Source of the DNA: Candidatus Pelagibacter communis
Lineage (GTDB): Bacteria > Pseudomonadota > Alphaproteobacteria > Pelagibacterales > Pelagibacteraceae
Direction: 5' to 3'
Length of the DNA: 64,000 bases
NCBI RefSeq assembly: GCF_001180165.1
Contig: NZ_CVSQ01000051.1
Span: 1-64,000, forward strand
The notes below the pieces were generated by a model. That model made no database searches and had not been told where the DNA came from. It saw only the letters and a program-made list of their open reading frames with translations. The position numbers and the translations under genes are program-made. Positions within the stretch are counted from its first letter, which is position 1, and the number at the start of each line of letters is the position of its first letter. Of this stretch, positions 1 through 64,000 are shown piece by piece.

Positions 1-1578
1 TGGAATGAGGCTGCGCCTTGTAACATTGCGCTAATGAGACAAGCTCAATCAGTTAAAAAAGGAGTTAGAGCTAATGGTGGAACCCCAAGAGAATTTTGTA
101 CAATTACTGTTACAGATGGTATTGCAATGGGGCATGAAGGAATGAAGTCTTCATTGATATCTAGAGAAGTAATTGCTGATTCAGCTGAACTTACTGTAAG
201 AGGTCATTGTTATGATGCATTAGTAGGGATTGCAGGATGTGATAAATCTTTGCCAGGTCTAATGATGTCTATGGTTAGATTAAATGTACCAAGTGTATTT
301 ATATACGGTGGATCAATTCTTCCAGGCAGATACAAAGGTAAAGATGTAACAGTAGTAGATGTATTTGAAGCAGTTGGAAAACATTCATCTGGTCAAATGT
401 CTGCTGCAGAACTTAGAAAATTAGAATTAGTTGCTTGTCCAAGTGCAGGTGCTTGTGGTGGACAATTTACAGCAAATACAATGGCATGTGTATCTGAAGC
501 TATTGGATTAGCACTTCCTTATTCAGCGGGAACACCAGCTCCATATGAAGAAAGAGATAAATACGCAAAAGCTAGTGGTAAAATGGTTATGAACCTTTTG
601 AAAAAAGGGATTAAACCAAGAGACATTGTAACTAAAAAAGCTTTAGAAAATGCTGCAACAGTTGTTGCTGCTACTGGTGGTTCTACAAATGCAGGATTAC
701 ATTTACCTGCTATTGCAAATGAAGCTGGAATTAAATTTGATTTAATGGATGTTGCTAAAATTTTTAAAAGAACACCTTATCTTGCAGATTTAAAACCGGG
801 TGGAAAATATGTTGCAAAAGATATGTGGTTAGCAGGTGGTGTACCAATGTTATTAAAAACTTTATATGAAGGTGGATATATTCATGGAGACTGTATGACT
901 GTTACAGGTAAAACTATGAAAGAAAATTTAAAAAATATTAAATTTAATCCTAAACAAAAAGTAATGAGATCTTATAAAGATCCATTATCACCAACAGGTG
1001 GTGTAGTTGGTTTAAAAGGAAACTTAGCTCCAGAGGGAGCAATTGTTAAAGTTGCAGGACTTAAAAAATTACAATTTACTGGAAAAGCAAGATGCTTTGA
1101 TAATGAAGAAAGCGCTATGAAAGCTGTTCAAAGTAGAAAGTATAATGATGGTGATGTAATTATTATTAGATACGAAGGACCAGTTGGAGGTCCTGGTATG
1201 AGAGAAATGTTATCGACAACAGGTGCAATCTATGGACAAGGAAAAGGGGAGAAAGTTGCCCTTATAACAGACGGTAGGTTCTCTGGTGCTACAAGAGGCT
1301 TTTGTGTGGGTCACGTAGGCCCTGAGGCCGCTCTAGGGGGTCCTATAGGCCTTTTACGTACAGGAGATATCATTGATATTGATGCCAAAAAAGGGACGAT
1401 CAATGTAAGGCTCTCTAAAAAAGAAATGGCTGCAAGAAAAAGAAAATGGAAAGCTAGAAAATCAGATTTTGGATCTGGTACTTTATGGAAATATGCACAA
1501 ACAGTTGGACCGGCATATTTAGGTGCACCAACACACCCAGGTAAGAAAAAAGAAGTTAAGGATTATTCAGAGATTTAA
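1..1578 (+). CDS. ilvD: Dihydroxy-acid dehydratase, 5' truncated by the window edge
   Basis: IlvD dehydrates 2,3-dihydroxy-acids to 2-oxo-acids in valine, isoleucine and pantothenate synthesis. The reading frame is open from base 1, so the ATG at 34 is internal and the true start lies off-window; 525 residues are visible of a usual 550-570. Three cysteines expected to bind the Fe-S cluster are present: residue 7 of the visible part (PCN), residue 80 (GCDKS) and residue 152 (PSAGACGG). The GGSTN motif and the C-terminal DGRFSGAT motif are also seen. The stop codon shares one base with the start of the next gene. Family identity is certain. Confidence 0.97.
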
Positions 1579-2783
1579 TGAAAATTCGTCCAGTTATTTT
1601 ATGCGGAGGTGCTGGAACTAGACTTTGGCCAAATTCTAAAAATCATCAAGCAAAACAGTTTATTGATTTTGGTAATTGGACTTTACTTGGAAAAACACTC
1701 GAGAGGACAAAAGCATCAATATTTGATGCGCCAGTTATTAGTACAAATAAAAAATATCTTAAACAAATAAAACAACATCTTAGAAAGCACAAAATAAATA
1801 AGTACAAAATTGTTCTAGAACCAGCAAAAAGAAATACTGCGCCAGCTATATTAAGTACGGCCTTAATTAAAGATATCCCAAACAATCAACCTTTAATGTT
1901 TTTTTCAGCAGACCATTTAATTGAAAAGATGAGTATTTTTAATACGGCAATTAATAAAAACAAAAAGAACTTAAGTGATCAAAATATATTTATATTTGGG
2001 ATAAAACCAACCTCACCATCTAGTGAATATGGTTATTTTTTAACAAAAAAAATTAAAGGAAATATTAATAAAGTAAATAGATTTATTGAAAAACCAAAAG
2101 AAGCTAAAGCAAAACAAATTATAAAGAATAAAGGTTATTGGAATTCAGGAATGTTTTATCTTCGAAAAGACTCCATTATTAATAACTTTAAAAAATATCA
2201 GCCTAAAACTTATAAAAATTGTGTAAATGCAGTTAATAAAGCAAAATATAAGGCTAATACATATTATTTAAACAAAGCTTCATTTATAAAAGCGACCGCT
2301 AAATCTTTTGATTATGCAATTCTAGAAAAAACAAAACAAATTAACGCTATCAAATTAGACATTCCTTGGTCAGATCTTGGTAGCTGGAAAGAAATTCTGA
2401 AGATGTATGACAAAAATAAAAACAAATATATCAAGAGAAAAAATGTCTATTACCGTCCATGGGGCAGATATACTAATTTATTTGAAGGAAGAGAGTTTTT
2501 AATCAAAGAGTTATATGTAAAACCAAAAGGAATTTTAAGTTTACAAAAACACCATCACCGAGCTGAACATTGGCTAGTCACACAAGGAAATGCTAAGATA
2601 ACTCTTAATAAAGATATAATTGTTAAAAAGCCAGGTGAACATATATTCATACCATTAGAAGCCATTCATAGAGTTCAAAATTCAGGAAAAAAACCTGTTA
2701 AAATTGTTGAAGCGCAAGTTGGATCAATTTTAAAAGAAAGCGATATTGTTAGATTTCAAGATGTCTATGGAAGAGTAAAATGA
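1578..2783 (+). CDS. manC: Mannose-1-phosphate guanylyltransferase / mannose-6-phosphate isomerase (type II PMI-GMP)
   Basis: A bifunctional sugar-nucleotide enzyme of the AlgA/CpsB/ManC family that makes GDP-mannose for surface polysaccharides. The N-terminal nucleotidyltransferase domain carries the pyrophosphorylase signature (residues 8-18, LCGGAGTRLWP) and a FIEKPK motif near residue 170. The C-terminal part (about 295-395) is a cupin with the metal-binding QKHHHRAEHW cluster. At 401 residues it is shorter than the usual 460-480, mostly in the nucleotidyltransferase half. It overlaps ilvD by one base (TAATG) and dgkA by four (ATGA), so the three are probably co-transcribed. Which activities remain cannot be read from sequence. 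Confidence 0.88.
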   Translation: MKIRPVILCGGAGTRLWPNSKNHQAKQFIDFGNWTLLGKTLERTKASIFDAPVISTNKKYLKQIKQHLRKHKINKYKIVLEPAKRNTAPAILSTALIKDIPNNQPLMFFSADHLIEKMSIFNTAINKNKKNLSDQNIFIFGIKPTSPSSEYGYFLTKKIKGNINKVNRFIEKPKEAKAKQIIKNKGYWNSGMFYLRKDSIINNFKKYQPKTYKNCVNAVNKAKYKANTYYLNKASFIKATAKSFDYAILEKTKQINAIKLDIPWSDLGSWKEILKMYDKNKNKYIKRKNVYYRPWGRYTNLFEGREFLIKELYVKPKGILSLQKHHHRAEHWLVTQGNAKITLNKDIIVKKPGEHIFIPLEAIHRVQNSGKKPVKIVEAQVGSILKESDIVRFQDVYGRVK

Positions 2784-3112
2784 TAACTAAACTTTATAAA
2801 AATCTCATCAACTCGTTAAATGGTTTAAAAATTGTAATTAGTGAAAAATCCTTTGTAATGGAATTGATTTTAGGTGTATTTTTAATTCCTTATATTTTTT
2901 TATCCAATATCGAATTTAATTATAAACTATTCTTGTTAGTTCTTTATTTTTTGTTACTAGCAACAGAAATAATGAATACAGCTATTGAAAAATTATCAGA
3001 TAAATTTACTAAAGATTTTGATAATGATATAAAAAATATAAAGGATTTATCAAGTGCATCGGTCTTTATAGTTTTGATAACACTAATCTTAACTTTTTTT
3101 CTTACAATTTAA
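2780..3112 (+). CDS. dgkA: Diacylglycerol kinase (DgkA family)
   Basis: A small inner-membrane kinase that phosphorylates diacylglycerol to phosphatidic acid, recycling lipid released by envelope synthesis. At 110 residues it has family length, with three hydrophobic segments. The conserved core is visible as ATEIMNTAIEKLSD (about residues 70-83), containing the two glutamates of the active site, followed by the K-D-x-S-x-A type motif (IKDLSSASV). It starts inside the preceding stop (ATGA). An AT-rich inverted repeat covers its stop codon and may end the operon. Confidence 0.9.
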   Translation: MITKLYKNLINSLNGLKIVISEKSFVMELILGVFLIPYIFLSNIEFNYKLFLLVLYFLLLATEIMNTAIEKLSDKFTKDFDNDIKNIKDLSSASVFIVLITLILTFFLTI

Positions 3113-3130
3113 TTACAATTAAATTGTAAG
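3101..3130. terminator. AT-rich hairpin over the dgkA stop
   Basis: The 10-bp arms at 3101-3110 and 3121-3130 are perfect inverted repeats (CTTACAATTT / AAATTGTAAG) with a 10-base loop. The left arm contains the dgkA stop. There is no strong T-run after it, so termination is an inference from position at the end of an operon. Confidence 0.4.
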
Positions 3131-3143
3131 ATATCAGGACGTA

Positions 3144-3178
3144 TATGGCCGTGTTAAGCAACATATAACACGACCATA
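3144..3178. terminator. Hairpin between convergent dgkA and the PiT-like gene
   Basis: Arms at 3144-3156 and 3166-3178 form a 13-bp stem with one non-Watson-Crick position, which is a G-U wobble in a minus-strand transcript. The stem is unusually G/C-rich for this window. It sits 10 bases past the end of the minus-strand permease gene, so it most likely ends that transcript. No clear T-run follows. Confidence 0.5.
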
Positions 3179-3187
3179 AAGATTTAT

Positions 3188-4153
3188 TTAAAACCAATTA
3201 TTTGGAATAATTATGTAGTGGATCGCCAAAACGATACCTACTGAAACACTTAATCCAAAAATCATTTTAAGAAAGTCCTTACCAATTAATGGAAAGACAT
3301 ACTTAAATTTATATTCTTTATTCATAGTTGATATTGCAAGCTCTCTACCACACAATAGACCAACGAATACCCATGTTGTTGACATTGGTAGATCATTAAG
3401 CTCTTTAAAGTAGAATAAAACACCAGCATAAATTACGTTAATAATAGTAGCTGATCTTGCATATCTTGTTCCTGTTTTTTCAAGAACAACTTTTTGAATT
3501 GGTCCACCTTGAATGTAGAAAATGTAAAATAGCAATGAAGTAAAGTAAGCCATGACAATTAAAAGTAATGATAAATCTAATTGTCTAGGTAAATATACTG
3601 CTATATTAGCTACATCGTGAGATAACCAAACCCACCATAACCAACCTGAAGAAATCCATACTGCATTTCTCCAAAAACCTATCCATTTTTCGTCTACTTC
3701 ATCAAATTTTTCATTAATGAGCTTTGATACCAATATCCAGGCTATATAAGCAACCATTGCTGCCAATCCATAACCTACAACGCTTTTTAACAACATTTTT
3801 TCAAGCACAACGGTTGAAGCAAATGCTGAAAGAACTAAAAAGGTCGTTGATACAGGTATCCCAATTCTCGTTAATAATAATAGTATTGCAGGTGCTACTG
3901 CATGATACCATTGAATTTCTTGATAAGGTATTCTAGTTAATCTTCCGTAAGAAATATCACCATCATACGCATACCACCCCCAAGCTAAAGCAAAAATCAT
4001 AACTGCTGATGCCGATCCAGCTAGTACGTACCACTTAAACCACTTCTTTTTTGAAGCTATAAAGGTACCAAGTGTTTGAATTGAGTCGTTAGCGATTACG
4101 CTATATCCAGCAAGGGCAAACCCTATAACTGTATATACTAAAGTCATATCCAT
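3188..4153 (-). CDS. PiT-like inorganic phosphate/anion permease family membrane protein
   Basis: A polytopic membrane protein of 321 residues with about nine or ten hydrophobic segments. Two internally related motifs resemble the inverted repeats of PiT permeases: IANDSIQTLGT near residue 20 and SHDVANIAVYLP near residue 180. Serine/threonine pairs (PVSTTFLV, PMSTTWVF) lie at the equivalent position of each half. PiT proteins carry phosphate with a cation, but this one is divergent, so the substrate is uncertain. The start has a good ribosome site (TAGGAG) seven bases upstream; an ATG two codons inside is an alternative. It lies just beyond the arsenate operon on the same strand, separated by 260 non-coding bases. 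Confidence 0.6.
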   Translation of the reverse strand: MDMTLVYTVIGFALAGYSVIANDSIQTLGTFIASKKKWFKWYVLAGSASAVMIFALAWGWYAYDGDISYGRLTRIPYQEIQWYHAVAPAILLLLTRIGIPVSTTFLVLSAFASTVVLEKMLLKSVVGYGLAAMVAYIAWILVSKLINEKFDEVDEKWIGFWRNAVWISSGWLWWVWLSHDVANIAVYLPRQLDLSLLLIVMAYFTSLLFYIFYIQGGPIQKVVLEKTGTRYARSATIINVIYAGVLFYFKELNDLPMSTTWVFVGLLCGRELAISTMNKEYKFKYVFPLIGKDFLKMIFGLSVSVGIVLAIHYIIIPNNWF

Positions 4154-4413
4154 TTTTTCTCCTATATATTATTGTTTTCGGTTCTGTCTAATAATGACTT
4201 GAGAATGTAAATATTCATTAAAGAGAAAATAATCTACGATTAAATTTATTTGTTTAAGAATCAACATGGAGATTCATTGATAATTATTACAAGCTAGAGA
4301 TAAATCTACAAATGAATTTAATTATTTTGGAAAGTACGAGTTGATTCGCTTTAGATATATTATTTCAAAATTATGTAAATAAAATTATATATATTTTACA
4401 TGTAGAAGTTGTG
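4154..4413. other. Non-coding gap between the PiT-like gene and the aquaporin gene
   Basis: This 260-base AT-rich gap has no credible ORF. It must hold the promoter of the minus-strand permease and the end of the aquaporin transcript. Bases 4373-4401 form an inverted repeat (ATGTAAA / TTTACAT, AT-rich loop) that could terminate the aquaporin transcript. A convincing Pho box was not found. Confidence 0.45.
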
Positions 4414-5064
4414 TTATTTATAGATAATTCTAAGAATATACGCTGCTAAAATTAATCCAATAAACTCAGCTAAAATATATGTTGGCGTATTAAGATAATT
4501 AATTCCTGTAAAAGAATCAGTAAATGTTCTTGCTAAAGATACAGCTGGATTTGCAAAAGATGTTGATGAAGTAAACCAATAGCCCGCGGAAATATATGTT
4601 GCTACGCTAATAGCAACTATTGTTTTTCCGTCCTTTAGAGTTGCAAAAATTATAAATATTAGACCAAAAGTTGCTACAATTTCAGAAACAAATATATGTA
4701 ACCCATCTCTATTTTTAGCTGATAACTCTAAAAGACTGTGTTCAAAAAAGACATTTGCAAACATTACTCCTAATAAACAACCAGATATTTGTGCAGGAAT
4801 GTAATATTTTAAAAGATTACCTTTAATTTTTTTTCTGAAAAACATCGCAAGACTTACAAAAGGATTAAAATGAGCCCCTGAAATATCAGCAAAGGCTGTA
4901 ATTAAGACAAATAATCCAGCTCCAGTAGCAATTGTATTAGCTAAAAGCCTAATGCCATCATCATTAGTTAGATTTTCTGCCATGATCCCAGATCCAACAA
5001 TAATCATGACAAGAAAACAACTTCCTAAAAATTCACCAATTAATATGTTTTTTTTAATTTTCAT
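4414..5064 (-). CDS. aqpS: MIP-family channel (AqpS-like aquaglyceroporin)
   Basis: A major intrinsic protein of 216 residues with six hydrophobic segments. Both half-helix pore motifs are present: HFNPF (65-69; the usual NPA alanine is replaced by Phe) and ANPAVSLAR (171-179), where R179 is the selectivity-filter arginine. It directly follows arsC and overlaps it by 11 bases, the arrangement known from rhizobial ars operons, where AqpS lets arsenite made by ArsC leave the cell down its gradient. The arsenite role is inferred from this pairing; the channel family itself is clear. Confidence 0.85.
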   Translation of the reverse strand: MKIKKNILIGEFLGSCFLVMIIVGSGIMAENLTNDDGIRLLANTIATGAGLFVLITAFADISGAHFNPFVSLAMFFRKKIKGNLLKYYIPAQISGCLLGVMFANVFFEHSLLELSAKNRDGLHIFVSEIVATFGLIFIIFATLKDGKTIVAISVATYISAGYWFTSSTSFANPAVSLARTFTDSFTGINYLNTPTYILAEFIGLILAAYILRIIYK

Positions 5065-5488
5065 TATTTAACCAAATATTAATTTTTTCATTTATTTTAT
5101 CGTAAGTCACATTAATTATTTCGTTTATCTGATTTTCATCAGAATTTTTAAATTTTGATACAGGATCTTCAATATCCCAATGAATAATTTTGTTATTATT
5201 TGGCCATATAGGGCAAACCTCGTTATTTGCATTATTACACACTGTAATTACATGATCTATATTAAATTTCTTATCTAAAAATATTTCAAAATTTTTCGAA
5301 GAATAATTTTCAAGATTAAAATTTTTTATTTTAGTTAAATATAATTTGATATTTTCGTTAATTTTTCCTGTAGGATTACTACCAGCACTGTAAGCTTTAA
5401 ACTTAAATGAATATTTATTGTTAATAATACTTTCAGCTATGATGCTTCTTGCAGAATTACCAGTACATACAAACAGTATATTTTTCAT
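5054..5488 (-). CDS. arsC: Arsenate reductase, LMW-phosphatase type
   Basis: Reduces arsenate to arsenite in the cytoplasm. The 144-residue protein has the low-molecular-weight phosphatase loop CTGNSARS with catalytic C8 and R14, and the ArsC-type general-acid region HWDIEDPV about residues 104-111. Further cysteines in the VCNNANNEVCP segment (around 84-93) match the redox cysteines of thioredoxin-coupled ArsC. It starts on the stop of the upstream small gene (TAATG) and overlaps the aquaporin gene, so the three form one operon. No arsR regulator or ArsB/Acr3 pump is seen nearby. Confidence 0.9.
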   Translation of the reverse strand: MKNILFVCTGNSARSIIAESIINNKYSFKFKAYSAGSNPTGKINENIKLYLTKIKNFNLENYSSKNFEIFLDKKFNIDHVITVCNNANNEVCPIWPNNNKIIHWDIEDPVSKFKNSDENQINEIINVTYDKINEKINIWLNNEN

Positions 5489-5709
5489 TAAATTATGATT
5501 TTATAAATTCCTATTAAAAATAAAGGTATTTGTAATCCAAAATTAGTTAAGATAGCCTTATCTTTGCTAATAAAACCAGCAATAGTCCATCCAATAACTC
5601 CTAATCCATGAAAATATATATTTAATGGATATATATTTAAATTAGTTAAAAGTATTCCTGTTAGTACCAAAAATGTACTTATCCACTTAAGATATTTTCT
5701 AATAAACAT
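5488..5709 (-). CDS. Small membrane protein heading the arsenate operon
   Basis: An unnamed 73-residue protein, almost entirely hydrophobic, with two or three membrane segments (about 8-25, 30-48, 53-72) and short basic loops. I do not recognise a functional family. It has a clear ribosome-binding site (GAGAGGA) and its stop overlaps the arsC start (TAATG), so it is translationally coupled to arsC and is the first gene of the operon. A role in arsenic or phosphate handling is suggested only by position. Confidence 0.75.
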   Translation of the reverse strand: MFIRKYLKWISTFLVLTGILLTNLNIYPLNIYFHGLGVIGWTIAGFISKDKAILTNFGLQIPLFLIGIYKIII

Positions 5710-5793
5710 GATTTCCTCTCTAAATTTTTTTAAATAATTGTTCTATTTATAAAATATTGAGGTTAACTAAAAGAAAGATTTTAATTTTATAGT

Positions 5794-6675
5794 TTAATTT
5801 TTTTGAAGTTCGTAGATAGAAACATAATGTCTCTTTTTGGGTAGAGGTATTATTGTTGGAACTTTAGTTAATCTTGGTTTTATTGATTTATTTCCTACAA
5901 TAATATTTTTGTCATAATTTTCTAAATTAACTTCAGGATGAGGGTTTCCATCATTAATTAGTGGCCATGCATCACAAGCTCTATATCCAAATAAAATTAA
6001 GGGTCTTGAGTTATTCATTTGATTGTGTCCAGACCCATGAACTGATCTACAATGAAAAAATACTACTGTTCCGGCCGTTCCAGTTATTGAAACACTATCT
6101 TTAGTTCCTATTTTATTTTTCTTAGTATCTATTTTTCCAACAAAATAATTTTCTTTATTGTGGTGACTGTGCAATTTCTTTTTATGTGAATTCTTTATTA
6201 TTTTTAGAGGCCCATTTTTCTCATAGCAATCATCCAAATATATACCAACTGTTATTAAATCATCATTGGTATGTGGGTAAAAGGCCCAATCTTGATGCCA
6301 GCCAATTTCACTTCCTTTTTTCTTATTTGGTAATTTAAAATTTAATTTACCTAGATGAAATCTCACTGTTCCACCTAATAATTTTTTAGCTATAGATATT
6401 ATTTTTTTATTTCTAGATAGTTGATAGAAGATCTTATGTCTGTTTTGAGGATTATTTAATCTTAAAATTTCCTTATTTTTTGAGGAACTAGAATTGTAAA
6501 CAAAATGATAATTGTCATAAGATTGAGTACTGTTTTGGTTATTTGATCTTTTTCTTGCCTTCTCTTTAGAAATTACTTCATTTACAACTTTATTTATTTT
6601 GTTGATCTCTTTTTGGGTAATTAGATTTTTTTTTACAAGAAACCCATTATTCTTAAACTGATTAAGATCGTTCAT
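5794..6675 (-). CDS. Phytanoyl-CoA dioxygenase (PhyH) family Fe(II)/2-oxoglutarate oxygenase
   Basis: A 293-residue member of the PhyH family of non-haem iron oxygenases. The iron-binding facial triad is visible: H127 and D129 in GWHQDW and a distal histidine near 213 (RSVHGSGHN), followed by an arginine (NNSRPL) suited to 2-oxoglutarate binding. The family hydroxylates varied small molecules, lipids and osmolytes, so the substrate cannot be named. It stands alone on the minus strand, with gaps of about 75-85 bases on both sides, so it is probably its own transcription unit. Confidence 0.8.
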   Translation of the reverse strand: MNDLNQFKNNGFLVKKNLITQKEINKINKVVNEVISKEKARKRSNNQNSTQSYDNYHFVYNSSSSKNKEILRLNNPQNRHKIFYQLSRNKKIISIAKKLLGGTVRFHLGKLNFKLPNKKKGSEIGWHQDWAFYPHTNDDLITVGIYLDDCYEKNGPLKIIKNSHKKKLHSHHNKENYFVGKIDTKKNKIGTKDSVSITGTAGTVVFFHCRSVHGSGHNQMNNSRPLILFGYRACDAWPLINDGNPHPEVNLENYDKNIIVGNKSIKPRLTKVPTIIPLPKKRHYVSIYELQKN

Positions 6676-6749
6676 TGAAAATTATTATATTTAAAAATAA
6701 TAAATTTTCTTTAAAAAAATATGTTTTTTGCTTCAAATAAACTAATAAA

Positions 6750-7766
6750 CTAGCAACCTTTAAAAGAAGCAGACATATTTCTAATCAATTTAAAGTATAG
6801 ATCTTTACCTGAATCTAAAGTTGCACCTAGTGGGTCTAAAACACCAGTTTTAATCTTCATATCTTTAGCAACAGCATTAATAATATCAGGATTAAATTGA
6901 GGTTCAGAGAATACACAAGCAACTTTATCATGTTCAATGATTTCTCTAATTTCAGCTAGTTGTTCAGCTCCAGGCATTACATCAGTATTAACAGTAAATG
7001 CACCTAAAACTTTAACATTAAATCTTTTTTCAAAATATTGATATGCATCATGGAATACAATTGAAGAAACGCTGCTACTTAAATCTGTCATTACATCAAT
7101 TGTAAGTTTATCGATTTCTTGTAAAGCTTTAGCTAAATTATTTTTGTATTTAGCTTCATTTTTAGGATCATTTTCAATTAAATGTTCAGCCATTTCATTT
7201 AACATAGCTTTTGCATTAATTGGGTCCAACCAAATGTGTGGATCAAATTCACCATGTGCATGTCCATCATGATCGTCATGTCCATGATCGTCATGATCAT
7301 CTTCTTTTTTACCGTGGTCATCATGTCCATGATCGTCATGATCATCTTCTTTTTTACCATGATCGTCATGCCCATGATCGTCATGATCATGTTCGTCAAA
7401 AATATTTCTTTCTCTAAATTTTAATACTTGCAAACCTTTGATTTCTATTAATTCAATTTTTTCTGCTTTTTTTGCAATTGAACTTAGTGGTTTTTCTAAA
7501 AAATTTTCTAAATCTTCACCTACCCAAAATATTAGATCAGCATTTTGGAGCATTTTTGCATGAGAAGGCTTCATTGCAAATCCGTGGGGAGATGCATATC
7601 CATCAACTATTAGATCAGGTTTAGCAATACCGTCCATTAAATAACTAGCTAATGAATGAATTGGTTTAATAGAAGCAACTACTTTTATTTCAGCGTTTGC
7701 TGGTGTAAAGAATGTTAGAATTGATAATATTGAGAATATAAGTGGTATTTTTTTAATATTTTTCAT
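6750..7766 (-). CDS. znuA: Zinc ABC transporter periplasmic binding protein ZnuA
   Basis: The zinc receptor of the ZnuABC importer. It has a signal peptide (hydrophobic segment to about residue 25, cleavage near ANA-EIK) and zinc-ligand regions KPIHSL, DPHIWLDP and FHDAYQYF. Between about residues 125 and 172 lies a His/Asp-rich loop made of a 15-residue unit (HDDHGHDDHGKKEDD) repeated twice and a partial third copy. Such loops collect zinc in high-affinity ZnuA proteins. The gene is divergent from znuCB-zur with two Zur-type palindromes between. Length (338) is normal. Confidence 0.95.
   Translation of the reverse strand: MKNIKKIPLIFSILSILTFFTPANAEIKVVASIKPIHSLASYLMDGIAKPDLIVDGYASPHGFAMKPSHAKMLQNADLIFWVGEDLENFLEKPLSSIAKKAEKIELIEIKGLQVLKFRERNIFDEHDHDDHGHDDHGKKEDDHDDHGHDDHGKKEDDHDDHGHDDHDGHAHGEFDPHIWLDPINAKAMLNEMAEHLIENDPKNEAKYKNNLAKALQEIDKLTIDVMTDLSSSVSSIVFHDAYQYFEKRFNVKVLGAFTVNTDVMPGAEQLAEIREIIEHDKVACVFSEPQFNPDIINAVAKDMKIKTGVLDPLGATLDSGKDLYFKLIRNMSASFKGC
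7254..7391 (-). repeat. 45-bp tandem repeat encoding the ZnuA histidine loop
   Basis: An in-frame tandem array inside znuA, with a unit of 45 bp (15 codons), two full copies and a partial third. The copies differ by a few silent or near-silent bases. It produces spurious open frames on both strands. Unit number is likely to vary between strains by slippage. Confidence 0.85.
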
Positions 7767-7785
7767 AATAAGTAATTTAATTGGT

Positions 7786-7800
7786 TGTTATAATATAACA
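7786..7800. promoter_or_regulatory. Zur-type operator 1 (perfect palindrome)
   Basis: TGTTATAATATAACA is a perfect 7-1-7 palindrome. It matches the GTTATA-N-TATAAC core reported for alphaproteobacterial Zur boxes. It lies 20 bases upstream of the znuA start and 38 upstream of znuC, in the divergent promoter region. Zur binding is inferred; zur itself is in the same locus. Confidence 0.75.
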
Positions 7801-7802
7801 GT

Positions 7803-7819
7803 ATGTAATAATATAACAT
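7803..7819. promoter_or_regulatory. Zur-type operator 2 (imperfect palindrome)
   Basis: ATGTAATAATATAACAT is palindromic at 14 of 16 paired positions and shares the ATATAACA half with operator 1. It sits 18 bases upstream of znuC. The centres of the two sites are about 18 bases apart, so one may serve each divergent gene. Confidence 0.6.
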
Positions 7820-7837
7820 TTACAAGTCAAGCAATTT

Positions 7838-8584
7838 ATGAGTTTAGAAAATAGTACATTAGTAAAATTAAATAACGCTGGTTTTAAACAAAATGATAAA
7901 TGGCTAGTGGAGGGTGTTTCATTAACTGTTGAAAAAGGTAAAATCGTCACTCTTATTGGTCCTAATGGTTCTGGAAAAAGCACTACAGCTAAAATTGCAT
8001 TAGGAATTTACAAAAACATAGAAGGAACTGTAGAAAAATATACTAATAAAGTTGGATACGTTCCTCAAAAAATCTCAATTGATTGGACACTACCATTAAG
8101 AGTATATGATTTTATGCTTTTAACAGAAGACATAAAAGATGAAGCAATTGATGAAGCTCTTACGCTTACAGGTGTTATGCATCTTAAAAATAAAAATCTA
8201 GGGAATTTATCAGGAGGTGAATTTCAGAGAGTTTTAATAGCTAGAGCTATTTCAAAAAAACCTGAATTATTAGTCTTAGATGAACCTGTTCAAGGCGTAG
8301 ATTACACAGGAGAGATTGCATTATATGAACTTATTAAAAAAATTTCAGATACTTTAAATTGTGGAATATTATTAATTTCTCACGATCTACATACAGTCAT
8401 GACTGCAACAGATCATGTTGTTTGTTTAAATGGACATGTATGTTGTTCTGGAACACCAATGGATGTAGCAAGAAATAACGAGTATAAAACGTTATTTGGG
8501 GAACAAGCTTCTCAAATTTTAACAGTTTATGAACATAAGCATGACCACGTTCATTCTGATGAAGGTCAAATAAAAAAAAATTAA
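7838..8584 (+). CDS. znuC: Zinc ABC transporter ATP-binding protein ZnuC
   Basis: The ATPase of the zinc importer (248 residues). It has Walker A (GPNGSGKST, about residues 41-49), the ABC signature (LSGGEFQR), Walker B (LLVLDEP) and a switch histidine in LLISHDLH. The C-terminus ends in a short His-rich tail (EHKHDHVHSDE) like other ZnuC proteins. The gene follows the Zur-type operators, with znuB starting one base after its stop codon. No clear Shine-Dalgarno is visible before the ATG. Confidence 0.95.
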   Translation: MSLENSTLVKLNNAGFKQNDKWLVEGVSLTVEKGKIVTLIGPNGSGKSTTAKIALGIYKNIEGTVEKYTNKVGYVPQKISIDWTLPLRVYDFMLLTEDIKDEAIDEALTLTGVMHLKNKNLGNLSGGEFQRVLIARAISKKPELLVLDEPVQGVDYTGEIALYELIKKISDTLNCGILLISHDLHTVMTATDHVVCLNGHVCCSGTPMDVARNNEYKTLFGEQASQILTVYEHKHDHVHSDEGQIKKN

Positions 8585-8585
8585 T

Positions 8586-9389
8586 ATGTTAGATGATTTT
8601 TTTGTTAGAGCGTTAATTGCTGGTATTGGTGTTGCTTTAGTAACAGGACCACTTGGATGTTTTGTTGTTTGGAGAAGATTATCTTATTTTGGTGATACTT
8701 TATCACATTCGGCTTTATTAGGCGTCACGATGGCTTATTCTTTTGAACTTAATATTGCGCTATCTGTGTTTATAATTTCATCCGTAATCGCACTGATATT
8801 AATTCAGCTACAAAAAAAAACTAATTTGCCAGGGGACGCTTTGCTTGGTTTATTGGCTCATTCTTCATTAGCAGTTGGATTAGTGGTTATTGGTTTTTTA
8901 ACTTTTATTCGTTTTGATATTATGGGTCTTTTATTTGGAGATATCTTAGCTGTAACAACAAATGACATATTTATTATATGGACTGGTGGAGCAGTAATTT
9001 TAATAGTTCTTAAATTGATTTGGAAACCATTGTTTGCATCTACAGTTAATTACGAATTAGCTGAAGCCGAAGGGTTGAATCCTGATAGAGCAAAAGCAAT
9101 ATTTACTATTCTCATGGCTGCTGTAATAGCCATATCAATTAAAATGGTTGGATTGTTATTGATTACTGGAATGTTAATTATACCAGCTGCAATGGCTAGA
9201 AATATAGCAGACAGTCCTCAAAAGATGGTTTTATTTTCTGTTATTGGTGGTCTTTTATCTGTTTTATTAGGGCTATTTTCTTCATTAGAATTTAACACTT
9301 CATCTGGTCCTTCAATAATCATGGCTGCTTTAGTATTATTTATACTGTCTTTACTTAATATTAAACAATCGATTAAATTGAAAAACTGA
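8586..9389 (+). CDS. znuB: Zinc ABC transporter permease ZnuB
   Basis: The membrane channel of the zinc importer, 267 residues with about eight transmembrane segments. The ABC-3 family hallmarks are present: an N-terminal GPLGCFVVWRRLSYFGD(T)L(S)HS region and the EAEGLNPDRAK cytoplasmic loop (about residues 160-170) that docks ZnuC. It lies directly after znuC and before zur in one operon. Confidence 0.95.
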   Translation: MLDDFFVRALIAGIGVALVTGPLGCFVVWRRLSYFGDTLSHSALLGVTMAYSFELNIALSVFIISSVIALILIQLQKKTNLPGDALLGLLAHSSLAVGLVVIGFLTFIRFDIMGLLFGDILAVTTNDIFIIWTGGAVILIVLKLIWKPLFASTVNYELAEAEGLNPDRAKAIFTILMAAVIAISIKMVGLLLITGMLIIPAAMARNIADSPQKMVLFSVIGGLLSVLLGLFSSLEFNTSSGPSIIMAALVLFILSLLNIKQSIKLKN

Positions 9390-9413
9390 TAACTAATTGA
9401 TAAGAATTTAAAG

Positions 9414-9812
9414 ATGCAAAAAATACATAACCTTTCCAAAAATCAAAAAATCATTTTTGATCTTATTGATAAATCTGGTGGGCCTATGAAAGCTTATTCA
9501 ATTTTATTTAATGTTCAAAAAAGAGGAATTAAAGCTCCATTACAAGTGTACCGAGCGTTAGATAAGCTAGTTGAAATTGGAAAAATTCATAAGATCGAAA
9601 GTAGAAATGCTTTTATTGCTTGTCAAAATTCTAGCTGCCAGGTTTCAAAAGCAACAGCATTTTCAATTTGTGAAAGTTGTGAGAACGTATCTGAAATAAG
9701 TAATTCAAAACTTTCTAAATATTTATCTAATTTTTCAGACAATTCAGGAATGAAATATAGCAAATATAATCTAGAATTTTTTGGTTTATGTAAAAAATGT
9801 AAATCAAAATAA
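9414..9812 (+). CDS. zur: Zinc uptake regulator Zur (Fur family)
   Basis: A Fur-family repressor of 132 residues. The N-terminal winged helix (about 1-70) includes the recognition region APLQVYRALDKL. Two CxxC pairs, CESC (about 91-94) and CKKC near the C-terminus, fit the structural zinc site of Zur proteins. It is placed at the end of znuCB, with Zur-type palindromes at the head of the locus, so it probably represses its own operon when zinc is plentiful. Its stop overlaps the next start by one base (TAATG). Confidence 0.92.
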   Translation: MQKIHNLSKNQKIIFDLIDKSGGPMKAYSILFNVQKRGIKAPLQVYRALDKLVEIGKIHKIESRNAFIACQNSSCQVSKATAFSICESCENVSEISNSKLSKYLSNFSDNSGMKYSKYNLEFFGLCKKCKSK

Positions 9813-10810
9813 TGAGCACTGTATCCTTAACTTTAGATGAAATATTTGAACTAGCTAAAAAAACTCTTTTAGCTAACGGTTGTGATGATGAAACAGCATC
9901 AATTTTATCTGACTTAATCAGAAACGCTGAAAGAGATGGTTCTTTATCACACGGTTTATTTAGATTGCCAGCTTATGTAACAGGTCTTAAAGGTGGAAAG
10001 ATAAATGGAAAAGGAAAACCAGAAGTAAAAAAAATATCTCCATCAGTAATTAAAGTTGAAGGAAATAATTGTTTAGCGCCTGTTGTGTTAAATAAAGGAT
10101 TGCCTGAATTAGCAAAAGCTGCAAAAGAAAATGGTGTAGCTGTGTTAGCAATAAATAATTCACATCATATGGCTGCTATGTGGCCTGAAACAGAAAAGTT
10201 AGCAGAAGAAGGTTTGGTAGCATTTGCTTGTACATCTTATAAGCCTGCTGTTGCACCTGCTGGTGCTATAAAACCATTATTTGGAACAAATCCAATTTCA
10301 TTTGCTTGGCCAAGACCTGGAAAAACTCCAGTTGTTTATGATATGGCAACTGCTTCAATGGCAATGGGAGAAGTTCAAGTTGCTAAAAGAGAAGGGCACA
10401 AAGTTCCACTTGGAACAGGATTAACTAAAGATGGAAAAGAAACAACTGATCCAGGGGAAATTGCCGATGGTGGAGTTTTATTACCCTTTGGTGGTTACAA
10501 AGGGTCTGCAATTGCAATGATGGTAGAATTAATGGCAGGCGCATTAGTTGGGGATAATTTTAGTTTTGAAACAGCAGCTAAAGATAATAATGATGGTGGT
10601 CCTCCAAGTGGCGGTGAATTCATACTAGCTATTAATCCAGATAAAACTTCAGGCACTAATTGGCAAAAACATGCTGAGGAATTTTTTGAAAAAATGAAAT
10701 CAATGGGTGAAGTAAGATTACCTGGAGAAAGACGTCACAAGAATAGAATGGACACTGGTCCAAGAAACATTAATGAAGAATTAGTAAATAAAATTAAATC
10801 ATTAAGCTAA
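9812..10810 (+). CDS. Ldh_2-family NAD(P)H oxidoreductase (malate/lactate dehydrogenase-like; possibly delta1-piperideine-2-carboxylate reductase)
   Basis: A 332-residue member of the type-2 malate/L-lactate dehydrogenase superfamily, which also holds DpkA imino-acid reductases and ureidoglycolate dehydrogenase. Supporting motifs are an early R-xAERDGSLSHG segment, NNSHHMAAMWP with the paired histidines (about residues 117-125), GTNPISFAWP and FGGYKGSAIAMMVELMAG. The last is typical of the DpkA/proline-analogue branch. Translational coupling to zur (TAATG) suggests co-transcription with the zinc locus, but no zinc role is known for the family. Substrate is uncertain. Confidence 0.78.
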   Translation: MSTVSLTLDEIFELAKKTLLANGCDDETASILSDLIRNAERDGSLSHGLFRLPAYVTGLKGGKINGKGKPEVKKISPSVIKVEGNNCLAPVVLNKGLPELAKAAKENGVAVLAINNSHHMAAMWPETEKLAEEGLVAFACTSYKPAVAPAGAIKPLFGTNPISFAWPRPGKTPVVYDMATASMAMGEVQVAKREGHKVPLGTGLTKDGKETTDPGEIADGGVLLPFGGYKGSAIAMMVELMAGALVGDNFSFETAAKDNNDGGPPSGGEFILAINPDKTSGTNWQKHAEEFFEKMKSMGEVRLPGERRHKNRMDTGPRNINEELVNKIKSLS

Positions 10811-11578
10811 ATTAATCTCAATTGGTGTGTGATCAGAAGGTTTTTCTCTTCCACGTGGATCTTTATTAATATTAATATCTTTAATTTGATCAATTATGGA
10901 ATTTGAAACTAAAAAATGATCTATCCTCATGCCATTATTTTTTTGCCATGCACCTCTCATATAATCCCAAAATGTATATCCTTCTTTATTTTCATAAAAA
11001 TGTCTGTAGACATCATTAAAACCAAGATTAATCATTTCTCTAAATTTTTTTCTTATTTCAAGTCTGTATAAAGCATCGTCTTCGAAACTTTTAACATTAT
11101 AAACATCTTCTGCTGAAGGGATAATATTGAAATCACCAGCTAAAATAATATTTGAATTTTTTTTAGATAAAGTTTTTAATTGCTTTATTAATTGATCAAG
11201 CCAATTTTTTTTATAATCATATTTTTCAGTATCTACAGGATTACCATTAGGGGTGTAAATATTTATTAATTGTATATTTTTTTTCTTATGTTCAAATTCA
11301 GCTGAAATTATTCTTGATTGTTTTAATTTATCTTTAATTAAATCAGTTTTAATATTTTTTAATTTATTTTTTGAAATAATTGCTACACCATTGTAACTTT
11401 TTTGACCAAATACATGACTTTCATAGTCCATTGATGAAAAATCATCATATGGAAAATTAACATCTTCAGTTTTGATTTCCTGCATCATTAAAATATCAGG
11501 TTTATATTTTAATAAATAGCTTTTGATATTTTCAATTCTTGCTCTTACCGAGTTTACATTCCAAGATGAAATGAGCAT
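10802..11578 (-). CDS. xthA: Exodeoxyribonuclease III (AP endonuclease)
   Basis: Cleaves DNA at abasic sites and removes 3'-blocking groups in base-excision repair. The 258-residue protein has the ExoIII/EEP motifs: SWNVNSVRAR at the start, the metal ligand in MQEIKTED, GDFNI, MRIDHFLVS, and the C-terminal SDHTPI. I chose the ATG at 11578 because it overlaps the upstream stop (TAATG) and gives the normal N-terminus; a frame extended to 11608 adds ten unrelated residues. The 3' end overlaps the convergent gene by nine bases. Confidence 0.93.
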   Translation of the reverse strand: MLISSWNVNSVRARIENIKSYLLKYKPDILMMQEIKTEDVNFPYDDFSSMDYESHVFGQKSYNGVAIISKNKLKNIKTDLIKDKLKQSRIISAEFEHKKKNIQLINIYTPNGNPVDTEKYDYKKNWLDQLIKQLKTLSKKNSNIILAGDFNIIPSAEDVYNVKSFEDDALYRLEIRKKFREMINLGFNDVYRHFYENKEGYTFWDYMRGAWQKNNGMRIDHFLVSNSIIDQIKDININKDPRGREKPSDHTPIEINLA

Positions 11579-11895
11579 TAAAGTGAGAAAGACACTCCAC
11601 AACCACATGAAGATTTGGTTTGTGGATTAGAAATTTTGAATTGTTCACCTATAAGTTCAGACACATAATCAACCTCAGATCCTTTAAGCAAATCAGCTGA
11701 AGTTTTATCAATTAAAATATTTTCATAATTTAAATCATCATCTTGTTTTGATTTATCAAATGTAAATTCATATTGAAAACCAGAACATCCTCCACCTTTG
11801 ATAGCGATTCTGAAGAATGAACCTTTGTCTTTTTTTGATAACAAATTATCTATTTGTTTTAACGCTTTATCCGTAAATTTAATTTCTTTAATCAT
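11578..11895 (-). CDS. erpA: A-type iron-sulfur carrier (ErpA/IscA family)
   Basis: Delivers Fe-S clusters to apoproteins. The 105-residue HesB/IscA-type protein has the three conserved cysteines: one in KGGGCSGF (about 37) and two in the C-terminal CGCG. The gene is translationally coupled to xthA and divergent from dgt, the gene order seen in many alphaproteobacteria, where this gene is called erpA. Distinction from IscA/SufA rests on that context. Confidence 0.88.
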   Translation of the reverse strand: MIKEIKFTDKALKQIDNLLSKKDKGSFFRIAIKGGGCSGFQYEFTFDKSKQDDDLNYENILIDKTSADLLKGSEVDYVSELIGEQFKISNPQTKSSCGCGVSFSL

Positions 11896-11945
11896 GTTTG
11901 AACACTGATATTACTAATATAATACTTAATTATTTAAATTAAAGG

Positions 11946-13064
11946 ATGAAAAAAGACACTTTGTTAGGAGTATTTAAAAGTAAAGGCAGACTTAATAAAG
12001 AAGCTAATTCAAAATACAGATCTCCTTTTCAACGCGACAGAGATCGTATAATTCACAGCGCATCATTTAGAAGATTAAAGCATAAAACCCAAGTATTTGT
12101 TAACACAGAAGGGGATCATTTTAGAACCAGGATTACTCATTCAATTGAAGTTGCTCAAATAGCAAGATCAATTGCAAAATATCTAAAATTAAATGAAGAT
12201 TTAGCTGAAACCTTAAGTCTTGCTCATGATTTAGGTCATACTCCATTTGGCCATGCAGGAGAGGATGCTTTAGATGAATGTATGCAAAATTATGGAGGTT
12301 TTGATCACAATCTTCAGACACTAAGAATAGTAATGTTTTTAGAGAATAAATATTTTAAATTTGCTGGATTAAATTTAACTCTTGAAACTTTAGAAGGACT
12401 TTTAAAACATAATGGACCAGTAGATGATCTAAGTATGATCAATAAACTAATTGGTTTAAAAGTTTTCAAAAATAAAATTAACTTTAATACCTATCCATCA
12501 TTAGAAGCTCAAATATCAGCTATATCAGATGATATTGCCTATAATAATCATGACATTCAGGATGGAATTAAAGCAAACCTATTTAAACTTGAGGAACTAG
12601 TTGAATTAGAATTTTTTAAAGAAATTTATCAAAAATATAAAAACAAAATTAATAAAAAAAATTATAAAATTGCCATTTATCAAATCATCAGAGATTCAAT
12701 AGATAATATGATTAGAGATTTACTAAGTAATACAGAAAAAAATATTAAAAAATTTAAAATTAAGTCATTAAAAGATGTATCAAAATCAAATCAATTAATA
12801 GTTTCTTTTTCAGATAAAATAGAAAATTCAGAGCAAGAAATCCGATCATTTTTAAGGCATAGAATGTATGACAATAAATCGGTGCTTAATAAGAATCAAA
12901 GAGGTAAAATGATAATTAAGAAATTATTTAAAATAATTAAATCAAATCCTAGAAAATTTCTTACTAAAGAGCAATTGACTAAAGACAAATATAGAGCTAT
13001 TTCAGATTTTATATCTGGTATGACAGATAGATACGCAATTAACCTTTATAACGATAATAAATGA
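11946..13064 (+). CDS. dgt: Deoxyguanosinetriphosphate triphosphohydrolase-like protein (dGTPase type 2)
   Basis: An HD-domain hydrolase that removes triphosphate from dNTPs. The 372 residues include the typical start (YRSPFQRDRDRIIHSASFRRLKHKTQVF), the first metal histidine in RTRITHSIEVAQIAR and the HD motif LAHDLGHTPFGH (about 91-102), with a later aspartate in AISDDIAYNNHD. It overlaps argS by four bases (ATGA), so the two are co-translated. The long block dgt-argS-nagZ-scpAB-tat is conserved in alphaproteobacteria. Confidence 0.93.
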   Translation: MKKDTLLGVFKSKGRLNKEANSKYRSPFQRDRDRIIHSASFRRLKHKTQVFVNTEGDHFRTRITHSIEVAQIARSIAKYLKLNEDLAETLSLAHDLGHTPFGHAGEDALDECMQNYGGFDHNLQTLRIVMFLENKYFKFAGLNLTLETLEGLLKHNGPVDDLSMINKLIGLKVFKNKINFNTYPSLEAQISAISDDIAYNNHDIQDGIKANLFKLEELVELEFFKEIYQKYKNKINKKNYKIAIYQIIRDSIDNMIRDLLSNTEKNIKKFKIKSLKDVSKSNQLIVSFSDKIENSEQEIRSFLRHRMYDNKSVLNKNQRGKMIIKKLFKIIKSNPRKFLTKEQLTKDKYRAISDFISGMTDRYAINLYNDNK

Positions 13065-14794
13065 ATATTTTTGAATTATATTTAGATAAAATTAAATATA
13101 TTATTGTTGAACTTAGTAAAAAAAATCAACTTATCGTTCCAGAAAGTTTCAATGGTATTAATGCTGAAATACCGCCTCCAAAATTTGATTGTGATATTTC
13201 AACTAATGTTGCAATGGTTTTATCGAAACTAAACAAAACTTCTCCAATACAATTAGCAGAAAAACTTGCACCTGAAATAAAAAATAGTGATGATCAAATT
13301 GAAAATATATCCGTTGCTAAACCTGGTTTTATAAATATTAAATTTAAGCCATCTTTTTGGTCAAACTTTATTAAAGAAATAATTGATAACGCTGAAAAAT
13401 TTGGAATTAATGAAAAAGAGAAAAAAAATAATTATTTAGTTGAATTTGTATCTGCTAATCCTACAGGACCTTTACATGTTGGTCATTGTAGAGGAGCTAT
13501 TTTAGGTGATGTCATTTCTAATGTGTTAATATTTAATAAACACATGGTTACAAAAGAGTATTATGTAAATGATTATGGTAACCAGATTATAAATTTTACA
13601 AAATCTGTATACTTTAGAATTAGGGAAGTAAAATTTAACGAAACATTTCCTCAAGATAATCCTGATTTATATCCAGGAGATTACCTTATTGATTTTGCAA
13701 AAAATATAGTTTCGGATAATTCAGATCTAAATTTTGATGATTATGATGAAATAAGCGATAAGTTAACAGCTTTATCTATAGAACAGGCGCTACTTTTAAT
13801 TAAAAAGAATCTTAAGAGTTTAGGAATTAATCACGATAATTTTGTTAGTGAAAAAATTATTGTTTCAAATAACGAAGTAGAGAGTGTAATAAAATTTTTA
13901 GAAAAGAATAAATTTGTATACAAAGGAAAAATTAAAGCTCCAGCTGGTGAAGATGATAAAAACTGGGTAGAAAGAGAACAGTTACTTTTTAAATCTACTG
14001 ATTTTGGTGACGATAAAGATAGAGCATTACAAAAGTCAGATGGAACATGGACTTATTTTGCAAGTGATGTTGCGTATCATAAAAATAAAGTAGATCGTAA
14101 ATTTGATTATTTAATAAATATTCTTGGTGCTGATCATGCTGGTTACATCAAAAGAATATCATCTTCAGTTGAAGCTTTGTCAGGCAAAAAAGATAAATTG
14201 ATTTGTAAAATTAGTCAGCTTGTAAAATTAATTAAAGACAACAAACCATTTAAGATGTCTAAACGAAAGGGAGACTACATCACTGTTGATGATTTAATCC
14301 AAGAGGTTGGAAAAGACGCAACTAGATTTATCATGCTTAATAGAAGTAGTGACGTGGAATTAGATTTTGATTTTGATGCTGTAAAAGAAAAATCTAAAGA
14401 TAATCCATTATATTACGTTCAATATTGTTATGCTAGAATTTCATCTGTCTTTAGACATATTGATCAAGATTTAAATTCAAAAATTGAATTAGATGATTTT
14501 AGTTTTGAATACTCAAATGATGAGATCAAAATTTTAAAAAAGATTTCAGAATGGCCCAAATGTATTGATGCAGCTAGTTCAAAATTAGAACCACATAGAA
14601 TACCTGTTTATTTATATGATCTTGCCTCAGAATTTCATTCCTATTGGAATCTTGGTAAACAAAACCCAGAAAAAAGATTTATTAATGATCAAAAAACTGT
14701 TTCACCAGATAAATTAATTTTTTTAAAAGCAATATCTAACGTCGTAAAATCTGGAATGGATATAGTTGGTGTAGATACGCCAGATAAAATGTAA
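13061..14794 (+). CDS. argS: Arginyl-tRNA synthetase
   Basis: A class I synthetase charging tRNA-Arg, 577 residues. The N-terminal additional domain is followed by the HIGH-type motif ANPTGPLHVGHCRGA (about 131-145), and a KMSKS-type motif is kept as FKMSKRKGDY. The C-terminal helical anticodon domain is complete. It overlaps dgt (ATGA) and the following small gene by one base (TAATG). Confidence 0.97.
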   Translation: MNIFELYLDKIKYIIVELSKKNQLIVPESFNGINAEIPPPKFDCDISTNVAMVLSKLNKTSPIQLAEKLAPEIKNSDDQIENISVAKPGFINIKFKPSFWSNFIKEIIDNAEKFGINEKEKKNNYLVEFVSANPTGPLHVGHCRGAILGDVISNVLIFNKHMVTKEYYVNDYGNQIINFTKSVYFRIREVKFNETFPQDNPDLYPGDYLIDFAKNIVSDNSDLNFDDYDEISDKLTALSIEQALLLIKKNLKSLGINHDNFVSEKIIVSNNEVESVIKFLEKNKFVYKGKIKAPAGEDDKNWVEREQLLFKSTDFGDDKDRALQKSDGTWTYFASDVAYHKNKVDRKFDYLINILGADHAGYIKRISSSVEALSGKKDKLICKISQLVKLIKDNKPFKMSKRKGDYITVDDLIQEVGKDATRFIMLNRSSDVELDFDFDAVKEKSKDNPLYYVQYCYARISSVFRHIDQDLNSKIELDDFSFEYSNDEIKILKKISEWPKCIDAASSKLEPHRIPVYLYDLASEFHSYWNLGKQNPEKRFINDQKTVSPDKLIFLKAISNVVKSGMDIVGVDTPDKM

Positions 14795-15054
14795 TGCTAA
14801 AAGAAATTAAGTATTTAATCTTTATTGTTGTAATTGCTTTATTTATTTTTTTAACTGGTAGATATTATTTTTCAGATGAAAATAAAAAGAAATCATACAG
14901 ATCTTATAAAAATAACGATGAAAAAATTAAATTATACTCAAAAAATTTACCTGTTTTGGAAAACGATACACAAAATGTAATAGAATACGTTAAGCAAACA
15001 AACAAAAAAAAGAAAAAAAAGTTTAATTTTTGGAAACTTTTAGAGAATGATTAA
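14794..15054 (+). CDS. Small single-pass membrane protein between argS and nagZ
   Basis: An unrecognised 86-residue protein. One N-terminal transmembrane helix (about residues 7-24) is followed by a lysine-rich hydrophilic tail. In many alphaproteobacteria this slot between argS and nagZ encodes a SPOR-domain membrane protein; here the anchor is kept but the tail is far too short for a SPOR domain. It is coupled at both ends (TAATG with argS, 8-base overlap with nagZ), which argues that it is real. Function unknown. Confidence 0.65.
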   Translation: MLKEIKYLIFIVVIALFIFLTGRYYFSDENKKKSYRSYKNNDEKIKLYSKNLPVLENDTQNVIEYVKQTNKKKKKKFNFWKLLEND

Positions 15055-15997
15055 GAATAGAAGAGCTTTTATTGTTGGTTTAAAATCATCAAAATTATCA
15101 AACAAAGAGATTACTTTTTTAAAGAAATATAAACCATGGGGTATTATTTTATTTTCAAGAAACATAAGTTCAATTGAACAAACCAAAAAATTAACTGATA
15201 AAATAAAAAAGATATTTAAAGACAAAAAATACCCAATATTAATTGATCAAGAAGGAGGACGAGTAAATCGATTAGGTAAAATTATTTCATTTGATAATTT
15301 GACTTCTGAATATTTTGGCAATTTATTCACAAAAGATAAGAAAAAATTTAATATTATTTATAAATTATTTATTGATAAAACTTCGTATTTACTTAAATCA
15401 ATTGGTGTTAATATAAACACAGTTCCTGTTTTAGACCTTCGTGTTAAGGGAGCTAGCAACATTATTGGTGATAGGTCTTTTTCAAAAAATAAAAAAAATA
15501 TCTCTAAAATCGGAGATATTTGTATTAATTATTTTCATGAAAATTCGATCGGAACTGTGATGAAACACATACCAGGGCATGGATTAGCTAAAGTAGATAG
15601 TCATAAATTTACACCTGTAGTTAAAAAAAACTTAAATTATTTGAGTAAAAATGATTTTTTTCCATTTAAGAAAAAACAAAGCTATTTTGCAATGACAGCA
15701 CATGTAATATATCGAAGGATTGATAAGTTAAATACAGCTACACACTCTAAAAAAATTATAAATTTAATTAGAAGTAAAATTGGTTTTAAAAATATTTTAA
15801 TTTCAGATGATTTATCAATGAAAAGTTTAAAAGATGATTTAAAAACTAATACTATTAAAACATTTAGCGCAGGTTGTAATATTGCTCTTCATTGTAATGG
15901 CAAATTGTCTGAAATGCAGGTAGTTGGTGATAATTCACCAAAGGTCAGTAATTTTATAATAAAAAAAACATCGCTATTTTATAAAATTTTAAGTTAA
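15047..15997 (+). CDS. nagZ: Beta-N-acetylhexosaminidase (glycoside hydrolase family 3)
   Basis: NagZ removes N-acetylglucosamine from muropeptides during peptidoglycan recycling in the cytoplasm. The 316-residue GH3 domain shows DQEGGRVNRL, the substrate-binding and acid-base loop KHIPGHGLAKVDSH (about 178-191) and the nucleophile motif ISDDLSM (about 258-264). Length is near normal (about 330). It is part of the argS-to-serS operon. Confidence 0.93.
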   Translation: MIKNRRAFIVGLKSSKLSNKEITFLKKYKPWGIILFSRNISSIEQTKKLTDKIKKIFKDKKYPILIDQEGGRVNRLGKIISFDNLTSEYFGNLFTKDKKKFNIIYKLFIDKTSYLLKSIGVNINTVPVLDLRVKGASNIIGDRSFSKNKKNISKIGDICINYFHENSIGTVMKHIPGHGLAKVDSHKFTPVVKKNLNYLSKNDFFPFKKKQSYFAMTAHVIYRRIDKLNTATHSKKIINLIRSKIGFKNILISDDLSMKSLKDDLKTNTIKTFSAGCNIALHCNGKLSEMQVVGDNSPKVSNFIIKKTSLFYKILS

Positions 15998-16006
15998 TAT
16001 CTGAGC

Positions 16007-16750
16007 ATGACTATTTCCGATTCTGCATTATTTAATGTTGATATTAATAATTATAATGGCCCTCTAGATGTCCTTTTAGATTTGGCCAAAGCTCAGAAGG
16101 TAGATCTTGAAGATATATCAATAACTAAGTTAGCGGATCAATTTCACGATTATATTACAAAAGAAAAAGATTTAAATTTAGAAATTGCGTCAGAATATTT
16201 ATTAATGGCAACTTGGTTAGCTTATTTAAAATCTAAATTATTACTTCCAGGAACACCAGAAGAAGAATTTAAAGTTCAAGAAGTTGCTGAAAAATTAAAA
16301 TTACAACTTAAAAAACTAGAATTGATAAGATTGCTTTCGGAACAAATGTTAAAAAGAAAAAGATTAGGAAGAGAAATACGATCAAGAGGAATGAAGGGAA
16401 ATATAAGATCTATTTATAGCACAGAATATAATTTAAGTTTATTTGAGCTTCTTAAGTCATATTCAACAATAATTATGACAAAGGACTTTCAAAAAATGAA
16501 TATTCCTAAATTACCTGTATTTACTACAGAAGATGGAATTAAAACAATAAGAGAATTTTTTGGTAAATTAATTGATTGGAAGAAATTAGATGATTTAATT
16601 CCTCAAAATTTTAAAAGTAATTCAAAATATAAACGTACCGGTAAAGCAGGTATATTTGCTGGATCGTTAGAATTAGTTAAAGAGGGAAATTTAACTATGA
16701 AACAAGATAAATTATTTGATGATATTTATGTGAAGGAAAATAATGATTAA
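16007..16750 (+). CDS. scpA: Segregation and condensation protein A
   Basis: The kleisin subunit that bridges SMC heads and, with ScpB, forms bacterial condensin. The 247 residues begin with the conserved NYNGPLDVLLDLAKAQKVDL-type segment and contain the EYLLMATWLAYLKSKLLLP helix (about 60-80). The 3' end overlaps scpB by eight bases, the usual co-translated pair. Confidence 0.94.
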   Translation: MTISDSALFNVDINNYNGPLDVLLDLAKAQKVDLEDISITKLADQFHDYITKEKDLNLEIASEYLLMATWLAYLKSKLLLPGTPEEEFKVQEVAEKLKLQLKKLELIRLLSEQMLKRKRLGREIRSRGMKGNIRSIYSTEYNLSLFELLKSYSTIIMTKDFQKMNIPKLPVFTTEDGIKTIREFFGKLIDWKKLDDLIPQNFKSNSKYKRTGKAGIFAGSLELVKEGNLTMKQDKLFDDIYVKENND

Positions 16751-17444
16751 AAAAGAAAAGATTAATAAAGATAATATTGTAAAATTTCCATCTAAGTTAA
16801 CCGATTTAGAAAAAGAAATTGAAGCAGTTATTTTTGCTGCTGCAGAACCATTAGATATTGATACAATTGAAAGCAAAATTACTAAAAAGGGTAGTGTTGC
16901 AAAATCATTAGAGAAGTTACAACAAGAATACTCTCAACGTGGTATCAATTTAGTTTGTATTAAAGATAAGTGGTCGTTTAGAACTTCACCTAACTTGTCT
17001 AATATCATGTCACAAGAGAAGACAGTAGAAAAGAAACTTTCTAGAGCTGCAGTGGAGACTTTAGCCATAATCGTTTATCACCAACCTGTTACTAGAGCTG
17101 AGATTGAGGAGATAAGAGGTGTTGCATTTGGAACGAATACTCTTGAAATATTGATGGAACTCAACTGGGTTAAACCAGGAGGTCGTAAAGATGTACCAGG
17201 CAGACCAATTCAGTATATTACAACTGATGAATTTTTAAGTCATTTCAATCTTCAAAAATTATCTGATTTACCCACAATTGATGAATTAGGTGCTGCTGGA
17301 TTAATTGATAGTTCTAGTGTTGATAATGCAATTTTTGGAACTGGAAAATTCTACAAAGAAAAACAAGAAGAAAAAAAAGAGGATATTTATTCTAATATTG
17401 ACGAGATGTTAAACAGCACTCTTGATACAGAAGAGAAAGATTAA
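16743..17444 (+). CDS. scpB: Segregation and condensation protein B
   Basis: Winged-helix partner of ScpA in the condensin complex. The 233 residues contain EKEIEAVIFAAAEPL near residue 20, the central ETLAIIVYHQPVTRAEIEEIRGV signature (about 102-124) and GRPIQYITTDEFLSHF. A poorly conserved acidic C-terminal tail follows residue 195. It overlaps scpA. Confidence 0.94.
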   Translation: MIKKEKINKDNIVKFPSKLTDLEKEIEAVIFAAAEPLDIDTIESKITKKGSVAKSLEKLQQEYSQRGINLVCIKDKWSFRTSPNLSNIMSQEKTVEKKLSRAAVETLAIIVYHQPVTRAEIEEIRGVAFGTNTLEILMELNWVKPGGRKDVPGRPIQYITTDEFLSHFNLQKLSDLPTIDELGAAGLIDSSSVDNAIFGTGKFYKEKQEEKKEDIYSNIDEMLNSTLDTEEKD

Positions 17445-17491
17445 CAAAAAAGTAACTTTTAAATTAAGCATAAAAAGGTTATAAGTTTTTC

Positions 17492-17692
17492 ATGAGCATA
17501 GGAATTTGGCAAATTGCAATCGTAGTTATATTAGTAGTCTTATTGTTTGGACGAGGTAAAATCTCTAGTCTGATGGGTGATGTAGCTAAAGGTATTAAAA
17601 GTTTCAAAAAAGGAATGGCGTCAGATGTTACTGACGATACAGAGCCAAAAAATATATCCGACGAAAATAAAGACTCAGAAAACAAAGATTAA
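17492..17692 (+). CDS. tatA: Sec-independent translocase protein TatA
   Basis: Pore-forming Tat subunit of 66 residues. It has one N-terminal transmembrane helix, the [23 protein letters not shown] amphipathic helix (about 24-46) and an acidic tail. It begins the tatABC cluster, 47 bases after scpB. Confidence 0.93.
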
Positions 17693-17697
17693 ATCAC

Positions 17698-17919
17698 ATG
17701 CCTACTATTGGTTGGTTTGAGATATTAATTGTAGTTGGTATTGCAATTGTAGTTCTTGGCCCAAAAGATTTTCCAATCATGTTAAAGAAAGCAGGTTCTT
17801 GGATAGGGACTGCAAAAAGATATGTGAACAACATTCAAAATGAGGTTTCTAATTTAGAAATTGATGAAGAAAAAATTGATAATGAAATAAAAAAAGAAAC
17901 TAAAAAAGATGAGCAATGA
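17698..17919 (+). CDS. tatB: Sec-independent translocase protein TatB, short form
   Basis: Tat receptor component that works with TatC. Residues 1-30 carry the TatB N-terminus (GWFEILIVVGIAIVVLGPKDFP) with the glycine-proline hinge. At 73 residues it lacks most of the long C-terminal helix of typical TatB (120-180). It lies between tatA and tatC and overlaps tatC by 11 bases, so its identity is position-supported. Confidence 0.88.
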   Translation: MPTIGWFEILIVVGIAIVVLGPKDFPIMLKKAGSWIGTAKRYVNNIQNEVSNLEIDEEKIDNEIKKETKKDEQ

Positions 17920-18679
17920 AGAAAATGAAGGTGGATTTGTCAGCCATCTAACAGAACTAAGAAAAAGATTAATACATAGTTTTATATTTCTAATAATCTT
18001 TTTTGTTATTTGTTATATATTTGCAGAACATATCTACGGTTTTTTAGTTGATCCATTTGCTCAAGCGGTAAAAGATGATGGGTCTGATAGAAGACTTATT
18101 TTTACGGCCTTACAGGAAACTTTTTTAACGTATATTAAAGTATCCTTTTTCACAGCTTTTTTTGTGACCTGTCCATTTATTCTAATGCAAATATGGAAAT
18201 TTATTGCACCGGGATTATATAAACATGAAAAAGTTGCTATACTTCCATATCTTATCTTAACACCAATTCTTTTCTTTTTGGGAGGTATGCTAGTTTATTA
18301 TTTGATAATGCCTCTAGCTATTAAATTCTTTTTATCATTTGAAAGTACAGGGATGTCTACAAGTTTACCAATTCAATTAGAAGCCAAAGTAAATGAATAC
18401 TTGTCACTTGTTATGAAGTTAATTTTTGCATTTGGAATAAGTTTTCAACTACCTATAGTCTTAAGTTTGTTAGCAAGAATAGGTGTTGTTGACAGTCAAT
18501 TTCTAAAAGAAAGAAGAAAGTATGTGGTAGTAATTATATTTGCTGCAGCTGCATTACTTACACCGCCAGATCCAATTACTCAAATAGGTTTAGCAATTCC
18601 ATTATTAATTTTATATGAATTATCAATATTTTCAGTAAAATTTATAGAAAACAAAAATTTAGAAAAGACTGATGCATAA
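17909..18679 (+). CDS. tatC: Sec-independent translocase protein TatC
   Basis: Twin-arginine signal receptor, 256 residues with six transmembrane helices. Conserved features are the [14 protein letters not shown]-terminus (about 11-23), [16 protein letters not shown] and the periplasmic/terminal [10 protein letters not shown] motif. It overlaps serS by eight bases. Confidence 0.95.
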
Positions 18680-19931
18680 TTTAAAAGAAATTAGAAAAGA
18701 TTATTCAAAATTTGAAAAAAATCTTGAAAAACGTTCAGTTAAAATTGATTTTAATAATTTAAAAAAGCTTGATGAGTTAAATAGAGATTTAATTCAAAAG
18801 AAAGAAAATTTAGAAAAAGAAAAAAAAGAAATTTCAAAATCTAAAGATGAAAGTTTATTTAAAAAATCTAAAGAAATCTCTACTGAATTAGAAAAGATCG
18901 CTGAGCAACAAAAAAATACTAAAACTGAATTAGATAACATTTTATCAAGTATACCCAACATCCCTCATCAGGATGTTCCAAATGGAAAAGATGAAAATGA
19001 CAATGTGGAAGTTTTAAAAGCAGGTAAAGTTCCTGAATTTGATTTTAAACCCAAATCTCATTACGAACTTGGAGAAAATTTAGGTATGCTTGATTTTGAT
19101 CTTGCAACTAAAACAACTGGATCAAGATTTGTATTTGTTAAAAAAGAGTTAGCATTACTAGAACGAGCTTTATCTAACTTTATGCTAGATACTCATATTG
19201 TTCAAAATGGCTATCAAGAGATTTCACCTCCATTGATAGCTTCTGACAATACAATGTATGGAACTGGCCAATTACCAAAATTTGAAAATGATCAATTTGA
19301 AATAAAATTTGATGAAGGATCTGATAGAAAATTTTTAATTCCAACCGCTGAAGTAATTTTAACAAACATTGTTAAAGATAAAATTGTTGACCAAAAAGAT
19401 TTACCAATGAGATTTGTTGCCTCAACACCTTGTTTTAGAAAAGAAGCCGGCAGTTATGGAAAAGATACCAAAGGAATGATTAGACAACACCAATTTTATA
19501 AAGTTGAGATGGTTAGTATTGTAGAAAAAGAAAATTGCTTAGAAGAATTAGAGCGAATGACAAACTGCGCAACAGATATTCTTGATAAGCTAGAGTTACC
19601 TTATAGAAAAGTAATTTTATGTTCAGGTGATATGGGTTTTAGTGCAGAAAAAACTTATGATATTGAAGTGTGGTTACCATCAGAAAACAAGTATCGTGAA
19701 ATATCATCATGCTCATCTTGTTCAACATTTCAGGCACAAAGAATGAAATCAAGATATAAAAATAAAAACAAGGAAACTGTTTTTGTTGGAACATTAAATG
19801 GAAGTGGTTTAGCTGTAGGTAGAACTTTAATTGCTGTATTAGAAAACTATCAACAAAAAGATGGTTCGATTATTGTTCCTAAGGTACTGCGACCGTATAT
19901 GAATAATTTGGAATTGATTTCAGCTAAATAA
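18672..19931 (+). CDS. serS: Seryl-tRNA synthetase
   Basis: Class II synthetase, 419 residues. The N-terminal coiled-coil arm (about 1-105, Lys/Glu-rich) binds the tRNA-Ser long arm. Motif 2 is visible as [21 protein letters not shown] and motif 3 as [16 protein letters not shown]. It is the last gene of the argS-tat-serS block. Confidence 0.97.
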
Positions 19932-19986
19932 AGTTGTTTTAATTACACAGATAGTATAAGTATTCACATAATTTATAAGGAGATTT

Positions 19987-20280
19987 ATGGAAGGCTCAGG
20001 AATAGGACAATTTATACCGTTAATTTTAATTTTTGTTATTTTTTATTTTTTCTTAATCAGACCACAGCAAAAAAAAGTTAAAGAGCACAAAGCAATGGTT
20101 GAAAGCCTTAAGCGAGGTGACAAGGTTGTTACTTCTGGTGGAATTACAGGTACTGTGGAGAGACTTATAGACAATGATAAAGTTGAAGTAGAAATTGCTG
20201 AAAACGTTAAAGTTGAGATAGTTAAATCAACTGGTATTCAAAGTCTTGTTAATACCAATACACAAGAAGTTAAAAAATAA
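19987..20280 (+). CDS. yajC: Preprotein translocase subunit YajC
   Basis: A 97-residue single-span membrane accessory to SecDF. The N-terminal helix ends in the family motif FYFFLIRPQQKK (about 20-31), followed by the KVVTSGGITGTV beta domain. A strong ribosome site (AAGGAG) precedes it. It is followed by secD and secF in the conserved order. Confidence 0.94.
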   Translation: MEGSGIGQFIPLILIFVIFYFFLIRPQQKKVKEHKAMVESLKRGDKVVTSGGITGTVERLIDNDKVEVEIAENVKVEIVKSTGIQSLVNTNTQEVKK

Positions 20281-20294
20281 TTATTTTTAGTTAA

Positions 20295-21848
20295 GTGCTT
20301 TATTTCTCTAAGTTAAGAATTTTATTTATAACTCTTTTTTCAGTTTTATTTATTTTAATTGCTTCATCAAATCTTTTTAAATTTGATGATGATTTTTTTG
20401 ATAAAAAAATTAATCTAGGATTAGACCTTCAAGGTGGATCATATCTATTACTTGAAATTGATAACGAACCTGTAATTGAACAAAAATTACAAAACCTAAC
20501 AACAACAATTAGAAATTATTTCAAAGAAAAAAATATTAAAATCAATAATATTAAAATAGATAATCAGAACATTTTTTTTAATGTAACAAATAATGATAAG
20601 CAATCTGTCTTAGATGTTTTTCAGGACGAAAATAGTGATCTTAACCCTTATTACCCAAGATTTAAATCACATCAGTTAGAAATTGAGGATACAGGGTTAA
20701 ATTTTAAAGTTAATTTTTCAAGACAAGGCTTAATTAAACTTAAAACTTCTTCTCAAGATCAAGCTATAGAAATTGTTAGAAGGAGGGTAGATGAGGTTGG
20801 AACTAATGAACCCAACATACTTAAAAGAGGAAATAACAGAATTTTAGTAGAGCTTCCTGGATTAGATGATCCAATGAGAATAAAATCATTACTTGGGAAA
20901 ACTGCAAACCTTACTTTTCGTTTTGTAACAAATGATGAAAATGATCGTTTTGGAGTTGAGAAGTTAAAATTTGAAAATGGCCTAGAAGAAGCCACAGTTA
21001 GTAAAAGAATTATAATCAGTGGTGAAAACTTACTTGATGCTCAACCAAAAATGGACACTCAAGCTAACCAAACAATTGTTTCATTTACTTTAGATAGAGT
21101 AGGTGCAAAAAGGTTTGGTAAGGCGACATCAACCGGTATTGGAAAGCAATTAGCAATTGTTTTAGATGGTAAAATTATTAGTGCACCTGTAGTAAGAGAC
21201 ACTATTGCAAGTGGATCTGGTCAGATAAGTGGTGGCTTTACTTTTCAAACAGCAACTGATCTAGCTTTATTATTAAGATCAGGAGCATTGCCAGCACCAT
21301 TAGAAATAATTGAAGAAAGAACGGTTGGACCTGATCTTGGACAAGACTCAATTAATGCAGGAATGATTGCTTTGGCAATAGGTTTTATGTTGGTCATAAT
21401 TTTTATGTTCGTAAAATATAAAATTTTCGGATTAATTACCAATGTAACACTAATAATTAATTTGTTTATTCTTTTAGGTGTTTTAACTTTATTTGAGGCT
21501 ACTTTAACATTGCCTGGTATTGCAGGTATTATTCTAACAGTAGGTATGGCTGTTGATGCAAATGTTTTGATTTTTGAGAGGATTAAAGAAGAGCTAAAAG
21601 ATGAGACTAATAATATTTTGGCTTTTGATGGTGGTTATACAAAGTCAAGAACAGCAATTTTAGATGCCAATATTACCACATTATTAGCAGCAATTATTTT
21701 GTTTTTCATGGGTTCAGGTCCAGTGAAAGGTTTTGCTGTAACCTTAGGAGTTGGAATATTTACAACATTATTTTCAGTCTATTTCATAGCAAGATTGTTT
21801 ACTAGTATTTATGTATCAAGAAATAAAGATAAGGAAAAATTAATCTAA
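20295..21848 (+). CDS. secD: Protein translocase subunit SecD (GTG start)
   Basis: Proton-driven component that helps pull secreted proteins through SecYEG. The 517 residues start at GTG (20295) and carry an N-terminal helix, the LGLDLQGGSYLLLEID motif, a large periplasmic domain with a VDEVGTNEP segment, and five C-terminal transmembrane helices containing GMAVDANVLIFERIKEE. It overlaps the secF start by one base (TAATG). Confidence 0.96.
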   Translation: MLYFSKLRILFITLFSVLFILIASSNLFKFDDDFFDKKINLGLDLQGGSYLLLEIDNEPVIEQKLQNLTTTIRNYFKEKNIKINNIKIDNQNIFFNVTNNDKQSVLDVFQDENSDLNPYYPRFKSHQLEIEDTGLNFKVNFSRQGLIKLKTSSQDQAIEIVRRRVDEVGTNEPNILKRGNNRILVELPGLDDPMRIKSLLGKTANLTFRFVTNDENDRFGVEKLKFENGLEEATVSKRIIISGENLLDAQPKMDTQANQTIVSFTLDRVGAKRFGKATSTGIGKQLAIVLDGKIISAPVVRDTIASGSGQISGGFTFQTATDLALLLRSGALPAPLEIIEERTVGPDLGQDSINAGMIALAIGFMLVIIFMFVKYKIFGLITNVTLIINLFILLGVLTLFEATLTLPGIAGIILTVGMAVDANVLIFERIKEELKDETNNILAFDGGYTKSRTAILDANITTLLAAIILFFMGSGPVKGFAVTLGVGIFTTLFSVYFIARLFTSIYVSRNKDKEKLI

Positions 21849-22738
21849 TGATTGCTTTTAATAAATTTTATAATCACTTTAATTTACTTTCATCAGTTTT
21901 AATTGTTGTTTCATTACTACTGTTAATATTTAAAGGGCTTAATTTTGGTATAGATTTTAAAGGTGGTACTTTAATTGAATTAAGAGCTTCAGATTCTAAA
22001 ATAAATGTAAGTTCATTAAGAGATAGATTTAATCAAATGGATTTAGGAGATGTTTCAGTCAAAAAATTTGGAAATGATACTGATTTTTTAGTAAAATTTG
22101 AGAATAAAGACAATAATAAGAACATCATTGAAGAAATTAAAGTTAATTTGGATAAATCATTTGGAAACAATTATGATTTTAGAAGAGTTGAAAATGTTGG
22201 TCCAAAAGTTAGTGCCGAATTATTAAAATCAGGAGTTATAGCAATATCTTTGTCTTTAGCATTAATGCTGATTTACATTTGGATTAGATTTGAATGGCAG
22301 TTTAGCCTAGGTGCAATTTTAGCTTTGTTCCATGACGTAATTGTAACTCTAGGAGTTTTTTCTCTATTTAGTTTAGAAATTAATTTATCAATTATAGCTG
22401 CGGTGTTAACAATAGTTGGATATTCAATGAATGATACAGTAGTTATTTTTGACCGTGTGCGGGAAAATTTAAGAAAATATTCAGATATAAAAATTTTTGA
22501 ATTAACTAATATTTCAATCAATGAAACTTTATCAAGAACTATAATTACATCTGCAACTACTTTACTTGCCTTATTAGCAATTTATTTTTTTGGTGGAGAA
22601 ATATTAAAAGGATTTTCATTAGCAATGATACTTGGTGTTGTTTTTGGAACTTATTCTTCTATTTATATTGCCAACACTGTTTTAGTTAGACTAAGAGTTT
22701 CACAAAAAACTGTTCTTAGAGAAGACGATCAAAAATAA
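21848..22738 (+). CDS. secF: Protein translocase subunit SecF
   Basis: Partner of SecD, 296 residues. An N-terminal helix is followed by GIDFKGGTLIELR (about 36-48), a short periplasmic domain and five helices with the GYSMNDTVVIFDRVREN signature (about 194-208). It ends one base before the convergent minus-strand gene. Confidence 0.96.
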   Translation: MIAFNKFYNHFNLLSSVLIVVSLLLLIFKGLNFGIDFKGGTLIELRASDSKINVSSLRDRFNQMDLGDVSVKKFGNDTDFLVKFENKDNNKNIIEEIKVNLDKSFGNNYDFRRVENVGPKVSAELLKSGVIAISLSLALMLIYIWIRFEWQFSLGAILALFHDVIVTLGVFSLFSLEINLSIIAAVLTIVGYSMNDTVVIFDRVRENLRKYSDIKIFELTNISINETLSRTIITSATTLLALLAIYFFGGEILKGFSLAMILGVVFGTYSSIYIANTVLVRLRVSQKTVLREDDQK

Positions 22739-22739
22739 A

Positions 22740-23342
22740 TTAAAATATATTTTGTGCAGCTACCATTGAAAGTAGCATAGGTAAAGATAACAAAGTATTT
22801 GTTCTTGAGAATAGCATTGCAGTTTTAGCTGATTTAGCTTTTGTATCTGGATCACTCTCAACTATTCCTAAAGCCCTTTTTTGATTTGGCCAAATTACGA
22901 ACCACACATTAAATGCCATTATAATTCCTAACCACATTCCAATTCCAATTGCAGTATGTTTTGGAACACCTGAACCAATGCTTAAAGTCATTGCATCATG
23001 AAGATATCCATTAAGAAGAGCAAGAATTAAACCTGAAAGAACAGTTAATGCAGCAGCCCACCTAAAGTAAAATAATGCAGCTGGTGCTATTACTTTACCA
23101 ATAGCTGGTTTTTGTTCATCTGGAATTTTTCCCATATTTGGAATTTGAACAAAATTGAAATACCAAAGTAATCCAATCCACATAATTGCAACAATTACAT
23201 GTATGTATCTAAATAACCAGCTCCAGAATAGTGTATCAAAAGTAATTCCGTCGTTTAAATAAAATAATCCTAAAAACAAAATAATTGCTAACGCAAGTGA
23301 TGCGTGGACTGTTTTTGATAACGATGACAATAAACTGCTCAT
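22740..23342 (-). CDS. Urate hydroxylase PuuD N-terminal-like membrane protein
   Basis: A 200-residue protein with about five transmembrane helices. The segment HVIVAIMWIGLLWYFNFVQIPNM and the later VWFVIWPNQKRALGI resemble the membrane domain of PuuD-type urate oxidases (Urate_ox_N family). The cytochrome c domain that PuuD uses at its C-terminus is absent, so catalysis of urate oxidation is doubtful. The ATG at 23342 is preferred to a TTG three codons earlier. It stands alone between secF and uvrA. Confidence 0.6.
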   Translation of the reverse strand: MSSLLSSLSKTVHASLALAIILFLGLFYLNDGITFDTLFWSWLFRYIHVIVAIMWIGLLWYFNFVQIPNMGKIPDEQKPAIGKVIAPAALFYFRWAAALTVLSGLILALLNGYLHDAMTLSIGSGVPKHTAIGIGMWLGIIMAFNVWFVIWPNQKRALGIVESDPDTKAKSAKTAMLFSRTNTLLSLPMLLSMVAAQNIF

Positions 23343-23392
23343 GATTCTCAATAACTATACACTAATTTTTGAATATTTTTAAGTTGTTAAAT

Positions 23393-26245
23393 TTAAGCTA
23401 AAAGAGGTTTTAAAAATTGACCAGTATAACTTTCCTTAACTTTACATACTTCTTCAGGTTTTCCTTCGGCGACAATATTACCACCCTTTACACCACCTTC
23501 AGGTCCCATATCTACAATGTAGTCGGCTGTTTTAATAACATCTAGATTATGTTCAATGACAACTACTGTATTCCCAAGTTTTACAAATGTATGAAGTATT
23601 TCTAAAAGTTTTTTAATATCATGTTGATGTAAACCTGTAGTTGGTTCATCCAATATATACATTGTTCTTCCTGTTGATCTTTTTGATAGTTCTTTTGCGA
23701 GCTTAATTCGTTGTGCTTCACCTCCAGATAGCGTAGTTGCTTGCTGACCGATTTTTATATAACCCAATCCAACTTTTTTAAGAGTTAATAGTTTTGTTTT
23801 TATATTAGATATATTCTCAAAATACTCACATCCTTCATCAACTGACATATCTAAAACATCAGCAATACTTTTTCCTTTAAATTTAATTTCTAAAGTTTCT
23901 CTATTGTACCTGGTACCCTTGCATTCATCGCACTGTATATAAACATCGGGTAAGAAATGCATTTCATATGTGATTACACCATCACCCTCACAAGCTTCAC
24001 ATCTACCTCCTTTAACATTGAAAGAAAATCTTCCTGGTTTATACCCTCTTGTTTTGGACTCTGGCAGGCTTGTAAACCAATCTCTAATAGGCCCAAAGGC
24101 ACCTGTATATGTTGCTGGATTTGATCTTGGCGTTCTACCAATAGGAGATTGATCAATATCAATTATTTTATCTATCAATTCTACACCCTTATAACCTTTA
24201 AATGATTTAGGTGCTTTTCTTGCTTTATTATTTAAAGTTAAATTTAAAGCATGAAAGAGTGTTTGTAATATTAAAGTAGACTTACCACTACCCGATACAC
24301 CAGTAACACAGGTAAAAGTACCAGTTGGAATTTTAAGATTTACATTATTTAAATTATTTCCACTTGCACCATTGATCTCTACAAATCTTCCATTTTTAGC
24401 TAAACGTCGTGATTTTGGAATTTCAATTGTTTTTTTATTAGCAAGATACTGTCCAGTAATACTATTTTTATCTTTTTTAATTTCTTCATATGATCCTTGC
24501 GCTGTTATCTCACCACCATTACTTCCGGCTTCAGGACCAAGATCAATAATATGATCTGCATTTTCCATTGTCTCGGTATCATGCTCAACAACAATGACTG
24601 TATTGCCAAGATCTCGCAATCTTTTTAAAGCATTAATAAGCTTAACATTATCTTTTTGATGTAATCCAATTGACGGTTCATCCAAAACATATAAAACACC
24701 TGTTAAACCAGATCCGATTTGTGAAGCTAATCTTATTCTTTGCGCTTCACCACCTGATAATGTTCCAGATTCTCTAGATAATGTTAAATAATCTAAACCA
24801 ACGTTTAAAAGAAAATTTAATCTTTCATTTATTTCTTTTAAAACATGTTCAGCAATTTTGAATTGTCTTTTATCAAGATTATTTTCTAAATTTTTAAACC
24901 ATTCTGCTGCATCTAAAATAGATTTTTTTGTTACTTCACTAATATTAAGATCATTGATTTTAACACATAATGCCTCTTCTTTTAATCTGTCACCATTACA
25001 CGCTTCACATGCTGTATCAGATTGATATTCAGCAATAGCTTCTCTTTTCCATTCACTATCAGATTCTAAAAATCTCCTTTCAAGATTATTAATTACACCT
25101 TCAAAAGTTTTTTTATAAGAATATTTCTCGTAACCATCATCATAATTAAATTTGATTTCATCTTCATCAGAACCATAAAGAATAATATCTTTGATTTTTT
25201 TGGGTAATTTTTTCCATTTTTCATCTAAAGAAAAACCATAATGTTTTGCTAAAGATGCTAAGGTTTGAGCGTAATATAATGTGGTTGATTTTGACCATGG
25301 TTCAATTGCTCCATCTGCTAAACTTTTTCTTTCATCAGGAACAACTAAATTTGGATCAACATTTAATTTCATTCCAATTCCTTCACACTCTTCACAAGCT
25401 CCATAGGGGCTGTTAAATGAAAAAAGTCTTGGCTCAATTTCCTCAATTGTAAAGCCACTCTCAGGGCAAGCAAATTTGGTAGAGTAAATTAATTTTTCAA
25501 TTTTTCTAAATTTTTGAGGAAGCGTCTCATCTTCATATTCAACAAATACTAAACCGTTTGCTAAATTTACAGCTGTTTCAATACTTTCAGCCAACCTATT
25601 ACCAAGTTTTGAATTTAAAACTATTCTATCGACTAAGACTGAAATATCGTGTTTAAGTTTTTTATCTAGATTGGGTGATTTTTCTATATCATATAAAACA
25701 TTATCAATTTTAATTTTTCTAAAACCTCTTCTTTTGTAACTTAAAATGTCTTTTTTATATTCACCCTTACGACCTCTTACTACTGGAGCGTAAATATAAA
25801 TTGTTGATTTTTTTGGTAATTTTTTAACCAAATCTACTATCTGTGTAATTGTTTGAGAGGTTATTGGTTTACCTGTAAATGGTGAGTAGGGGATTCCTGC
25901 TCTTGCATATAACACCCTCATGTAATCATAAATCTCTGTTACAGTTGCAACAGTAGATCTTGGATTTTTTGATGTATTTTTTTGTTCTATTGCAATAGCT
26001 GGACTTAATCCTTCAATTAAATCAACATTTGGTTTTTTCATTTTATCTAAAAATTGACGTGCATAGGCAGATAAACTCTCTACATACCTTCTTTGACCTT
26101 CTGCGTAGATAGTATCAAAAGCTAAAGATGATTTTCCTGATCCTGATAGACCCGTTATGACCACAAATTTGTCTTTTGGAATCTCTACAGTAACATTCTT
26201 CAAATTATGTTCTTTAGCGCCCTTAATAACTATCTTTTTCATCAT
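23393..26245 (-). CDS. uvrA: Excinuclease ABC subunit A
   Basis: DNA-damage recognition ATPase of nucleotide-excision repair, 950 residues. Two ABC modules are seen: Walker [11 protein letters not shown] near residue 33 and [10 protein letters not shown] near 650, with signatures [13 protein letters not shown] and [13 protein letters not shown]. Zinc-finger cysteine pairs (CEEC, CEAC, CDEC) are present. Tandem ATG codons at 26245 and 26242 are equivalent start choices. It is divergent from ssb. Confidence 0.97.
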
Positions 26246-26272
26246 AATTTTAGTTGCTTTGAGTTAATAAAA

Positions 26273-26300
26273 TTAATATTCAGAAGAATTGTGATATAAT
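26273..26300 (+). promoter_or_regulatory. Candidate ssb promoter
   Basis: A perfect TATAAT (-10) at 26295-26300 has a partial -35 (TTAATA, 26273-26278) 16 bases upstream. It is 34 bases before the ssb start. In AT-rich DNA such matches are common, so support is moderate. No LexA box was seen in the uvrA-ssb gap. Confidence 0.4.
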
Positions 26301-26333
26301 TCTAATTAACTAATTTAACAAATATTAAATATT

Positions 26334-26783
26334 ATGGCTGGAAGTTTAAATAAAGTATTATTAATTGGTCGTTTGGGCGCAGATCCTGAAATTAAGCAAA
26401 TGGTAAATGGTAAAAGTGTTGCCAGATTAAGCCTTGCAACAAGTCAATCTTGGAAAGACAAAAACACAGGTGAAAGAAAAGAGAAAACAGAGTGGCACCG
26501 TGTAGTTGTATTTAACGAAGGTTTAGTAAATGTTGTTCAACAATATTTAAAAAAAGGTGCTCAAGTTTATGTTGAAGGACAACTTACGACAAGAAAATGG
26601 AAAGATGAACAATCGGGACAAGACAAATACTCAACAGAAATAGTCATACAAGGATATAATTCTTCACTAACAATGTTGGGAGGAGGAAATTCTGGTGGTG
26701 GAATTCAAAATGACACAACTCAACAAAATAATATTGAGGATTCTTCACAAGTGTCAGATATGGACGATGAAATTCCATTTTAG
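26334..26783 (+). CDS. ssb: Single-stranded DNA-binding protein
   Basis: Binds and protects single-stranded DNA in replication and repair. The 149 residues have an OB-fold domain (about 1-110, beginning [16 protein letters not shown]), a flexible Gly/Gln/Asn linker and the acidic tip MDDEIPF that recruits partner proteins. It is divergent from uvrA and five bases before gyrA. Confidence 0.96.
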
Positions 26784-26788
26784 TTTCT

Positions 26789-29368
26789 ATGAAAAATACT
26801 GAAGAGTTTAAAGATAAAAATATAAAATTAATCTCAATGCATGATGAGATGAGCTCATCATATCTTTCTTATGCAATGAGCGTAATTGTAAGTCGTGCTC
26901 TTCCTGATGTTAGAGATGGATTAAAACCAGTTCATAGAAGAATTTTATATGCAATGTACAAAGGCGGATATGATTGGTCTAAACAATTTAGAAAATCTGC
27001 AAGAATAGTTGGAGATGTTATTGGTAAATATCACCCGCATGGTGATCAATCTGTTTATGATGCTTTAGTAAGAATGGTACAGGATTTCTCCATGAGTTTA
27101 CCGTTAATTCAAGGCCAAGGAAATTTTGGTTCTATTGATGGTGATCCAGCTGCAGCAATGAGATATACGGAAACTCGCTTGTCAAAAGTTTCTCAATATT
27201 TAATCGATGATATTGAAAAAAATACAATTACTTTCAAAAGCAATTATGATGAAACTGAGAAAGAACCTAGTGTTTTACCAGCACAGTTTCCAAATTTATT
27301 AGTAAATGGAGCTGGCGGTATCGCTGTTGGTATGGCAACAAGTATACCTCCACATAATTTAGGTGAAATTATAGATGGCACCTTAGCCTTAATAGATAAC
27401 AAAGATATTAAAATTAAAGAATTAATGAAACATATACCCGGTCCAGATTTTCCAACAGGTGGTGTAATTATAGGTAAAGATATAATTAAACAAGGATATA
27501 ACAATGGTAGAGGGTCCTTTAAGATAAGGGGTGAAATTTCAATTGAGCAACAAAAAAACGGACGTGAAAGACTTGTAATAACTTCTATACCTTATCAAGT
27601 TAACAAATCCGTTTTAAACGAAAGGATTGCTCAATTAGTAAGAGAAAAAAAGATTGAAGGAATAAGAGATATTAGAGACGAGTCGAACAGAGAAGGTATT
27701 AGAGTAGCAATAGATTTAAGAAACGGTGTAGAACCAGAAACCATAAAAAGACAATTATATAAAAATACTCAAATTGAAAGTTCTTTTGGATTTAATACTT
27801 TAGCGATTGTTGAAGGAAAACCTCAAACTTGCACACTAAAAGATTTTTTATCTAATTTTTTAACTTTTAGAGAAGATGTGGTTATTAAGAAAACTAAATT
27901 TGATCTTCAAAAAGCTGAGGAACGTGCTCATATATTAATTGGATTATCTGTCTCAGTTGAAAATTTAGATAAAATAATAAAAATTATTCGATCATCTAAA
28001 ACACCCGATGATGCTAAAATATCAATTTTAAAAACTAAATGGAAAATAAACAAATCTCAAAAATTAATTTCTTTAGTTGAGGGAAAAAAAGGTAAAAACC
28101 TATATTCTTTATCTGAACCACAAGTTTTAGCTATTTTAGAATTAAGACTTCAAAAATTAACTGCATTAGGGATAAATGAAATCGAAGTTGAAATTAAAAA
28201 ATTAGCTGAACTAATCACTAAATATAAAAAGATTATTTCATCAAAAAAAGAACTTTTAAAAGTAATCAGTGAAGAGTTAAAAAATATTAAAGAGAAATTT
28301 GCTATACCAAGAAGAACTAAAATTATAGATGCTGTTTTAAATTACGATATTGAAGAAACAATCCAAAAACAATCAGTAATAATTACAGTTACCTTACAAG
28401 GATACATAAAAAGAGGTTCTTTAGATGGAGTAAAAAAACAAAAAAGAGGTGGTAAGGGAAAATCAGGCATAACAACTAGAGATCAAGACTCTGTAGTTCA
28501 AACATTATCCGTAAATACTCATACTTCAGTACTCTTCTTTTCTACCGAGGGTTTAGTTTACAAGATCAAAGCATGGAAAATCCCAGAAGGTTCATCGTCA
28601 TCTAAAGGTAAGTCTTTATTTAATATTTTACCTTTAAAGAGTCACCAAGCAATAAGCTCAATTATGCCAATGCCAGAAGAGGAGACAGACCTAAAAAATT
28701 ATCAAATAATTTTTGCTACTGCTCAAGGCAAAGTAAGAAAAAATAGTTTAGAGGATTTTTCATCGATTAATGCATCTGGAAAAATTGCGATGAAATTAGA
28801 TAATAATGATAAAATTGTCGGTGTAAAAATTTGTAAAGATGATCAAGATGTAATTTTAAGCACAAAATTTGGGAAATGTATTAGATTTGAAGCTAAGAAA
28901 CTAAGAGTTTTTAAAGGTAGATCTTCTAAAGGAATTAAAGGTATAGAGTTAGCACCTAATGATCAAATTGTATCTTTATCAGTTATCGATAATAATAAAA
29001 TTAATAAAAATGGAAAAAAATCAAAAGATGAAAAATCTGAATTAAAAGCAAGAGAAAAATTTGTTTTATCAATAAGTGAGAATGGTTATGGTAAGAAAAC
29101 CTCACATACAGATTACAGAGTTACTAACAGAGGTGGAAAAGGTATCATAGGAATAGTAAATTCACCAAGAAATGGAAATATTACCTCATCCTTTCCTGTT
29201 TTTGAAGGTGATGAAATTTTAATATCTACCAATAAAGGTAGAGTTATAAGAGTTGCTGTTAAAGAAATTAGAACAGCGGGTAGAAATACTCAAGGAGTTA
29301 GAATAATTAAGTTATCAGGAGAAGAAAAAGTTGTTTCAGCTATTAAAATTGATGATAATTTAATTTAA
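26789..29368 (+). CDS. gyrA: DNA gyrase subunit A
   Basis: Breakage-reunion subunit of gyrase, 859 residues. The catalytic tyrosine lies in [12 protein letters not shown] (about residue 120). A gyrase-type KQKRGGKG box around residue 550 opens the C-terminal beta-pinwheel and separates it from ParC. A charged insertion (about 735-755, [15 protein letters not shown]) sits in the pinwheel. It shares one base with coaD (TAATG). Confidence 0.96.
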
Positions 29369-29862
29369 TGAGTAAAATTGCAATTTATCCTGGAACATTT
29401 GATCCAATCACTTTTGGACATATAGATGTAATAAAAAAATCATTAAAATTGTTTGATAAAATAGTAGTAGGTGTTTCAGACGAAAGTAACAAAAATTATT
29501 TATTTAGTTCTGAGGAAAGAATAGAAATAGTAAATAAAGCCTTATTTAAAGATCTAAAATTAAATAGAAAAAAAATAAAAGTAGTATCATTTGGCTCTTT
29601 AACCACTGATTTATGTAAAAAATATAAATCAAACATTATTCTAAGAGGATTAAGAGCTGTATCTGATTTTGAATATGAATTTCAGTTAGCTGGTATGAAT
29701 AGAAAATTGAACCAAAACATAGAAACAATTTTTTTAATGTCTGATGTAGAAAATCAAATAATCTCATCAAGATTTGTTAAGGAGATAGTTAAATTAAAAG
29801 GTGATATAAAAAAATTTACTACAAAAAGTACAATTAAATCTTTAAAAGAGAAATATGAATAA
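29368..29862 (+). CDS. coaD: Phosphopantetheine adenylyltransferase
   Basis: Penultimate step of coenzyme A synthesis. The 164 residues contain the nucleotidyltransferase motif YPGTFDPITFGHIDVI (about 7-22), ILRGLRAVSDFEYE (about 88-101) and the terminal ISSRFVKEI motif. It overlaps both gyrA and the next gene. Confidence 0.96.
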   Translation: MSKIAIYPGTFDPITFGHIDVIKKSLKLFDKIVVGVSDESNKNYLFSSEERIEIVNKALFKDLKLNRKKIKVVSFGSLTTDLCKKYKSNIILRGLRAVSDFEYEFQLAGMNRKLNQNIETIFLMSDVENQIISSRFVKEIVKLKGDIKKFTTKSTIKSLKEKYE

Positions 29863-30415
29863 AATTTTTATTAAAATACTTGTTTTGTTTTTTTTAATTA
29901 CCAATCAATCAATAGCTGAGGAGAATATAATGATATTAAAATTAAAAGATGGTGACGTTAAAATTGAATTGTTTGAAGATGTTGCGCCAAATCATGTTAA
30001 AAGAATTAAGGAATTAGCAAATAGTGGTAAATACGATAACGTTGTTTTCCACAGAGTTATAGATGGATTTATGGCTCAAACAGGGGATGTTAAATTTGGA
30101 AATTCAGAATCAAAAGATTTTGATCTTAGAAGAGCTGGAATGGGTGGATCAGATTTTCCTGACTTAGAGCAAGAATTCAATAGTCTACCACATGATAGAG
30201 GAACTTTATCAATGGCTAGATCTCAAGATCCAAATAGTGCAAATAGTCAATTTTTTATTTGTTTTCAGCCAGCTCCTTTTTTAGATCGTCAATATACAGT
30301 TTTTGGAAAAGTGATAGAGGGAATGGAATTTGTTGATAAAATAAAAAGAGGTGATCAAAACAATAATGGTGCTGTAACTGATCCAGATAAGATTATTAGT
30401 TTTAAATCTCAATAA
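29855..30415 (+). CDS. Exported cyclophilin-type peptidyl-prolyl cis-trans isomerase
   Basis: Proline isomerase assisting folding. An N-terminal signal peptide (hydrophobic to about residue 20, ending SIAEE) indicates a periplasmic location. The cyclophilin core shows FHRVIDGFMAQTGD, GTLSMARSQDPNSANSQFFI and YTVFGKVIEGM. Length 186 is normal for the PpiA/PpiB type. It overlaps coaD by eight bases. Confidence 0.92.
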   Translation: MNKIFIKILVLFFLITNQSIAEENIMILKLKDGDVKIELFEDVAPNHVKRIKELANSGKYDNVVFHRVIDGFMAQTGDVKFGNSESKDFDLRRAGMGGSDFPDLEQEFNSLPHDRGTLSMARSQDPNSANSQFFICFQPAPFLDRQYTVFGKVIEGMEFVDKIKRGDQNNNGAVTDPDKIISFKSQ

Positions 30416-30423
30416 ATTTTTTA

Positions 30424-31536
30424 ATGGCATTAAAAAAATTTGCCTTTAACGTTTTAAAAAAAGACAAATTTGCTAGGTGTGGTTTAATTGAGACGCATCG
30501 TGGTAATATACAAACTCCAGCTTTTATGCCTGTAGGAACTCAGGCAACTGTAAAAGCTTGCACAATAGACGATATTAAAAAAACAGGTTCAGAAATAATA
30601 CTTTCAAATACTTATCATTTAATGATACGACCAGGTGTTGAAAGAATAGAGTCTGCTGGTGGACTTCATAATTTTATGAATTGTGATTTACCTATCTTAA
30701 CTGACTCTGGCGGTTTTCAAGTAATGTCTCTTTCAAAATTAAATAAAATTGATAGGGAGAAGGGTGCAATATTTAACTCTCATGTTGACGGTAAGAAATT
30801 TTATTTAAGTCCTGAGGAGAGCATCAGAATACAGTTAGGATTAAATTCAGACATAGTAATGATTATGGACGAGTGTCCAAAAAAAACTAATGATTATGAC
30901 GTTATTCAAAAATCTATGAATCTTTCACTTTATTGGGCCGAAAGATCTAAAGTAGCTTTTGGGAGCAATCCTCATAAAGCTTTATTTGGAATTGTTCAAG
31001 GAGGTCTATTTAAAGATTTAAGACTCAAATCACTTGAAGAGTTAGTTAAAATTGGTTTTGATGGTTATGCTATTGGAGGATTAGCAGTTGGAGAGACACA
31101 AAATGAAATGTTTAATGTTTTAGATAATATAAAAGAATATTTACCTATAGAAAAACCTCACTATTTAATGGGTGTTGGAACACCATCAGATATTTTAGGT
31201 GCTGTTAAAAGAGGTATAGATATGTTTGATTGTGTGTTACCTACCAGATCAGGAAGAACAGGTTTAGCATTTACATGGGATGGAAGGGTAAATATTAAAA
31301 ATAATAAGTATCAAAATGATAATACTCCACTTGATCCTAGTTGTGAAAATCTTAACTTAAACAAATATTCAAAAAATTACTTAAATCATTTATTTAATAC
31401 TAATGAAATATTAGCTTCAATGTTATTGACGCTTCATAATATTAATTTTTATCAAGAATTAATGTCTGAGATTAGAAAAAATATTAATTCTGGTACATTT
31501 GATGATTTTCATAATAAATACATTGATAAGTTGTAG
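30424..31536 (+). CDS. tgt: Queuine tRNA-ribosyltransferase
   Basis: Exchanges guanine for preQ1 in the wobble position of GUN-anticodon tRNAs. The 370 residues show TPAFMPVGTQATVKA, the catalytic aspartate region LTDSGGFQVMSL (about 90-102), GIVQGG, and the second aspartate in DMFDCVLPTR. The expected downstream Cys3-His zinc site is largely missing: CENL and a late histidine (LLTLHN) remain, but the CxCxxC seen in most Tgt is replaced by LDPSCEN. Identity is firm. Confidence 0.94.
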   Translation: MALKKFAFNVLKKDKFARCGLIETHRGNIQTPAFMPVGTQATVKACTIDDIKKTGSEIILSNTYHLMIRPGVERIESAGGLHNFMNCDLPILTDSGGFQVMSLSKLNKIDREKGAIFNSHVDGKKFYLSPEESIRIQLGLNSDIVMIMDECPKKTNDYDVIQKSMNLSLYWAERSKVAFGSNPHKALFGIVQGGLFKDLRLKSLEELVKIGFDGYAIGGLAVGETQNEMFNVLDNIKEYLPIEKPHYLMGVGTPSDILGAVKRGIDMFDCVLPTRSGRTGLAFTWDGRVNIKNNKYQNDNTPLDPSCENLNLNKYSKNYLNHLFNTNEILASMLLTLHNINFYQELMSEIRKNINSGTFDDFHNKYIDKL

Positions 31537-31660
31537 ATAGTTTAACTGTGCCATTTTGTATGAATAATCATATCAAATTCCTTAATTTAACAACCTTAAT
31601 TGATCAAAACTTTTAAATTCAACGAATTGAAAAATAAAAATTTATCTGTATACACACATT

Positions 31661-31682
31661 ATTCATTTTAAAAAAAATGAAT
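31661..31682. repeat. Inverted repeat upstream of tRNA-Lys
   Basis: ATTCATTTT and AAAATGAAT form a perfect 9-bp inverted repeat around four A residues, ending nine bases before the tRNA. It could be the end of the tgt transcript or part of the tRNA promoter. It is AT-only apart from one pair, so its significance is limited. Confidence 0.35.
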
Positions 31683-31691
31683 CAATTTTGT

Positions 31692-31767
<76 letters not shown>

Positions 31768-31778
31768 TTAATTTTGAT

Positions 31779-32606
31779 TTAGGTCAAATTTATTGGTGGA
31801 TAATCCAATATTACCTCGTTCATCCATTCATTTAATTGTTTAATTCGTGTATCAGAAGAAGGATGGGTACTCATAAATTCTGGTGGTTCTTTACCTTTAT
31901 TTGCTTCTTTCATTCTTTCCCAGATTTTTACTGTTTCTCTAATATCATAACCAGATAAAGAAGAGAAAATCATACCAAGATAATCAGCTTCACTCTCTTG
32001 CTTTCTGTTAAAAGGATTCATTATTCCTAGTTGAGCTAATAATCCAACTGTATCCATTCCGGTAGTTCTATTTATATCAGATAATACACCACCACTTGCG
32101 ATATCTATAATTCTTGCTCCAGTATTTAATAAAACACCTCTACTTGCTCTTTCAACAGAATGTTTTGCTACAGCATGAGCAACCTCATGACCCATTATTG
32201 CTGCTAAACCATTTTTATTTTTTGTTACATCAAGTATGCCTGTATAAACAGCGATTTTACCACCAGGCATACACCATGCATTTCTAACTTTTTTATTATC
32301 AATTAAAATATATTCCCAATCAAAATTTGCCGTTGGATCATTTAAATTTGCTCTAAAAAAATATTCACTGATCGAATCTTCCATTCTTTTTCCAATTTCT
32401 TTAATCTCATTCAAGGTTTTTGTGTCATCACTCATCTTTTCTTTTTGTTTAACTTTTTCGTAAATTTCTGCAGCTTGAGCATTTAATTTTGCCTCAGGTA
32501 TAATTTTTAATTGTTTTCTGTCAGTTATTGGTGCAGTAGTGCAAGAGTGCAAAAGAAAACTGCCACAACCGCAGCCCACATAAGTCAAAAATTTTCTTCT
32601 ATCCAT
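31779..32606 (-). CDS. M48-family metalloprotease with twin-arginine/lipoprotein-like leader
   Basis: A 275-residue zinc protease resembling LoiP/YggG or the BepA protease domain. The leader contains a twin arginine (DRRKFL) followed by a hydrophobic segment and a lipobox-like LLHSC (cysteine about 22), which suggests a Tat-exported lipoprotein. The zinc motif HEVAH is at about 140-144, with the third ligand in ESEAD near 203. A Tat system is encoded in this window. It converges on tRNA-Lys, ending 12 bases away. Confidence 0.88.
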   Translation of the reverse strand: MDRRKFLTYVGCGCGSFLLHSCTTAPITDRKQLKIIPEAKLNAQAAEIYEKVKQKEKMSDDTKTLNEIKEIGKRMEDSISEYFFRANLNDPTANFDWEYILIDNKKVRNAWCMPGGKIAVYTGILDVTKNKNGLAAIMGHEVAHAVAKHSVERASRGVLLNTGARIIDIASGGVLSDINRTTGMDTVGLLAQLGIMNPFNRKQESEADYLGMIFSSLSGYDIRETVKIWERMKEANKGKEPPEFMSTHPSSDTRIKQLNEWMNEVILDYPPINLT

Positions 32607-32637
32607 AAGTAACTAAAATTGATAATAATAATTTAAC

Positions 32638-32715
32638 ATGAATCTTAATAACAAAATTTTAATTGTATTATTTATCATTGCAATTGTTTTTGTTGTCTAT
32701 GCTAGTTATAGTTAA
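32638..32715 (+). CDS. Possible 25-residue membrane microprotein
   Basis: A short open frame whose product is one hydrophobic helix (NKILIVLFIIAIVFVVYASYS). It ends eight bases before the DUF502 gene start and lies in the divergent gap after the M48 gene. No database family is known to me, and AT-rich DNA readily gives such frames, so this is tentative. Confidence 0.35.
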   Translation: MNLNNKILIVLFIIAIVFVVYASYS

Positions 32716-32723
32716 TTGAAAAT

Positions 32724-33341
32724 ATGTCGAAAAAAGGGTCAAAAAAATCTTTTTCATTAACCTTGAGAAATTACTTTATTACTGGAGTAGTTGTTTTAAT
32801 ACCAATTGGTTTTACATTATATCTTACAAAAATTTTAATTGGTATCTCCTCAAATTTAATACCAAAAAATATAAATCCTAACAGCTATTTACCTTTCAAT
32901 ATACCTGGTGTTGAAATTGTTATTTCAATTTTACTTATAACTATTGTGGGTGGACTTTCATTGTCATTTTTTGGAAGAAGAATTCTTAAATTAATAGATG
33001 ATTTGTTCAAAAGAATTCCATTTTTAAGAACAGTTTATTCTGCAATTGTTCAAATGACTGAAACTTTTTCTAAAAAAGATGATGGTAAAAGAAGTGTAGT
33101 TTTAATTGAATATCCAAGAAAAGGAGTTTGGGCAGTTGGTTTTGCTACAAAAGAAAATAAAGGCGAGATGGCTCAAAAAACTGGTAAGAATTTAATTAAT
33201 GTTTTTGTGCCAACAACTCCAAATCCTACTAGTGGTTTTTTACTAATGTTTCCAATAGAAGATGTTATATATTTAAATATGTCTTTTGAGGAAGCATCTA
33301 AATTTATAGTTTCAGCAGGAACCTCTACTAAAAAAACTTAA
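32724..33341 (+). CDS. DUF502 family membrane protein
   Basis: A 205-residue protein with two transmembrane segments (about 14-36 and 58-82) and the DUF502 signature region FFGRRILKLIDDLFKRIPFLRTVYSAIVQ (about 83-111, shown in part by its FxxR-x-P-x-x-YxxxKQ-like pattern). Function unknown. DUF502 genes are commonly near recG and sdhE in alphaproteobacteria, as here. Its stop shares the palindrome TTAA with the recG stop. Confidence 0.82.
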   Translation: MSKKGSKKSFSLTLRNYFITGVVVLIPIGFTLYLTKILIGISSNLIPKNINPNSYLPFNIPGVEIVISILLITIVGGLSLSFFGRRILKLIDDLFKRIPFLRTVYSAIVQMTETFSKKDDGKRSVVLIEYPRKGVWAVGFATKENKGEMAQKTGKNLINVFVPTTPNPTSGFLLMFPIEDVIYLNMSFEEASKFIVSAGTSTKKT

Positions 33342-35389
33342 GCAATATCATTAATTATATCAGCTCTATCGTACAGTTTTATCAAAGGTTTGAATTTACT
33401 TATATCTTCATTTGATTTTTCTATTCTTCTCATTTCTTTTTCAGCCAATAAAAAAAGATCACTATTCTGAATTGGATCTGCTAACTTAAAATTTTTTACA
33501 CCACTTTGTTTAAATCCTAAGATATCCCCAAACCCTCGTAATTTCATATCTTCTTCAGATATTAAGAAACCATCATTAGTGTCTTTTAAAATTTTTATTC
33601 TTTTTTTTGCGTTTTCGCTTAGATTTGATTTAAACATTAATATGCATGTAGAATCTTTATCTCCACGGCCAACTCTACCTCTTAATTGATGAAGTTGAGA
33701 CAAACCAAATTTGTTAGCATTTTCAATTATAATTGTATTTGCATTTGGAAAATCTATCCCAACTTCAATAATCGTTGTGGAAACCAAAATCTTAAATTTA
33801 TTATTTAAAAAATTGTTTAGTATTTGATTTTTTTCATCTACATCAGTTTTTCCATGAAGCAAACAAACTTGATTTGGAAACTTGCTTTCTAAATATTCAT
33901 ACTTTTTTACAGCTGATGAGTGATCTAATTTTTTGGATTCTTCAATTAATGGACAAACCCAAAAAATTTGATTTCCTAAGTTAATTTCTTTTCTTATAAA
34001 TTTTAAAACATCTTCAATTTTAACCTCTAATTTACTATATGTTTTAATTGGTTTTCTATTTTTAGGTTTTTCTCTAATTATTGAAATATCCATATCACCA
34101 TAAATTGTCATTGTTAGAGTTCTAGGTATAGGTGTTGCTGTCATTAATAATACGTCACAATTTGATCCGCCTTTGTCCGACAATTTTTTTCTTTGATTCA
34201 CTCCAAACTTATGTTGTTCATCTATAATTATTAATCCTAATTTTTTGAAAATTACTTTTTTTTGAAAAATAGCGTGTGTACCAAAAATAATATCAATTTT
34301 ATTATTTTCTAATCTTTGAAGTATTTCTTTTTTTACCTTGTATTCTGATTTTCCAGAAATAAGAGCTATATTTATATTTTTATGAAATAATTTTTTTGCT
34401 AGATTAAAATGTTGTCTTGCTAGAATTTCCGTAGGAGCCATAAAAGCAACCTGGAAACCAGAGTTTATAGTATTAATTGCTGCTAAAAGAGACACTATCG
34501 TTTTTCCACTCCCAACGTCTCCTTGTAAAAGTCTAAACATTTTATTTGGTGAACTCAAGTCTTTATTTATTTCGTCAAGTGATTTTTGTTGATCATCGGT
34601 AAGAGAAAAATCTAATTTATCGATTAAAGAATTTTGTTTATTTACATTAATTATTTTATTTTTTTTCTTAATTCTTTTTATTTTTTTTCTTATTTCTGAA
34701 TTAACTAGAAATGTTGAAAATATTTCATCAAAAGCAAGTCTTTGATAAAAATTTGATTTATAATTTCCAATATTTTCAGGTTTGTGAAGTTCTTTAATTG
34801 AGCTATTCCAACTTATATTTTTAAATTTAGATAAAATACTTTTAGAGTGCCATTCATTAAAAACTGGTAAATTATTGATTATTTGATTTAAAATTTTATT
34901 ATATATTTTTTCAGAAATACCTTCGGTTAACGAGTATTTATTATGAGTTTGCTTGATTAAAGAAGAATCTTCAGAAACATATTTTGGATTTGTAATTTGG
35001 TATTTATTCCTAAAATGACCTATTTTACCACTAACAGTAATTTCTTTTCCTAATGGAAGTATTTTTTTAATATATCCTTCATAACTATTAAAAAAAACAC
35101 AATCTATTTCACCTGTCTCATCAGTACACAAAACTCTGTTAGGCAATTTCCTTATACGTGGGAAGTTATACTTTTGTGGAATTATAGTTACGGTTTGTAT
35201 TTCACCAATTTTTAAATCTTTTATTTTTGATGACAAGCTTCTATCTGTATAAGATTTTGGTAGTTTCCATAGTAAATCGAATAAATTATTAATATTTTTC
35301 TTCTTTAATAAATTTTTTGTTTTAGTTCCTACACCTTTTAAAGAACTTAAATCTGACAATAAATATTCATAATTTGTTTTATTCTTCAT
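33338..35389 (-). CDS. recG: ATP-dependent DNA helicase RecG
   Basis: Reverses stalled replication forks and branches Holliday junctions. The 683 residues have an N-terminal wedge/OB region (about 60-160), Walker A GDVGSGKT, DEQHKFG as the DExH motif, and QLRGRVGRG as motif VI. The ATG at 35389 is preferred; a GTG two codons earlier is possible. It is convergent with the DUF502 gene (4-base overlap) and divergent from sdhE. Confidence 0.96.
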   Translation of the reverse strand: MKNKTNYEYLLSDLSSLKGVGTKTKNLLKKKNINNLFDLLWKLPKSYTDRSLSSKIKDLKIGEIQTVTIIPQKYNFPRIRKLPNRVLCTDETGEIDCVFFNSYEGYIKKILPLGKEITVSGKIGHFRNKYQITNPKYVSEDSSLIKQTHNKYSLTEGISEKIYNKILNQIINNLPVFNEWHSKSILSKFKNISWNSSIKELHKPENIGNYKSNFYQRLAFDEIFSTFLVNSEIRKKIKRIKKKNKIINVNKQNSLIDKLDFSLTDDQQKSLDEINKDLSSPNKMFRLLQGDVGSGKTIVSLLAAINTINSGFQVAFMAPTEILARQHFNLAKKLFHKNINIALISGKSEYKVKKEILQRLENNKIDIIFGTHAIFQKKVIFKKLGLIIIDEQHKFGVNQRKKLSDKGGSNCDVLLMTATPIPRTLTMTIYGDMDISIIREKPKNRKPIKTYSKLEVKIEDVLKFIRKEINLGNQIFWVCPLIEESKKLDHSSAVKKYEYLESKFPNQVCLLHGKTDVDEKNQILNNFLNNKFKILVSTTIIEVGIDFPNANTIIIENANKFGLSQLHQLRGRVGRGDKDSTCILMFKSNLSENAKKRIKILKDTNDGFLISEEDMKLRGFGDILGFKQSGVKNFKLADPIQNSDLFLLAEKEMRRIEKSNEDISKFKPLIKLYDRADIINDIA

Positions 35390-35414
35390 TAACACCTAAT
35401 ATATTCTAATTATT

Positions 35415-35678
35415 ATGATCAACATAGATGAATTAAAAAAAAAAATTATTTATCGATCTAATTATAGAGGTACAAAAGAAATGGATAATCTTTTGGGTGC
35501 ATTTACAAAAAAATATATAAATAATTTAAATGAAAATGATCTTCTTGATTTAGAAAAATTACTAAATATTGATGACACTAATTTGTATAATTTTTACAAT
35601 GGTTTTAAAACCGATTTTGAATTTGAAAATAACAATATCAACTTATTATATAAAAACTTTAACTATACACAAAAATGA
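35415..35678 (+). CDS. sdhE: FAD assembly factor SdhE
   Basis: A small factor that helps attach FAD to succinate dehydrogenase. The 87-residue protein has the defining RSxxRGxxE motif as RSNYRGTKEMD (about 13-23). It is divergent from recG, the usual neighbour. Its stop codon directly abuts the 3' end of the convergent tRNA-Ser. Confidence 0.88.
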   Translation: MINIDELKKKIIYRSNYRGTKEMDNLLGAFTKKYINNLNENDLLDLEKLLNIDDTNLYNFYNGFKTDFEFENNNINLLYKNFNYTQK

Positions 35679-35768
35679 TGGCGGAGAGACTGGGATTCGA
35701 ACCCAGGAAAGAGTTGCCCCTTTGCCGGTTTTCAAGACCGGTGCTTTCAACCGCTCAGCCATCTCTCC
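35679..35768 (-). tRNA. tRNA-Ser (anticodon TGA)
   Basis: A 90-base class II tRNA on the minus strand: acceptor GGAGAGA, anticodon stem CCGGT/ACCGG with loop CTTGAAA, long variable arm, T arm with GTTCGAA, and encoded CCA. It abuts the sdhE stop without a single spacer base. Confidence 0.98.
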
Positions 35769-35854
35769 GTGAGCAAGGTTTTATAATTATAATTATTTAA
35801 TTCAACTATAAAATAGTCTAATAAACTTATTAATTACAACCATCATGATTTCCT

Positions 35855-36733
35855 ATGAATAAAGAATTTAACAAAGGCTTATTACTTGCTGGATTTGGAT
35901 CTTTTTGGTGGGGTTTTTTTGGTGTAATTTATTTTAAATATATTGCTTATATTGGACATATTGAACTAGTGGTTCATAGATGTTTATGGACAGCTTTTAC
36001 TTTAATTCTGACTACTTTTTTTTTCTCTAAATGGAATATTTTTTTTAAAATTGTAAAAAATAAATCAAATTTATTTTATTTATTTATCTCGGGTTTTTTA
36101 ATTTTTATAAATTGGGGTGTATGGATATATGCTATAGCAACAAATAGAATTATAGATGCAAGTTTCGGTTATTTTATAATGCCCATTTTAAGTGTAATGC
36201 TGGGATATCTTTTTTTTAAAGAGAAACTTAATAAAAAAAGAGTCTTTTCAATCTTTTTAGTTATTCTATCTATCCTTTTTTTAATAATTGTAAGTATTAA
36301 ATCATTGCCTTGGGTTGGTTTAATTGTTGCTTTAAGTTGGGGGTTTTACAATCTTGTCAGAAAAAAAATTAACGTTGATACTGATGTAGGCCTTCTTATA
36401 GAGAGTTTATTTATATTACCATTTGCACTGTTAGCTTTTTATTTGATCGCTAGCAAAGGGTATAATGATTTTCAATTATCTGATCCATCGATGATGTTAT
36501 TTATTTATCTTGCTGGACCTATGACTGTTATACCTTTATTTTTATATGTTAGGGGTGTCGAACTATGTGGTTTAGGAGCGACTGGTATGATATTTTACAT
36601 AACTCCAACATTTCAGTTTTTATTAGGGTATTTTTATTACAATGAGCCTTTTTCAATAACAAAATTAGTTAGTTTTATTTTTATTTGGATTGCTGTAATT
36701 ATATATTTGAAGGATTTGCATGAAACTAATTAA
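35855..36733 (+). CDS. rarD: RarD-type EamA/DMT-family transporter
   Basis: A ten-helix membrane protein of 292 residues. The RarD branch is indicated by the NWGVWIYAIATNRIIDASFGYFI-type segment (about 86-108) and the C-terminal YITPTFQFLLGY region. Substrate is unknown for the family. It overlaps the next gene by 14 bases, so they are co-transcribed. Confidence 0.85.
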   Translation: MNKEFNKGLLLAGFGSFWWGFFGVIYFKYIAYIGHIELVVHRCLWTAFTLILTTFFFSKWNIFFKIVKNKSNLFYLFISGFLIFINWGVWIYAIATNRIIDASFGYFIMPILSVMLGYLFFKEKLNKKRVFSIFLVILSILFLIIVSIKSLPWVGLIVALSWGFYNLVRKKINVDTDVGLLIESLFILPFALLAFYLIASKGYNDFQLSDPSMMLFIYLAGPMTVIPLFLYVRGVELCGLGATGMIFYITPTFQFLLGYFYYNEPFSITKLVSFIFIWIAVIIYLKDLHETN

Positions 36734-37721
36734 TTTTTTTTTATTTTTTATTTTTATTTCTATTAATCTCTCATTTGCTGATATCAATAAAGAATTTGAA
36801 AATTGGAAATTAAATTTCAAAAAAATAGCTTTAGAAAATAATATTTCAGAAAAAACGTTTAATACGGTTATGTCTGATACTAAATTTTTATCAAATGTGA
36901 TAAAATATGATAGGTACCAACCTGAATTTTATGAGGATACTAAAACTTATATTTCAAAAAGAACATCTTCAAAAAAAGTATCTTTAGGAAAAAAATTCTA
37001 TGAAAAAAATTCAAAATTAATAAATTCTGTTGAAAACGAATTTAATATTGAGAGAGAGTTACTATTAGCTCTGATGGGTATAGAAACTAATTTTGGAACG
37101 TATGTTGGTAAAATGGATATTTTATCCTCTTTGGCAACTTTAAGTTTTGATAAAAGAAGATCAGAATTTTTTACAAATGAATTATTAATACTTTTGCGAT
37201 TAATAGAAAATGATCAAATAGATTATAAAACGTTATATGGGTCTTGGGCAGGTGCTTTTGGTTTTTTTCAATTTATGCCATCAACAATGAAAAATTATGC
37301 TATTGACCACGATGGCAACGGATATATAGATTTAAAAAATAATAATGATGCCTATGCTTCTGCATCTAATTATTTAAATCAAATAGGTTGGAAAAGTGAA
37401 AATCCTTGTTTTTATAGAATTGATTTATCAGACAATATACCAAGTAAATATTTAAACATTTCCGCAAAAAAACTTCATGATAAAAAAAAGTTAAAATATT
37501 TTAGAAAATTTATTAAAAATAATGATCAAATAGATGATAAGTACAACTCTTTAAAGGCAGCCATTGTAACTCCAGATAAAGATATCATACCTGATGCCGA
37601 AACTTTAAATCCAGCATATATTGTATTTGATAACTATGAGGTAATATTAAAATGGAATAGGTCATTGCGATTTGCTTTAGCTGTTTGTACATTAAAAGAT
37701 AAATTTAAAAATGAACTTTAA
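36720..37721 (+). CDS. Lytic murein transglycosylase (MltB/SLT_2 family)
   Basis: Cleaves the glycan strand of peptidoglycan. A signal peptide (to about residue 20) leads into a 300-residue SLT_2 domain. The catalytic glutamate lies in LMGIETNFGTYVGK (about residue 121), with GSWAGAFGFFQFMPSTM and the calcium-loop-like DHDGNGYIDL further on. At 333 residues the length is typical. It opens a cell-wall gene trio with the RlpA-like and carboxypeptidase genes, each overlapping the next. Confidence 0.92.
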   Translation: MKLINFFLFFIFISINLSFADINKEFENWKLNFKKIALENNISEKTFNTVMSDTKFLSNVIKYDRYQPEFYEDTKTYISKRTSSKKVSLGKKFYEKNSKLINSVENEFNIERELLLALMGIETNFGTYVGKMDILSSLATLSFDKRRSEFFTNELLILLRLIENDQIDYKTLYGSWAGAFGFFQFMPSTMKNYAIDHDGNGYIDLKNNNDAYASASNYLNQIGWKSENPCFYRIDLSDNIPSKYLNISAKKLHDKKKLKYFRKFIKNNDQIDDKYNSLKAAIVTPDKDIIPDAETLNPAYIVFDNYEVILKWNRSLRFALAVCTLKDKFKNEL

Positions 37722-38472
37722 AAAACTAATATTAATTATTTCTATACTTTTTTTATCTGCATGTAATCAATTTGATCAAAAAAATAAAAACTTAGTTTAT
37801 ATTAGTGATCAAAATTATAGTAATACTGGATTTGCTTTAATTTATGATGATGAATTAAAAAAAGAAAAAAAAATATCTAAAAAAATCGATAATAGATCAC
37901 TTTTAATTTTTCATAATAAAATTAAAAAAAATTCATTTGTTAAAATTACCAATCCTATTAATGATAAATCCATTATAGCAGAAGTAATCTCTAATAACGT
38001 TAAATTCTCTACTTTTTATAATTCTGTGATTACGCAACGAATTGCTGAAGAGTTATCACTTGACCCTAAAGAACCTTATATCGATCTTGTTTTAATCTCA
38101 AAAAGTTCAACATTTGTAGCTAAAAAGGCAAAGACTTTTGATGAAGAGAAAAATGTAGCTGAAAAAGCTCCTGTTGACGGCATTACCATAGATAATCTGG
38201 GTAAAGAAAAGACTAAAGAAGTCAAAATAAAAAAACATAAATTTTTATATTCAATAAAAATTGCAGATTTTTATTACCGAGACTCAGCAGAAAATATGGT
38301 TAATAGAATAAAAGATGAGACAAATATAAAAAGATCTATAATTAAGAAATTATCTAAAACTAAATATAGGGTATTATTGGGTCCATTTAATGATATAAAA
38401 AAACTAGAAAAATCATTTAACGAAATAAAAGTATTAAATTTTGAAAATATAGAGATATTAAAAGATGTTTAG
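37711..38472 (+). CDS. RlpA-like SPOR-domain lipoprotein, divergent
   Basis: A lipoprotein leader (FLSAC, cysteine about 18) precedes a diverged region resembling the double-psi beta-barrel of RlpA (about 45-130, ending in SLDPKEPYIDLVLIS) and a C-terminal SPOR domain (about 175-250, YSIKIADFYYRDSAENMVNRI to VLLGPF). SPOR domains bind glycan stripped of peptides at the septum. The catalytic residues of active RlpA were not evident. It overlaps its neighbours by 11 and 8 bases. Confidence 0.7.
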   Translation: MNFKKLILIISILFLSACNQFDQKNKNLVYISDQNYSNTGFALIYDDELKKEKKISKKIDNRSLLIFHNKIKKNSFVKITNPINDKSIIAEVISNNVKFSTFYNSVITQRIAEELSLDPKEPYIDLVLISKSSTFVAKKAKTFDEEKNVAEKAPVDGITIDNLGKEKTKEVKIKKHKFLYSIKIADFYYRDSAENMVNRIKDETNIKRSIIKKLSKTKYRVLLGPFNDIKKLEKSFNEIKVLNFENIEILKDV

Positions 38473-39616
38473 AATATTTTTAATTGTAATTTTTTTTAGT
38501 TTTTCATTAGTAAGTTTTTCAAAAGCTAATTTTGATGTAAAGGCAAGAACCGCAATATTACAAGATTATCATTCTGGAGAAATTCTCTATGAAAAAGAGC
38601 CAGATATTTCAATTTATCCAGCTTCTATGACAAAAATAATGACAGCAATTATTGCTTTTGATTTAATAAAATCAGGCGATCTTAATCTAGACGAAAAATT
38701 TATAATATCTGAGAGAGCTTGGAGATTATCTACATCTGGGTATTCATCAATGTTTATAATGGTAGGTGATCAGGTCTCTGTAGAAAATTTATTAAGAGGT
38801 ATTATTGTTGCTTCTGGTAATGACGCATGTATTGCATTAGCCGAAGGTATAGCAGGTACAGAAGAAGAATTTGCAATTTTAATGACTGCTAAAGCAAAAG
38901 AATTAGGTATGGATAATACAAATTTTTCTAATTCATCAGGAATAAATGACCCCGACAATTACTCAACTGTTAGAGATATTTTAAAAATGTCTAGATATTT
39001 AATTAAAGAACATCCTGAATTTTACAAAATGTTTGCTGAAAAAGAATTTACGTGGGATAGAACAGGGGGCGATCCAATAACACAAGGAAATAGAAATCCA
39101 TTGCTTTATAAAAATCTTGGAGCAGATGGAATAAAAACTGGTTATTTAGCAGTCGAAAAATATTCTTTAGCATCATCAATAGATAGAAATGGCAGAAGAT
39201 TGATTGCTGTAGGAAGCGGTTTTAATTCTAAAAATGCTAGATCTAAAGAGAGCACAAAATTACTTACATTTGGTTTAACTAACTATGATCTTGTAGAAAT
39301 AGCTAAAGCTAATAAACCATTACACAAAATTGATGTTTGGTTAGGAAAAGAGAATAGTGTGGAAGCATATACAAAGGAAGATATTTATAAAACAATCAAA
39401 AAAGCGAAAAAAAAACTTTTAAAAGTTGTTGTTAAGTATGAAGGACCAGTCGAAGCACCAATTGAAAAAGATCAAAAAATAGCCACTCTAAGAGTTGTTT
39501 ATGATCAAGAGCTCATTGGTGAGTATGATTTACTTTCATCGAAAGAAATTAAAAAAGTTAATTTTTTTACAAGATTAATAAAATCAATAAATTATTTAAT
39601 TTGGGGTGATGTCTAA
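38465..39616 (+). CDS. dacC: D-alanyl-D-alanine carboxypeptidase (PBP5/6 type)
   Basis: Trims pentapeptides in the periplasm. The 383 residues include a signal peptide, the serine motif SMTK (about 54-57), SGN (about 117-119) and KTG (about 224-226), and a C-terminal PBP5-type beta domain (about 275-365). A membrane-anchor-like end follows. It is the third gene of the cell-wall trio and overlaps tmk. Confidence 0.93.
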   Translation: MFRIFLIVIFFSFSLVSFSKANFDVKARTAILQDYHSGEILYEKEPDISIYPASMTKIMTAIIAFDLIKSGDLNLDEKFIISERAWRLSTSGYSSMFIMVGDQVSVENLLRGIIVASGNDACIALAEGIAGTEEEFAILMTAKAKELGMDNTNFSNSSGINDPDNYSTVRDILKMSRYLIKEHPEFYKMFAEKEFTWDRTGGDPITQGNRNPLLYKNLGADGIKTGYLAVEKYSLASSIDRNGRRLIAVGSGFNSKNARSKESTKLLTFGLTNYDLVEIAKANKPLHKIDVWLGKENSVEAYTKEDIYKTIKKAKKKLLKVVVKYEGPVEAPIEKDQKIATLRVVYDQELIGEYDLLSSKEIKKVNFFTRLIKSINYLIWGDV

Positions 39617-40223
39617 AAAACCCATCATTGTTTTTGAGGGTATAGAGGGTAGTGGCAAAAGTCATCATATAAATAAAGTATCTAAATATTTAGATAAAAA
39701 GAAAATTAACTATATAAAGATAAGAGAACCAGGCGGAAGTCTTAATTCTGAAAAAATAAGGAGATTAATTTTAAATAAAAAATCTAATTTTAACATATAT
39801 ACTGATTTACTTTTATATTTAGCAGCGCGTAGTGAAAATATAAATCTTATAAAAAAATCATACAAAAAAAAAATTATTTTGATTGATAGATTTATAGACT
39901 CAACTATAGCATATCAGCATTATGGCATGGGTGTTGATTTAAACATTATAAATATCATAAATAAATTTCTACTAAAAAACATTAAAGTTAATTTTACTTT
40001 TCTCAATGTTGTAAATAAAAAAAATCTATTTCAAAGATTAAAAAATAGAAAATCTCTCAATAGATATGATCAGTTTGATATGAATTTTTATAATAAAGTT
40101 CAAAAAGGTTTTTTGAAATTAGCTAAATCGAATAAAAAATCATACAAAATAATTGATTCTAATTTAGATATAAAAATAAATGAAGATTTAATAATAAATC
40201 AAATTAAAAAATTAATTAAATGA
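39609..40223 (+). CDS. tmk: Thymidylate kinase
   Basis: Phosphorylates dTMP to dTDP. The 204 residues have the P-loop GIEGSGKSHH (about 9-18), the REPGGS motif and IDRFIDSTIAYQHYG. The ATG at 39609 is chosen over an overlapping GTG one codon earlier. It overlaps dacC by eight bases and holB by four (ATGA). Confidence 0.94.
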   Translation: MSKKPIIVFEGIEGSGKSHHINKVSKYLDKKKINYIKIREPGGSLNSEKIRRLILNKKSNFNIYTDLLLYLAARSENINLIKKSYKKKIILIDRFIDSTIAYQHYGMGVDLNIINIINKFLLKNIKVNFTFLNVVNKKNLFQRLKNRKSLNRYDQFDMNFYNKVQKGFLKLAKSNKKSYKIIDSNLDIKINEDLIINQIKKLIK

Positions 40224-41149
40224 ATTTAAATCCCCTAACTCAAATAAATTTATTTGAGCACAAAGAAGTTTTTAATCAATTATATAAATTATCTAAAAAC
40301 GATACTTTGCCTAATAAAATTCTTTTATCTGGTGAAAAAGGTATTGGAAAATCAACATTAGCATATCATTTAATTAATCTTGTATTATCGGAAAATGAAG
40401 AACATCCATATGACTTTGAAAATAATAAAATTAATCCAGATAATAAATCGTACAAACTTATAGTAAATAAATCTAATCCAAATTTTTATTTAATTGATGT
40501 CTTAGAAGAAAAAAAAAATATTGATATAAATCAAATTAGGGAATTGATAATAGATTTAAATAAATCGTCATTTAATAATAAAAAGAGATTTGTTTTAATT
40601 GATAATATTGAATTATTAAACCTAAATTCTATTAATGCTTTATTAAAAATTTTAGAGGAACCTAATGAAAATATAAATTTTATTTTAATAAATAATAATA
40701 AAAGAGTGCTACCAACTCTTAAATCTAGATGTTTAAATTTCAAAGTTTTTTTAACAAAAGATCAGTCTATTAGAATTGTTAATCAATTATTAAACGATGA
40801 CGTAAATCTTATTATCAGTAATGAGTTATTTGATTATTATGCTACTCCTGGAAAATTATTAAAATTAATTAGGTTTTCTAAAGAATATAATTTAGACTTT
40901 GTTAATTTTAATTTAAATACAACTCTAATAACCATAATTAAAGATAAAATTTATAAAAAAGATAAATCAATTATTGAAATCATTTATTCTTTTATTGAAC
41001 TTTATTTTAGAAAGAATATATCTAGTGAAAATATTAGTTTACTAAAGTCATACCATTATTTTTTAGAAAAAATTAATAATACTAAAATTTATAATTTAGA
41101 TGAAGAAGCATTATTTATTGAATTTGAGGATAAAATACTAAATGGATAA
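40220..41149 (+). CDS. holB: DNA polymerase III delta' subunit
   Basis: Clamp-loader AAA+ subunit, 309 residues. It has an intact P-loop (GEKGIGKST, about 34-42) and the NALLKILEEPNENINFILI sensor region (about 134-152). The zinc cysteines of gammaproteobacterial clamp loaders are absent. It follows tmk as in most bacteria and overlaps metG by eight bases. Confidence 0.9.
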   Translation: MNLNPLTQINLFEHKEVFNQLYKLSKNDTLPNKILLSGEKGIGKSTLAYHLINLVLSENEEHPYDFENNKINPDNKSYKLIVNKSNPNFYLIDVLEEKKNIDINQIRELIIDLNKSSFNNKKRFVLIDNIELLNLNSINALLKILEEPNENINFILINNNKRVLPTLKSRCLNFKVFLTKDQSIRIVNQLLNDDVNLIISNELFDYYATPGKLLKLIRFSKEYNLDFVNFNLNTTLITIIKDKIYKKDKSIIEIIYSFIELYFRKNISSENISLLKSYHYFLEKINNTKIYNLDEEALFIEFEDKILNG

Positions 41150-42683
41150 AACTTTTTATATTACTACACCCATATATTACCCCTCAGCTAAACCTCATAT
41201 GGGTCATGCATATTCTAGTATTATCGCTGATTTTTTTGCAAGATTTAAAATAATTGATGATTATCAAGTTCATTTTCTTACAGGTACAGATGAACATGGT
41301 TTAAAAATTCAAAGATCAGCAGAAAAAGCAGGGAAGGAGCCTCAAATATTTTGTGATCAAATTAGCCAAACTTTCAGAGACCTTTCAGATACTTTAAATT
41401 TATCAAATACTGATTTCATAAGAACTACAGAAGCTAGACATAAAAAAACAGTTCAACATCTTTGGAATGAACTTGAGAAAAATGATGATATATACTTATC
41501 AAACTATTCTGGATGGTATTCAGTATCTGATGAAGCCTTTTATAACGAAGAGGAAATTGAGGAATTAGACGGAAAAAAAATTGCTACATCATCAAAATCT
41601 CCTGTTGAATGGATTGAAGAAGAGTCTTATTTTTTTAGACTTTCAAAATGGGAAAAACCTTTATTAGAATATTATGAAGCTAATCCAGATTTCATTTCTC
41701 CTCAATCTAGAAAAAATGAAGTTATTAGCTTTGTAAAAAGTGGTCTTAAAGATCTTTCTGTAAGTAGAAAAAGTTTTTCATGGGGTATACCTGTTCCAAA
41801 TAATGAAAACCATGTAATTTATGTTTGGCTAGATGCTTTAACGAATTATTTAAGTGCATTAAATTATCCTAATACAGATGATGATTTGTTTAAAAAATTT
41901 TGGCCAGCTTCAATACATTTAATTGGAAAAGATATACTTAGATTTCATGCTGTTTATTGGCCTGCTTTTTTATTAGCAGCAAAAATTGATTTACCAAAGA
42001 GAGTTTACGGCCATGGATGGATATTATCAGGGGAAGAAAAAATGTCTAAATCTAAAGGAAATATTCTTGATCCACTTGAAATAATTAAAGAGTATGGTCT
42101 AGATCCTTTAAGATACTACTTAATTAAAGAAGTTTCTTTTGGGAATGATGGAAATATATCTCAAGAAAGACTAGAAGATTGTATCAATAGTGATTTAGCT
42201 AATAATTATGGAAATTTATGTCAGCGTGTAACCGCTTTTGCAATAAAAAATTGTAATGGAAAGATTCCATTAGAAGTTAAATTTCATGATGAGGATTTAT
42301 TAATACTAAATAAGTATAAAGATAATTTAGATAATATTAGATCACAAATTGACAATCAAAATATTAATTTTTACATTGATTATATTGTAAATTCACTTTT
42401 TGAAGCTAACAAATATTTTAATGATCAAGAACCATGGAAAAAAAAAGACGATATAATTAGACTAAATACTATTGTTTACACTACTTTAGAAATTGTAAGA
42501 AAAATAAGTTTTTTATTGTATCCAATTATTCCCGAATCTTCTTTAAAGGCATTAAAGATTTTTGACATTGAAGAAAATAATATAAAATTAAATTCAGTTT
42601 CTAATAATGAGTATTTAACAAAAGGTAATAATATAAATAAAATAGATATACTTTTTAAAAAAATAGAGAAAAACAATGATTGA
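41142..42683 (+). CDS. metG: Methionyl-tRNA synthetase
   Basis: Class I synthetase of 513 residues. The HIGH motif is HMGH (about 20-23) and KMSKS is intact (EKMSKSKGN, about 300). The connective peptide lacks the cysteine knuckles of the zinc-type enzymes, and there is no C-terminal tRNA-binding dimer domain. It overlaps tatD by eight bases. Confidence 0.97.
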   Translation: MDKTFYITTPIYYPSAKPHMGHAYSSIIADFFARFKIIDDYQVHFLTGTDEHGLKIQRSAEKAGKEPQIFCDQISQTFRDLSDTLNLSNTDFIRTTEARHKKTVQHLWNELEKNDDIYLSNYSGWYSVSDEAFYNEEEIEELDGKKIATSSKSPVEWIEEESYFFRLSKWEKPLLEYYEANPDFISPQSRKNEVISFVKSGLKDLSVSRKSFSWGIPVPNNENHVIYVWLDALTNYLSALNYPNTDDDLFKKFWPASIHLIGKDILRFHAVYWPAFLLAAKIDLPKRVYGHGWILSGEEKMSKSKGNILDPLEIIKEYGLDPLRYYLIKEVSFGNDGNISQERLEDCINSDLANNYGNLCQRVTAFAIKNCNGKIPLEVKFHDEDLLILNKYKDNLDNIRSQIDNQNINFYIDYIVNSLFEANKYFNDQEPWKKKDDIIRLNTIVYTTLEIVRKISFLLYPIIPESSLKALKIFDIEENNIKLNSVSNNEYLTKGNNINKIDILFKKIEKNND

Positions 42684-43437
42684 TTCACACTGTCATCTAG
42701 ATCATGAACCATTATTAAGTGATTTAGCTAATGTAATACAAAGATCAAAAGAAGTGGGTATAGAAAAATTACTTACCATCTCAACTTCGTTTGAAAGTTT
42801 TTCTAGAGTAAAAGATTTAATTAATAAAGATGAGATGATCTATGGCACTATTGGCATTCATCCTCATGAAAGCTCGACAGATATTATCACTTCAAAGCAG
42901 ATCATTGAAAGTCTCAATGAAAATTCAAAAATTATTGGAATTGGAGAAACTGGTTTAGATTTTTATTATAATAATAGTGAAAAAGACAAGCAGATAGCAA
43001 GTTTTATAGAACATATAGATGCATCCATAAAAACTAATATTCCATTAATTGTTCATTCAAGAGATGCAGAAAAAGAAACTTTTGAGATTTTAAATGAATA
43101 TAAAAATGAAAACCTTAAAATTTTGATGCATTGTTTTACTGGGTCTAAAGAATTCTCAGAAAAACTAATGACTTTAAATTCGTTCTTTTCAGCAAGCGGT
43201 ATCATTACTTTTAAAAACTCATTGGATTTACAAGATACGTTCAAATCTATTCCAATGGATAATATCTTAATTGAGACTGATAGTCCTTTTTTAGCTCCCG
43301 TTCCTAAAAGAGGAAAAAAAAATGAACCATCATTTATTGATTTTACTGCTGCAAAATTAGCTGAAATTAAAAGTTTATCCAAAGAAGATCTTATTAAAAA
43401 AACTACGGATAATTTTAATAAACTTTTTTTTAATTGA
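42676..43437 (+). CDS. TatD-family metal-dependent hydrolase
   Basis: A 253-residue TIM-barrel nuclease family member (YcfH/TatD). Metal ligands are visible in DSHCHLD (3-9), GIGETGLDF (about 90-98), PLIVHSRDAE, HCFTG and ETDSPFLAP. The metG-tatD-MBL order is common in alphaproteobacteria, often after holB. Confidence 0.94.
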   Translation: MIDSHCHLDHEPLLSDLANVIQRSKEVGIEKLLTISTSFESFSRVKDLINKDEMIYGTIGIHPHESSTDIITSKQIIESLNENSKIIGIGETGLDFYYNNSEKDKQIASFIEHIDASIKTNIPLIVHSRDAEKETFEILNEYKNENLKILMHCFTGSKEFSEKLMTLNSFFSASGIITFKNSLDLQDTFKSIPMDNILIETDSPFLAPVPKRGKKNEPSFIDFTAAKLAEIKSLSKEDLIKKTTDNFNKLFFN

Positions 43438-43442
43438 AATTA

Positions 43443-44213
43443 ATGAAATTTATTATTTTAGGATGTGGTAGTTCAATGGGTGTTCCCAGACCTGATGGCT
43501 TCTTTGGAAATTGTGATCCTAATAATAAAAAAAATTATAGGACAAGATGTTCTGCCTTAATAAAAACCAAGGATGAAAATATTCTTATAGATACATCTCC
43601 TGACCTACGACAGCAACTTTTAAGACATAAAATAAAAAAAATTAATAAAGTATTATATTCTCATATGCATGGTGATCAAACTCATGGGATAAATGATTTG
43701 AGATCTTTTTATATAAACAGCAGAAAACAGCTTGATGTTTACGCTGATAAATATACCTCGCAGTATCTCAACTCTACATTTTCATACATTTTTAAAAGTT
43801 ATTCAAAAGAATATCCTGCAACTCTTCAACTTAATAAGTTACCAAAAAAAATATTTATAAAAAATAATAATAAAAAAATTAGTATTCAATCAATTATGGT
43901 AGAACATGGTAAAGTAAAATCTAATTGCTTTATTATTAATAAAAAATTAGCATATATAAGTGATGTAAGTAAAATTTATAACAAAGATCATAAATATTTT
44001 AAAAATCTTCAATATTTAATCGTCGATTGTTTGTGGTACAACTTTCATCCATCACACTTTAATTTAGAGACTTCACTTGCTGTAATTAAAAAATTCAAAC
44101 CTAAAAAAGCTATTCTTACAAACTTATCACCAGTACTTGATTATAAAGTGCTAAAAAAAATAATACCAAAAAATGTTATTCCAGCACATGATGGATTAAC
44201 AATAAACTTATAA
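43443..44213 (+). CDS. MBL-fold metallo-hydrolase (PhnP-like)
   Basis: A metallo-beta-lactamase-fold hydrolase of about 256 residues, resembling cyclic phosphodiesterases such as PhnP. The start region LGCGSSMGVPRPDG and the motif SHMHGDQTHGINDLR are present; Gln replaces the usual His after the metal-binding Asp, as I would expect in this alphaproteobacterial subgroup. The final histidine is in PAHDGL. An in-frame TTG at 43434 overlaps the tatD stop and is an alternative start. The 3' end overlaps gpx by six bases. Confidence 0.85.
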   Translation: MKFIILGCGSSMGVPRPDGFFGNCDPNNKKNYRTRCSALIKTKDENILIDTSPDLRQQLLRHKIKKINKVLYSHMHGDQTHGINDLRSFYINSRKQLDVYADKYTSQYLNSTFSYIFKSYSKEYPATLQLNKLPKKIFIKNNNKKISIQSIMVEHGKVKSNCFIINKKLAYISDVSKIYNKDHKYFKNLQYLIVDCLWYNFHPSHFNLETSLAVIKKFKPKKAILTNLSPVLDYKVLKKIIPKNVIPAHDGLTINL

Positions 44214-44750
44214 AATATTTTCTATAGCTTTAATTATTTTTTTTGAAGTTGGTTTTGTAAATGATGCGAATGTATCTTGAACTTTACCTTCTTTATTAAT
44301 CAAGATTTTATGAAAATTCCACTTTGGTTCCGCTGATTTACCATGATTCTCTTTTGCCCATTTAAAAAGTTCATGAGCATTTTTTCCTTTAACATCAGTT
44401 AATGTTGTCAATGGGAAGTTAATATTAAAATTTACTTCACAAAATTCTTTAATATCTGCATTGTTATTTTTTTCTTGATTAAAAGAATTAGATGGAACAC
44501 CAAGAACAATCAAACCTTTTTCTTTATATAAGTCCCACAATTCTTGTAATTCGTCATATTGTTTTGTAAATCCACAATAACTTGCTGTATTTACAATTAA
44601 AATAACTTTGTTTTTGTAATTTTCTAAATTAATTGTCTCACCAGTTATACTCTCGATACTTAAATCATAGATTTTTTTTTCGTAGTTCGCTGTTGCTGAC
44701 GTTTTAAAAAAAAACATAATTATAGAAAATAGAAATATTATTTTTCTCAT
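44208..44750 (-). CDS. Glutathione peroxidase family protein, exported
   Basis: A thiol peroxidase of 180 residues with an N-terminal signal segment (to about residue 21). The peroxidatic cysteine is in NTASYCGFTKQY (about 57-62), with LGVPSNSF and the WNFHKI motif supplying Gln-/Trp-type active-site residues. Selenocysteine is replaced by Cys as in most bacteria. It starts on the nhaA stop (ATGA) and so is co-transcribed with it. Confidence 0.92.
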   Translation of the reverse strand: MRKIIFLFSIIMFFFKTSATANYEKKIYDLSIESITGETINLENYKNKVILIVNTASYCGFTKQYDELQELWDLYKEKGLIVLGVPSNSFNQEKNNNADIKEFCEVNFNINFPLTTLTDVKGKNAHELFKWAKENHGKSAEPKWNFHKILINKEGKVQDTFASFTKPTSKKIIKAIENIL

Positions 44751-45928
44751 TTATTAGGTTTATTTGGTGTAAGTAATATTAAAAAATAACCAAATAAAGT
44801 TGATAACAAGGATCCAGTTAATACCCCGATTTTTACACCATCCATATATTGCATGTTTTCAACAAAAGCTAAATTTCCAACAAATAAACTCATTGTGAAA
44901 CCAATTCCAGTAAGAACTCCTACACCATAAAAATTGTACCAACTTGTATCGTTTGGCATTTGAGCTACTTTCAATTTTATAGATACATATGAGAACACAA
45001 AAACACCAAATTGTTTACCAAGGAATAGTCCTAGTACTATACCAAGGGGAACTTTATCAAGTAACGAAGCAAAAGATAAACCTTCTAAAGATACACCGGC
45101 ATTTGCGAATGCAAATAAAGGCATTATTCCGAATGCAACATACGGACTAATTGCATGTTCAATTTTTATTAATAACGAAAAATCTTTTTCTTTTTTTCTG
45201 TGAGGAATTGTCATAGCCAACAAGACACCAGCAATAGTAGCGTGTATTCCTGAGTTATGCGTAAAATCCCAAAGGAATAGTCCTACAACCAAATAAGGTA
45301 GAAATTTTTTAATGTTAAATTTGTTAATTAATAACAAAACAATAAAAGCTAATAACATTAAAGTTAAATACTTAATGCTCAGATCTCCAGAGTAGAATAG
45401 GGCGATGATTACTATTGCTCCTAAATCGTCAATTATAGCTAACGCTGTTAAAAATACTTTTAATGATAAAGGAACTCTCTTACCCAACAAAGATAAAACT
45501 CCTAAAGAAAAAGCAATATCAGTCGCAGATGGAATTGCCCATCCATTTAAAGTTTCGCTATCACCTAAATTAATAAAAACATAAAACAATGCAGGTACCA
45601 ACATTCCTCCCACGGCAGCAATTATAGGTAATAAAGCTTGTTTAATATTTGAAAGCTCACCTTGTAAAAATTCTCTTTTAATTTCTAAAGTGACAAAGAA
45701 AAAGAAAATTGCCATCAAAGCATCATTGATCCAATGCAATACTGATAGTTTTAACCCAAAATTATTAATTCCTATGAATAAATATTTATTTAGAGTAGCA
45801 AAATATAAATCTGCTAGACCAGAATTACTTATAAATAATGCAATTACTGCAGCAAACAACAATACAAGCCCACTTGCTGCTTCTAATTTAAAAAACCATC
45901 TAAAAGGCTTAGATATGTAATTAATCAT
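44747..45928 (-). CDS. nhaA: Na+/H+ antiporter NhaA
   Basis: Exchanges internal sodium for external protons. The 393-residue protein has about twelve helices, with the paired aspartates in AIIDDLGAIVIIALFYS, the essential ion-binding site. PSATDIAFSLGVL and GIGFTMSLFVG are also conserved. It overlaps gpx, and a zinc-ribbon gene lies six bases upstream on the same strand. Confidence 0.95.
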   Translation of the reverse strand: MINYISKPFRWFFKLEAASGLVLLFAAVIALFISNSGLADLYFATLNKYLFIGINNFGLKLSVLHWINDALMAIFFFFVTLEIKREFLQGELSNIKQALLPIIAAVGGMLVPALFYVFINLGDSETLNGWAIPSATDIAFSLGVLSLLGKRVPLSLKVFLTALAIIDDLGAIVIIALFYSGDLSIKYLTLMLLAFIVLLLINKFNIKKFLPYLVVGLFLWDFTHNSGIHATIAGVLLAMTIPHRKKEKDFSLLIKIEHAISPYVAFGIMPLFAFANAGVSLEGLSFASLLDKVPLGIVLGLFLGKQFGVFVFSYVSIKLKVAQMPNDTSWYNFYGVGVLTGIGFTMSLFVGNLAFVENMQYMDGVKIGVLTGSLLSTLFGYFLILLTPNKPNK

Positions 45929-45934
45929 AAAAAA

Positions 45935-46432
45935 TTAAGTTAGGTCTATAATAAATAGTTTTATATCTTGCAATGTTTCAAAAAGGTTAAATAGTATGAT
46001 TTCCAATCTTGGAAAAACATTAATTAGTGGAGTTTTTAAAGTATCGAGCAAGATAATTAATGCTACAAAAGATATAATAAAAACAATTAAATAAGAAAAA
46101 AACTTACTTCCCTTATTTTCTGTTTTTTTAAGTATAGTTGTATTTTTTTGTTTTTCTGAATTTATTTCTTTTTTTTTATTATTTATTTCAGTTTTAATTA
46201 TTTCTTCAGCTCGTTGTTTCTCTTCTATTTTATCCTCTTTATTTTCAGCTTTTATTTCTATGTCTTCACTGATAATTTCCTGTTTTAACTCTAGTACTTC
46301 ATTATTTTTTTCTTGGATATTATAAAACCAAATATGATTACATGATCCACATTGCACATCTCTACCTTCATCTGGTATTAAAGAATTATCAATTTTGAAT
46401 TGCTTGTTACAATTTGGACAAGTAATTATCAT
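45935..46432 (-). CDS. Zinc-ribbon (MJ0042-type) single-pass membrane protein
   Basis: A 165-residue protein with an N-terminal zinc ribbon (CPNCNKQF at 4-11 and CGSCNHIW at about 28-35), a Glu/Lys-rich middle and one transmembrane helix near residues 110-130. This is the layout of alphaproteobacterial MJ0042/DUF3426 proteins, of unknown function. It is the first gene of the nhaA-gpx unit and divergent from tRNA-Pro. Confidence 0.82.
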   Translation of the reverse strand: MIITCPNCNKQFKIDNSLIPDEGRDVQCGSCNHIWFYNIQEKNNEVLELKQEIISEDIEIKAENKEDKIEEKQRAEEIIKTEINNKKKEINSEKQKNTTILKKTENKGSKFFSYLIVFIISFVALIILLDTLKTPLINVFPRLEIILFNLFETLQDIKLFIIDLT

Positions 46433-46526
46433 GCCTCGTTATATACCAGATTTTATTCAAATTTCTTTTAATTTTGGTATCTTTATACATTGAAATTATC
46501 AATAACTGCTGTATTAGTACTCGGAT

Positions 46527-46603
<77 letters not shown>

Positions 46604-46609
46604 TCATTT

Positions 46610-46891
46610 ATGAGAAAAGCTATTATTTACATTCCAAATAAAAATCCTATGCAATCAGGATTAGCAAAAAGTGATAAATGGATTTTAGAATTTAAAACAA
46701 AAGATCCAACAAAAAACCCTTTGATGGGTTGGGAAAGTTCATCTGACACTTATACAGAACTTAAATTAGAATTTACATCAAAGGAGCTAGCAATCAATTA
46801 CGCAAAAAAGAAAAAAATTGATTTTGAATTAATTGAACCAAGAAAAAGAAAAACTGTGAAGAAATCATACGCGGATAATTTTTTAAAATAA
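46610..46891 (+). CDS. NDUFS4-like complex I accessory subunit (ETC_C1 family)
   Basis: A 93-residue protein matching the NDUFS4/18-kDa subunit family of alphaproteobacterial and mitochondrial NADH dehydrogenase: IYIPNKNPMQSGLAKSDKWILEF (about 6-28, shown as family pattern) and PLMGWESSSDTY (about 38-49). It starts six bases after tRNA-Pro, so it may be processed from the same transcript. Sits far from any nuo operon in this window. Confidence 0.85.
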   Translation: MRKAIIYIPNKNPMQSGLAKSDKWILEFKTKDPTKNPLMGWESSSDTYTELKLEFTSKELAINYAKKKKIDFELIEPRKRKTVKKSYADNFLK

Positions 46892-46894
46892 TTA

Positions 46895-47887
46895 ATGTTT
46901 AGATTTTTCACTCAAAGAAGTTGGTTTCTGTGGTCATGGATTGGTTCAGCTATTATTTTATCCTCACTTTGGGTTCAAGTAAAACTGGATGTAAAAATTA
47001 ATGAGTGGTTTGGTGAATTCTACGATATGATTCAAAAGGCTTTAGCCGCTCCAAATTCAATCACAATGAGTGAATATTGGATGAGTTTATTATCTTTTAC
47101 AAAATTAGCAGCTATGGCAGTATCTCTTGGTGTAATTATAAGTTTCTTTACAGCTCATTATTTATTTAGATGGAGAACTGCAATGGTAGAATGGTACCAT
47201 AGTGTATATGAAAAAGCTCGACTAATAGAAGGTGCATCCCAACGTGTACAAGAGGACACTATAAAGTTCACCAGAATAATGGAAACTCTAGGAACAAGTC
47301 TTATTGAGGCAATTATGGTATTGGTTCAATTTACACCAATATTATTTGGATTAAGTGTGGGTATACCAATTTTCTTTTTTGGTGATTGGGATTATGGGTT
47401 AATAGTTGGTGCTTTAATTTGGTCAGTTGGAGGAACAATTTTTTTAATTTTACTTGGTTTAATTTTAAGATTAGTTGGAGTTGAATACGATCTCCAAAAA
47501 AAAGAAGCGGCTTATAGAAAAATACTTGTAATTGCAGAAGACGATGGAACTGTAAGACCAAAAACTATTGAAGAATTATTTGATGGTGTAAGAAGTATTC
47601 ATTTTTTAAGTTATATTAGATATTTGTATTTTAACATTGGAAGAATAGCTTATTTACAGGCTAACGTTTTGTCTGCTTACGTTTTCTTAGCTCCTGCTAT
47701 AGTAGCTGGTGCGGTAACTCTTGGGGTAATGCAACAAATAATAAGAGCATTTGGTAGAGTAGAAGGGTCAATGCAATACATATTGAAAGCTTGGCCAACA
47801 ATTATAGAACTTGCAAGTGTATATAAACGTTTAAGAGAATTCGAGTCCAAAATAAATCAAGAAGATTTAATTGATGAAAAAGCTTAA
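46895..47887 (+). CDS. SbmA/BacA-like peptide transporter family protein, short N-terminus
   Basis: A polytopic protein of 330 residues related to SbmA/BacA, inner-membrane carriers of proline-rich peptides and other molecules. Diagnostic segments are FYDMIQKALA (about 42-51), HYLFRWRTAM, EGASQRVQEDT, YGLIVGALIWS, EYDLQKKEAAYRK and YKRLREFE near the end. It lacks about 75 N-terminal residues found in E. coli SbmA, including the first helix or two. It is followed by glpX with a one-base overlap. Confidence 0.87.
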   Translation: MFRFFTQRSWFLWSWIGSAIILSSLWVQVKLDVKINEWFGEFYDMIQKALAAPNSITMSEYWMSLLSFTKLAAMAVSLGVIISFFTAHYLFRWRTAMVEWYHSVYEKARLIEGASQRVQEDTIKFTRIMETLGTSLIEAIMVLVQFTPILFGLSVGIPIFFFGDWDYGLIVGALIWSVGGTIFLILLGLILRLVGVEYDLQKKEAAYRKILVIAEDDGTVRPKTIEELFDGVRSIHFLSYIRYLYFNIGRIAYLQANVLSAYVFLAPAIVAGAVTLGVMQQIIRAFGRVEGSMQYILKAWPTIIELASVYKRLREFESKINQEDLIDEKA

Positions 47888-48828
47888 TGACAATTGATAC
47901 AAAATTTATTGATCAATTTATAAATGTTACCTCAAAAGCTGCTTTAGCATCTTCATATTTAGTTGGAAAAAAAGATAAAATTGCTGCTGATAAAGCTGCT
48001 GTAGATTCCATGAGAAGTGAATTGAATAAAATAAATATTCAAGGTGAGATAGTAATAGGTGAGGGTGAATTAGATGAAGCACCAATGTTATATATTGGAG
48101 AAAAACTTGGTACAAATAATGGACCTGAATTTGATATAGCTGTGGATCCTTTGGAGGGAACCAATTTTGCAGCTAACAACTTACCTGGTGCATTATCAGT
48201 GATCGCTATCTCTGAAAAAAATAATTTATTTAAGGCCCCTGAAACCTATATGGAAAAAATTTCAGCTAGGGTTAGTGAAAAAAACGTTATTGATTTAGAT
48301 TTTACTGTAAAGCAAAATATTTATAATTTAAGTGATTATTTAAATAAGAGTCCAGAAAATTTAACCGCATGTATTTTGGACAGACCAAGGCATAAAGAAA
48401 TTATAGATGAGTTAAACAAATTAAAAGTAAATCTAAAATTAATTACTGACGGTGATGTTTCAGGGGCTTTACTGGTCACCGAAGAAAAATATAATGTTGA
48501 TATTTTTTTAGGCACTGGAGGTGGTCCAGAAGGTGTTCTTGCTGCAGCTGCTTTGGACGCATTTAATTGTAATTTTCAAGGTAGGTTTTTGTTTAAAACA
48601 GAAAAGGATAAAGCAAGAGCAAAAAAAATGGGGATAAATGATTTAAGAAAAAAATATGAATTAAATGAAATTGTCACAGGCGATTCTATATTTTGTGCGA
48701 CTGGGATTACTTCAGGCGATTTAGTAGCAGGCATCGAAATACAAGGTAATGATTTCTTTTCAGAGACATTGGTAACTCATAAATCGTCAGGTCTTAAAAA
48801 GGTAATAAAACTAAAACAAAATTTATAA
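47887..48828 (+). CDS. glpX: Class II fructose-1,6-bisphosphatase
   Basis: Gluconeogenic phosphatase of the GlpX family, 313 residues. Metal and substrate motifs are GEGELDEAPMLYIGE (about 58-72), DIAVDPLEGT (about 83-92), ITDGDVSGAL and GTGGGPEGVLAAAAL. It overlaps the SbmA-like gene by one base (TAATG). Confidence 0.94.
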   Translation: MTIDTKFIDQFINVTSKAALASSYLVGKKDKIAADKAAVDSMRSELNKINIQGEIVIGEGELDEAPMLYIGEKLGTNNGPEFDIAVDPLEGTNFAANNLPGALSVIAISEKNNLFKAPETYMEKISARVSEKNVIDLDFTVKQNIYNLSDYLNKSPENLTACILDRPRHKEIIDELNKLKVNLKLITDGDVSGALLVTEEKYNVDIFLGTGGGPEGVLAAAALDAFNCNFQGRFLFKTEKDKARAKKMGINDLRKKYELNEIVTGDSIFCATGITSGDLVAGIEIQGNDFFSETLVTHKSSGLKKVIKLKQNL

Positions 48829-48875
48829 TCATAAGCTTGATTAATTGAAGAATTTACAATAAAAAGCAGCAATTC

Positions 48876-48950
48876 GGTCCCTTCGTCTATCGGTTAGGAC
48901 ACGTGGTTTTCATCCTCGAAAGAGGGGTTCGATTCCCCTAGGGACCGCCA
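48876..48950 (+). tRNA. tRNA-Glu (anticodon TTC)
   Basis: A 75-base cloverleaf: acceptor GGTCCCT/AGGGACC, D arm GTCT/GGAC, anticodon stem CGTGG/CCTCG with loop TTTTCAT, T arm AGGGG/CCCCT and encoded CCA. The middle pair of the anticodon stem is T-T, an unusual mismatch. The accessory genes that follow begin directly after it. Confidence 0.97.
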
Positions 48951-48968
48951 AAAATTAGATAACCTCTG

Positions 48969-49229
48969 ATGGTTTATTACGTATATTTCATTAAAACTTT
49001 AGATGGATATCCAGTTAAAACATACGTTGGATATACTAATAATTTAAATAAAAGATTAGAAAAACATAATTCAAATTTAGGTGCCAAGTCTACCAAAGGG
49101 TATAAATGGGAATTTGTTTACAAAAAAAAATTTTATTCTAAATCTAAAGCACTTTCGTTTGAATATAAGCTAAAAAAAGATAGAAAAGAAAGATTGAGAT
49201 TATTATATGAATTTAAAAAAAAATCTTAA
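48969..49229 (+). CDS. GIY-YIG domain endonuclease family protein
   Basis: An 86-residue stand-alone GIY-YIG domain (UPF0213/YhbQ-like). The paired motifs are YYVYFIKT (3-10) and TYVGYTNNLNKRLEKHN (about 19-35, with the catalytic arginine), and a glutamate in LSFEYKLKK (about 66). Likely a DNA nuclease of unknown target. It begins 18 bases after tRNA-Glu and overlaps the glycosyltransferase by 23 bases. Confidence 0.88.
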   Translation: MVYYVYFIKTLDGYPVKTYVGYTNNLNKRLEKHNSNLGAKSTKGYKWEFVYKKKFYSKSKALSFEYKLKKDRKERLRLLYEFKKKS

Positions 49230-51324
49230 TATAGCAACTATCTTGCCATATAAAGAAAATTATACATTTGGTAAAGCATCAGCTGCTTCATTGTGGGTTT
49301 CTGAATTTTTCAAAAAATCAAAATATAAAAAAAATAATATTATTTATGGTCATACAAAATCAAAAGATTATTTAAGCAAAAATTATAAAAATATAAATTT
49401 AAAAAATTTAAAATCAAAATTAAAAAGTACTACCAACGAATATGCAGAAAAACTAATAAAAGAAATTAATAATAATAATTTTGATATTGTAGAAATTCAT
49501 AATAGACCACAATTATTATTTAAATTAATAAATAAAGTTCAAAGTAAATTTATTTTTTATTTTCATAACGATCCTTTATCAATGAAGGGATCCAAATCAG
49601 TTAATGAAAGATTAAAAATACTAAAGGAAGTTGAAAAAATAATATTTGTCAGTGAATGGGTTAGGGAAAGATTTTTTTTAGATATAGATCAAAAATTACA
49701 AACTAAAACTGAAGTAGTTTATCCAAGTGTAAATAAACAAAAAAAAATAAAGAAAGAAAAAAATATAATTTTTGTAGGAAGATTAAATTATTCCAAGGGA
49801 TATGACATCTTTAAAGATGCTATAATAAAAATACTTAACAAATTTCCTAAATGGAAAGCTTATTCATTAGGTGATGAAGATAGAAGAAATATTTATATTA
49901 ATCACCCAAATCATAAAGAGTTAGGATTTGTTAATCATAAAAAAACATTAAATATATTAAATAGATCAGAAATAGCAGTAGTACCATCAAGATGGGAAGA
50001 GCCATTTGGAAGAACCTCATTAGAAGCGACATCAAGAGGATGTGCTACGATTATAAGTAATAGGGGTGGATTAAGAGAAACTACTAACTCAGCCATTATT
50101 TTAAAAAAACTAGACTCAAATGAACTTTTCTTAGAGATTAAAAAATTAATAACAAACAACAAAAAAAGAAAACATATACAATCTTTAAGTAGAAAAAATA
50201 TTATACATTTAATAAATGCAAATACAAAAATAATAGATCAAATACGTGAAAGCTGTGTCCCTTTTTTTAATATTAATTTCAATAAGAAAAAATTAAAAAT
50301 AATAAATTTATATAATCAAGGACAGAAACTTAATCATAGATTATATAATATTTCTTTAGGTAAAAAATTTACTAATGGCTTTGTAAGAAATGGTCATGAT
50401 GTTCTAGAAATTAGTGATAGAGATTTCTTAAGGAATAATAAGTCTTTTAGTTTAATTCCTAATAAAAATAATTTTCAAAAATACTTGATTGATACTTTCA
50501 AGAATTATAATCCAGATATTGTTTTTTTTGGACATAGTAAAAATATAGAACTTAATACCTTAGATGATTTTAAAACTATTAATAAAAATCTCATCTTGTC
50601 ACAATGGAACGAAGATCCAGTGATGCAAAGTCTTAATTATTCAAAACAAAATATTTCAAATATTAAAATGTATTCAGATTTTGTAGATCATAACTTCATT
50701 ACAACAGATCCCTCAATTTTAGATAAAACTATTAACACAAGTAATTTTAATTTTTTCTTTGTACCTGTAGATAAAAATATTGAAAGCTTTGAAGTTTATC
50801 AAATGAAACCAAAAAAAGATTTATTTTATGCGATGAGTCACGGTGTAAATAGAGCAACTCTTAAAGAAGGTAGTGAAGATGACAGAATTAATTTTTTGAA
50901 TAAATTAGTAAATAAAATTCCTAATATAAAATATGATTTTTACGGATTTGCTAACAAGCAACCAATTTGGGGCAATGATTTCAACAATTCATTAATTAAT
51001 TCAAAAATGGGTCTTAACTTAAGCAGAGGTAAACCTACAAAGTATTACTCTAGTAACAGAATTGCTTCCATAATGGGAAATGGTTTGCTTACATTTATTG
51101 ATGAAAAAGTTCAAATGAATGATTTTTTTAGTAAAAATGAAATTGTTTTTTATAAAAATATAAATGATTTAGCTGATAAAATTAAATTTTATTCTAAAAA
51201 TGATAAAATAAGAATTAAAATTGCTCGAAATGGTAAAAAAAAATATTTCAAACTTTTCAATGAAACTAAAATTACAAAATATTTTTTAGATATATCTTTA
51301 GGTAATAAAAGTTCCTTATTTTAA
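49207..51324 (+). CDS. Two-domain glycosyltransferase (GT4-type plus CgeB-like)
   Basis: A large 705-residue protein built from two glycosyltransferase-like modules. Residues 1-365 are a GT-B enzyme with IIFVGRLNYSKGYDIF (about 187-202) and the nucleotide-sugar motif PSRWEEPFGRTSLEA (about 259-273). Residues 370-700 resemble the CgeB/YkvP-type glycosyl_transf_1_2 domain (NLSRGKPTKYYSSNRIASIMGNGL and a KNINDLADKI segment). The product probably decorates surface glycan. It is followed by a methyltransferase, and the codons are very Lys/Asn/Ile-rich even for this window. Confidence 0.8.
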   Translation: MNLKKNLNIATILPYKENYTFGKASAASLWVSEFFKKSKYKKNNIIYGHTKSKDYLSKNYKNINLKNLKSKLKSTTNEYAEKLIKEINNNNFDIVEIHNRPQLLFKLINKVQSKFIFYFHNDPLSMKGSKSVNERLKILKEVEKIIFVSEWVRERFFLDIDQKLQTKTEVVYPSVNKQKKIKKEKNIIFVGRLNYSKGYDIFKDAIIKILNKFPKWKAYSLGDEDRRNIYINHPNHKELGFVNHKKTLNILNRSEIAVVPSRWEEPFGRTSLEATSRGCATIISNRGGLRETTNSAIILKKLDSNELFLEIKKLITNNKKRKHIQSLSRKNIIHLINANTKIIDQIRESCVPFFNINFNKKKLKIINLYNQGQKLNHRLYNISLGKKFTNGFVRNGHDVLEISDRDFLRNNKSFSLIPNKNNFQKYLIDTFKNYNPDIVFFGHSKNIELNTLDDFKTINKNLILSQWNEDPVMQSLNYSKQNISNIKMYSDFVDHNFITTDPSILDKTINTSNFNFFFVPVDKNIESFEVYQMKPKKDLFYAMSHGVNRATLKEGSEDDRINFLNKLVNKIPNIKYDFYGFANKQPIWGNDFNNSLINSKMGLNLSRGKPTKYYSSNRIASIMGNGLLTFIDEKVQMNDFFSKNEIVFYKNINDLADKIKFYSKNDKIRIKIARNGKKKYFKLFNETKITKYFLDISLGNKSSLF

Positions 51325-51327
51325 TTA

Positions 51328-52032
51328 ATGACTAAATTTTTTAAAAATTTATATCGTTTAATGCTAATTGGAACTCCTTTATTTATTATATTCAATTATA
51401 TTAGGAATTTTTTACCCAACTTTAAAACCAAAAAAAAATCAAAAAAAATAGAAAATAGAATTTATAATCAATTTCATAGTATAAATTCTAATGAAAAATG
51501 GTTTTGTAATAATTTAAATTTTTTGTCTACCAATTTCAAAAATATTCAAAATGTAAAAACTATGCTTGAAATTGGCTCTTACGAAGGAAGAAGTGCAATT
51601 TTTTTTCTTAAAAATTTTTCTAATAGCAATTTAACTTGTGTTGATACTTGGTCTGGAAGTGATGAGCATACTAGTGTTAATTTTAAATTAATAGAAAAAA
51701 ACTTTGATTTGAATACATCGTTTTATCAATCTAATAATCTTTTAAGAAAATACAAAATGACATCTAATGATTTTTTTAAACAAAATGATAAATATTTTGA
51801 TTTAATATATGTTGATGGAGATCATTCTTCTGATCAGGTCAAAATTGATTTAATTAATGCCTGGAATGTTTTAAAAAATGGAGGTTTTTTAGTATTGGAT
51901 GATTATATGTGGTGGTATTACAAAGATTATAAAAAAAATCCATCAACTCCAATAAACAATTTTATTAAAAAAAATATTTTAAATATTTCAAATTTAACCG
52001 TTTGGCATCAAGTAATAATTCAAAAAGCTTAA
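51328..52032 (+). CDS. Class I SAM-dependent methyltransferase (Methyltransf_24 type)
   Basis: A 234-residue protein with an N-terminal membrane-like segment (about 10-28) and a methyltransferase core: MLEIGSYEGRSAIFF (about 78-92, motif I), TCVDTWSGSDEH, FDLIYVDGDHSSDQV and NGGFLVLDDYMW. This subgroup usually accompanies glycan genes, as here. It ends exactly where the convergent recombinase gene ends (no spacer). Confidence 0.8.
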   Translation: MTKFFKNLYRLMLIGTPLFIIFNYIRNFLPNFKTKKKSKKIENRIYNQFHSINSNEKWFCNNLNFLSTNFKNIQNVKTMLEIGSYEGRSAIFFLKNFSNSNLTCVDTWSGSDEHTSVNFKLIEKNFDLNTSFYQSNNLLRKYKMTSNDFFKQNDKYFDLIYVDGDHSSDQVKIDLINAWNVLKNGGFLVLDDYMWWYYKDYKKNPSTPINNFIKKNILNISNLTVWHQVIIQKA

Positions 52033-52986
52033 TTATAATTTTACTTTATTTAAAGCATTATTTTTAAATAGATTAGCTTCTTTAATATATCTTCTAACCA
52101 TTTGTGTTGTTTTATGTCCCGTCATAGCCATTATGCTTCTTTCATCTGCTCCTGACTCAGCTGCTACTGTTGCGAACCCCGATCTTAAGCTATGACCTGC
52201 AAAATTTTCATTTTCTATTCCAGCTAAATTTAAATACTTTTTCATCAACAAAACTACAGATTGGTCAGATAATCTTTTATCAGTCAAAATCGATCCTTTT
52301 GAAAATCTTCTAAAGATAGGTCCAGATTTGATTTTAGTAATAGCTAGCCACCTTTTAAGATTCACTATTGGGCAATATATTTCATTAGAAAAGTAGGGCA
52401 GACCTTTTATCATTCCTTCGCCAAATTGATCTGTTTTTGATCTTTTAATAGTGATTTTGAGCCCTTCAGGAACAAATTCTAAATCCTCATGATCAATTGA
52501 AATCAGTTCTGTTCTTCTAAAGCCGCCTCCAAAGCCAATTAAGATTATTGATTTGTCTCTAAGTTTTTTTATTTCCTCAGTTTTTTGATCATTTATTACA
52601 TTAATAATTGATTTTAAATAATTGATTAATAACGGTTTTTTACCTTTTTGAATACTTCCTTTCACTCTTCTTATTCCCATTAAATTTTCAACTATGATTG
52701 GATGTTTGGTATCTAGATAATGCCCTTTAAGCTTATGTACCATGCTGATTGATACTAATCTTCGTCTTAAAGTGCTTATTTTTGAATTTTTAGAGAGATG
52801 GGTTAGGTATAAGGAAACTACTTTTGGCTCTGTTGGTAATACATTCAATCCATGCTTTGTACAAAAAGCCCCAAAGTCTTTAAAGTCAGATTTATAAGCT
52901 CTTAAAGTATTGTTAGCCTTTGAACTTTTCAGATTATTTAAAGTTGCCTCATGTAGCGATTTTAGGTCTGTTGTTAGCTCATTCAT
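52033..52986 (-). CDS. Tyrosine recombinase (phage integrase family)
   Basis: A 317-residue site-specific recombinase. The N-terminal SAM-like core-binding domain (about 8-100, ANNTLRAYKSDFKDFGAFC) is followed by a catalytic domain with R in GFGGGFRRTELIS (about 155-167), K in KITIKRSKTD, HSLRSGFA (about 271-278), GHKT (about 292) and the nucleophile tyrosine in MVRRYIKEA. All catalytic residues are present. No phage genes, excisionase or second recombinase are seen, and a 15-bp inverted repeat sits immediately before its start codon. Confidence 0.92.
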   Translation of the reverse strand: MNELTTDLKSLHEATLNNLKSSKANNTLRAYKSDFKDFGAFCTKHGLNVLPTEPKVVSLYLTHLSKNSKISTLRRRLVSISMVHKLKGHYLDTKHPIIVENLMGIRRVKGSIQKGKKPLLINYLKSIINVINDQKTEEIKKLRDKSIILIGFGGGFRRTELISIDHEDLEFVPEGLKITIKRSKTDQFGEGMIKGLPYFSNEIYCPIVNLKRWLAITKIKSGPIFRRFSKGSILTDKRLSDQSVVLLMKKYLNLAGIENENFAGHSLRSGFATVAAESGADERSIMAMTGHKTTQMVRRYIKEANLFKNNALNKVKL

Positions 52987-52988
52987 AT

Positions 52989-53025
52989 TATTACTATTGA
53001 TAACAATTAATTATCATTAGTAATA
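52989..53025. repeat. Lox-like 15-7-15 inverted repeat before the recombinase
   Basis: Arms 52989-53003 (TATTACTATTGATAA) and 53011-53025 (TTATCATTAGTAATA) are inverted repeats matching at 14 of 15 positions around a seven-base spacer. It begins two bases upstream of the recombinase start codon. The geometry resembles tyrosine-recombinase core sites; an operator or a translation-blocking mRNA hairpin are equally possible. Confidence 0.6.
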
Positions 53026-53121
53026 TAACAAGAGTTTTCTAATGTCAAATAAAATAATTAGTCATTTTTAGGGACAATTAATGATATTGCGAGCTCAATA
53101 ATGATGAAATATAACTTATAG

Positions 53122-53292
53122 ATGGGAATAGACGGAATAATTGAACCGATATATTTCTTAATAACATCTTTTGGTTTTGCAATATTAAGCTTTATTAATT
53201 ATAGAAAATACGGAAAAACTCTTGAAACTATTTATCTTTCAATTTTAACTGTTTTCTTTATTGTTTGTTTCATTATTTTAAATTTTTATTGA
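53122..53292 (+). CDS. Small two-helix membrane protein coupled to the MGMT-like gene
   Basis: A 56-residue protein with two hydrophobic segments (about 9-26 and 36-55) separated by a basic loop (NYRKYGKT). I recognise no family. Its TGA overlaps the next ATG (TGATG at 53290-53294), so the pair are likely co-translated, which supports both this frame and the start chosen for the downstream gene. It is divergent from the recombinase, 135 bases away. Confidence 0.6.
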   Translation: MGIDGIIEPIYFLITSFGFAILSFINYRKYGKTLETIYLSILTVFFIVCFIILNFY

Positions 53293-53561
53293 TGAAAGGT
53301 ACTAAATTTCAATTAAAAGTCTGGAATTACCTTAAAACTATACCAAAAGGCACTGTTAAAACCTATAAACAGGTAGCAATAGCTATAAAAAGACCTAAAT
53401 CAGCGCGTGCTGTAGCTAATGCATGTGGAAAAAACCCTTATGCCCCCAAAATACCCTGTCACAGAGTAATTCGGTCCGATGGAGGCCTTGGTGGATACTC
53501 AGGGAGAGGTGGAATTAAAACAAAACTGCGTTTATTGAGATCCGAAAAAGTTGATATTTAG
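53292..53561 (+). CDS. MGMT/ATL-type DNA-repair domain protein
   Basis: An 89-residue protein equal to the C-terminal DNA-binding domain of O6-alkylguanine-DNA alkyltransferases. It shows FQLKVWNYLKTIPKGTVKTY (about 5-24, family start), the arginine-finger region RAVANACGKNP (about 42-52) and the active-site IPCHRV (about 57-62) with the acceptor cysteine kept, followed by GGLGGYSGR. Non-catalytic ATL proteins have Trp or Ala instead of Cys, so alkyl transfer is possible here. The ATG at 53292 is preferred over one at 53265 because of the TGATG coupling. Confidence 0.88.
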   Translation: MKGTKFQLKVWNYLKTIPKGTVKTYKQVAIAIKRPKSARAVANACGKNPYAPKIPCHRVIRSDGGLGGYSGRGGIKTKLRLLRSEKVDI

Positions 53562-53564
53562 TGG

Positions 53565-53593
53565 CTTTTTTGGCCTATTTTATGGTCAAAAAG
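53565..53593 (+). terminator. Hairpin after the MGMT-like gene
   Basis: Arms CTTTTTTGGCC (53565-53575) and GGTCAAAAAG (53584-53593) pair with one G-U and one bulged T, around an eight-base loop. It starts three bases past the stop. The A/T half of the stem replaces a separate T-run, so it may end transcripts on either strand. Confidence 0.5.
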
Positions 53594-53751
53594 ACTAGTA
53601 AAATCAACGTTTTTTTGATATTTGAGCTTATTTAAACATAAATTGTAATATACACCCTTCAGTTGCACTATATATCGAGATATAACAAAATAAAGCACCT
53701 CTATGGCCGTTTAAAACATATATTCTATAACTGCATTGCTCTACTTTTTAA

Positions 53752-53786
53752 TGATACCAAGGCTAAATTTAGTATCAATTTTTATA
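53752..53786 (+). terminator. Weak stem followed by a T-run
   Basis: TGATAC (53752-53757) and GTATCA (53772-53777) form a 6-bp stem with a 14-base loop, followed by ATTTTTATA. No gene ends just upstream, so if functional it may end an untranslated or small RNA transcript. Confidence 0.3.
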
Positions 53787-53843
53787 GAATTTTTAAAAAT
53801 TTTTGTTCCCCTACCCACTTATTAAAATAAGAATTTTGAATTT

Positions 53844-53883
53844 AGTGTTTAATTAGCTAATAAAACCATTGGCATTAAACACT
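53844..53883. repeat. Perfect 10-bp inverted repeat in the non-coding region
   Basis: AGTGTTTAAT (53844-53853) and ATTAAACACT (53874-53883) are exact reverse complements separated by 20 bases. They could form a long-looped hairpin or a DNA-binding site. No flanking gene explains it. Confidence 0.5.
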
Positions 53884-54077
53884 TTTAAGTATTTTGTTTT
53901 ATTTTCTTTATTAATATTGCTATTTATGTCTTTATCTATTTAAGATAATAGTAATTTATTTGATAATTTGTATTAATTTATATATATATTATATATAATA
54001 AAATATATAATAATTACAATAGTTTAATTAACTATATTAATGTATTACATTATATATTAGTAACTATTTATTTACTA

Positions 54078-54929
54078 TTAATTGGAACGATTAATCAAAA
54101 ATTCTCTTCTAGAAATATATAGACCACTGAGAACAATGATAAATAAACCTAAATAAGTCCAGTTATCTGGTAGTTCATGAAAGAAATAATAACTAATTAG
54201 TATATTAGTAATTATCTCTGTATAGCCCAAAGGAGCTAATTTAGAAGCATCAGCGTATTTGAGTGATAATATGAGAAAAAGATGCGCTACAGAGGCTATA
54301 AGACCGATTAAAGCCATTAAAATCCACTGATTTGACGTAGGATTAACCCAAACTGAGGGCATAAATAGGCTAATTATAATGGTTCCTATTAAACCCGATA
54401 GTAAAAGGGTTAAAAGAGGATTGTCAGAGGTACTGAGCTTCCTCGTGATAATAAGATAAAAACCATAGCAAATTCCATTACCTAAAGCAGCCATGGTAGC
54501 TAAATTAAGTTCTATAAAGCCAGGTCTGATTACAATTAAAGTTCCAATAAATCCTAATGATACAGCAGTCCATCTCTTCACCCCTACTTTCTCATTTAAA
54601 AAAAATGGAGATAAGGCTGTAACACAAATTGGAGCAACAAAAGCTAAGGTCAAGGCTTTAGGAAGTGAAATTTCCGATATTGCATAAAAGAATAAATAAG
54701 TAGAAAAAACAAAAATTAATCCTCTAATTAATTGAAGGGCTGGTTTTTTTGTCCAAACTAATGAATGCCTATAAAAAATAAGCATTAGGGATAATGTAAA
54801 GACTACAGTAAAAAAATATCTTGCCCACGTTATCTGCAAAACATCCATAGATGAGCTTAAATATTTAGCAAAAGCATCCATTACAGGAACAATCATCCAA
54901 GCAGATGCATTTAAAATTATAGCCTTCAT
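54078..54929 (-). CDS. EamA/DMT-family transporter
   Basis: A 283-residue membrane protein with ten helices in two EamA repeats (about 1-130 and 140-280). The first repeat ends LRFVAPICVTALSPFFLNEKV-like and the second in GYTEIITNILISYYFFHELP. Substrate is unknown; relatives export small metabolites. It follows the AEC-family gene by 16 bases on the same strand and is probably in the hom operon. Confidence 0.87.
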   Translation of the reverse strand: MKAIILNASAWMIVPVMDAFAKYLSSSMDVLQITWARYFFTVVFTLSLMLIFYRHSLVWTKKPALQLIRGLIFVFSTYLFFYAISEISLPKALTLAFVAPICVTALSPFFLNEKVGVKRWTAVSLGFIGTLIVIRPGFIELNLATMAALGNGICYGFYLIITRKLSTSDNPLLTLLLSGLIGTIIISLFMPSVWVNPTSNQWILMALIGLIASVAHLFLILSLKYADASKLAPLGYTEIITNILISYYFFHELPDNWTYLGLFIIVLSGLYISRREFLINRSN

Positions 54930-54945
54930 AAAAGAAGGATATCTC

Positions 54946-55845
54946 TTAATAGAAGTATTTTAAAGCAAAGAATAATGTAATCGGAATAGTGAATAAGGAC
55001 ATGATTGTAGATACTACAATTGTGCTAGATATATTATCTACAATTTCTTTAGGAGAATACATGTGTGCAATCAAATAACATAAAATTGCACTAGGCATAC
55101 AAGACTGAATTAACAGAACACCGGCTGGTATACCAGATAAATTAAAAAATTTTATAACAGCAAATCCTATAATAGGACCTAATATTACTCTTCCAAAAGA
55201 AGTTATTAATGCATCTTTAAAAGAAAATACTTTCATTTGTGTAAGAGCAACACCTAGCGACATAAGGATCATTACAATCATTCCATAAGCTAAAAGCATT
55301 ACAGTATTTAATACAAATTGAGGAAATGGAATTTCAAAATACAAAAAGAGTACTGTTATTAAAATTGCGTAAAATGATGGACTTTTTAATATTGTTTTAA
55401 AATCAAAGGCCCTTTTTGCTAAAAAAATATTTAAAGTAAAGTGGAGTAAAACAATAAGAGATGAAATTGCAGCTGCTATACCCATTCCTAATTCACCATA
55501 GGCAAACAAACAAATCGGAATACCCATATTTCCAGTATTCGGCAAGATAAAAGTTGGTAATTCACGAATATAATCTTTCTTCATAAGAACAAGAAAAATC
55601 AAACCTATAATCCCAAATAATGTTAATAAGATAATTGCGTAACCAAAATATTCACTAAATAATTCAAAAGTTACTCCACCAGCAGTAATAGCAAAAATAA
55701 CGAGTGCTGGAGTTCCAAAATTACCAGCGTATGTAGTTATAAATGATGTATCAAAATCTGGATTTTTTTTACCCAAATGATATCCAAGACCTACTATTAG
55801 GAATACTGGAAATAAAACTTCAAAAAGTTTTAAATAAATTTCCAT
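54946..55845 (-). CDS. AEC-family (auxin efflux carrier-like) transporter
   Basis: A 299-residue protein of about ten helices in two inverted five-helix halves. Typical segments are LPNTGNMGIPICLFAYGE (about 101-118) and PSAILCYLIAHMY with SSTIVVSTIMSL near the end. The family moves organic anions such as malate or auxin. It begins on the stop of hom (one-base overlap), so it is co-expressed with it; an amino-acid-related substrate would fit but is not shown. Confidence 0.87.
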   Translation of the reverse strand: MEIYLKLFEVLFPVFLIVGLGYHLGKKNPDFDTSFITTYAGNFGTPALVIFAITAGGVTFELFSEYFGYAIILLTLFGIIGLIFLVLMKKDYIRELPTFILPNTGNMGIPICLFAYGELGMGIAAAISSLIVLLHFTLNIFLAKRAFDFKTILKSPSFYAILITVLFLYFEIPFPQFVLNTVMLLAYGMIVMILMSLGVALTQMKVFSFKDALITSFGRVILGPIIGFAVIKFFNLSGIPAGVLLIQSCMPSAILCYLIAHMYSPKEIVDNISSTIVVSTIMSLFTIPITLFFALKYFY

Positions 55846-57137
55846 TAACCAAGCAATCTAATTAATGTTGGTGTTTTTAAAATATTTTTATTTTTTTTGA
55901 AAATAGACAAGCAATTATGAATATTAGTTTCAGATGTTTTATGAGTTATAATAACTATTGTTGCCTTATTGTTTTTCTTATCAGGTGTCTGGATTAACCT
56001 TTTAACTGAAATTTTGTATTTAGCTAAACGATTAGTTATTTCGGATAATACACCGGGCTTATCTTTTACTTCAAATCTTAAATATAATGAATTTACATAA
56101 TTATTTACATTATATGGCATTAAAGATTTGAGCTTAGAAACACTAACACCGAAAGGTTTTTTTATATTTCCACGCAAAATTGATAATAAATCAGAAAGTA
56201 ATGATGAAGAAGTAGGGCCTGGTCCAGCTCCCTCCCCTTGCAATACACTTTCTCCAACAGGTTTACCTTGCAGAATTACTGCATTCATTACACCGTTAAC
56301 ATTACCAATATAAGATTTTTTACTTACCAAACATGGATGAACGGTTTCAAAAAGATGATTATTCTTTAACTCAGAAATTCCAAGTAGCTTTATTCTTAAA
56401 TCTAATTGATTTGCAATTTTAATATCTTTTAATTCAATTTTTTCTATTCCTTCCATTAAACATTTATGTTTTGAAATTTTACTATTAAAGGCTAAAGCAG
56501 ACAAAATTCTTACTTTTGCAAAAGCGTCAAAACCATTTAAGTCTAATTTAGGATTACCAGGTTCAGCATAACCAAGCATCTGTGCTTTTTTTAAAACGTC
56601 AGCAAAATTTTCATTTGAATTTTCCATTTCAGATAAAATATAATTTGAGGTGCCGTTCAGAATTCCATAAACCTTTGATATTTTATTTGTTGCCAATCCT
56701 TCTTTAATAGATCTTAATATCGGGATACCTCCAGCAACTGATGCTTCAAATTCCAAATTAACTTTATTTTTTTCTGCAAGTTTTGCTAACTCATTACCAT
56801 GTTTTGATATTAAAGCTTTATTAGGTGTAATGACATGGATTTTACTTTTTAAAGCAGTTTCTACAACTTTTTTAGAAACTCCATCTGATAAACCTATAGC
56901 TTCGAACAATATATCGATGTTATTTTTTTTAAAAATTTCTAAAGGATTTTTGTAAAATATTTTTTTATTAACTTTAAATTTTCTTTTTTTATTAATACTT
57001 CTTGCAGATACAGCCACTACATTTATTTTCTTACCTGTTTTAAGCTGAATATCTTTCTTTTTTGTATTTAGTTCGTTTAGCAAATAATTGCCAACCTGAC
57101 CAAGTCCTACTACTGCAATATTAATTAATCTACTCAT
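55845..57137 (-). CDS. hom: Homoserine dehydrogenase
   Basis: Reduces aspartate semialdehyde to homoserine, feeding threonine and methionine synthesis. The 430 residues carry the NAD(P) fold (AVVGLGQVGNYLL, about 9-21), KALISKHGNELA, the catalytic region GILNGTSNYILSEM and EPGNPKLDLNGFDAFAK, and a C-terminal ACT domain (about 350-425) for feedback control. Homoserine made here supplies the metY route encoded at 59.5 kb. It overlaps the lipoprotein gene by four bases. Confidence 0.95.
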   Translation of the reverse strand: MSRLINIAVVGLGQVGNYLLNELNTKKKDIQLKTGKKINVVAVSARSINKKRKFKVNKKIFYKNPLEIFKKNNIDILFEAIGLSDGVSKKVVETALKSKIHVITPNKALISKHGNELAKLAEKNKVNLEFEASVAGGIPILRSIKEGLATNKISKVYGILNGTSNYILSEMENSNENFADVLKKAQMLGYAEPGNPKLDLNGFDAFAKVRILSALAFNSKISKHKCLMEGIEKIELKDIKIANQLDLRIKLLGISELKNNHLFETVHPCLVSKKSYIGNVNGVMNAVILQGKPVGESVLQGEGAGPGPTSSSLLSDLLSILRGNIKKPFGVSVSKLKSLMPYNVNNYVNSLYLRFEVKDKPGVLSEITNRLAKYKISVKRLIQTPDKKNNKATIVIITHKTSETNIHNCLSIFKKNKNILKTPTLIRLLG

Positions 57138-57361
57138 TTACTTATATCTGGATATTTACTTTTTTTTGTATAGTCATCTATATAAATCTCATATTCCTCC
57201 AATGTCATTGACGTTATATCGTCTGCCTTTTTTAATATTTGATTTAATTTTTTTTGATTATTTTTATTTTCAATAGAATTTTCTGTCCAATATTGAGAAT
57301 CTTTATTTAAAGAACAATTGGCTAATATTAATGAAAAAAAAATTATTATAAATTTTCTCAT
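57134..57361 (-). CDS. Small lipoprotein between argC and hom
   Basis: A 75-residue protein with a lipoprotein leader (LANC, cysteine about 16) and a short charged helix region. No recognisable family. It overlaps argC and hom by four bases each (ATGA), so it is a genuine member of the operon. Function unknown. Confidence 0.7.
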   Translation of the reverse strand: MRKFIIIFFSLILANCSLNKDSQYWTENSIENKNNQKKLNQILKKADDITSMTLEEYEIYIDDYTKKSKYPDISK

Positions 57362-58380
57362 TTTAATCCAGTCTTTTCAGGAAAATTAAATTTATTATTT
57401 AAATTTTGTACAGCTTGACCTGCCCCACCCTTAATTAAATTATCAATAGCAGATAGAATGATTATTTTATTACTATATTTAGATTTGCAAACTGAAATAT
57501 AACAATTGTTAGTATTTATTACGTCATTGGTGCTTAACAAAGTGTCAGACTTAAATATTTTTACAAAACTTTCATTTTTATAAAAACTAATTAATGTTTT
57601 TAATACTTTTTTTTGTGAAATATTATTTTCTAAATCAACGTATATAGTGCTCAGAATACCTCTAAACATTGGTGATAAGTGAGGAGTAAAACTAAATTGA
57701 AATTTTTTCTTAGTAAATTTTCTTAACATTTGATCTATTTCAGAATTATGACGATGAAAACCGACTCCATAAGCACTTAAAGACTGATATAGATTTTTAT
57801 CTTTATATTTTTTGTGAACTCCTCTACCAGCACCTGAATATCCAGATTTTGAATCAATTATAATATTATTAAATTTAATTAAATTTTTCTTAAATAAAGG
57901 AAATAGAGGAAGCAATATTGATGTTGGATAACATCCTGGACATGAAATAATATTATATTTTTTAATCTCTTTTCTATTAATTTCAGGAAGTAAATAAATA
58001 CTTTTTTTTATTAAATTAGTTGCTCGATGTTTTTGCTTATACCATTTTAAATAATCAGAAGCTTTTTCTAATCTAAAATCTGCAGCAAGATCGATTAGAG
58101 TATGATTTTTGCTTAAATGTTTAGATATATCTTGCGCTTCTCCATTTGGAAGTGCTGTAAAAATAACATGAACGTCTTTTAATAATTTTTTATTAAATTT
58201 TAAAATTTTTGGTAATTTATATTTAGATAAAGATTTATCATATGATTTAATGTTTTTACCTACAGAGGAATTTCCGCAAAGGTATCTAATATTGATATTT
58301 TTGTGTTTAACTAATAATTTAATTAATTGAACACCAATATATCCAGTTGATCCAGCAACTAATGCGTTAAGCTTAGACAT
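57358..58380 (-). CDS. argC: N-acetyl-gamma-glutamyl-phosphate reductase
   Basis: Third step of arginine synthesis. The 340 residues show the nucleotide fold AGSTGYIGVQLIKLL (about 9-23), the catalytic cysteine in SCPGCYPTS (about 145-153), SGYSGAGRG, and HRHNSEI/TPHLSPMFRG. Location after rplM-rpsI is conserved in alphaproteobacteria. Confidence 0.95.
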   Translation of the reverse strand: MSKLNALVAGSTGYIGVQLIKLLVKHKNINIRYLCGNSSVGKNIKSYDKSLSKYKLPKILKFNKKLLKDVHVIFTALPNGEAQDISKHLSKNHTLIDLAADFRLEKASDYLKWYKQKHRATNLIKKSIYLLPEINRKEIKKYNIISCPGCYPTSILLPLFPLFKKNLIKFNNIIIDSKSGYSGAGRGVHKKYKDKNLYQSLSAYGVGFHRHNSEIDQMLRKFTKKKFQFSFTPHLSPMFRGILSTIYVDLENNISQKKVLKTLISFYKNESFVKIFKSDTLLSTNDVINTNNCYISVCKSKYSNKIIILSAIDNLIKGGAGQAVQNLNNKFNFPEKTGLK

Positions 58381-58413
58381 TTTTTATTATAACAGTTAAA
58401 AATTAAAAAAAAA

Positions 58414-58851
58414 TTATCTTTTAGAGAATTGGAAGCTTCTTCTAGCTTTTCTTCTACCAGGTTTTTTTCTTTCGACTGCCCTAGAGTCTCTGGTTGTAAG
58501 TTTCTCAGTTTTTAAGGTGGCTTTTAGATTTTCATCAAATAATACTAAAGCTTTTGAAATACCGTGAACCATAGCCCCTGCTTGGCCTGTAGGTCCTCCT
58601 CCTTTTACACTGCATCTTACATCATAATCTGTAGCCTGATTAATAATCTCAAATGGTCTTGTAATTTGCATTTTATGTGTTTCATCTGCAAAATATTCAT
58701 TGAACAATTTACCGTTTACATAAATTTTACCAGAACCTTTTTTTAACCAAACTTTAGCTATTGATGTTTTTCTTCTTCCTGTAGCATATTTACTATCTTT
58801 AAAATCTAATTTTAATTTAGGAGATTTTGAAGCTGATTGAGTATTTTCCAT
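58414..58851 (-). CDS. rpsI: Ribosomal protein S9
   Basis: Small-subunit protein, 145 residues. The core begins with YATGRRKTSIAKVWL (about 22-36) and ends with the conserved ARRSFQFSKR tail that reaches the P-site tRNA. An 18-residue N-terminal extension precedes it. It follows rplM by one base. Confidence 0.97.
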   Translation of the reverse strand: MENTQSASKSPKLKLDFKDSKYATGRRKTSIAKVWLKKGSGKIYVNGKLFNEYFADETHKMQITRPFEIINQATDYDVRCSVKGGGPTGQAGAMVHGISKALVLFDENLKATLKTEKLTTRDSRAVERKKPGRRKARRSFQFSKR

Positions 58852-58852
58852 T

Positions 58853-59311
58853 TTAGTTTCTTGCTATATTTTTACTATTTAATTTGTCTAACTCGATAAT
58901 TGTAGGATTTTGTGCTGAATGCGGATGTTCATTTCCTGCATAAATTTTTAACTTTGTTAATTGTTTTCTCCCCAATACTCCACCAGGTAACATTCTTTTA
59001 ACTGCCATTTTTAAAGTTTCTCCAGGTTTTTTTTCATGAAGTTTCTCAGGTGTTGTAACTTTAATTCCACCTGGATGACCAGTGTGTCTGTAATATTTTT
59101 TATCTTGAAATTTTTTTCCAGTAAATTTTGCTTGTTCAATATTTTTAACAACAACAAAATCACCATCATCCATATGAGGAGTGTATGTAGTTTTATTCTT
59201 ACCTCTTATGATATTTGAAACTACAGTTGCTAATCTTCCAACTACTGCATTCTTCGCGTCTATTTCATACCAAGATGAATTTAATTGGTCTTTTTTAGTG
59301 AATTTTGTCAT
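58853..59311 (-). CDS. rplM: Ribosomal protein L13
   Basis: Large-subunit assembly protein, 152 residues. Conserved segments include WYEIDAKNAVVGRLAT (about 14-29), YRHTGHPGG (about 74-82) and AVKRMLPGGVLGR. It is the first gene of the rplM-rpsI pair and divergent from metY. Confidence 0.97.
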   Translation of the reverse strand: MTKFTKKDQLNSSWYEIDAKNAVVGRLATVVSNIIRGKNKTTYTPHMDDGDFVVVKNIEQAKFTGKKFQDKKYYRHTGHPGGIKVTTPEKLHEKKPGETLKMAVKRMLPGGVLGRKQLTKLKIYAGNEHPHSAQNPTIIELDKLNSKNIARN

Positions 59312-59321
59312 TGTGCGAGGA

Positions 59322-59349
59322 TTAATACTATTAATAATTACAAAGTCAA
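59322..59349 (-). promoter_or_regulatory. Candidate rplM promoter
   Basis: On the minus strand a TTGACT (-35, 59349-59344) is followed after 16 bases by TATTAA (-10, 59327-59322). The -10 ends only 10 bases before the rplM start, so the leader would be nearly absent, and no Shine-Dalgarno is visible. An upstream promoter cannot be excluded. Confidence 0.4.
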
Positions 59350-59392
59350 TTTTATATTTAGCTTGAATTATGTAGCTTATATGCTAGAAATT

Positions 59393-59437
59393 ACTTGCCG
59401 ATTTGATCCTATTGCGGGCTTATAACTGCTAAAAAGG
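59393..59437 (+). promoter_or_regulatory. SAM-II-type riboswitch aptamer upstream of metY
   Basis: The loop GATTTGATCCTATTGCG (59400-59416) and tail GCTAAAAAGG (59428-59437) match the SAM-II pseudoknot core: TTGC in the loop can pair with GC(T)AA of the tail. P1 here shows only a clear GCC/GGC (59397-59399 with 59417-59419). It precedes a second, related aptamer. Ligand S-adenosylmethionine is inferred from the motif and the metY context. Confidence 0.78.
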
Positions 59438-59460
59438 AAATTTCACAAAATTAATAAAAT

Positions 59461-59520
59461 CGGTAGGCATTTGAACTGTATTGTGCGCCTAACATAATGT
59501 TGAAGCACTAAAAAAGGAGT
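59461..59520 (+). promoter_or_regulatory. SAM-V-type riboswitch overlapping the metY ribosome-binding site
   Basis: P1 is TAGGC (59464-59468) with GCCTA (59487-59491); the loop contains ATTTGA...TATTGTGC, and GTGC (59483-59486) pairs with GCAC (59505-59508) to close the pseudoknot. The tail TAAAAAAGGAG includes the Shine-Dalgarno (59516-59519), four bases before the metY ATG. SAM binding would therefore hide the ribosome site. This arrangement downstream of a SAM-II element is known from SAR11 metY leaders. Confidence 0.82.
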
Positions 59521-59523
59521 AAA

Positions 59524-60852
59524 ATGACTAAAAAAAGAAATAACCCTGAAACTATAGCTATCCACGGTGGTGACTATAGAAGTGATCCAGCGACGAACGC
59601 CGTAGCTGTTCCAATTTATAGGACAACATCATACCAATTTAACAACACAGAGCACGCTGCTAACCTTTTTGCTCTTAAAGAATTTGGTAACATCTATACT
59701 CGTATAATGAATCCAACAAATGATGTGTTGGAAAAAAGAGTAGCTGCACTTGAGGGAGGCCTTGCATGTTTAACTGTTTCTTCAGGACAAACTGCCTCAA
59801 CTTTTGCTGTACTAAATGTTGCTCAAGCAGGAGACAATATAGTTAGTTCAACTGACCTTTATGGTGGAACGGTATCTTTATTCACACATACACTTAGTAA
59901 GATTGGTATAGAAATAAGATATGCAGACCCGAGTAATCCTGAAAATTTTGAGAAGTTAATAGATGACAAAACTAGAGCTTTTTATGGTGAAACCCTACCC
60001 AATCCATATTTAAGAGTTTTTCCTATTAAGGAAGTTTCTGATATTGGAAGAAAATATAATATACCATTAATAATGGATAACACTGCATCACCTGTGATTT
60101 GTAAACCAATAGAACATGGAGCTGCTGTGGTAATACATTCACTCACTAAATATATAGGTGGTCATGGGACAGCTGTGGCGGGTAGTATCGTTGATAGTGG
60201 TAACTTTGATTGGACCGCAGATCCAAAGAGACAACCATTATTTAACGAACCAGATGCAAGTTATGGTGGTGTCGTTTGGGGAAAAGCTGTACCAGAATTA
60301 ACTGGTGCTAATGTTCCCTTTGCTGTTAGAGCAAGAGTTTGTTTATTGAGAGACTTAGGATCTGCTCTGGCTCCAGATAATGCTTTTGCAATAATTCAAG
60401 GACTTGAAACGGTTGCTTTAAGAATGAGACAACATTGTGCTAACGCCGAGTATGTAGTTGATTTTCTAAAAAAACATAAAGTAGTTACAAAAGTTATTTA
60501 TTCTACAGAACACGATAAACCGATTGCCGATAGAGCAAAAAAATATCTTAAAGGTGGAAATGGTCCAATGATTGGTATCGAGCTTAAAGGTGGAATTGAA
60601 GCTGGTAAAAAATTTATCGAGTCTTTAAAAATGTTCTATCATGTAGCTAATATTGGTGATGCTAGAAGTTTAGCAATTCATCCAGCAAGTACAACTCATA
60701 GTCAATTAAATGAGAAAGAACTGGCTGCATCGGGTGTTACACAAAGTTATGTAAGACTTTGTATTGGTATTGAACACATCGATGATATTATTGAGGATCT
60801 TGATCAAGCATTGAATAAATCTTCAAAAGGTAATTTAAAAGCTGTAAGCTAA
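59524..60852 (+). CDS. metY: O-acetylhomoserine sulfhydrylase (MetY type)
   Basis: A PLP-dependent enzyme that makes homocysteine from an activated homoserine and sulfide. The 442 residues have TIAIHGG (about 10-16), YTRIMNPTNDVLEKRVAALEGG, the PLP-lysine in HSLTKYIGGHG (lysine about 210) and SLAIHPASTTHSQL near the C-terminus. Length and insertion (about 240-285) fit the MetY rather than the MetB/MetC branch. Expression is predicted to fall when SAM is high through the two riboswitches in its leader. Confidence 0.92.
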   Translation: MTKKRNNPETIAIHGGDYRSDPATNAVAVPIYRTTSYQFNNTEHAANLFALKEFGNIYTRIMNPTNDVLEKRVAALEGGLACLTVSSGQTASTFAVLNVAQAGDNIVSSTDLYGGTVSLFTHTLSKIGIEIRYADPSNPENFEKLIDDKTRAFYGETLPNPYLRVFPIKEVSDIGRKYNIPLIMDNTASPVICKPIEHGAAVVIHSLTKYIGGHGTAVAGSIVDSGNFDWTADPKRQPLFNEPDASYGGVVWGKAVPELTGANVPFAVRARVCLLRDLGSALAPDNAFAIIQGLETVALRMRQHCANAEYVVDFLKKHKVVTKVIYSTEHDKPIADRAKKYLKGGNGPMIGIELKGGIEAGKKFIESLKMFYHVANIGDARSLAIHPASTTHSQLNEKELAASGVTQSYVRLCIGIEHIDDIIEDLDQALNKSSKGNLKAVS

Positions 60853-60881
60853 TTTGAGGTTTTAATGTCTACAAGTAGAAA

Positions 60882-61907
60882 CTAATTAATAGGCTCTTTA
60901 TATTTTGTAATATAAAGAAAATACAAAGTTGAAAGTATTATAAAAATAGAATTTATCTGGTGTAGAGATGCATAAAGTATTTTTACTCCAGATAAAATTG
61001 TTAAAATTCCCAAAAGAATTTGAAATAATAAACTAATCCCAATAACAAGAATTGGAATTCTTAAATTAGTATTTCTATTTTTTAAAACAAAGAAAAATAT
61101 ATAAAAATATAATGCAACTATTAAATATGCCAAATTTCTATGAATAAATTGAACAAGTGATTGATCATCAAATACTGTGAGATTAAACAAATCATTGATT
61201 ACACTATCATCCGGAAAATATGATGAGCCCATTAAAGGCCATGTATTATAAATTTTTCCTGCATCCATACCGGAAACAAATGCCCCTATTATTAATTGTA
61301 AAAATAATAATAAAAGAAAAAATTTAATTGAGTTTAATTGAATATTAATATGATTAATTTTTATATCAGTTAGATTTAAATATTTCCAAAAAACTACAGA
61401 CAAAATGATAAAAGCTGTAACTAAGTGTAGTGATAATCTATAATGACTAACATCGACTCTATCAATTAATCCACTTGATACCATGTACCATCCAAAAAAT
61501 CCTTGAAAACACACTAAGAAAAAAATAATTGAATACTCTTTTAAAATCCAAAAACCATTTTTTATTGTAAAATAGATCATTGGAAAAAGAACAGTTAGAC
61601 CAATTAATCTTCCCAATTGACGATGCGCCCATTCCCACCAAAAAATAATTTTAAATTCATTTAAAGTCATATTAAAATTTTGCTCTTTAAATTCAGGTAT
61701 TTTTTTATAGAGATCGAAATATTCTATCCACTTATCATTTGTTAAAGGTGGTAGTGAGCCTATAAAAAGTTCCCAACTAGTAATAGATAGTCCAGAGTCT
61801 GTTAATCTAGTTAGACCTCCTACTAAAATAATAAGCACGATCATCACTAATAAAGTGATCATCCATATTTTTAATTGAGAATTTAAAGAATAATTCTGAC
61901 TGTACAT
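60882..61907 (-). CDS. ctaA: Haem A synthase
   Basis: Oxidises haem O to haem A for cytochrome c oxidase. The 341 residues form eight helices with conserved histidines in EWAHRQLGRLIG, HYRLSLHLVTA, QFIHRNLAYLI and LHQINSIF. The N-terminal GGLTRLTDSGLSI loop is typical of the COX15/CtaA type-2 family. It converges on metY and is divergent from the chorismate mutase gene. Confidence 0.93.
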   Translation of the reverse strand: MYSQNYSLNSQLKIWMITLLVMIVLIILVGGLTRLTDSGLSITSWELFIGSLPPLTNDKWIEYFDLYKKIPEFKEQNFNMTLNEFKIIFWWEWAHRQLGRLIGLTVLFPMIYFTIKNGFWILKEYSIIFFLVCFQGFFGWYMVSSGLIDRVDVSHYRLSLHLVTAFIILSVVFWKYLNLTDIKINHINIQLNSIKFFLLLLFLQLIIGAFVSGMDAGKIYNTWPLMGSSYFPDDSVINDLFNLTVFDDQSLVQFIHRNLAYLIVALYFYIFFFVLKNRNTNLRIPILVIGISLLFQILLGILTILSGVKILYASLHQINSIFIILSTLYFLYITKYKEPIN

Positions 61908-61950
61908 GATTAAATAAATATAATAATTATTAATTAAACCAATAAATTAA

Positions 61951-62241
61951 ATGTCGCCTAAAAACAAAAAAAAATTAGAAATAATAAGAGCTAAATTGGA
62001 TAAGTTAGATAATAAGTTATTATCGTTAATTAAATATAGAACAAATCTTGTAAAAGAAGTTCTAAAGCTTAAAGAATTTAAAAAAGAAATAGTAGATAAA
62101 AAACGTATCAATTTTATACTTAAAAAAATTCACTCAAAATCTAAAAAACTAAAAATTGATCCTAAAATTACTAATCGTATATGGAAAAATATGATCTTGT
62201 CTTATATCGATTACGAGAGGAGAAACTTTAAAAAAAAATAA
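61951..62241 (+). CDS. Chorismate mutase (AroQ class)
   Basis: Converts chorismate to prephenate for phenylalanine and tyrosine. The 96-residue all-helical protein has the AroQ pattern: an N-terminal IRAKLDKLDNKLLSLIKYR (about 13-31, conserved Arg and Asp), K near 40 in VLKLKEFKK, and a C-terminal helix. It stands alone, with no dehydratase fused. Its stop abuts the convergent rpmG stop. Confidence 0.85.
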   Translation: MSPKNKKKLEIIRAKLDKLDNKLLSLIKYRTNLVKEVLKLKEFKKEIVDKKRINFILKKIHSKSKKLKIDPKITNRIWKNMILSYIDYERRNFKKK

Positions 62242-62433
62242 CTACTTACTGTGTGGTGGAAGCTTTTTTTCCACAAACATTTCGTGTTTTCTAGTATCTG
62301 GATTGTATTTCTTTGCTGAAAGTTTAACTTTGGCCTTCTCGCCTCCAGCAGGTTTTTTTACATAATAGAAGTAAGGGCTATCAGGTTTAGCCTCTGGAAC
62401 CATTCTTACTTTAACGTGCGTTTTTTTTGCCAT
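62242..62433 (-). CDS. rpmG: Ribosomal protein L33
   Basis: A 63-residue basic protein resembling L33: KVRMVPEA at the start, YFYYVKKPA, and the C-terminal KYNPDTRKHEMFVEKKL. It lacks the zinc cysteines, so it is the zinc-free form. It overlaps the MerR gene by 23 bases. It is divergent from typical L33, so confidence is moderate. Confidence 0.78.
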   Translation of the reverse strand: MAKKTHVKVRMVPEAKPDSPYFYYVKKPAGGEKAKVKLSAKKYNPDTRKHEMFVEKKLPPHSK

Positions 62434-62797
62434 TTTTTAATTCTTTTAATTTATTAGAAATTTTTAATAACTTATTTCTTAAATTTTCTGTCCTTATAGA
62501 TTTATCTGCAATTTCGTCAAGCTTTAAAGAATCTTCATTATTTAATATTTTTTTTACACCCTTAATTGTCATACCTTGATCTTTAAGTAAAAATTTAACT
62601 TTTTTAAGAAGATTTATTGTTTTTTCATCATAATATCTTCTATTAGAATTTAATATCTTTGGTTTAATTTGTTTAAATTGAGTTTCCCAAAATCTAATGA
62701 CATGTGTCGGTAAAGCTCCTTTATCATTTGATTTAAGATTTAATATTCTAGCTACTTCTCCAATAGTTTTATAAGCACTATCTGATTTATCCATCAT
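62411..62797 (-). CDS. MerR-family transcriptional regulator
   Basis: A 128-residue DNA-binding protein. The MerR helix-turn-helix covers about 10-75 (TIGEVARILNL, HVIRFWETQF, NRRYYDEKTINLLKKVKFLLKDQGMTIKGVKKIL), then a short coiled coil. There is no obvious ligand-binding domain. The ihfA-merR pair is conserved in alphaproteobacteria, with unknown target. It overlaps ihfA by 11 bases. Confidence 0.88.
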   Translation of the reverse strand: MMDKSDSAYKTIGEVARILNLKSNDKGALPTHVIRFWETQFKQIKPKILNSNRRYYDEKTINLLKKVKFLLKDQGMTIKGVKKILNNEDSLKLDEIADKSIRTENLRNKLLKISNKLKELKNGKKNAR

Positions 62798-63086
62798 CTT
62801 TCAAATTAATAAATTCTCTAAATTCCTTTGATGGTTTAAATAAGACAACATTTCTACTTGAAATGATTTTTGTTTCTTTAGTTTTTGGATTTCTTCCAAT
62901 TCTAGATTTTTTTTGTCTAATAGAAAAAGTACCAAATTTAGATAATTTTAATTTTTGTTCATTTTTAATATTGTTCAGTATGGTAGATAAAAGATCATCA
63001 ATAAGGTTTGTTGCTATTTGTTTTGAAAAACCAAGCTGCATATAAATTAAATTAACCAAATCTTTCTTAGTTACATTAAGTCTCAT
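62787..63086 (-). CDS. ihfA: Integration host factor alpha subunit
   Basis: DNA-bending HU/IHF-family protein, 99 residues. The conserved KLSKFGTFSIRQKKSRIGRNPKTKETKII arm (about 42-70) contains the intercalating proline. Assignment to IhfA rests on the RIGRNPKT sequence and on its location before a MerR gene. It lies three bases after plsX. Confidence 0.92.
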   Translation of the reverse strand: MRLNVTKKDLVNLIYMQLGFSKQIATNLIDDLLSTILNNIKNEQKLKLSKFGTFSIRQKKSRIGRNPKTKETKIISSRNVVLFKPSKEFREFINLKDDG

Positions 63087-63089
63087 TTT

Positions 63090-64000
63090 TTAAATATTTT
63101 GCTTAATCTTTTCTATCAAGTTACCTTTAACAATTCTATGACAAACATCTAAAGAATTTGAAAATCCTACATAGTCTGTTCCTCCATGACTTTTAACAAC
63201 TGGAGAGTCTAGACCAATAAAGATGGCTCCATTATATAATCTTGGATCTAATCTTTTCTTAAATTTTCTTAAATTTGATATATTTAATAAAGATGAAATT
63301 TTACCCATAAATGTCCCTGTCATAGCATTTTTTAATTCACTAGTTATAAAATTTGCGGTACCTTCAGCAGTTTTTAATGCAACATTTCCTGTAAAACCAT
63401 CTGATACAATTACATTAACCTCTCCATCCATAAGATGATTACCTTCAATATATCCTGCAAAATTATAATTATCTGATTTTTTTTCATTTAATAATTGATA
63501 AGTTTCTTTTATAGTTTCATTTCCTTTCAATTCTTCTGAGCCAATATTTAGCAATGCTACATTTGGTTTATCATTTGGATAAAGAGATGTATACAAAGAA
63601 GCTCCCATAATAGAAAAGTCTAATAAATTTTTTGAGCTACATTCAATATTGGCACCCAAATCTAATACAACACTCATACCCTTTTTATTTGGCCATAAGG
63701 CAGATAATGCGGGTTTGTCTATATTTTCTATCATTTTTAAATTTAATTTTGAAACAACTAGCAGTGCTCCTGTATTTCCGGCTGATATGACTATATCAGA
63801 TTCTTTATTTTTAACACTTTGAATAGCTAACCACATACTAGTGTCCTTGCCTCTTTTTGCACCCTCTAAAGGACTGTCAGTACTTTCTATTTTATTTTCT
63901 GTATGCACTATCTCGAAAAATTTCTCAGAAATTTTTCCATTTATTATTGGATTTATTTTATTTTTATCGCCAAAAATTTTAAAATAATTATTTTTATTTG
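63090..64000 (-). CDS. plsX: Phosphate acyltransferase PlsX, 5' truncated by the window edge
   Basis: Makes acyl-phosphate from acyl-ACP for phospholipid synthesis. The frame is open to the window end, so the start is off-window and an internal GTG at 63908 is not the start; about 303 residues are visible of 340-350. Motifs include GDKNKINP near the edge, SAGNTGALL, LDLGANIECS, LNIGSEELKGNE, VSDGFTGNVALK and the terminal HGGTDY. It heads a plsX-ihfA-merR-rpmG run; the fabH gene usual between plsX and ihfA is absent. Confidence 0.95.
   Translation of the reverse strand, partial: NKNNYFKIFGDKNKINPIINGKISEKFFEIVHTENKIESTDSPLEGAKRGKDTSMWLAIQSVKNKESDIVISAGNTGALLVVSKLNLKMIENIDKPALSALWPNKKGMSVVLDLGANIECSSKNLLDFSIMGASLYTSLYPNDKPNVALLNIGSEELKGNETIKETYQLLNEKKSDNYNFAGYIEGNHLMDGEVNVIVSDGFTGNVALKTAEGTANFITSELKNAMTGTFMGKISSLLNISNLRKFKKRLDPRLYNGAIFIGLDSPVVKSHGGTDYVGFSNSLDVCHRIVKGNLIEKIKQNI

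Follow-up and report, generated by a model that had tools for sequence, protein, structure and literature searches.

A Cre-like tyrosine recombinase and a dif-like site at the replication terminus point to a replacement of dif/Xer in SAR11 bacteria

The window analysed here is a stretch of 64,000 nucleotides from Candidatus Pelagibacter communis, whose genome (804,609 bp, 66% complete) has its relatives in the Pelagibacteraceae (SAR11). A Xer/Cre-like single tyrosine recombinase of 317 amino acids is encoded on the minus strand (52033..52986; start codon ATG at 52984-52986), and it consists of a SAM-like N-terminal domain and a catalytic domain. The protein matches the Pfam families PF00589 (E 3.5e-19) and PF02899 (E 1.5e-6), and its PF00589 score of 69.7 bits against a cut-off of 27.1 places it in the tyrosine recombinase superfamily. 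The residues R157, K184, H265, R268, H291, and Y300, which we take to be the catalytic set of this family, are invariant in 25 aligned proteins as well as in a set of 13 from the Pelagibacteraceae, in agreement with a preliminary description of the locus in which all catalytic residues were said to be kept. The absence of phage neighbours noted there also holds for the listed open reading frames (ORFs) of the window, as judged by eye. A prophage integrase was rejected as a candidate on the basis of the family-wide distribution described below and the lack of phage genes among the window ORFs.

A structural model of the recombinase was calculated with AF2. The model from 13 sequences had a poor C-terminus, and an alignment of 25 sequences was used instead, giving a pLDDT of 89.5. 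The closest fold in the PDB is Cre (E 4.1e-14, TM 0.78), with approximately 18% identity in the structural alignment, and Cre is also the best PDB profile match (8.9e-13). Both by profile and by fold, Cre ranks before the integron integrase, XerA, and XerH; the values for XerH (PDB 5jjv) are E 9e-8 (profile) and 3.4e-9 (fold). The scores against the curated NCBIfam models are well below their cut-offs: 62.5 bits versus 335.15 for XerC (TIGR02224), 72.5 versus 329.6 for XerD (TIGR02225), 44.8 versus 267 for XerS (NF003462), and 64.7 versus 220 for archaeal XerA (NF040815). The identification of the protein as an ordinary XerD was rejected on this ground.

The inverted repeat reported in the preliminary description is real. 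It extends over 52989..53025 with 14 of 15 pairs matching around a 7-bp spacer, and it ends 2 nt from the recombinase ATG. The arm proximal to the gene (52989..53003) is TATTACTATTGATAA, which includes TTATCAATAGTAA on the gene's strand, and the distal arm (53011..53025) is TTATCATTAGTAATA, which includes TTACTAATGATAA on that strand. The central region (53004..53010, minus strand) reads CAATTAA forward and TTAATTG on the gene's strand. A repeat search with a seed of 9 missed this element because the uninterrupted matches in it are 8 and 6 bases long. Arms of 15 bp that pair at 14 or more positions and are 6–8 bp apart occur at two places in the window (3098 and 52989), and the same definition gave a mean of 0.067 in simulated order-1 Markov sequences of 64 kb, with one or more occurrences in 3 of 60 runs. 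A chance palindrome was rejected on this rarity, and the conservation of the element excludes chance far more strongly. The repeat at 3098-3133 (14/15, 6-bp centre) lies between convergent ORFs ending at 3112 (+) and 3188 (−) and is possibly a bidirectional terminator. In addition, very AT-rich overlapping palindromes are present at 53956-54019 of the window, in an intergenic region beyond the O6-methylguanine-DNA methyltransferase gene.

A putative sigma-70 promoter overlaps the repeat on the minus strand. The candidate −35 element TTGACA is located at 53043..53048 and the putative −10 element TATTAC at 53020..53025, 17 nt from the −35 element and within the distal arm. In 111 of the 116 distinct Pelagibacteraceae sequences described in the next paragraph, TTGAC precedes the core by 33 nt.

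The core of the repeat, GATAA-N7-TTATC, is present at the recombinase start codon in 127 of 127 Pelagibacteraceae loci. Some of these loci represent one contig from two collections, and merging identical entries left 116 distinct upstream sequences. The distance from the end of the core to the start codon is 12 nt in 102 of them (127 loci, 116 distinct). Across the 116 sequences, which are related and hence not independent, the information per base is 1.95 bits for the 17-bp core, 1.57 and 1.62 bits for the outer arms, and 0.43 bits further upstream. The conserved arms are approximately 13 bp long, which refines the 15-bp arms and defines a 33-bp unit at 52991-53023. In the G012 complete chromosome, the next best match to this 33-mer has 9 mismatches. 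Taken together, the unit upstream of the ATG is a single-copy, non-coding, palindromic, low-GC site of approximately 30 bp. Further copies of the arms, which the preliminary description proposed to search for, are thus not found in close form in this chromosome, but they are present in viral contigs as described below. The lack of a second copy anywhere, suggested there as a refutation, does not serve as one because a dif site occurs once per chromosome.

Two types of the site can be distinguished by the outer arms. Most genomes of genus g1 and one of the two chromosomes of g11 have type A (TTACTA.../...TAGTAA). Type B (TTCC.../...GGAA) is found in g8, in the g13 genomes, in four genomes of g1, and in the second chromosome of g11. 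A search of 101 genomes with up to 3 mismatches matched 38, and a single type-A copy was present in 38 of the 42 same-genus genomes with the recombinase. The other four have type B, as expected beforehand, and all four encode a protein with a short loop. A loop of approximately 12 residues is missing from nine type-B proteins (including that of G053) and kept in nine type-A proteins; the type-A genome G116 keeps it, unlike its congener G108. The site type and the protein loop co-vary.

The recombinase was detected in 247 of 298 Pelagibacteraceae genomes with at least 80% completeness (the window's own counted apart), representing 10 of 10 genera. It is missing from 51 of the 298, including 19 of the 140 that are at least 90% complete; among 20 listed of the 51, all are in at least seven contigs. 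Nearly every genome with a match has one, and the gene is present in 42 of 61 genomes of the same genus (own included). In 11 single-contig chromosomes, picked among the genomes with a match, one match each was found; eight of them have no other PF00589 protein, and three have one more, in frames of 345–450 aa. On this count, these 11 chromosomes have one recombinase of the present type. A PF00589 match of XerC/XerD strength is absent among the 61 same-genus genomes, where the maximum is 83.4 bits. In another family of the order, weak matches alone to the SAR11 recombinase were found in 34 of 40 genomes. PF00589 proteins are present there in 40 of 40 genomes, with at least two in 31, mostly at 133–164 bits, and proteins in this score range may be read as XerC and XerD.

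FtsK with the gamma domain was found in all 11 single-contig chromosomes searched, a count that refers to presence only. The match of the PF01580 motor domain in the G012 FtsK (L169 3890-5986) spans 187 residues for 220 model positions and contains a gap. This gap is not seen in the FtsK of a genome from the other family, and the motor domain of the G012 protein is possibly shortened. A search of G012 for an octamer that orients FtsK (KOPS) gave weakly polar purine-rich words and no clear candidate.

Outside the family, distant homologs of the recombinase are sporadic, with 20 such genomes among the 385 of the class that were sampled (E ≤ 1e-25). Near the gene start, 6 of 10 alphaproteobacterial homologs have a palindrome resembling that of SAR11 (GATAA-N6/7-TTATC or a close variant), a frequency that stands without a control. 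The homologs at L346, L347, L349, L351, L352, and L353 are 33–36% identical and have their own GATAA-N6/7-TTATC-like palindrome; such homologs are perhaps members of a wider lox-like family. The sporadic homologs and their palindromes suggest that the SAR11 system began as a mobile, lox-like module that came to be domesticated, with XerCD being lost.

The cumulative GC skew, whose maximum is the usual mark of the terminus, was calculated for the G012 chromosome (1,343,202 bp). It peaks at 615,773, and the site is located at 617,602-617,634. The GC3 skew peaks at 618,083 and the gene orientation at 615,799, and the GC-skew minimum is about half a chromosome from the site. In six more chromosomes from four genera, analysed over ±100 kb, the GC-skew maximum is 591–2343 bp from the gene start (6/6) and the orientation maximum is within about 1 kb of the gene (6/6), the two signals being mutually correlated. 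The skew was thus tested in 7 of the 11 known single-contig chromosomes (G012 as a whole and six at ±100 kb), and its maximum is 0.6–2.3 kb from the site in 7 of 7, which places the site at the terminus. The maxima of GC3 alone are imprecise in five of the six (G130, −78 kb; G126, −54 kb; G144, −53 kb; G105, +23 kb; G103, +9.5 kb) and are close only in G108 (−1.8 kb) and G012. Among 80 loci, 47 have full 6-kb flanks, and in 47 of 47 the skew changes sign at the gene, from positive values on the side of the site to negative values past the gene, with a flip of gene orientation as well; because of shared ancestry, the seven chromosomes and the 47 loci are not independent trials. The window shows the same switch, with the GC-skew maximum at 51915 and the orientation maximum at 52029.

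The genes adjacent to the recombinase were compared wherever a neighbour lay within 1.5 kb. On the stop-codon side, the closest genes differ greatly between loci (22 clusters in 89 loci) and by eye are mostly glycan or methyltransferase genes. Those on the site side are less variable (11 clusters in 93 loci), and 62 are the O6-methylguanine-DNA methyltransferase gene. The neighbours are variable, and therefore one fixed gene block does not explain the terminus position. In the window, glycosyltransferase and methyltransferase genes (49207-52032) lie beside the recombinase on the variable side, directly at the terminus. A stand-alone GIY-YIG domain protein of 86 aa is encoded at 48969-49229, adjoining tRNA-Glu. 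Elsewhere in the window, the ORF at 6750-7766 contains a repeated His/Asp-rich stretch, DHDDHGHDDHGKKED, and by eye resembles a metal-binding transporter protein.

Copies of the site were found in viral sequences. The type-A site with a free centre of 6–8 bp is present in 58 IMG/VR contigs, against 0 for a permuted-arm palindrome, and the type-B site in at least 120 viral stretches, against 1 for the permuted-arm control. In 32 of the 58 type-A contigs, a large terminase subunit (TerL) is encoded whose relatives include the proteins of HTVC106P, HTVC010P, and further pelagiphages. The recombinase is encoded on 0 of the 58 type-A viral pieces, most of which are partial contigs. The host type-A site with its centre is matched over 35–37 bp in three contigs with unrelated flanks, two of which share 1,861 identical bases and belong to the same or nearly the same phage; the other 55 of the 58 have different centres. 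Type-A and type-B sites stand side by side in 13 of the 58 type-A contigs (L250, L370, L373, L378, L386, L388, L389, L392, L393, L400, L403, L404, and L416), with their starts 25–43 bp apart. In nine further contigs (L438, L443, L446, L449, L451, L458, L468, L469, and L470), a type-B site lies near a recombinase homolog with 23–41% identity, a linkage whose rate is biased because these contigs were found by the site. The sole relative from the first viral scan, L111, was rejected as part of an unrelated integrase.

Records with TerL relatives numbered 64, of which 22 are Pelagibacter phages, and the regions of 12 cultured pelagiphages were examined, nine taken via TerL and three via the site search. 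In Greip, the type-A match is perfect and its centre is 6 bp long, and in HTVC100P the type-A match has one mismatch. The site search had yielded both, and the three phages so obtained are a biased sample because the search itself found them. Of those taken by terminase, HTVC035P has a type-B form (1 mismatch) abutting a type-A form (2 mismatches), and HTVC106P has a type-B form (1 mismatch) beside a type-A form (3 mismatches). HTVC024P, Lederberg, HTVC204P, HTVC203P, HTVC034P, Skadi-3, and HTVC010P have degenerate forms only, most of which do not exceed background; degenerate type-A forms are placed at background because matches with 5–6 mismatches recur elsewhere in HTVC100P and Greip. No form of the site is present within the stretch of HTVC028P that was examined. 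No integrase is annotated in the full records of HTVC100P and Greip, none was detected by Pfam in 10 proteins of each, and neither phage encodes a relative of the SAR11 recombinase. These two phages therefore each carry a dif mimic (1 and 0 mismatches, respectively) in an element without a detected integrase, as described for IMEX. TerL relatives are present in 8 of 397 family genomes; no type-A or type-B site was found at seven of the eight TerL-bearing family loci scanned, and a prophage at the site was not found.

The preliminary description proposed three readings of the repeat: a recombination site, an autoregulatory operator, and an mRNA hairpin hiding the ribosome-binding site. The recombination-site reading is strongly supported, specifically as a dif-like site at the terminus, a form which that description had not considered. 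If the repeat were an operator only, with the recombinase repressing its own promoter and its real recombination target elsewhere, the conserved TTGAC, the putative −10 element in the outer arm, and the similar palindromes near the gene starts of alphaproteobacterial homologs would be explained. However, the spacer is conserved too (the centre TTAATTG is identical in 98 of the 116 distinct sequences), beyond the needs of dyad binding, the element lies at the skew maximum in all seven chromosomes, and G012 has no second close match to the 33-mer. Moreover, viral contigs carry the site without the gene on the type-A pieces: the site travels as a recombination target would and as an operator of this one gene would not. 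The operator-only account is very unlikely. As an extra role, autoregulation is plausible, since the putative −10 element is inside the distal arm and recombinase binding should therefore block the gene's own promoter. The hairpin has in its favour that a Shine-Dalgarno sequence is not visible and that the repeat abuts the start codon. Nevertheless, pairing is lost without compensation at arm position 6 in 30 and at arm position 7 in 96 of the 116 distinct sequences, the loop sequence is conserved, and the copies in viral contigs come without the recombinase gene on the examined pieces. Transcription is predicted to start inside the repeat, leaving the left arm mostly upstream of the putative transcript, which argues against a hairpin and makes autorepression plausible; we give the hairpin hardly any credence. 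An origin in a mobile element, with the recombinase as its leftover or resident integrase and the repeat as its attachment site, is also highly improbable. The sporadic homologs outside the family, the variable neighbours on the stop-codon side, and distant homologs on 9 of 77 B-only viral contigs (among the matches listed) would fit such an origin, but the gene spans all 10 genera, with a single match in nearly all of the genomes that carry it, it is at the terminus wherever examined, G012 lacks a second site, and the nearest neighbours include no mobile-element gene recognisable by eye. By contrast with these accounts, a chromosome dimer resolution module of the Pelagibacteraceae, comprising one Cre-like recombinase and its own dif-like site at the terminus, is very probably what the locus represents.

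The role of the phage copies is less certain. Their presence suggests that integrase-less phages may use the host Xer, and integration would then take place at the SAR11 site. According to Buchholz et al. 2021, the infection dynamics of most isolates suggest lysogeny or chronic infection, among other options, and Greip and HTVC010P are without lysogeny genes (PMC8163748). Some members of the abundant group of pelagiphages related to HTVC010P by terminase may be cryptic temperate phages of the IMEX type that integrate at the terminus via the host resolvase, in part through a composite B+A region, with the SAR11 module being a domesticated lox-like replacement of XerCD/dif. To this combined proposal, we tentatively assign somewhat less than an even chance. 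Alternatively, the copies may serve the phage itself through the host recombinase, in concatemer or dimer resolution, packaging, or regulation, and not as attachment sites. This is a real possibility, albeit a doubtful one: the commonest host centre TTAATTG is found in only 3 of the 58 type-A contigs, wherever a type-A contig contains both the site and TerL (32 of 32), the two are 311–1104 bp apart, no prophage at the site was found, and the type phage HTVC010P lacks a good copy. On the other side stand the persistence-like dynamics mentioned above and the three contigs (two from the same or nearly the same phage) that match the host site and centre amid unrelated flanks, as an IMEX mimic does.

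Among known systems, Cre/loxP of phage P1 shares with SAR11 the use of one recombinase and gives the best fold and profile match. The arms of loxP are 13 bp long, similar to the approximately 13 bp of SAR11, and its centre is 8 bp compared with 7 bp in SAR11. Unlike Cre, to which it is approximately 18% identical, the SAR11 recombinase is chromosomal and terminus-located and is not plasmid-borne. The inner halves of the SAR11 site resemble the inner half-sites of Escherichia coli dif (ATAA...TTAT). FtsK gamma is shared with the E. coli XerC/XerD system, whereas SAR11 has one recombinase scoring well below the XerC and XerD cut-offs, nearly symmetric arms, and a 7-bp centre. XerS/difSL of streptococci and lactococci and XerH/difH of Helicobacter and Campylobacter, according to the papers describing them, likewise link a single recombinase to a palindromic low-GC terminus site in the presence of FtsK (PMC2731167, PMC5357621). 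The SAR11 recombinase lies outside the sequence group of XerS (44.8 bits versus 267) and matches XerH by profile only at E 9e-8. Its site has a 7-bp spacer as opposed to 11 bp in difSL (PMC5357621) and, in contrast to both systems, overlaps a putative promoter of the recombinase gene. XerL/dif of the Legionellales is, by its published description, likewise a "missing" single-recombinase system, recognised via the dif mimic of a mobile element; its function is proven genetically, its dif is non-coding and is flanked by different genes in different genomes, and its authors' tree puts XerL in a clade of its own (PMC9765430). As a divergent single recombinase of a system declared missing, XerL is the nearest precedent. 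IMEX elements such as CTXphi and LME-1 resemble the present case in that pelagiphage DNA copies the host dif-like site, with no integrase listed in two full phage records. They differ in that the SAR11 carriers are tailed phages (Greip is a podovirus, PMC8163748) and in the pairing of A and B sites in 13 of the 58 contigs.

On the best reading, the SAR11 module would function as dif/Xer systems with one recombinase do, its enzyme being Cre-like. Homologous recombination would join sister chromosomes into a dimer, and the two copies of the site would meet at the septum with the help of FtsK translocation. Protomers of the recombinase, four in number, would then bind the arms, contacting the GATAA...TTATC inner halves and the outer halves of type A or type B, and would cut on either side of the 7-bp centre, so that strand exchange yields monomers. 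The same binding probably represses the promoter of the recombinase gene. Membership in this functional class draws on position, copy number, distribution, and architecture, and the enzymatic function is predicted from sequence; for the predicted module, we infer that the protein binds and cleaves the site, resolves dimers, depends on FtsK, and represses its own gene. The module seems to have taken the place of XerCD/dif, and its apparent origin is a lox-like family, some of whose members in other bacteria and on viral contigs are adjacent to similar sites. Regarding expression, a sulfur-depletion table in PMC5069961 lists SAR11_1019 xerD, possibly this recombinase gene, with recA, and according to PMC3090418 light raises the expression of both xerD and recA.

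Searches of an open-licence library returned no description of a SAR11 dif/Xer system, or of its use by pelagiphages. The study of HTVC010P life strategies by Du et al. 2021 may already discuss lysogeny or att sites. According to Carnoy and Roten 2009, Pelagibacter ubique is without dif/Xer and serves as a case of streamlining discarding a non-vital function, and there was no evidence to suggest systems of the Cre/loxP kind in dif/Xer-deficient proteobacteria (PMC2731167). The present data point to a Cre-like replacement of dif/Xer in SAR11, a clade thought to lack such a system. The site marks the SAR11 terminus to about 2 kb, and the 33-bp unit is directly testable. If the proposed phage integration is true, an attachment region with B beside A could let one phage use hosts of either dif type. 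The pelagiphage copies of the site would then offer a mechanism for the persistence-like infection by phages without an integrase (PMC8163748).
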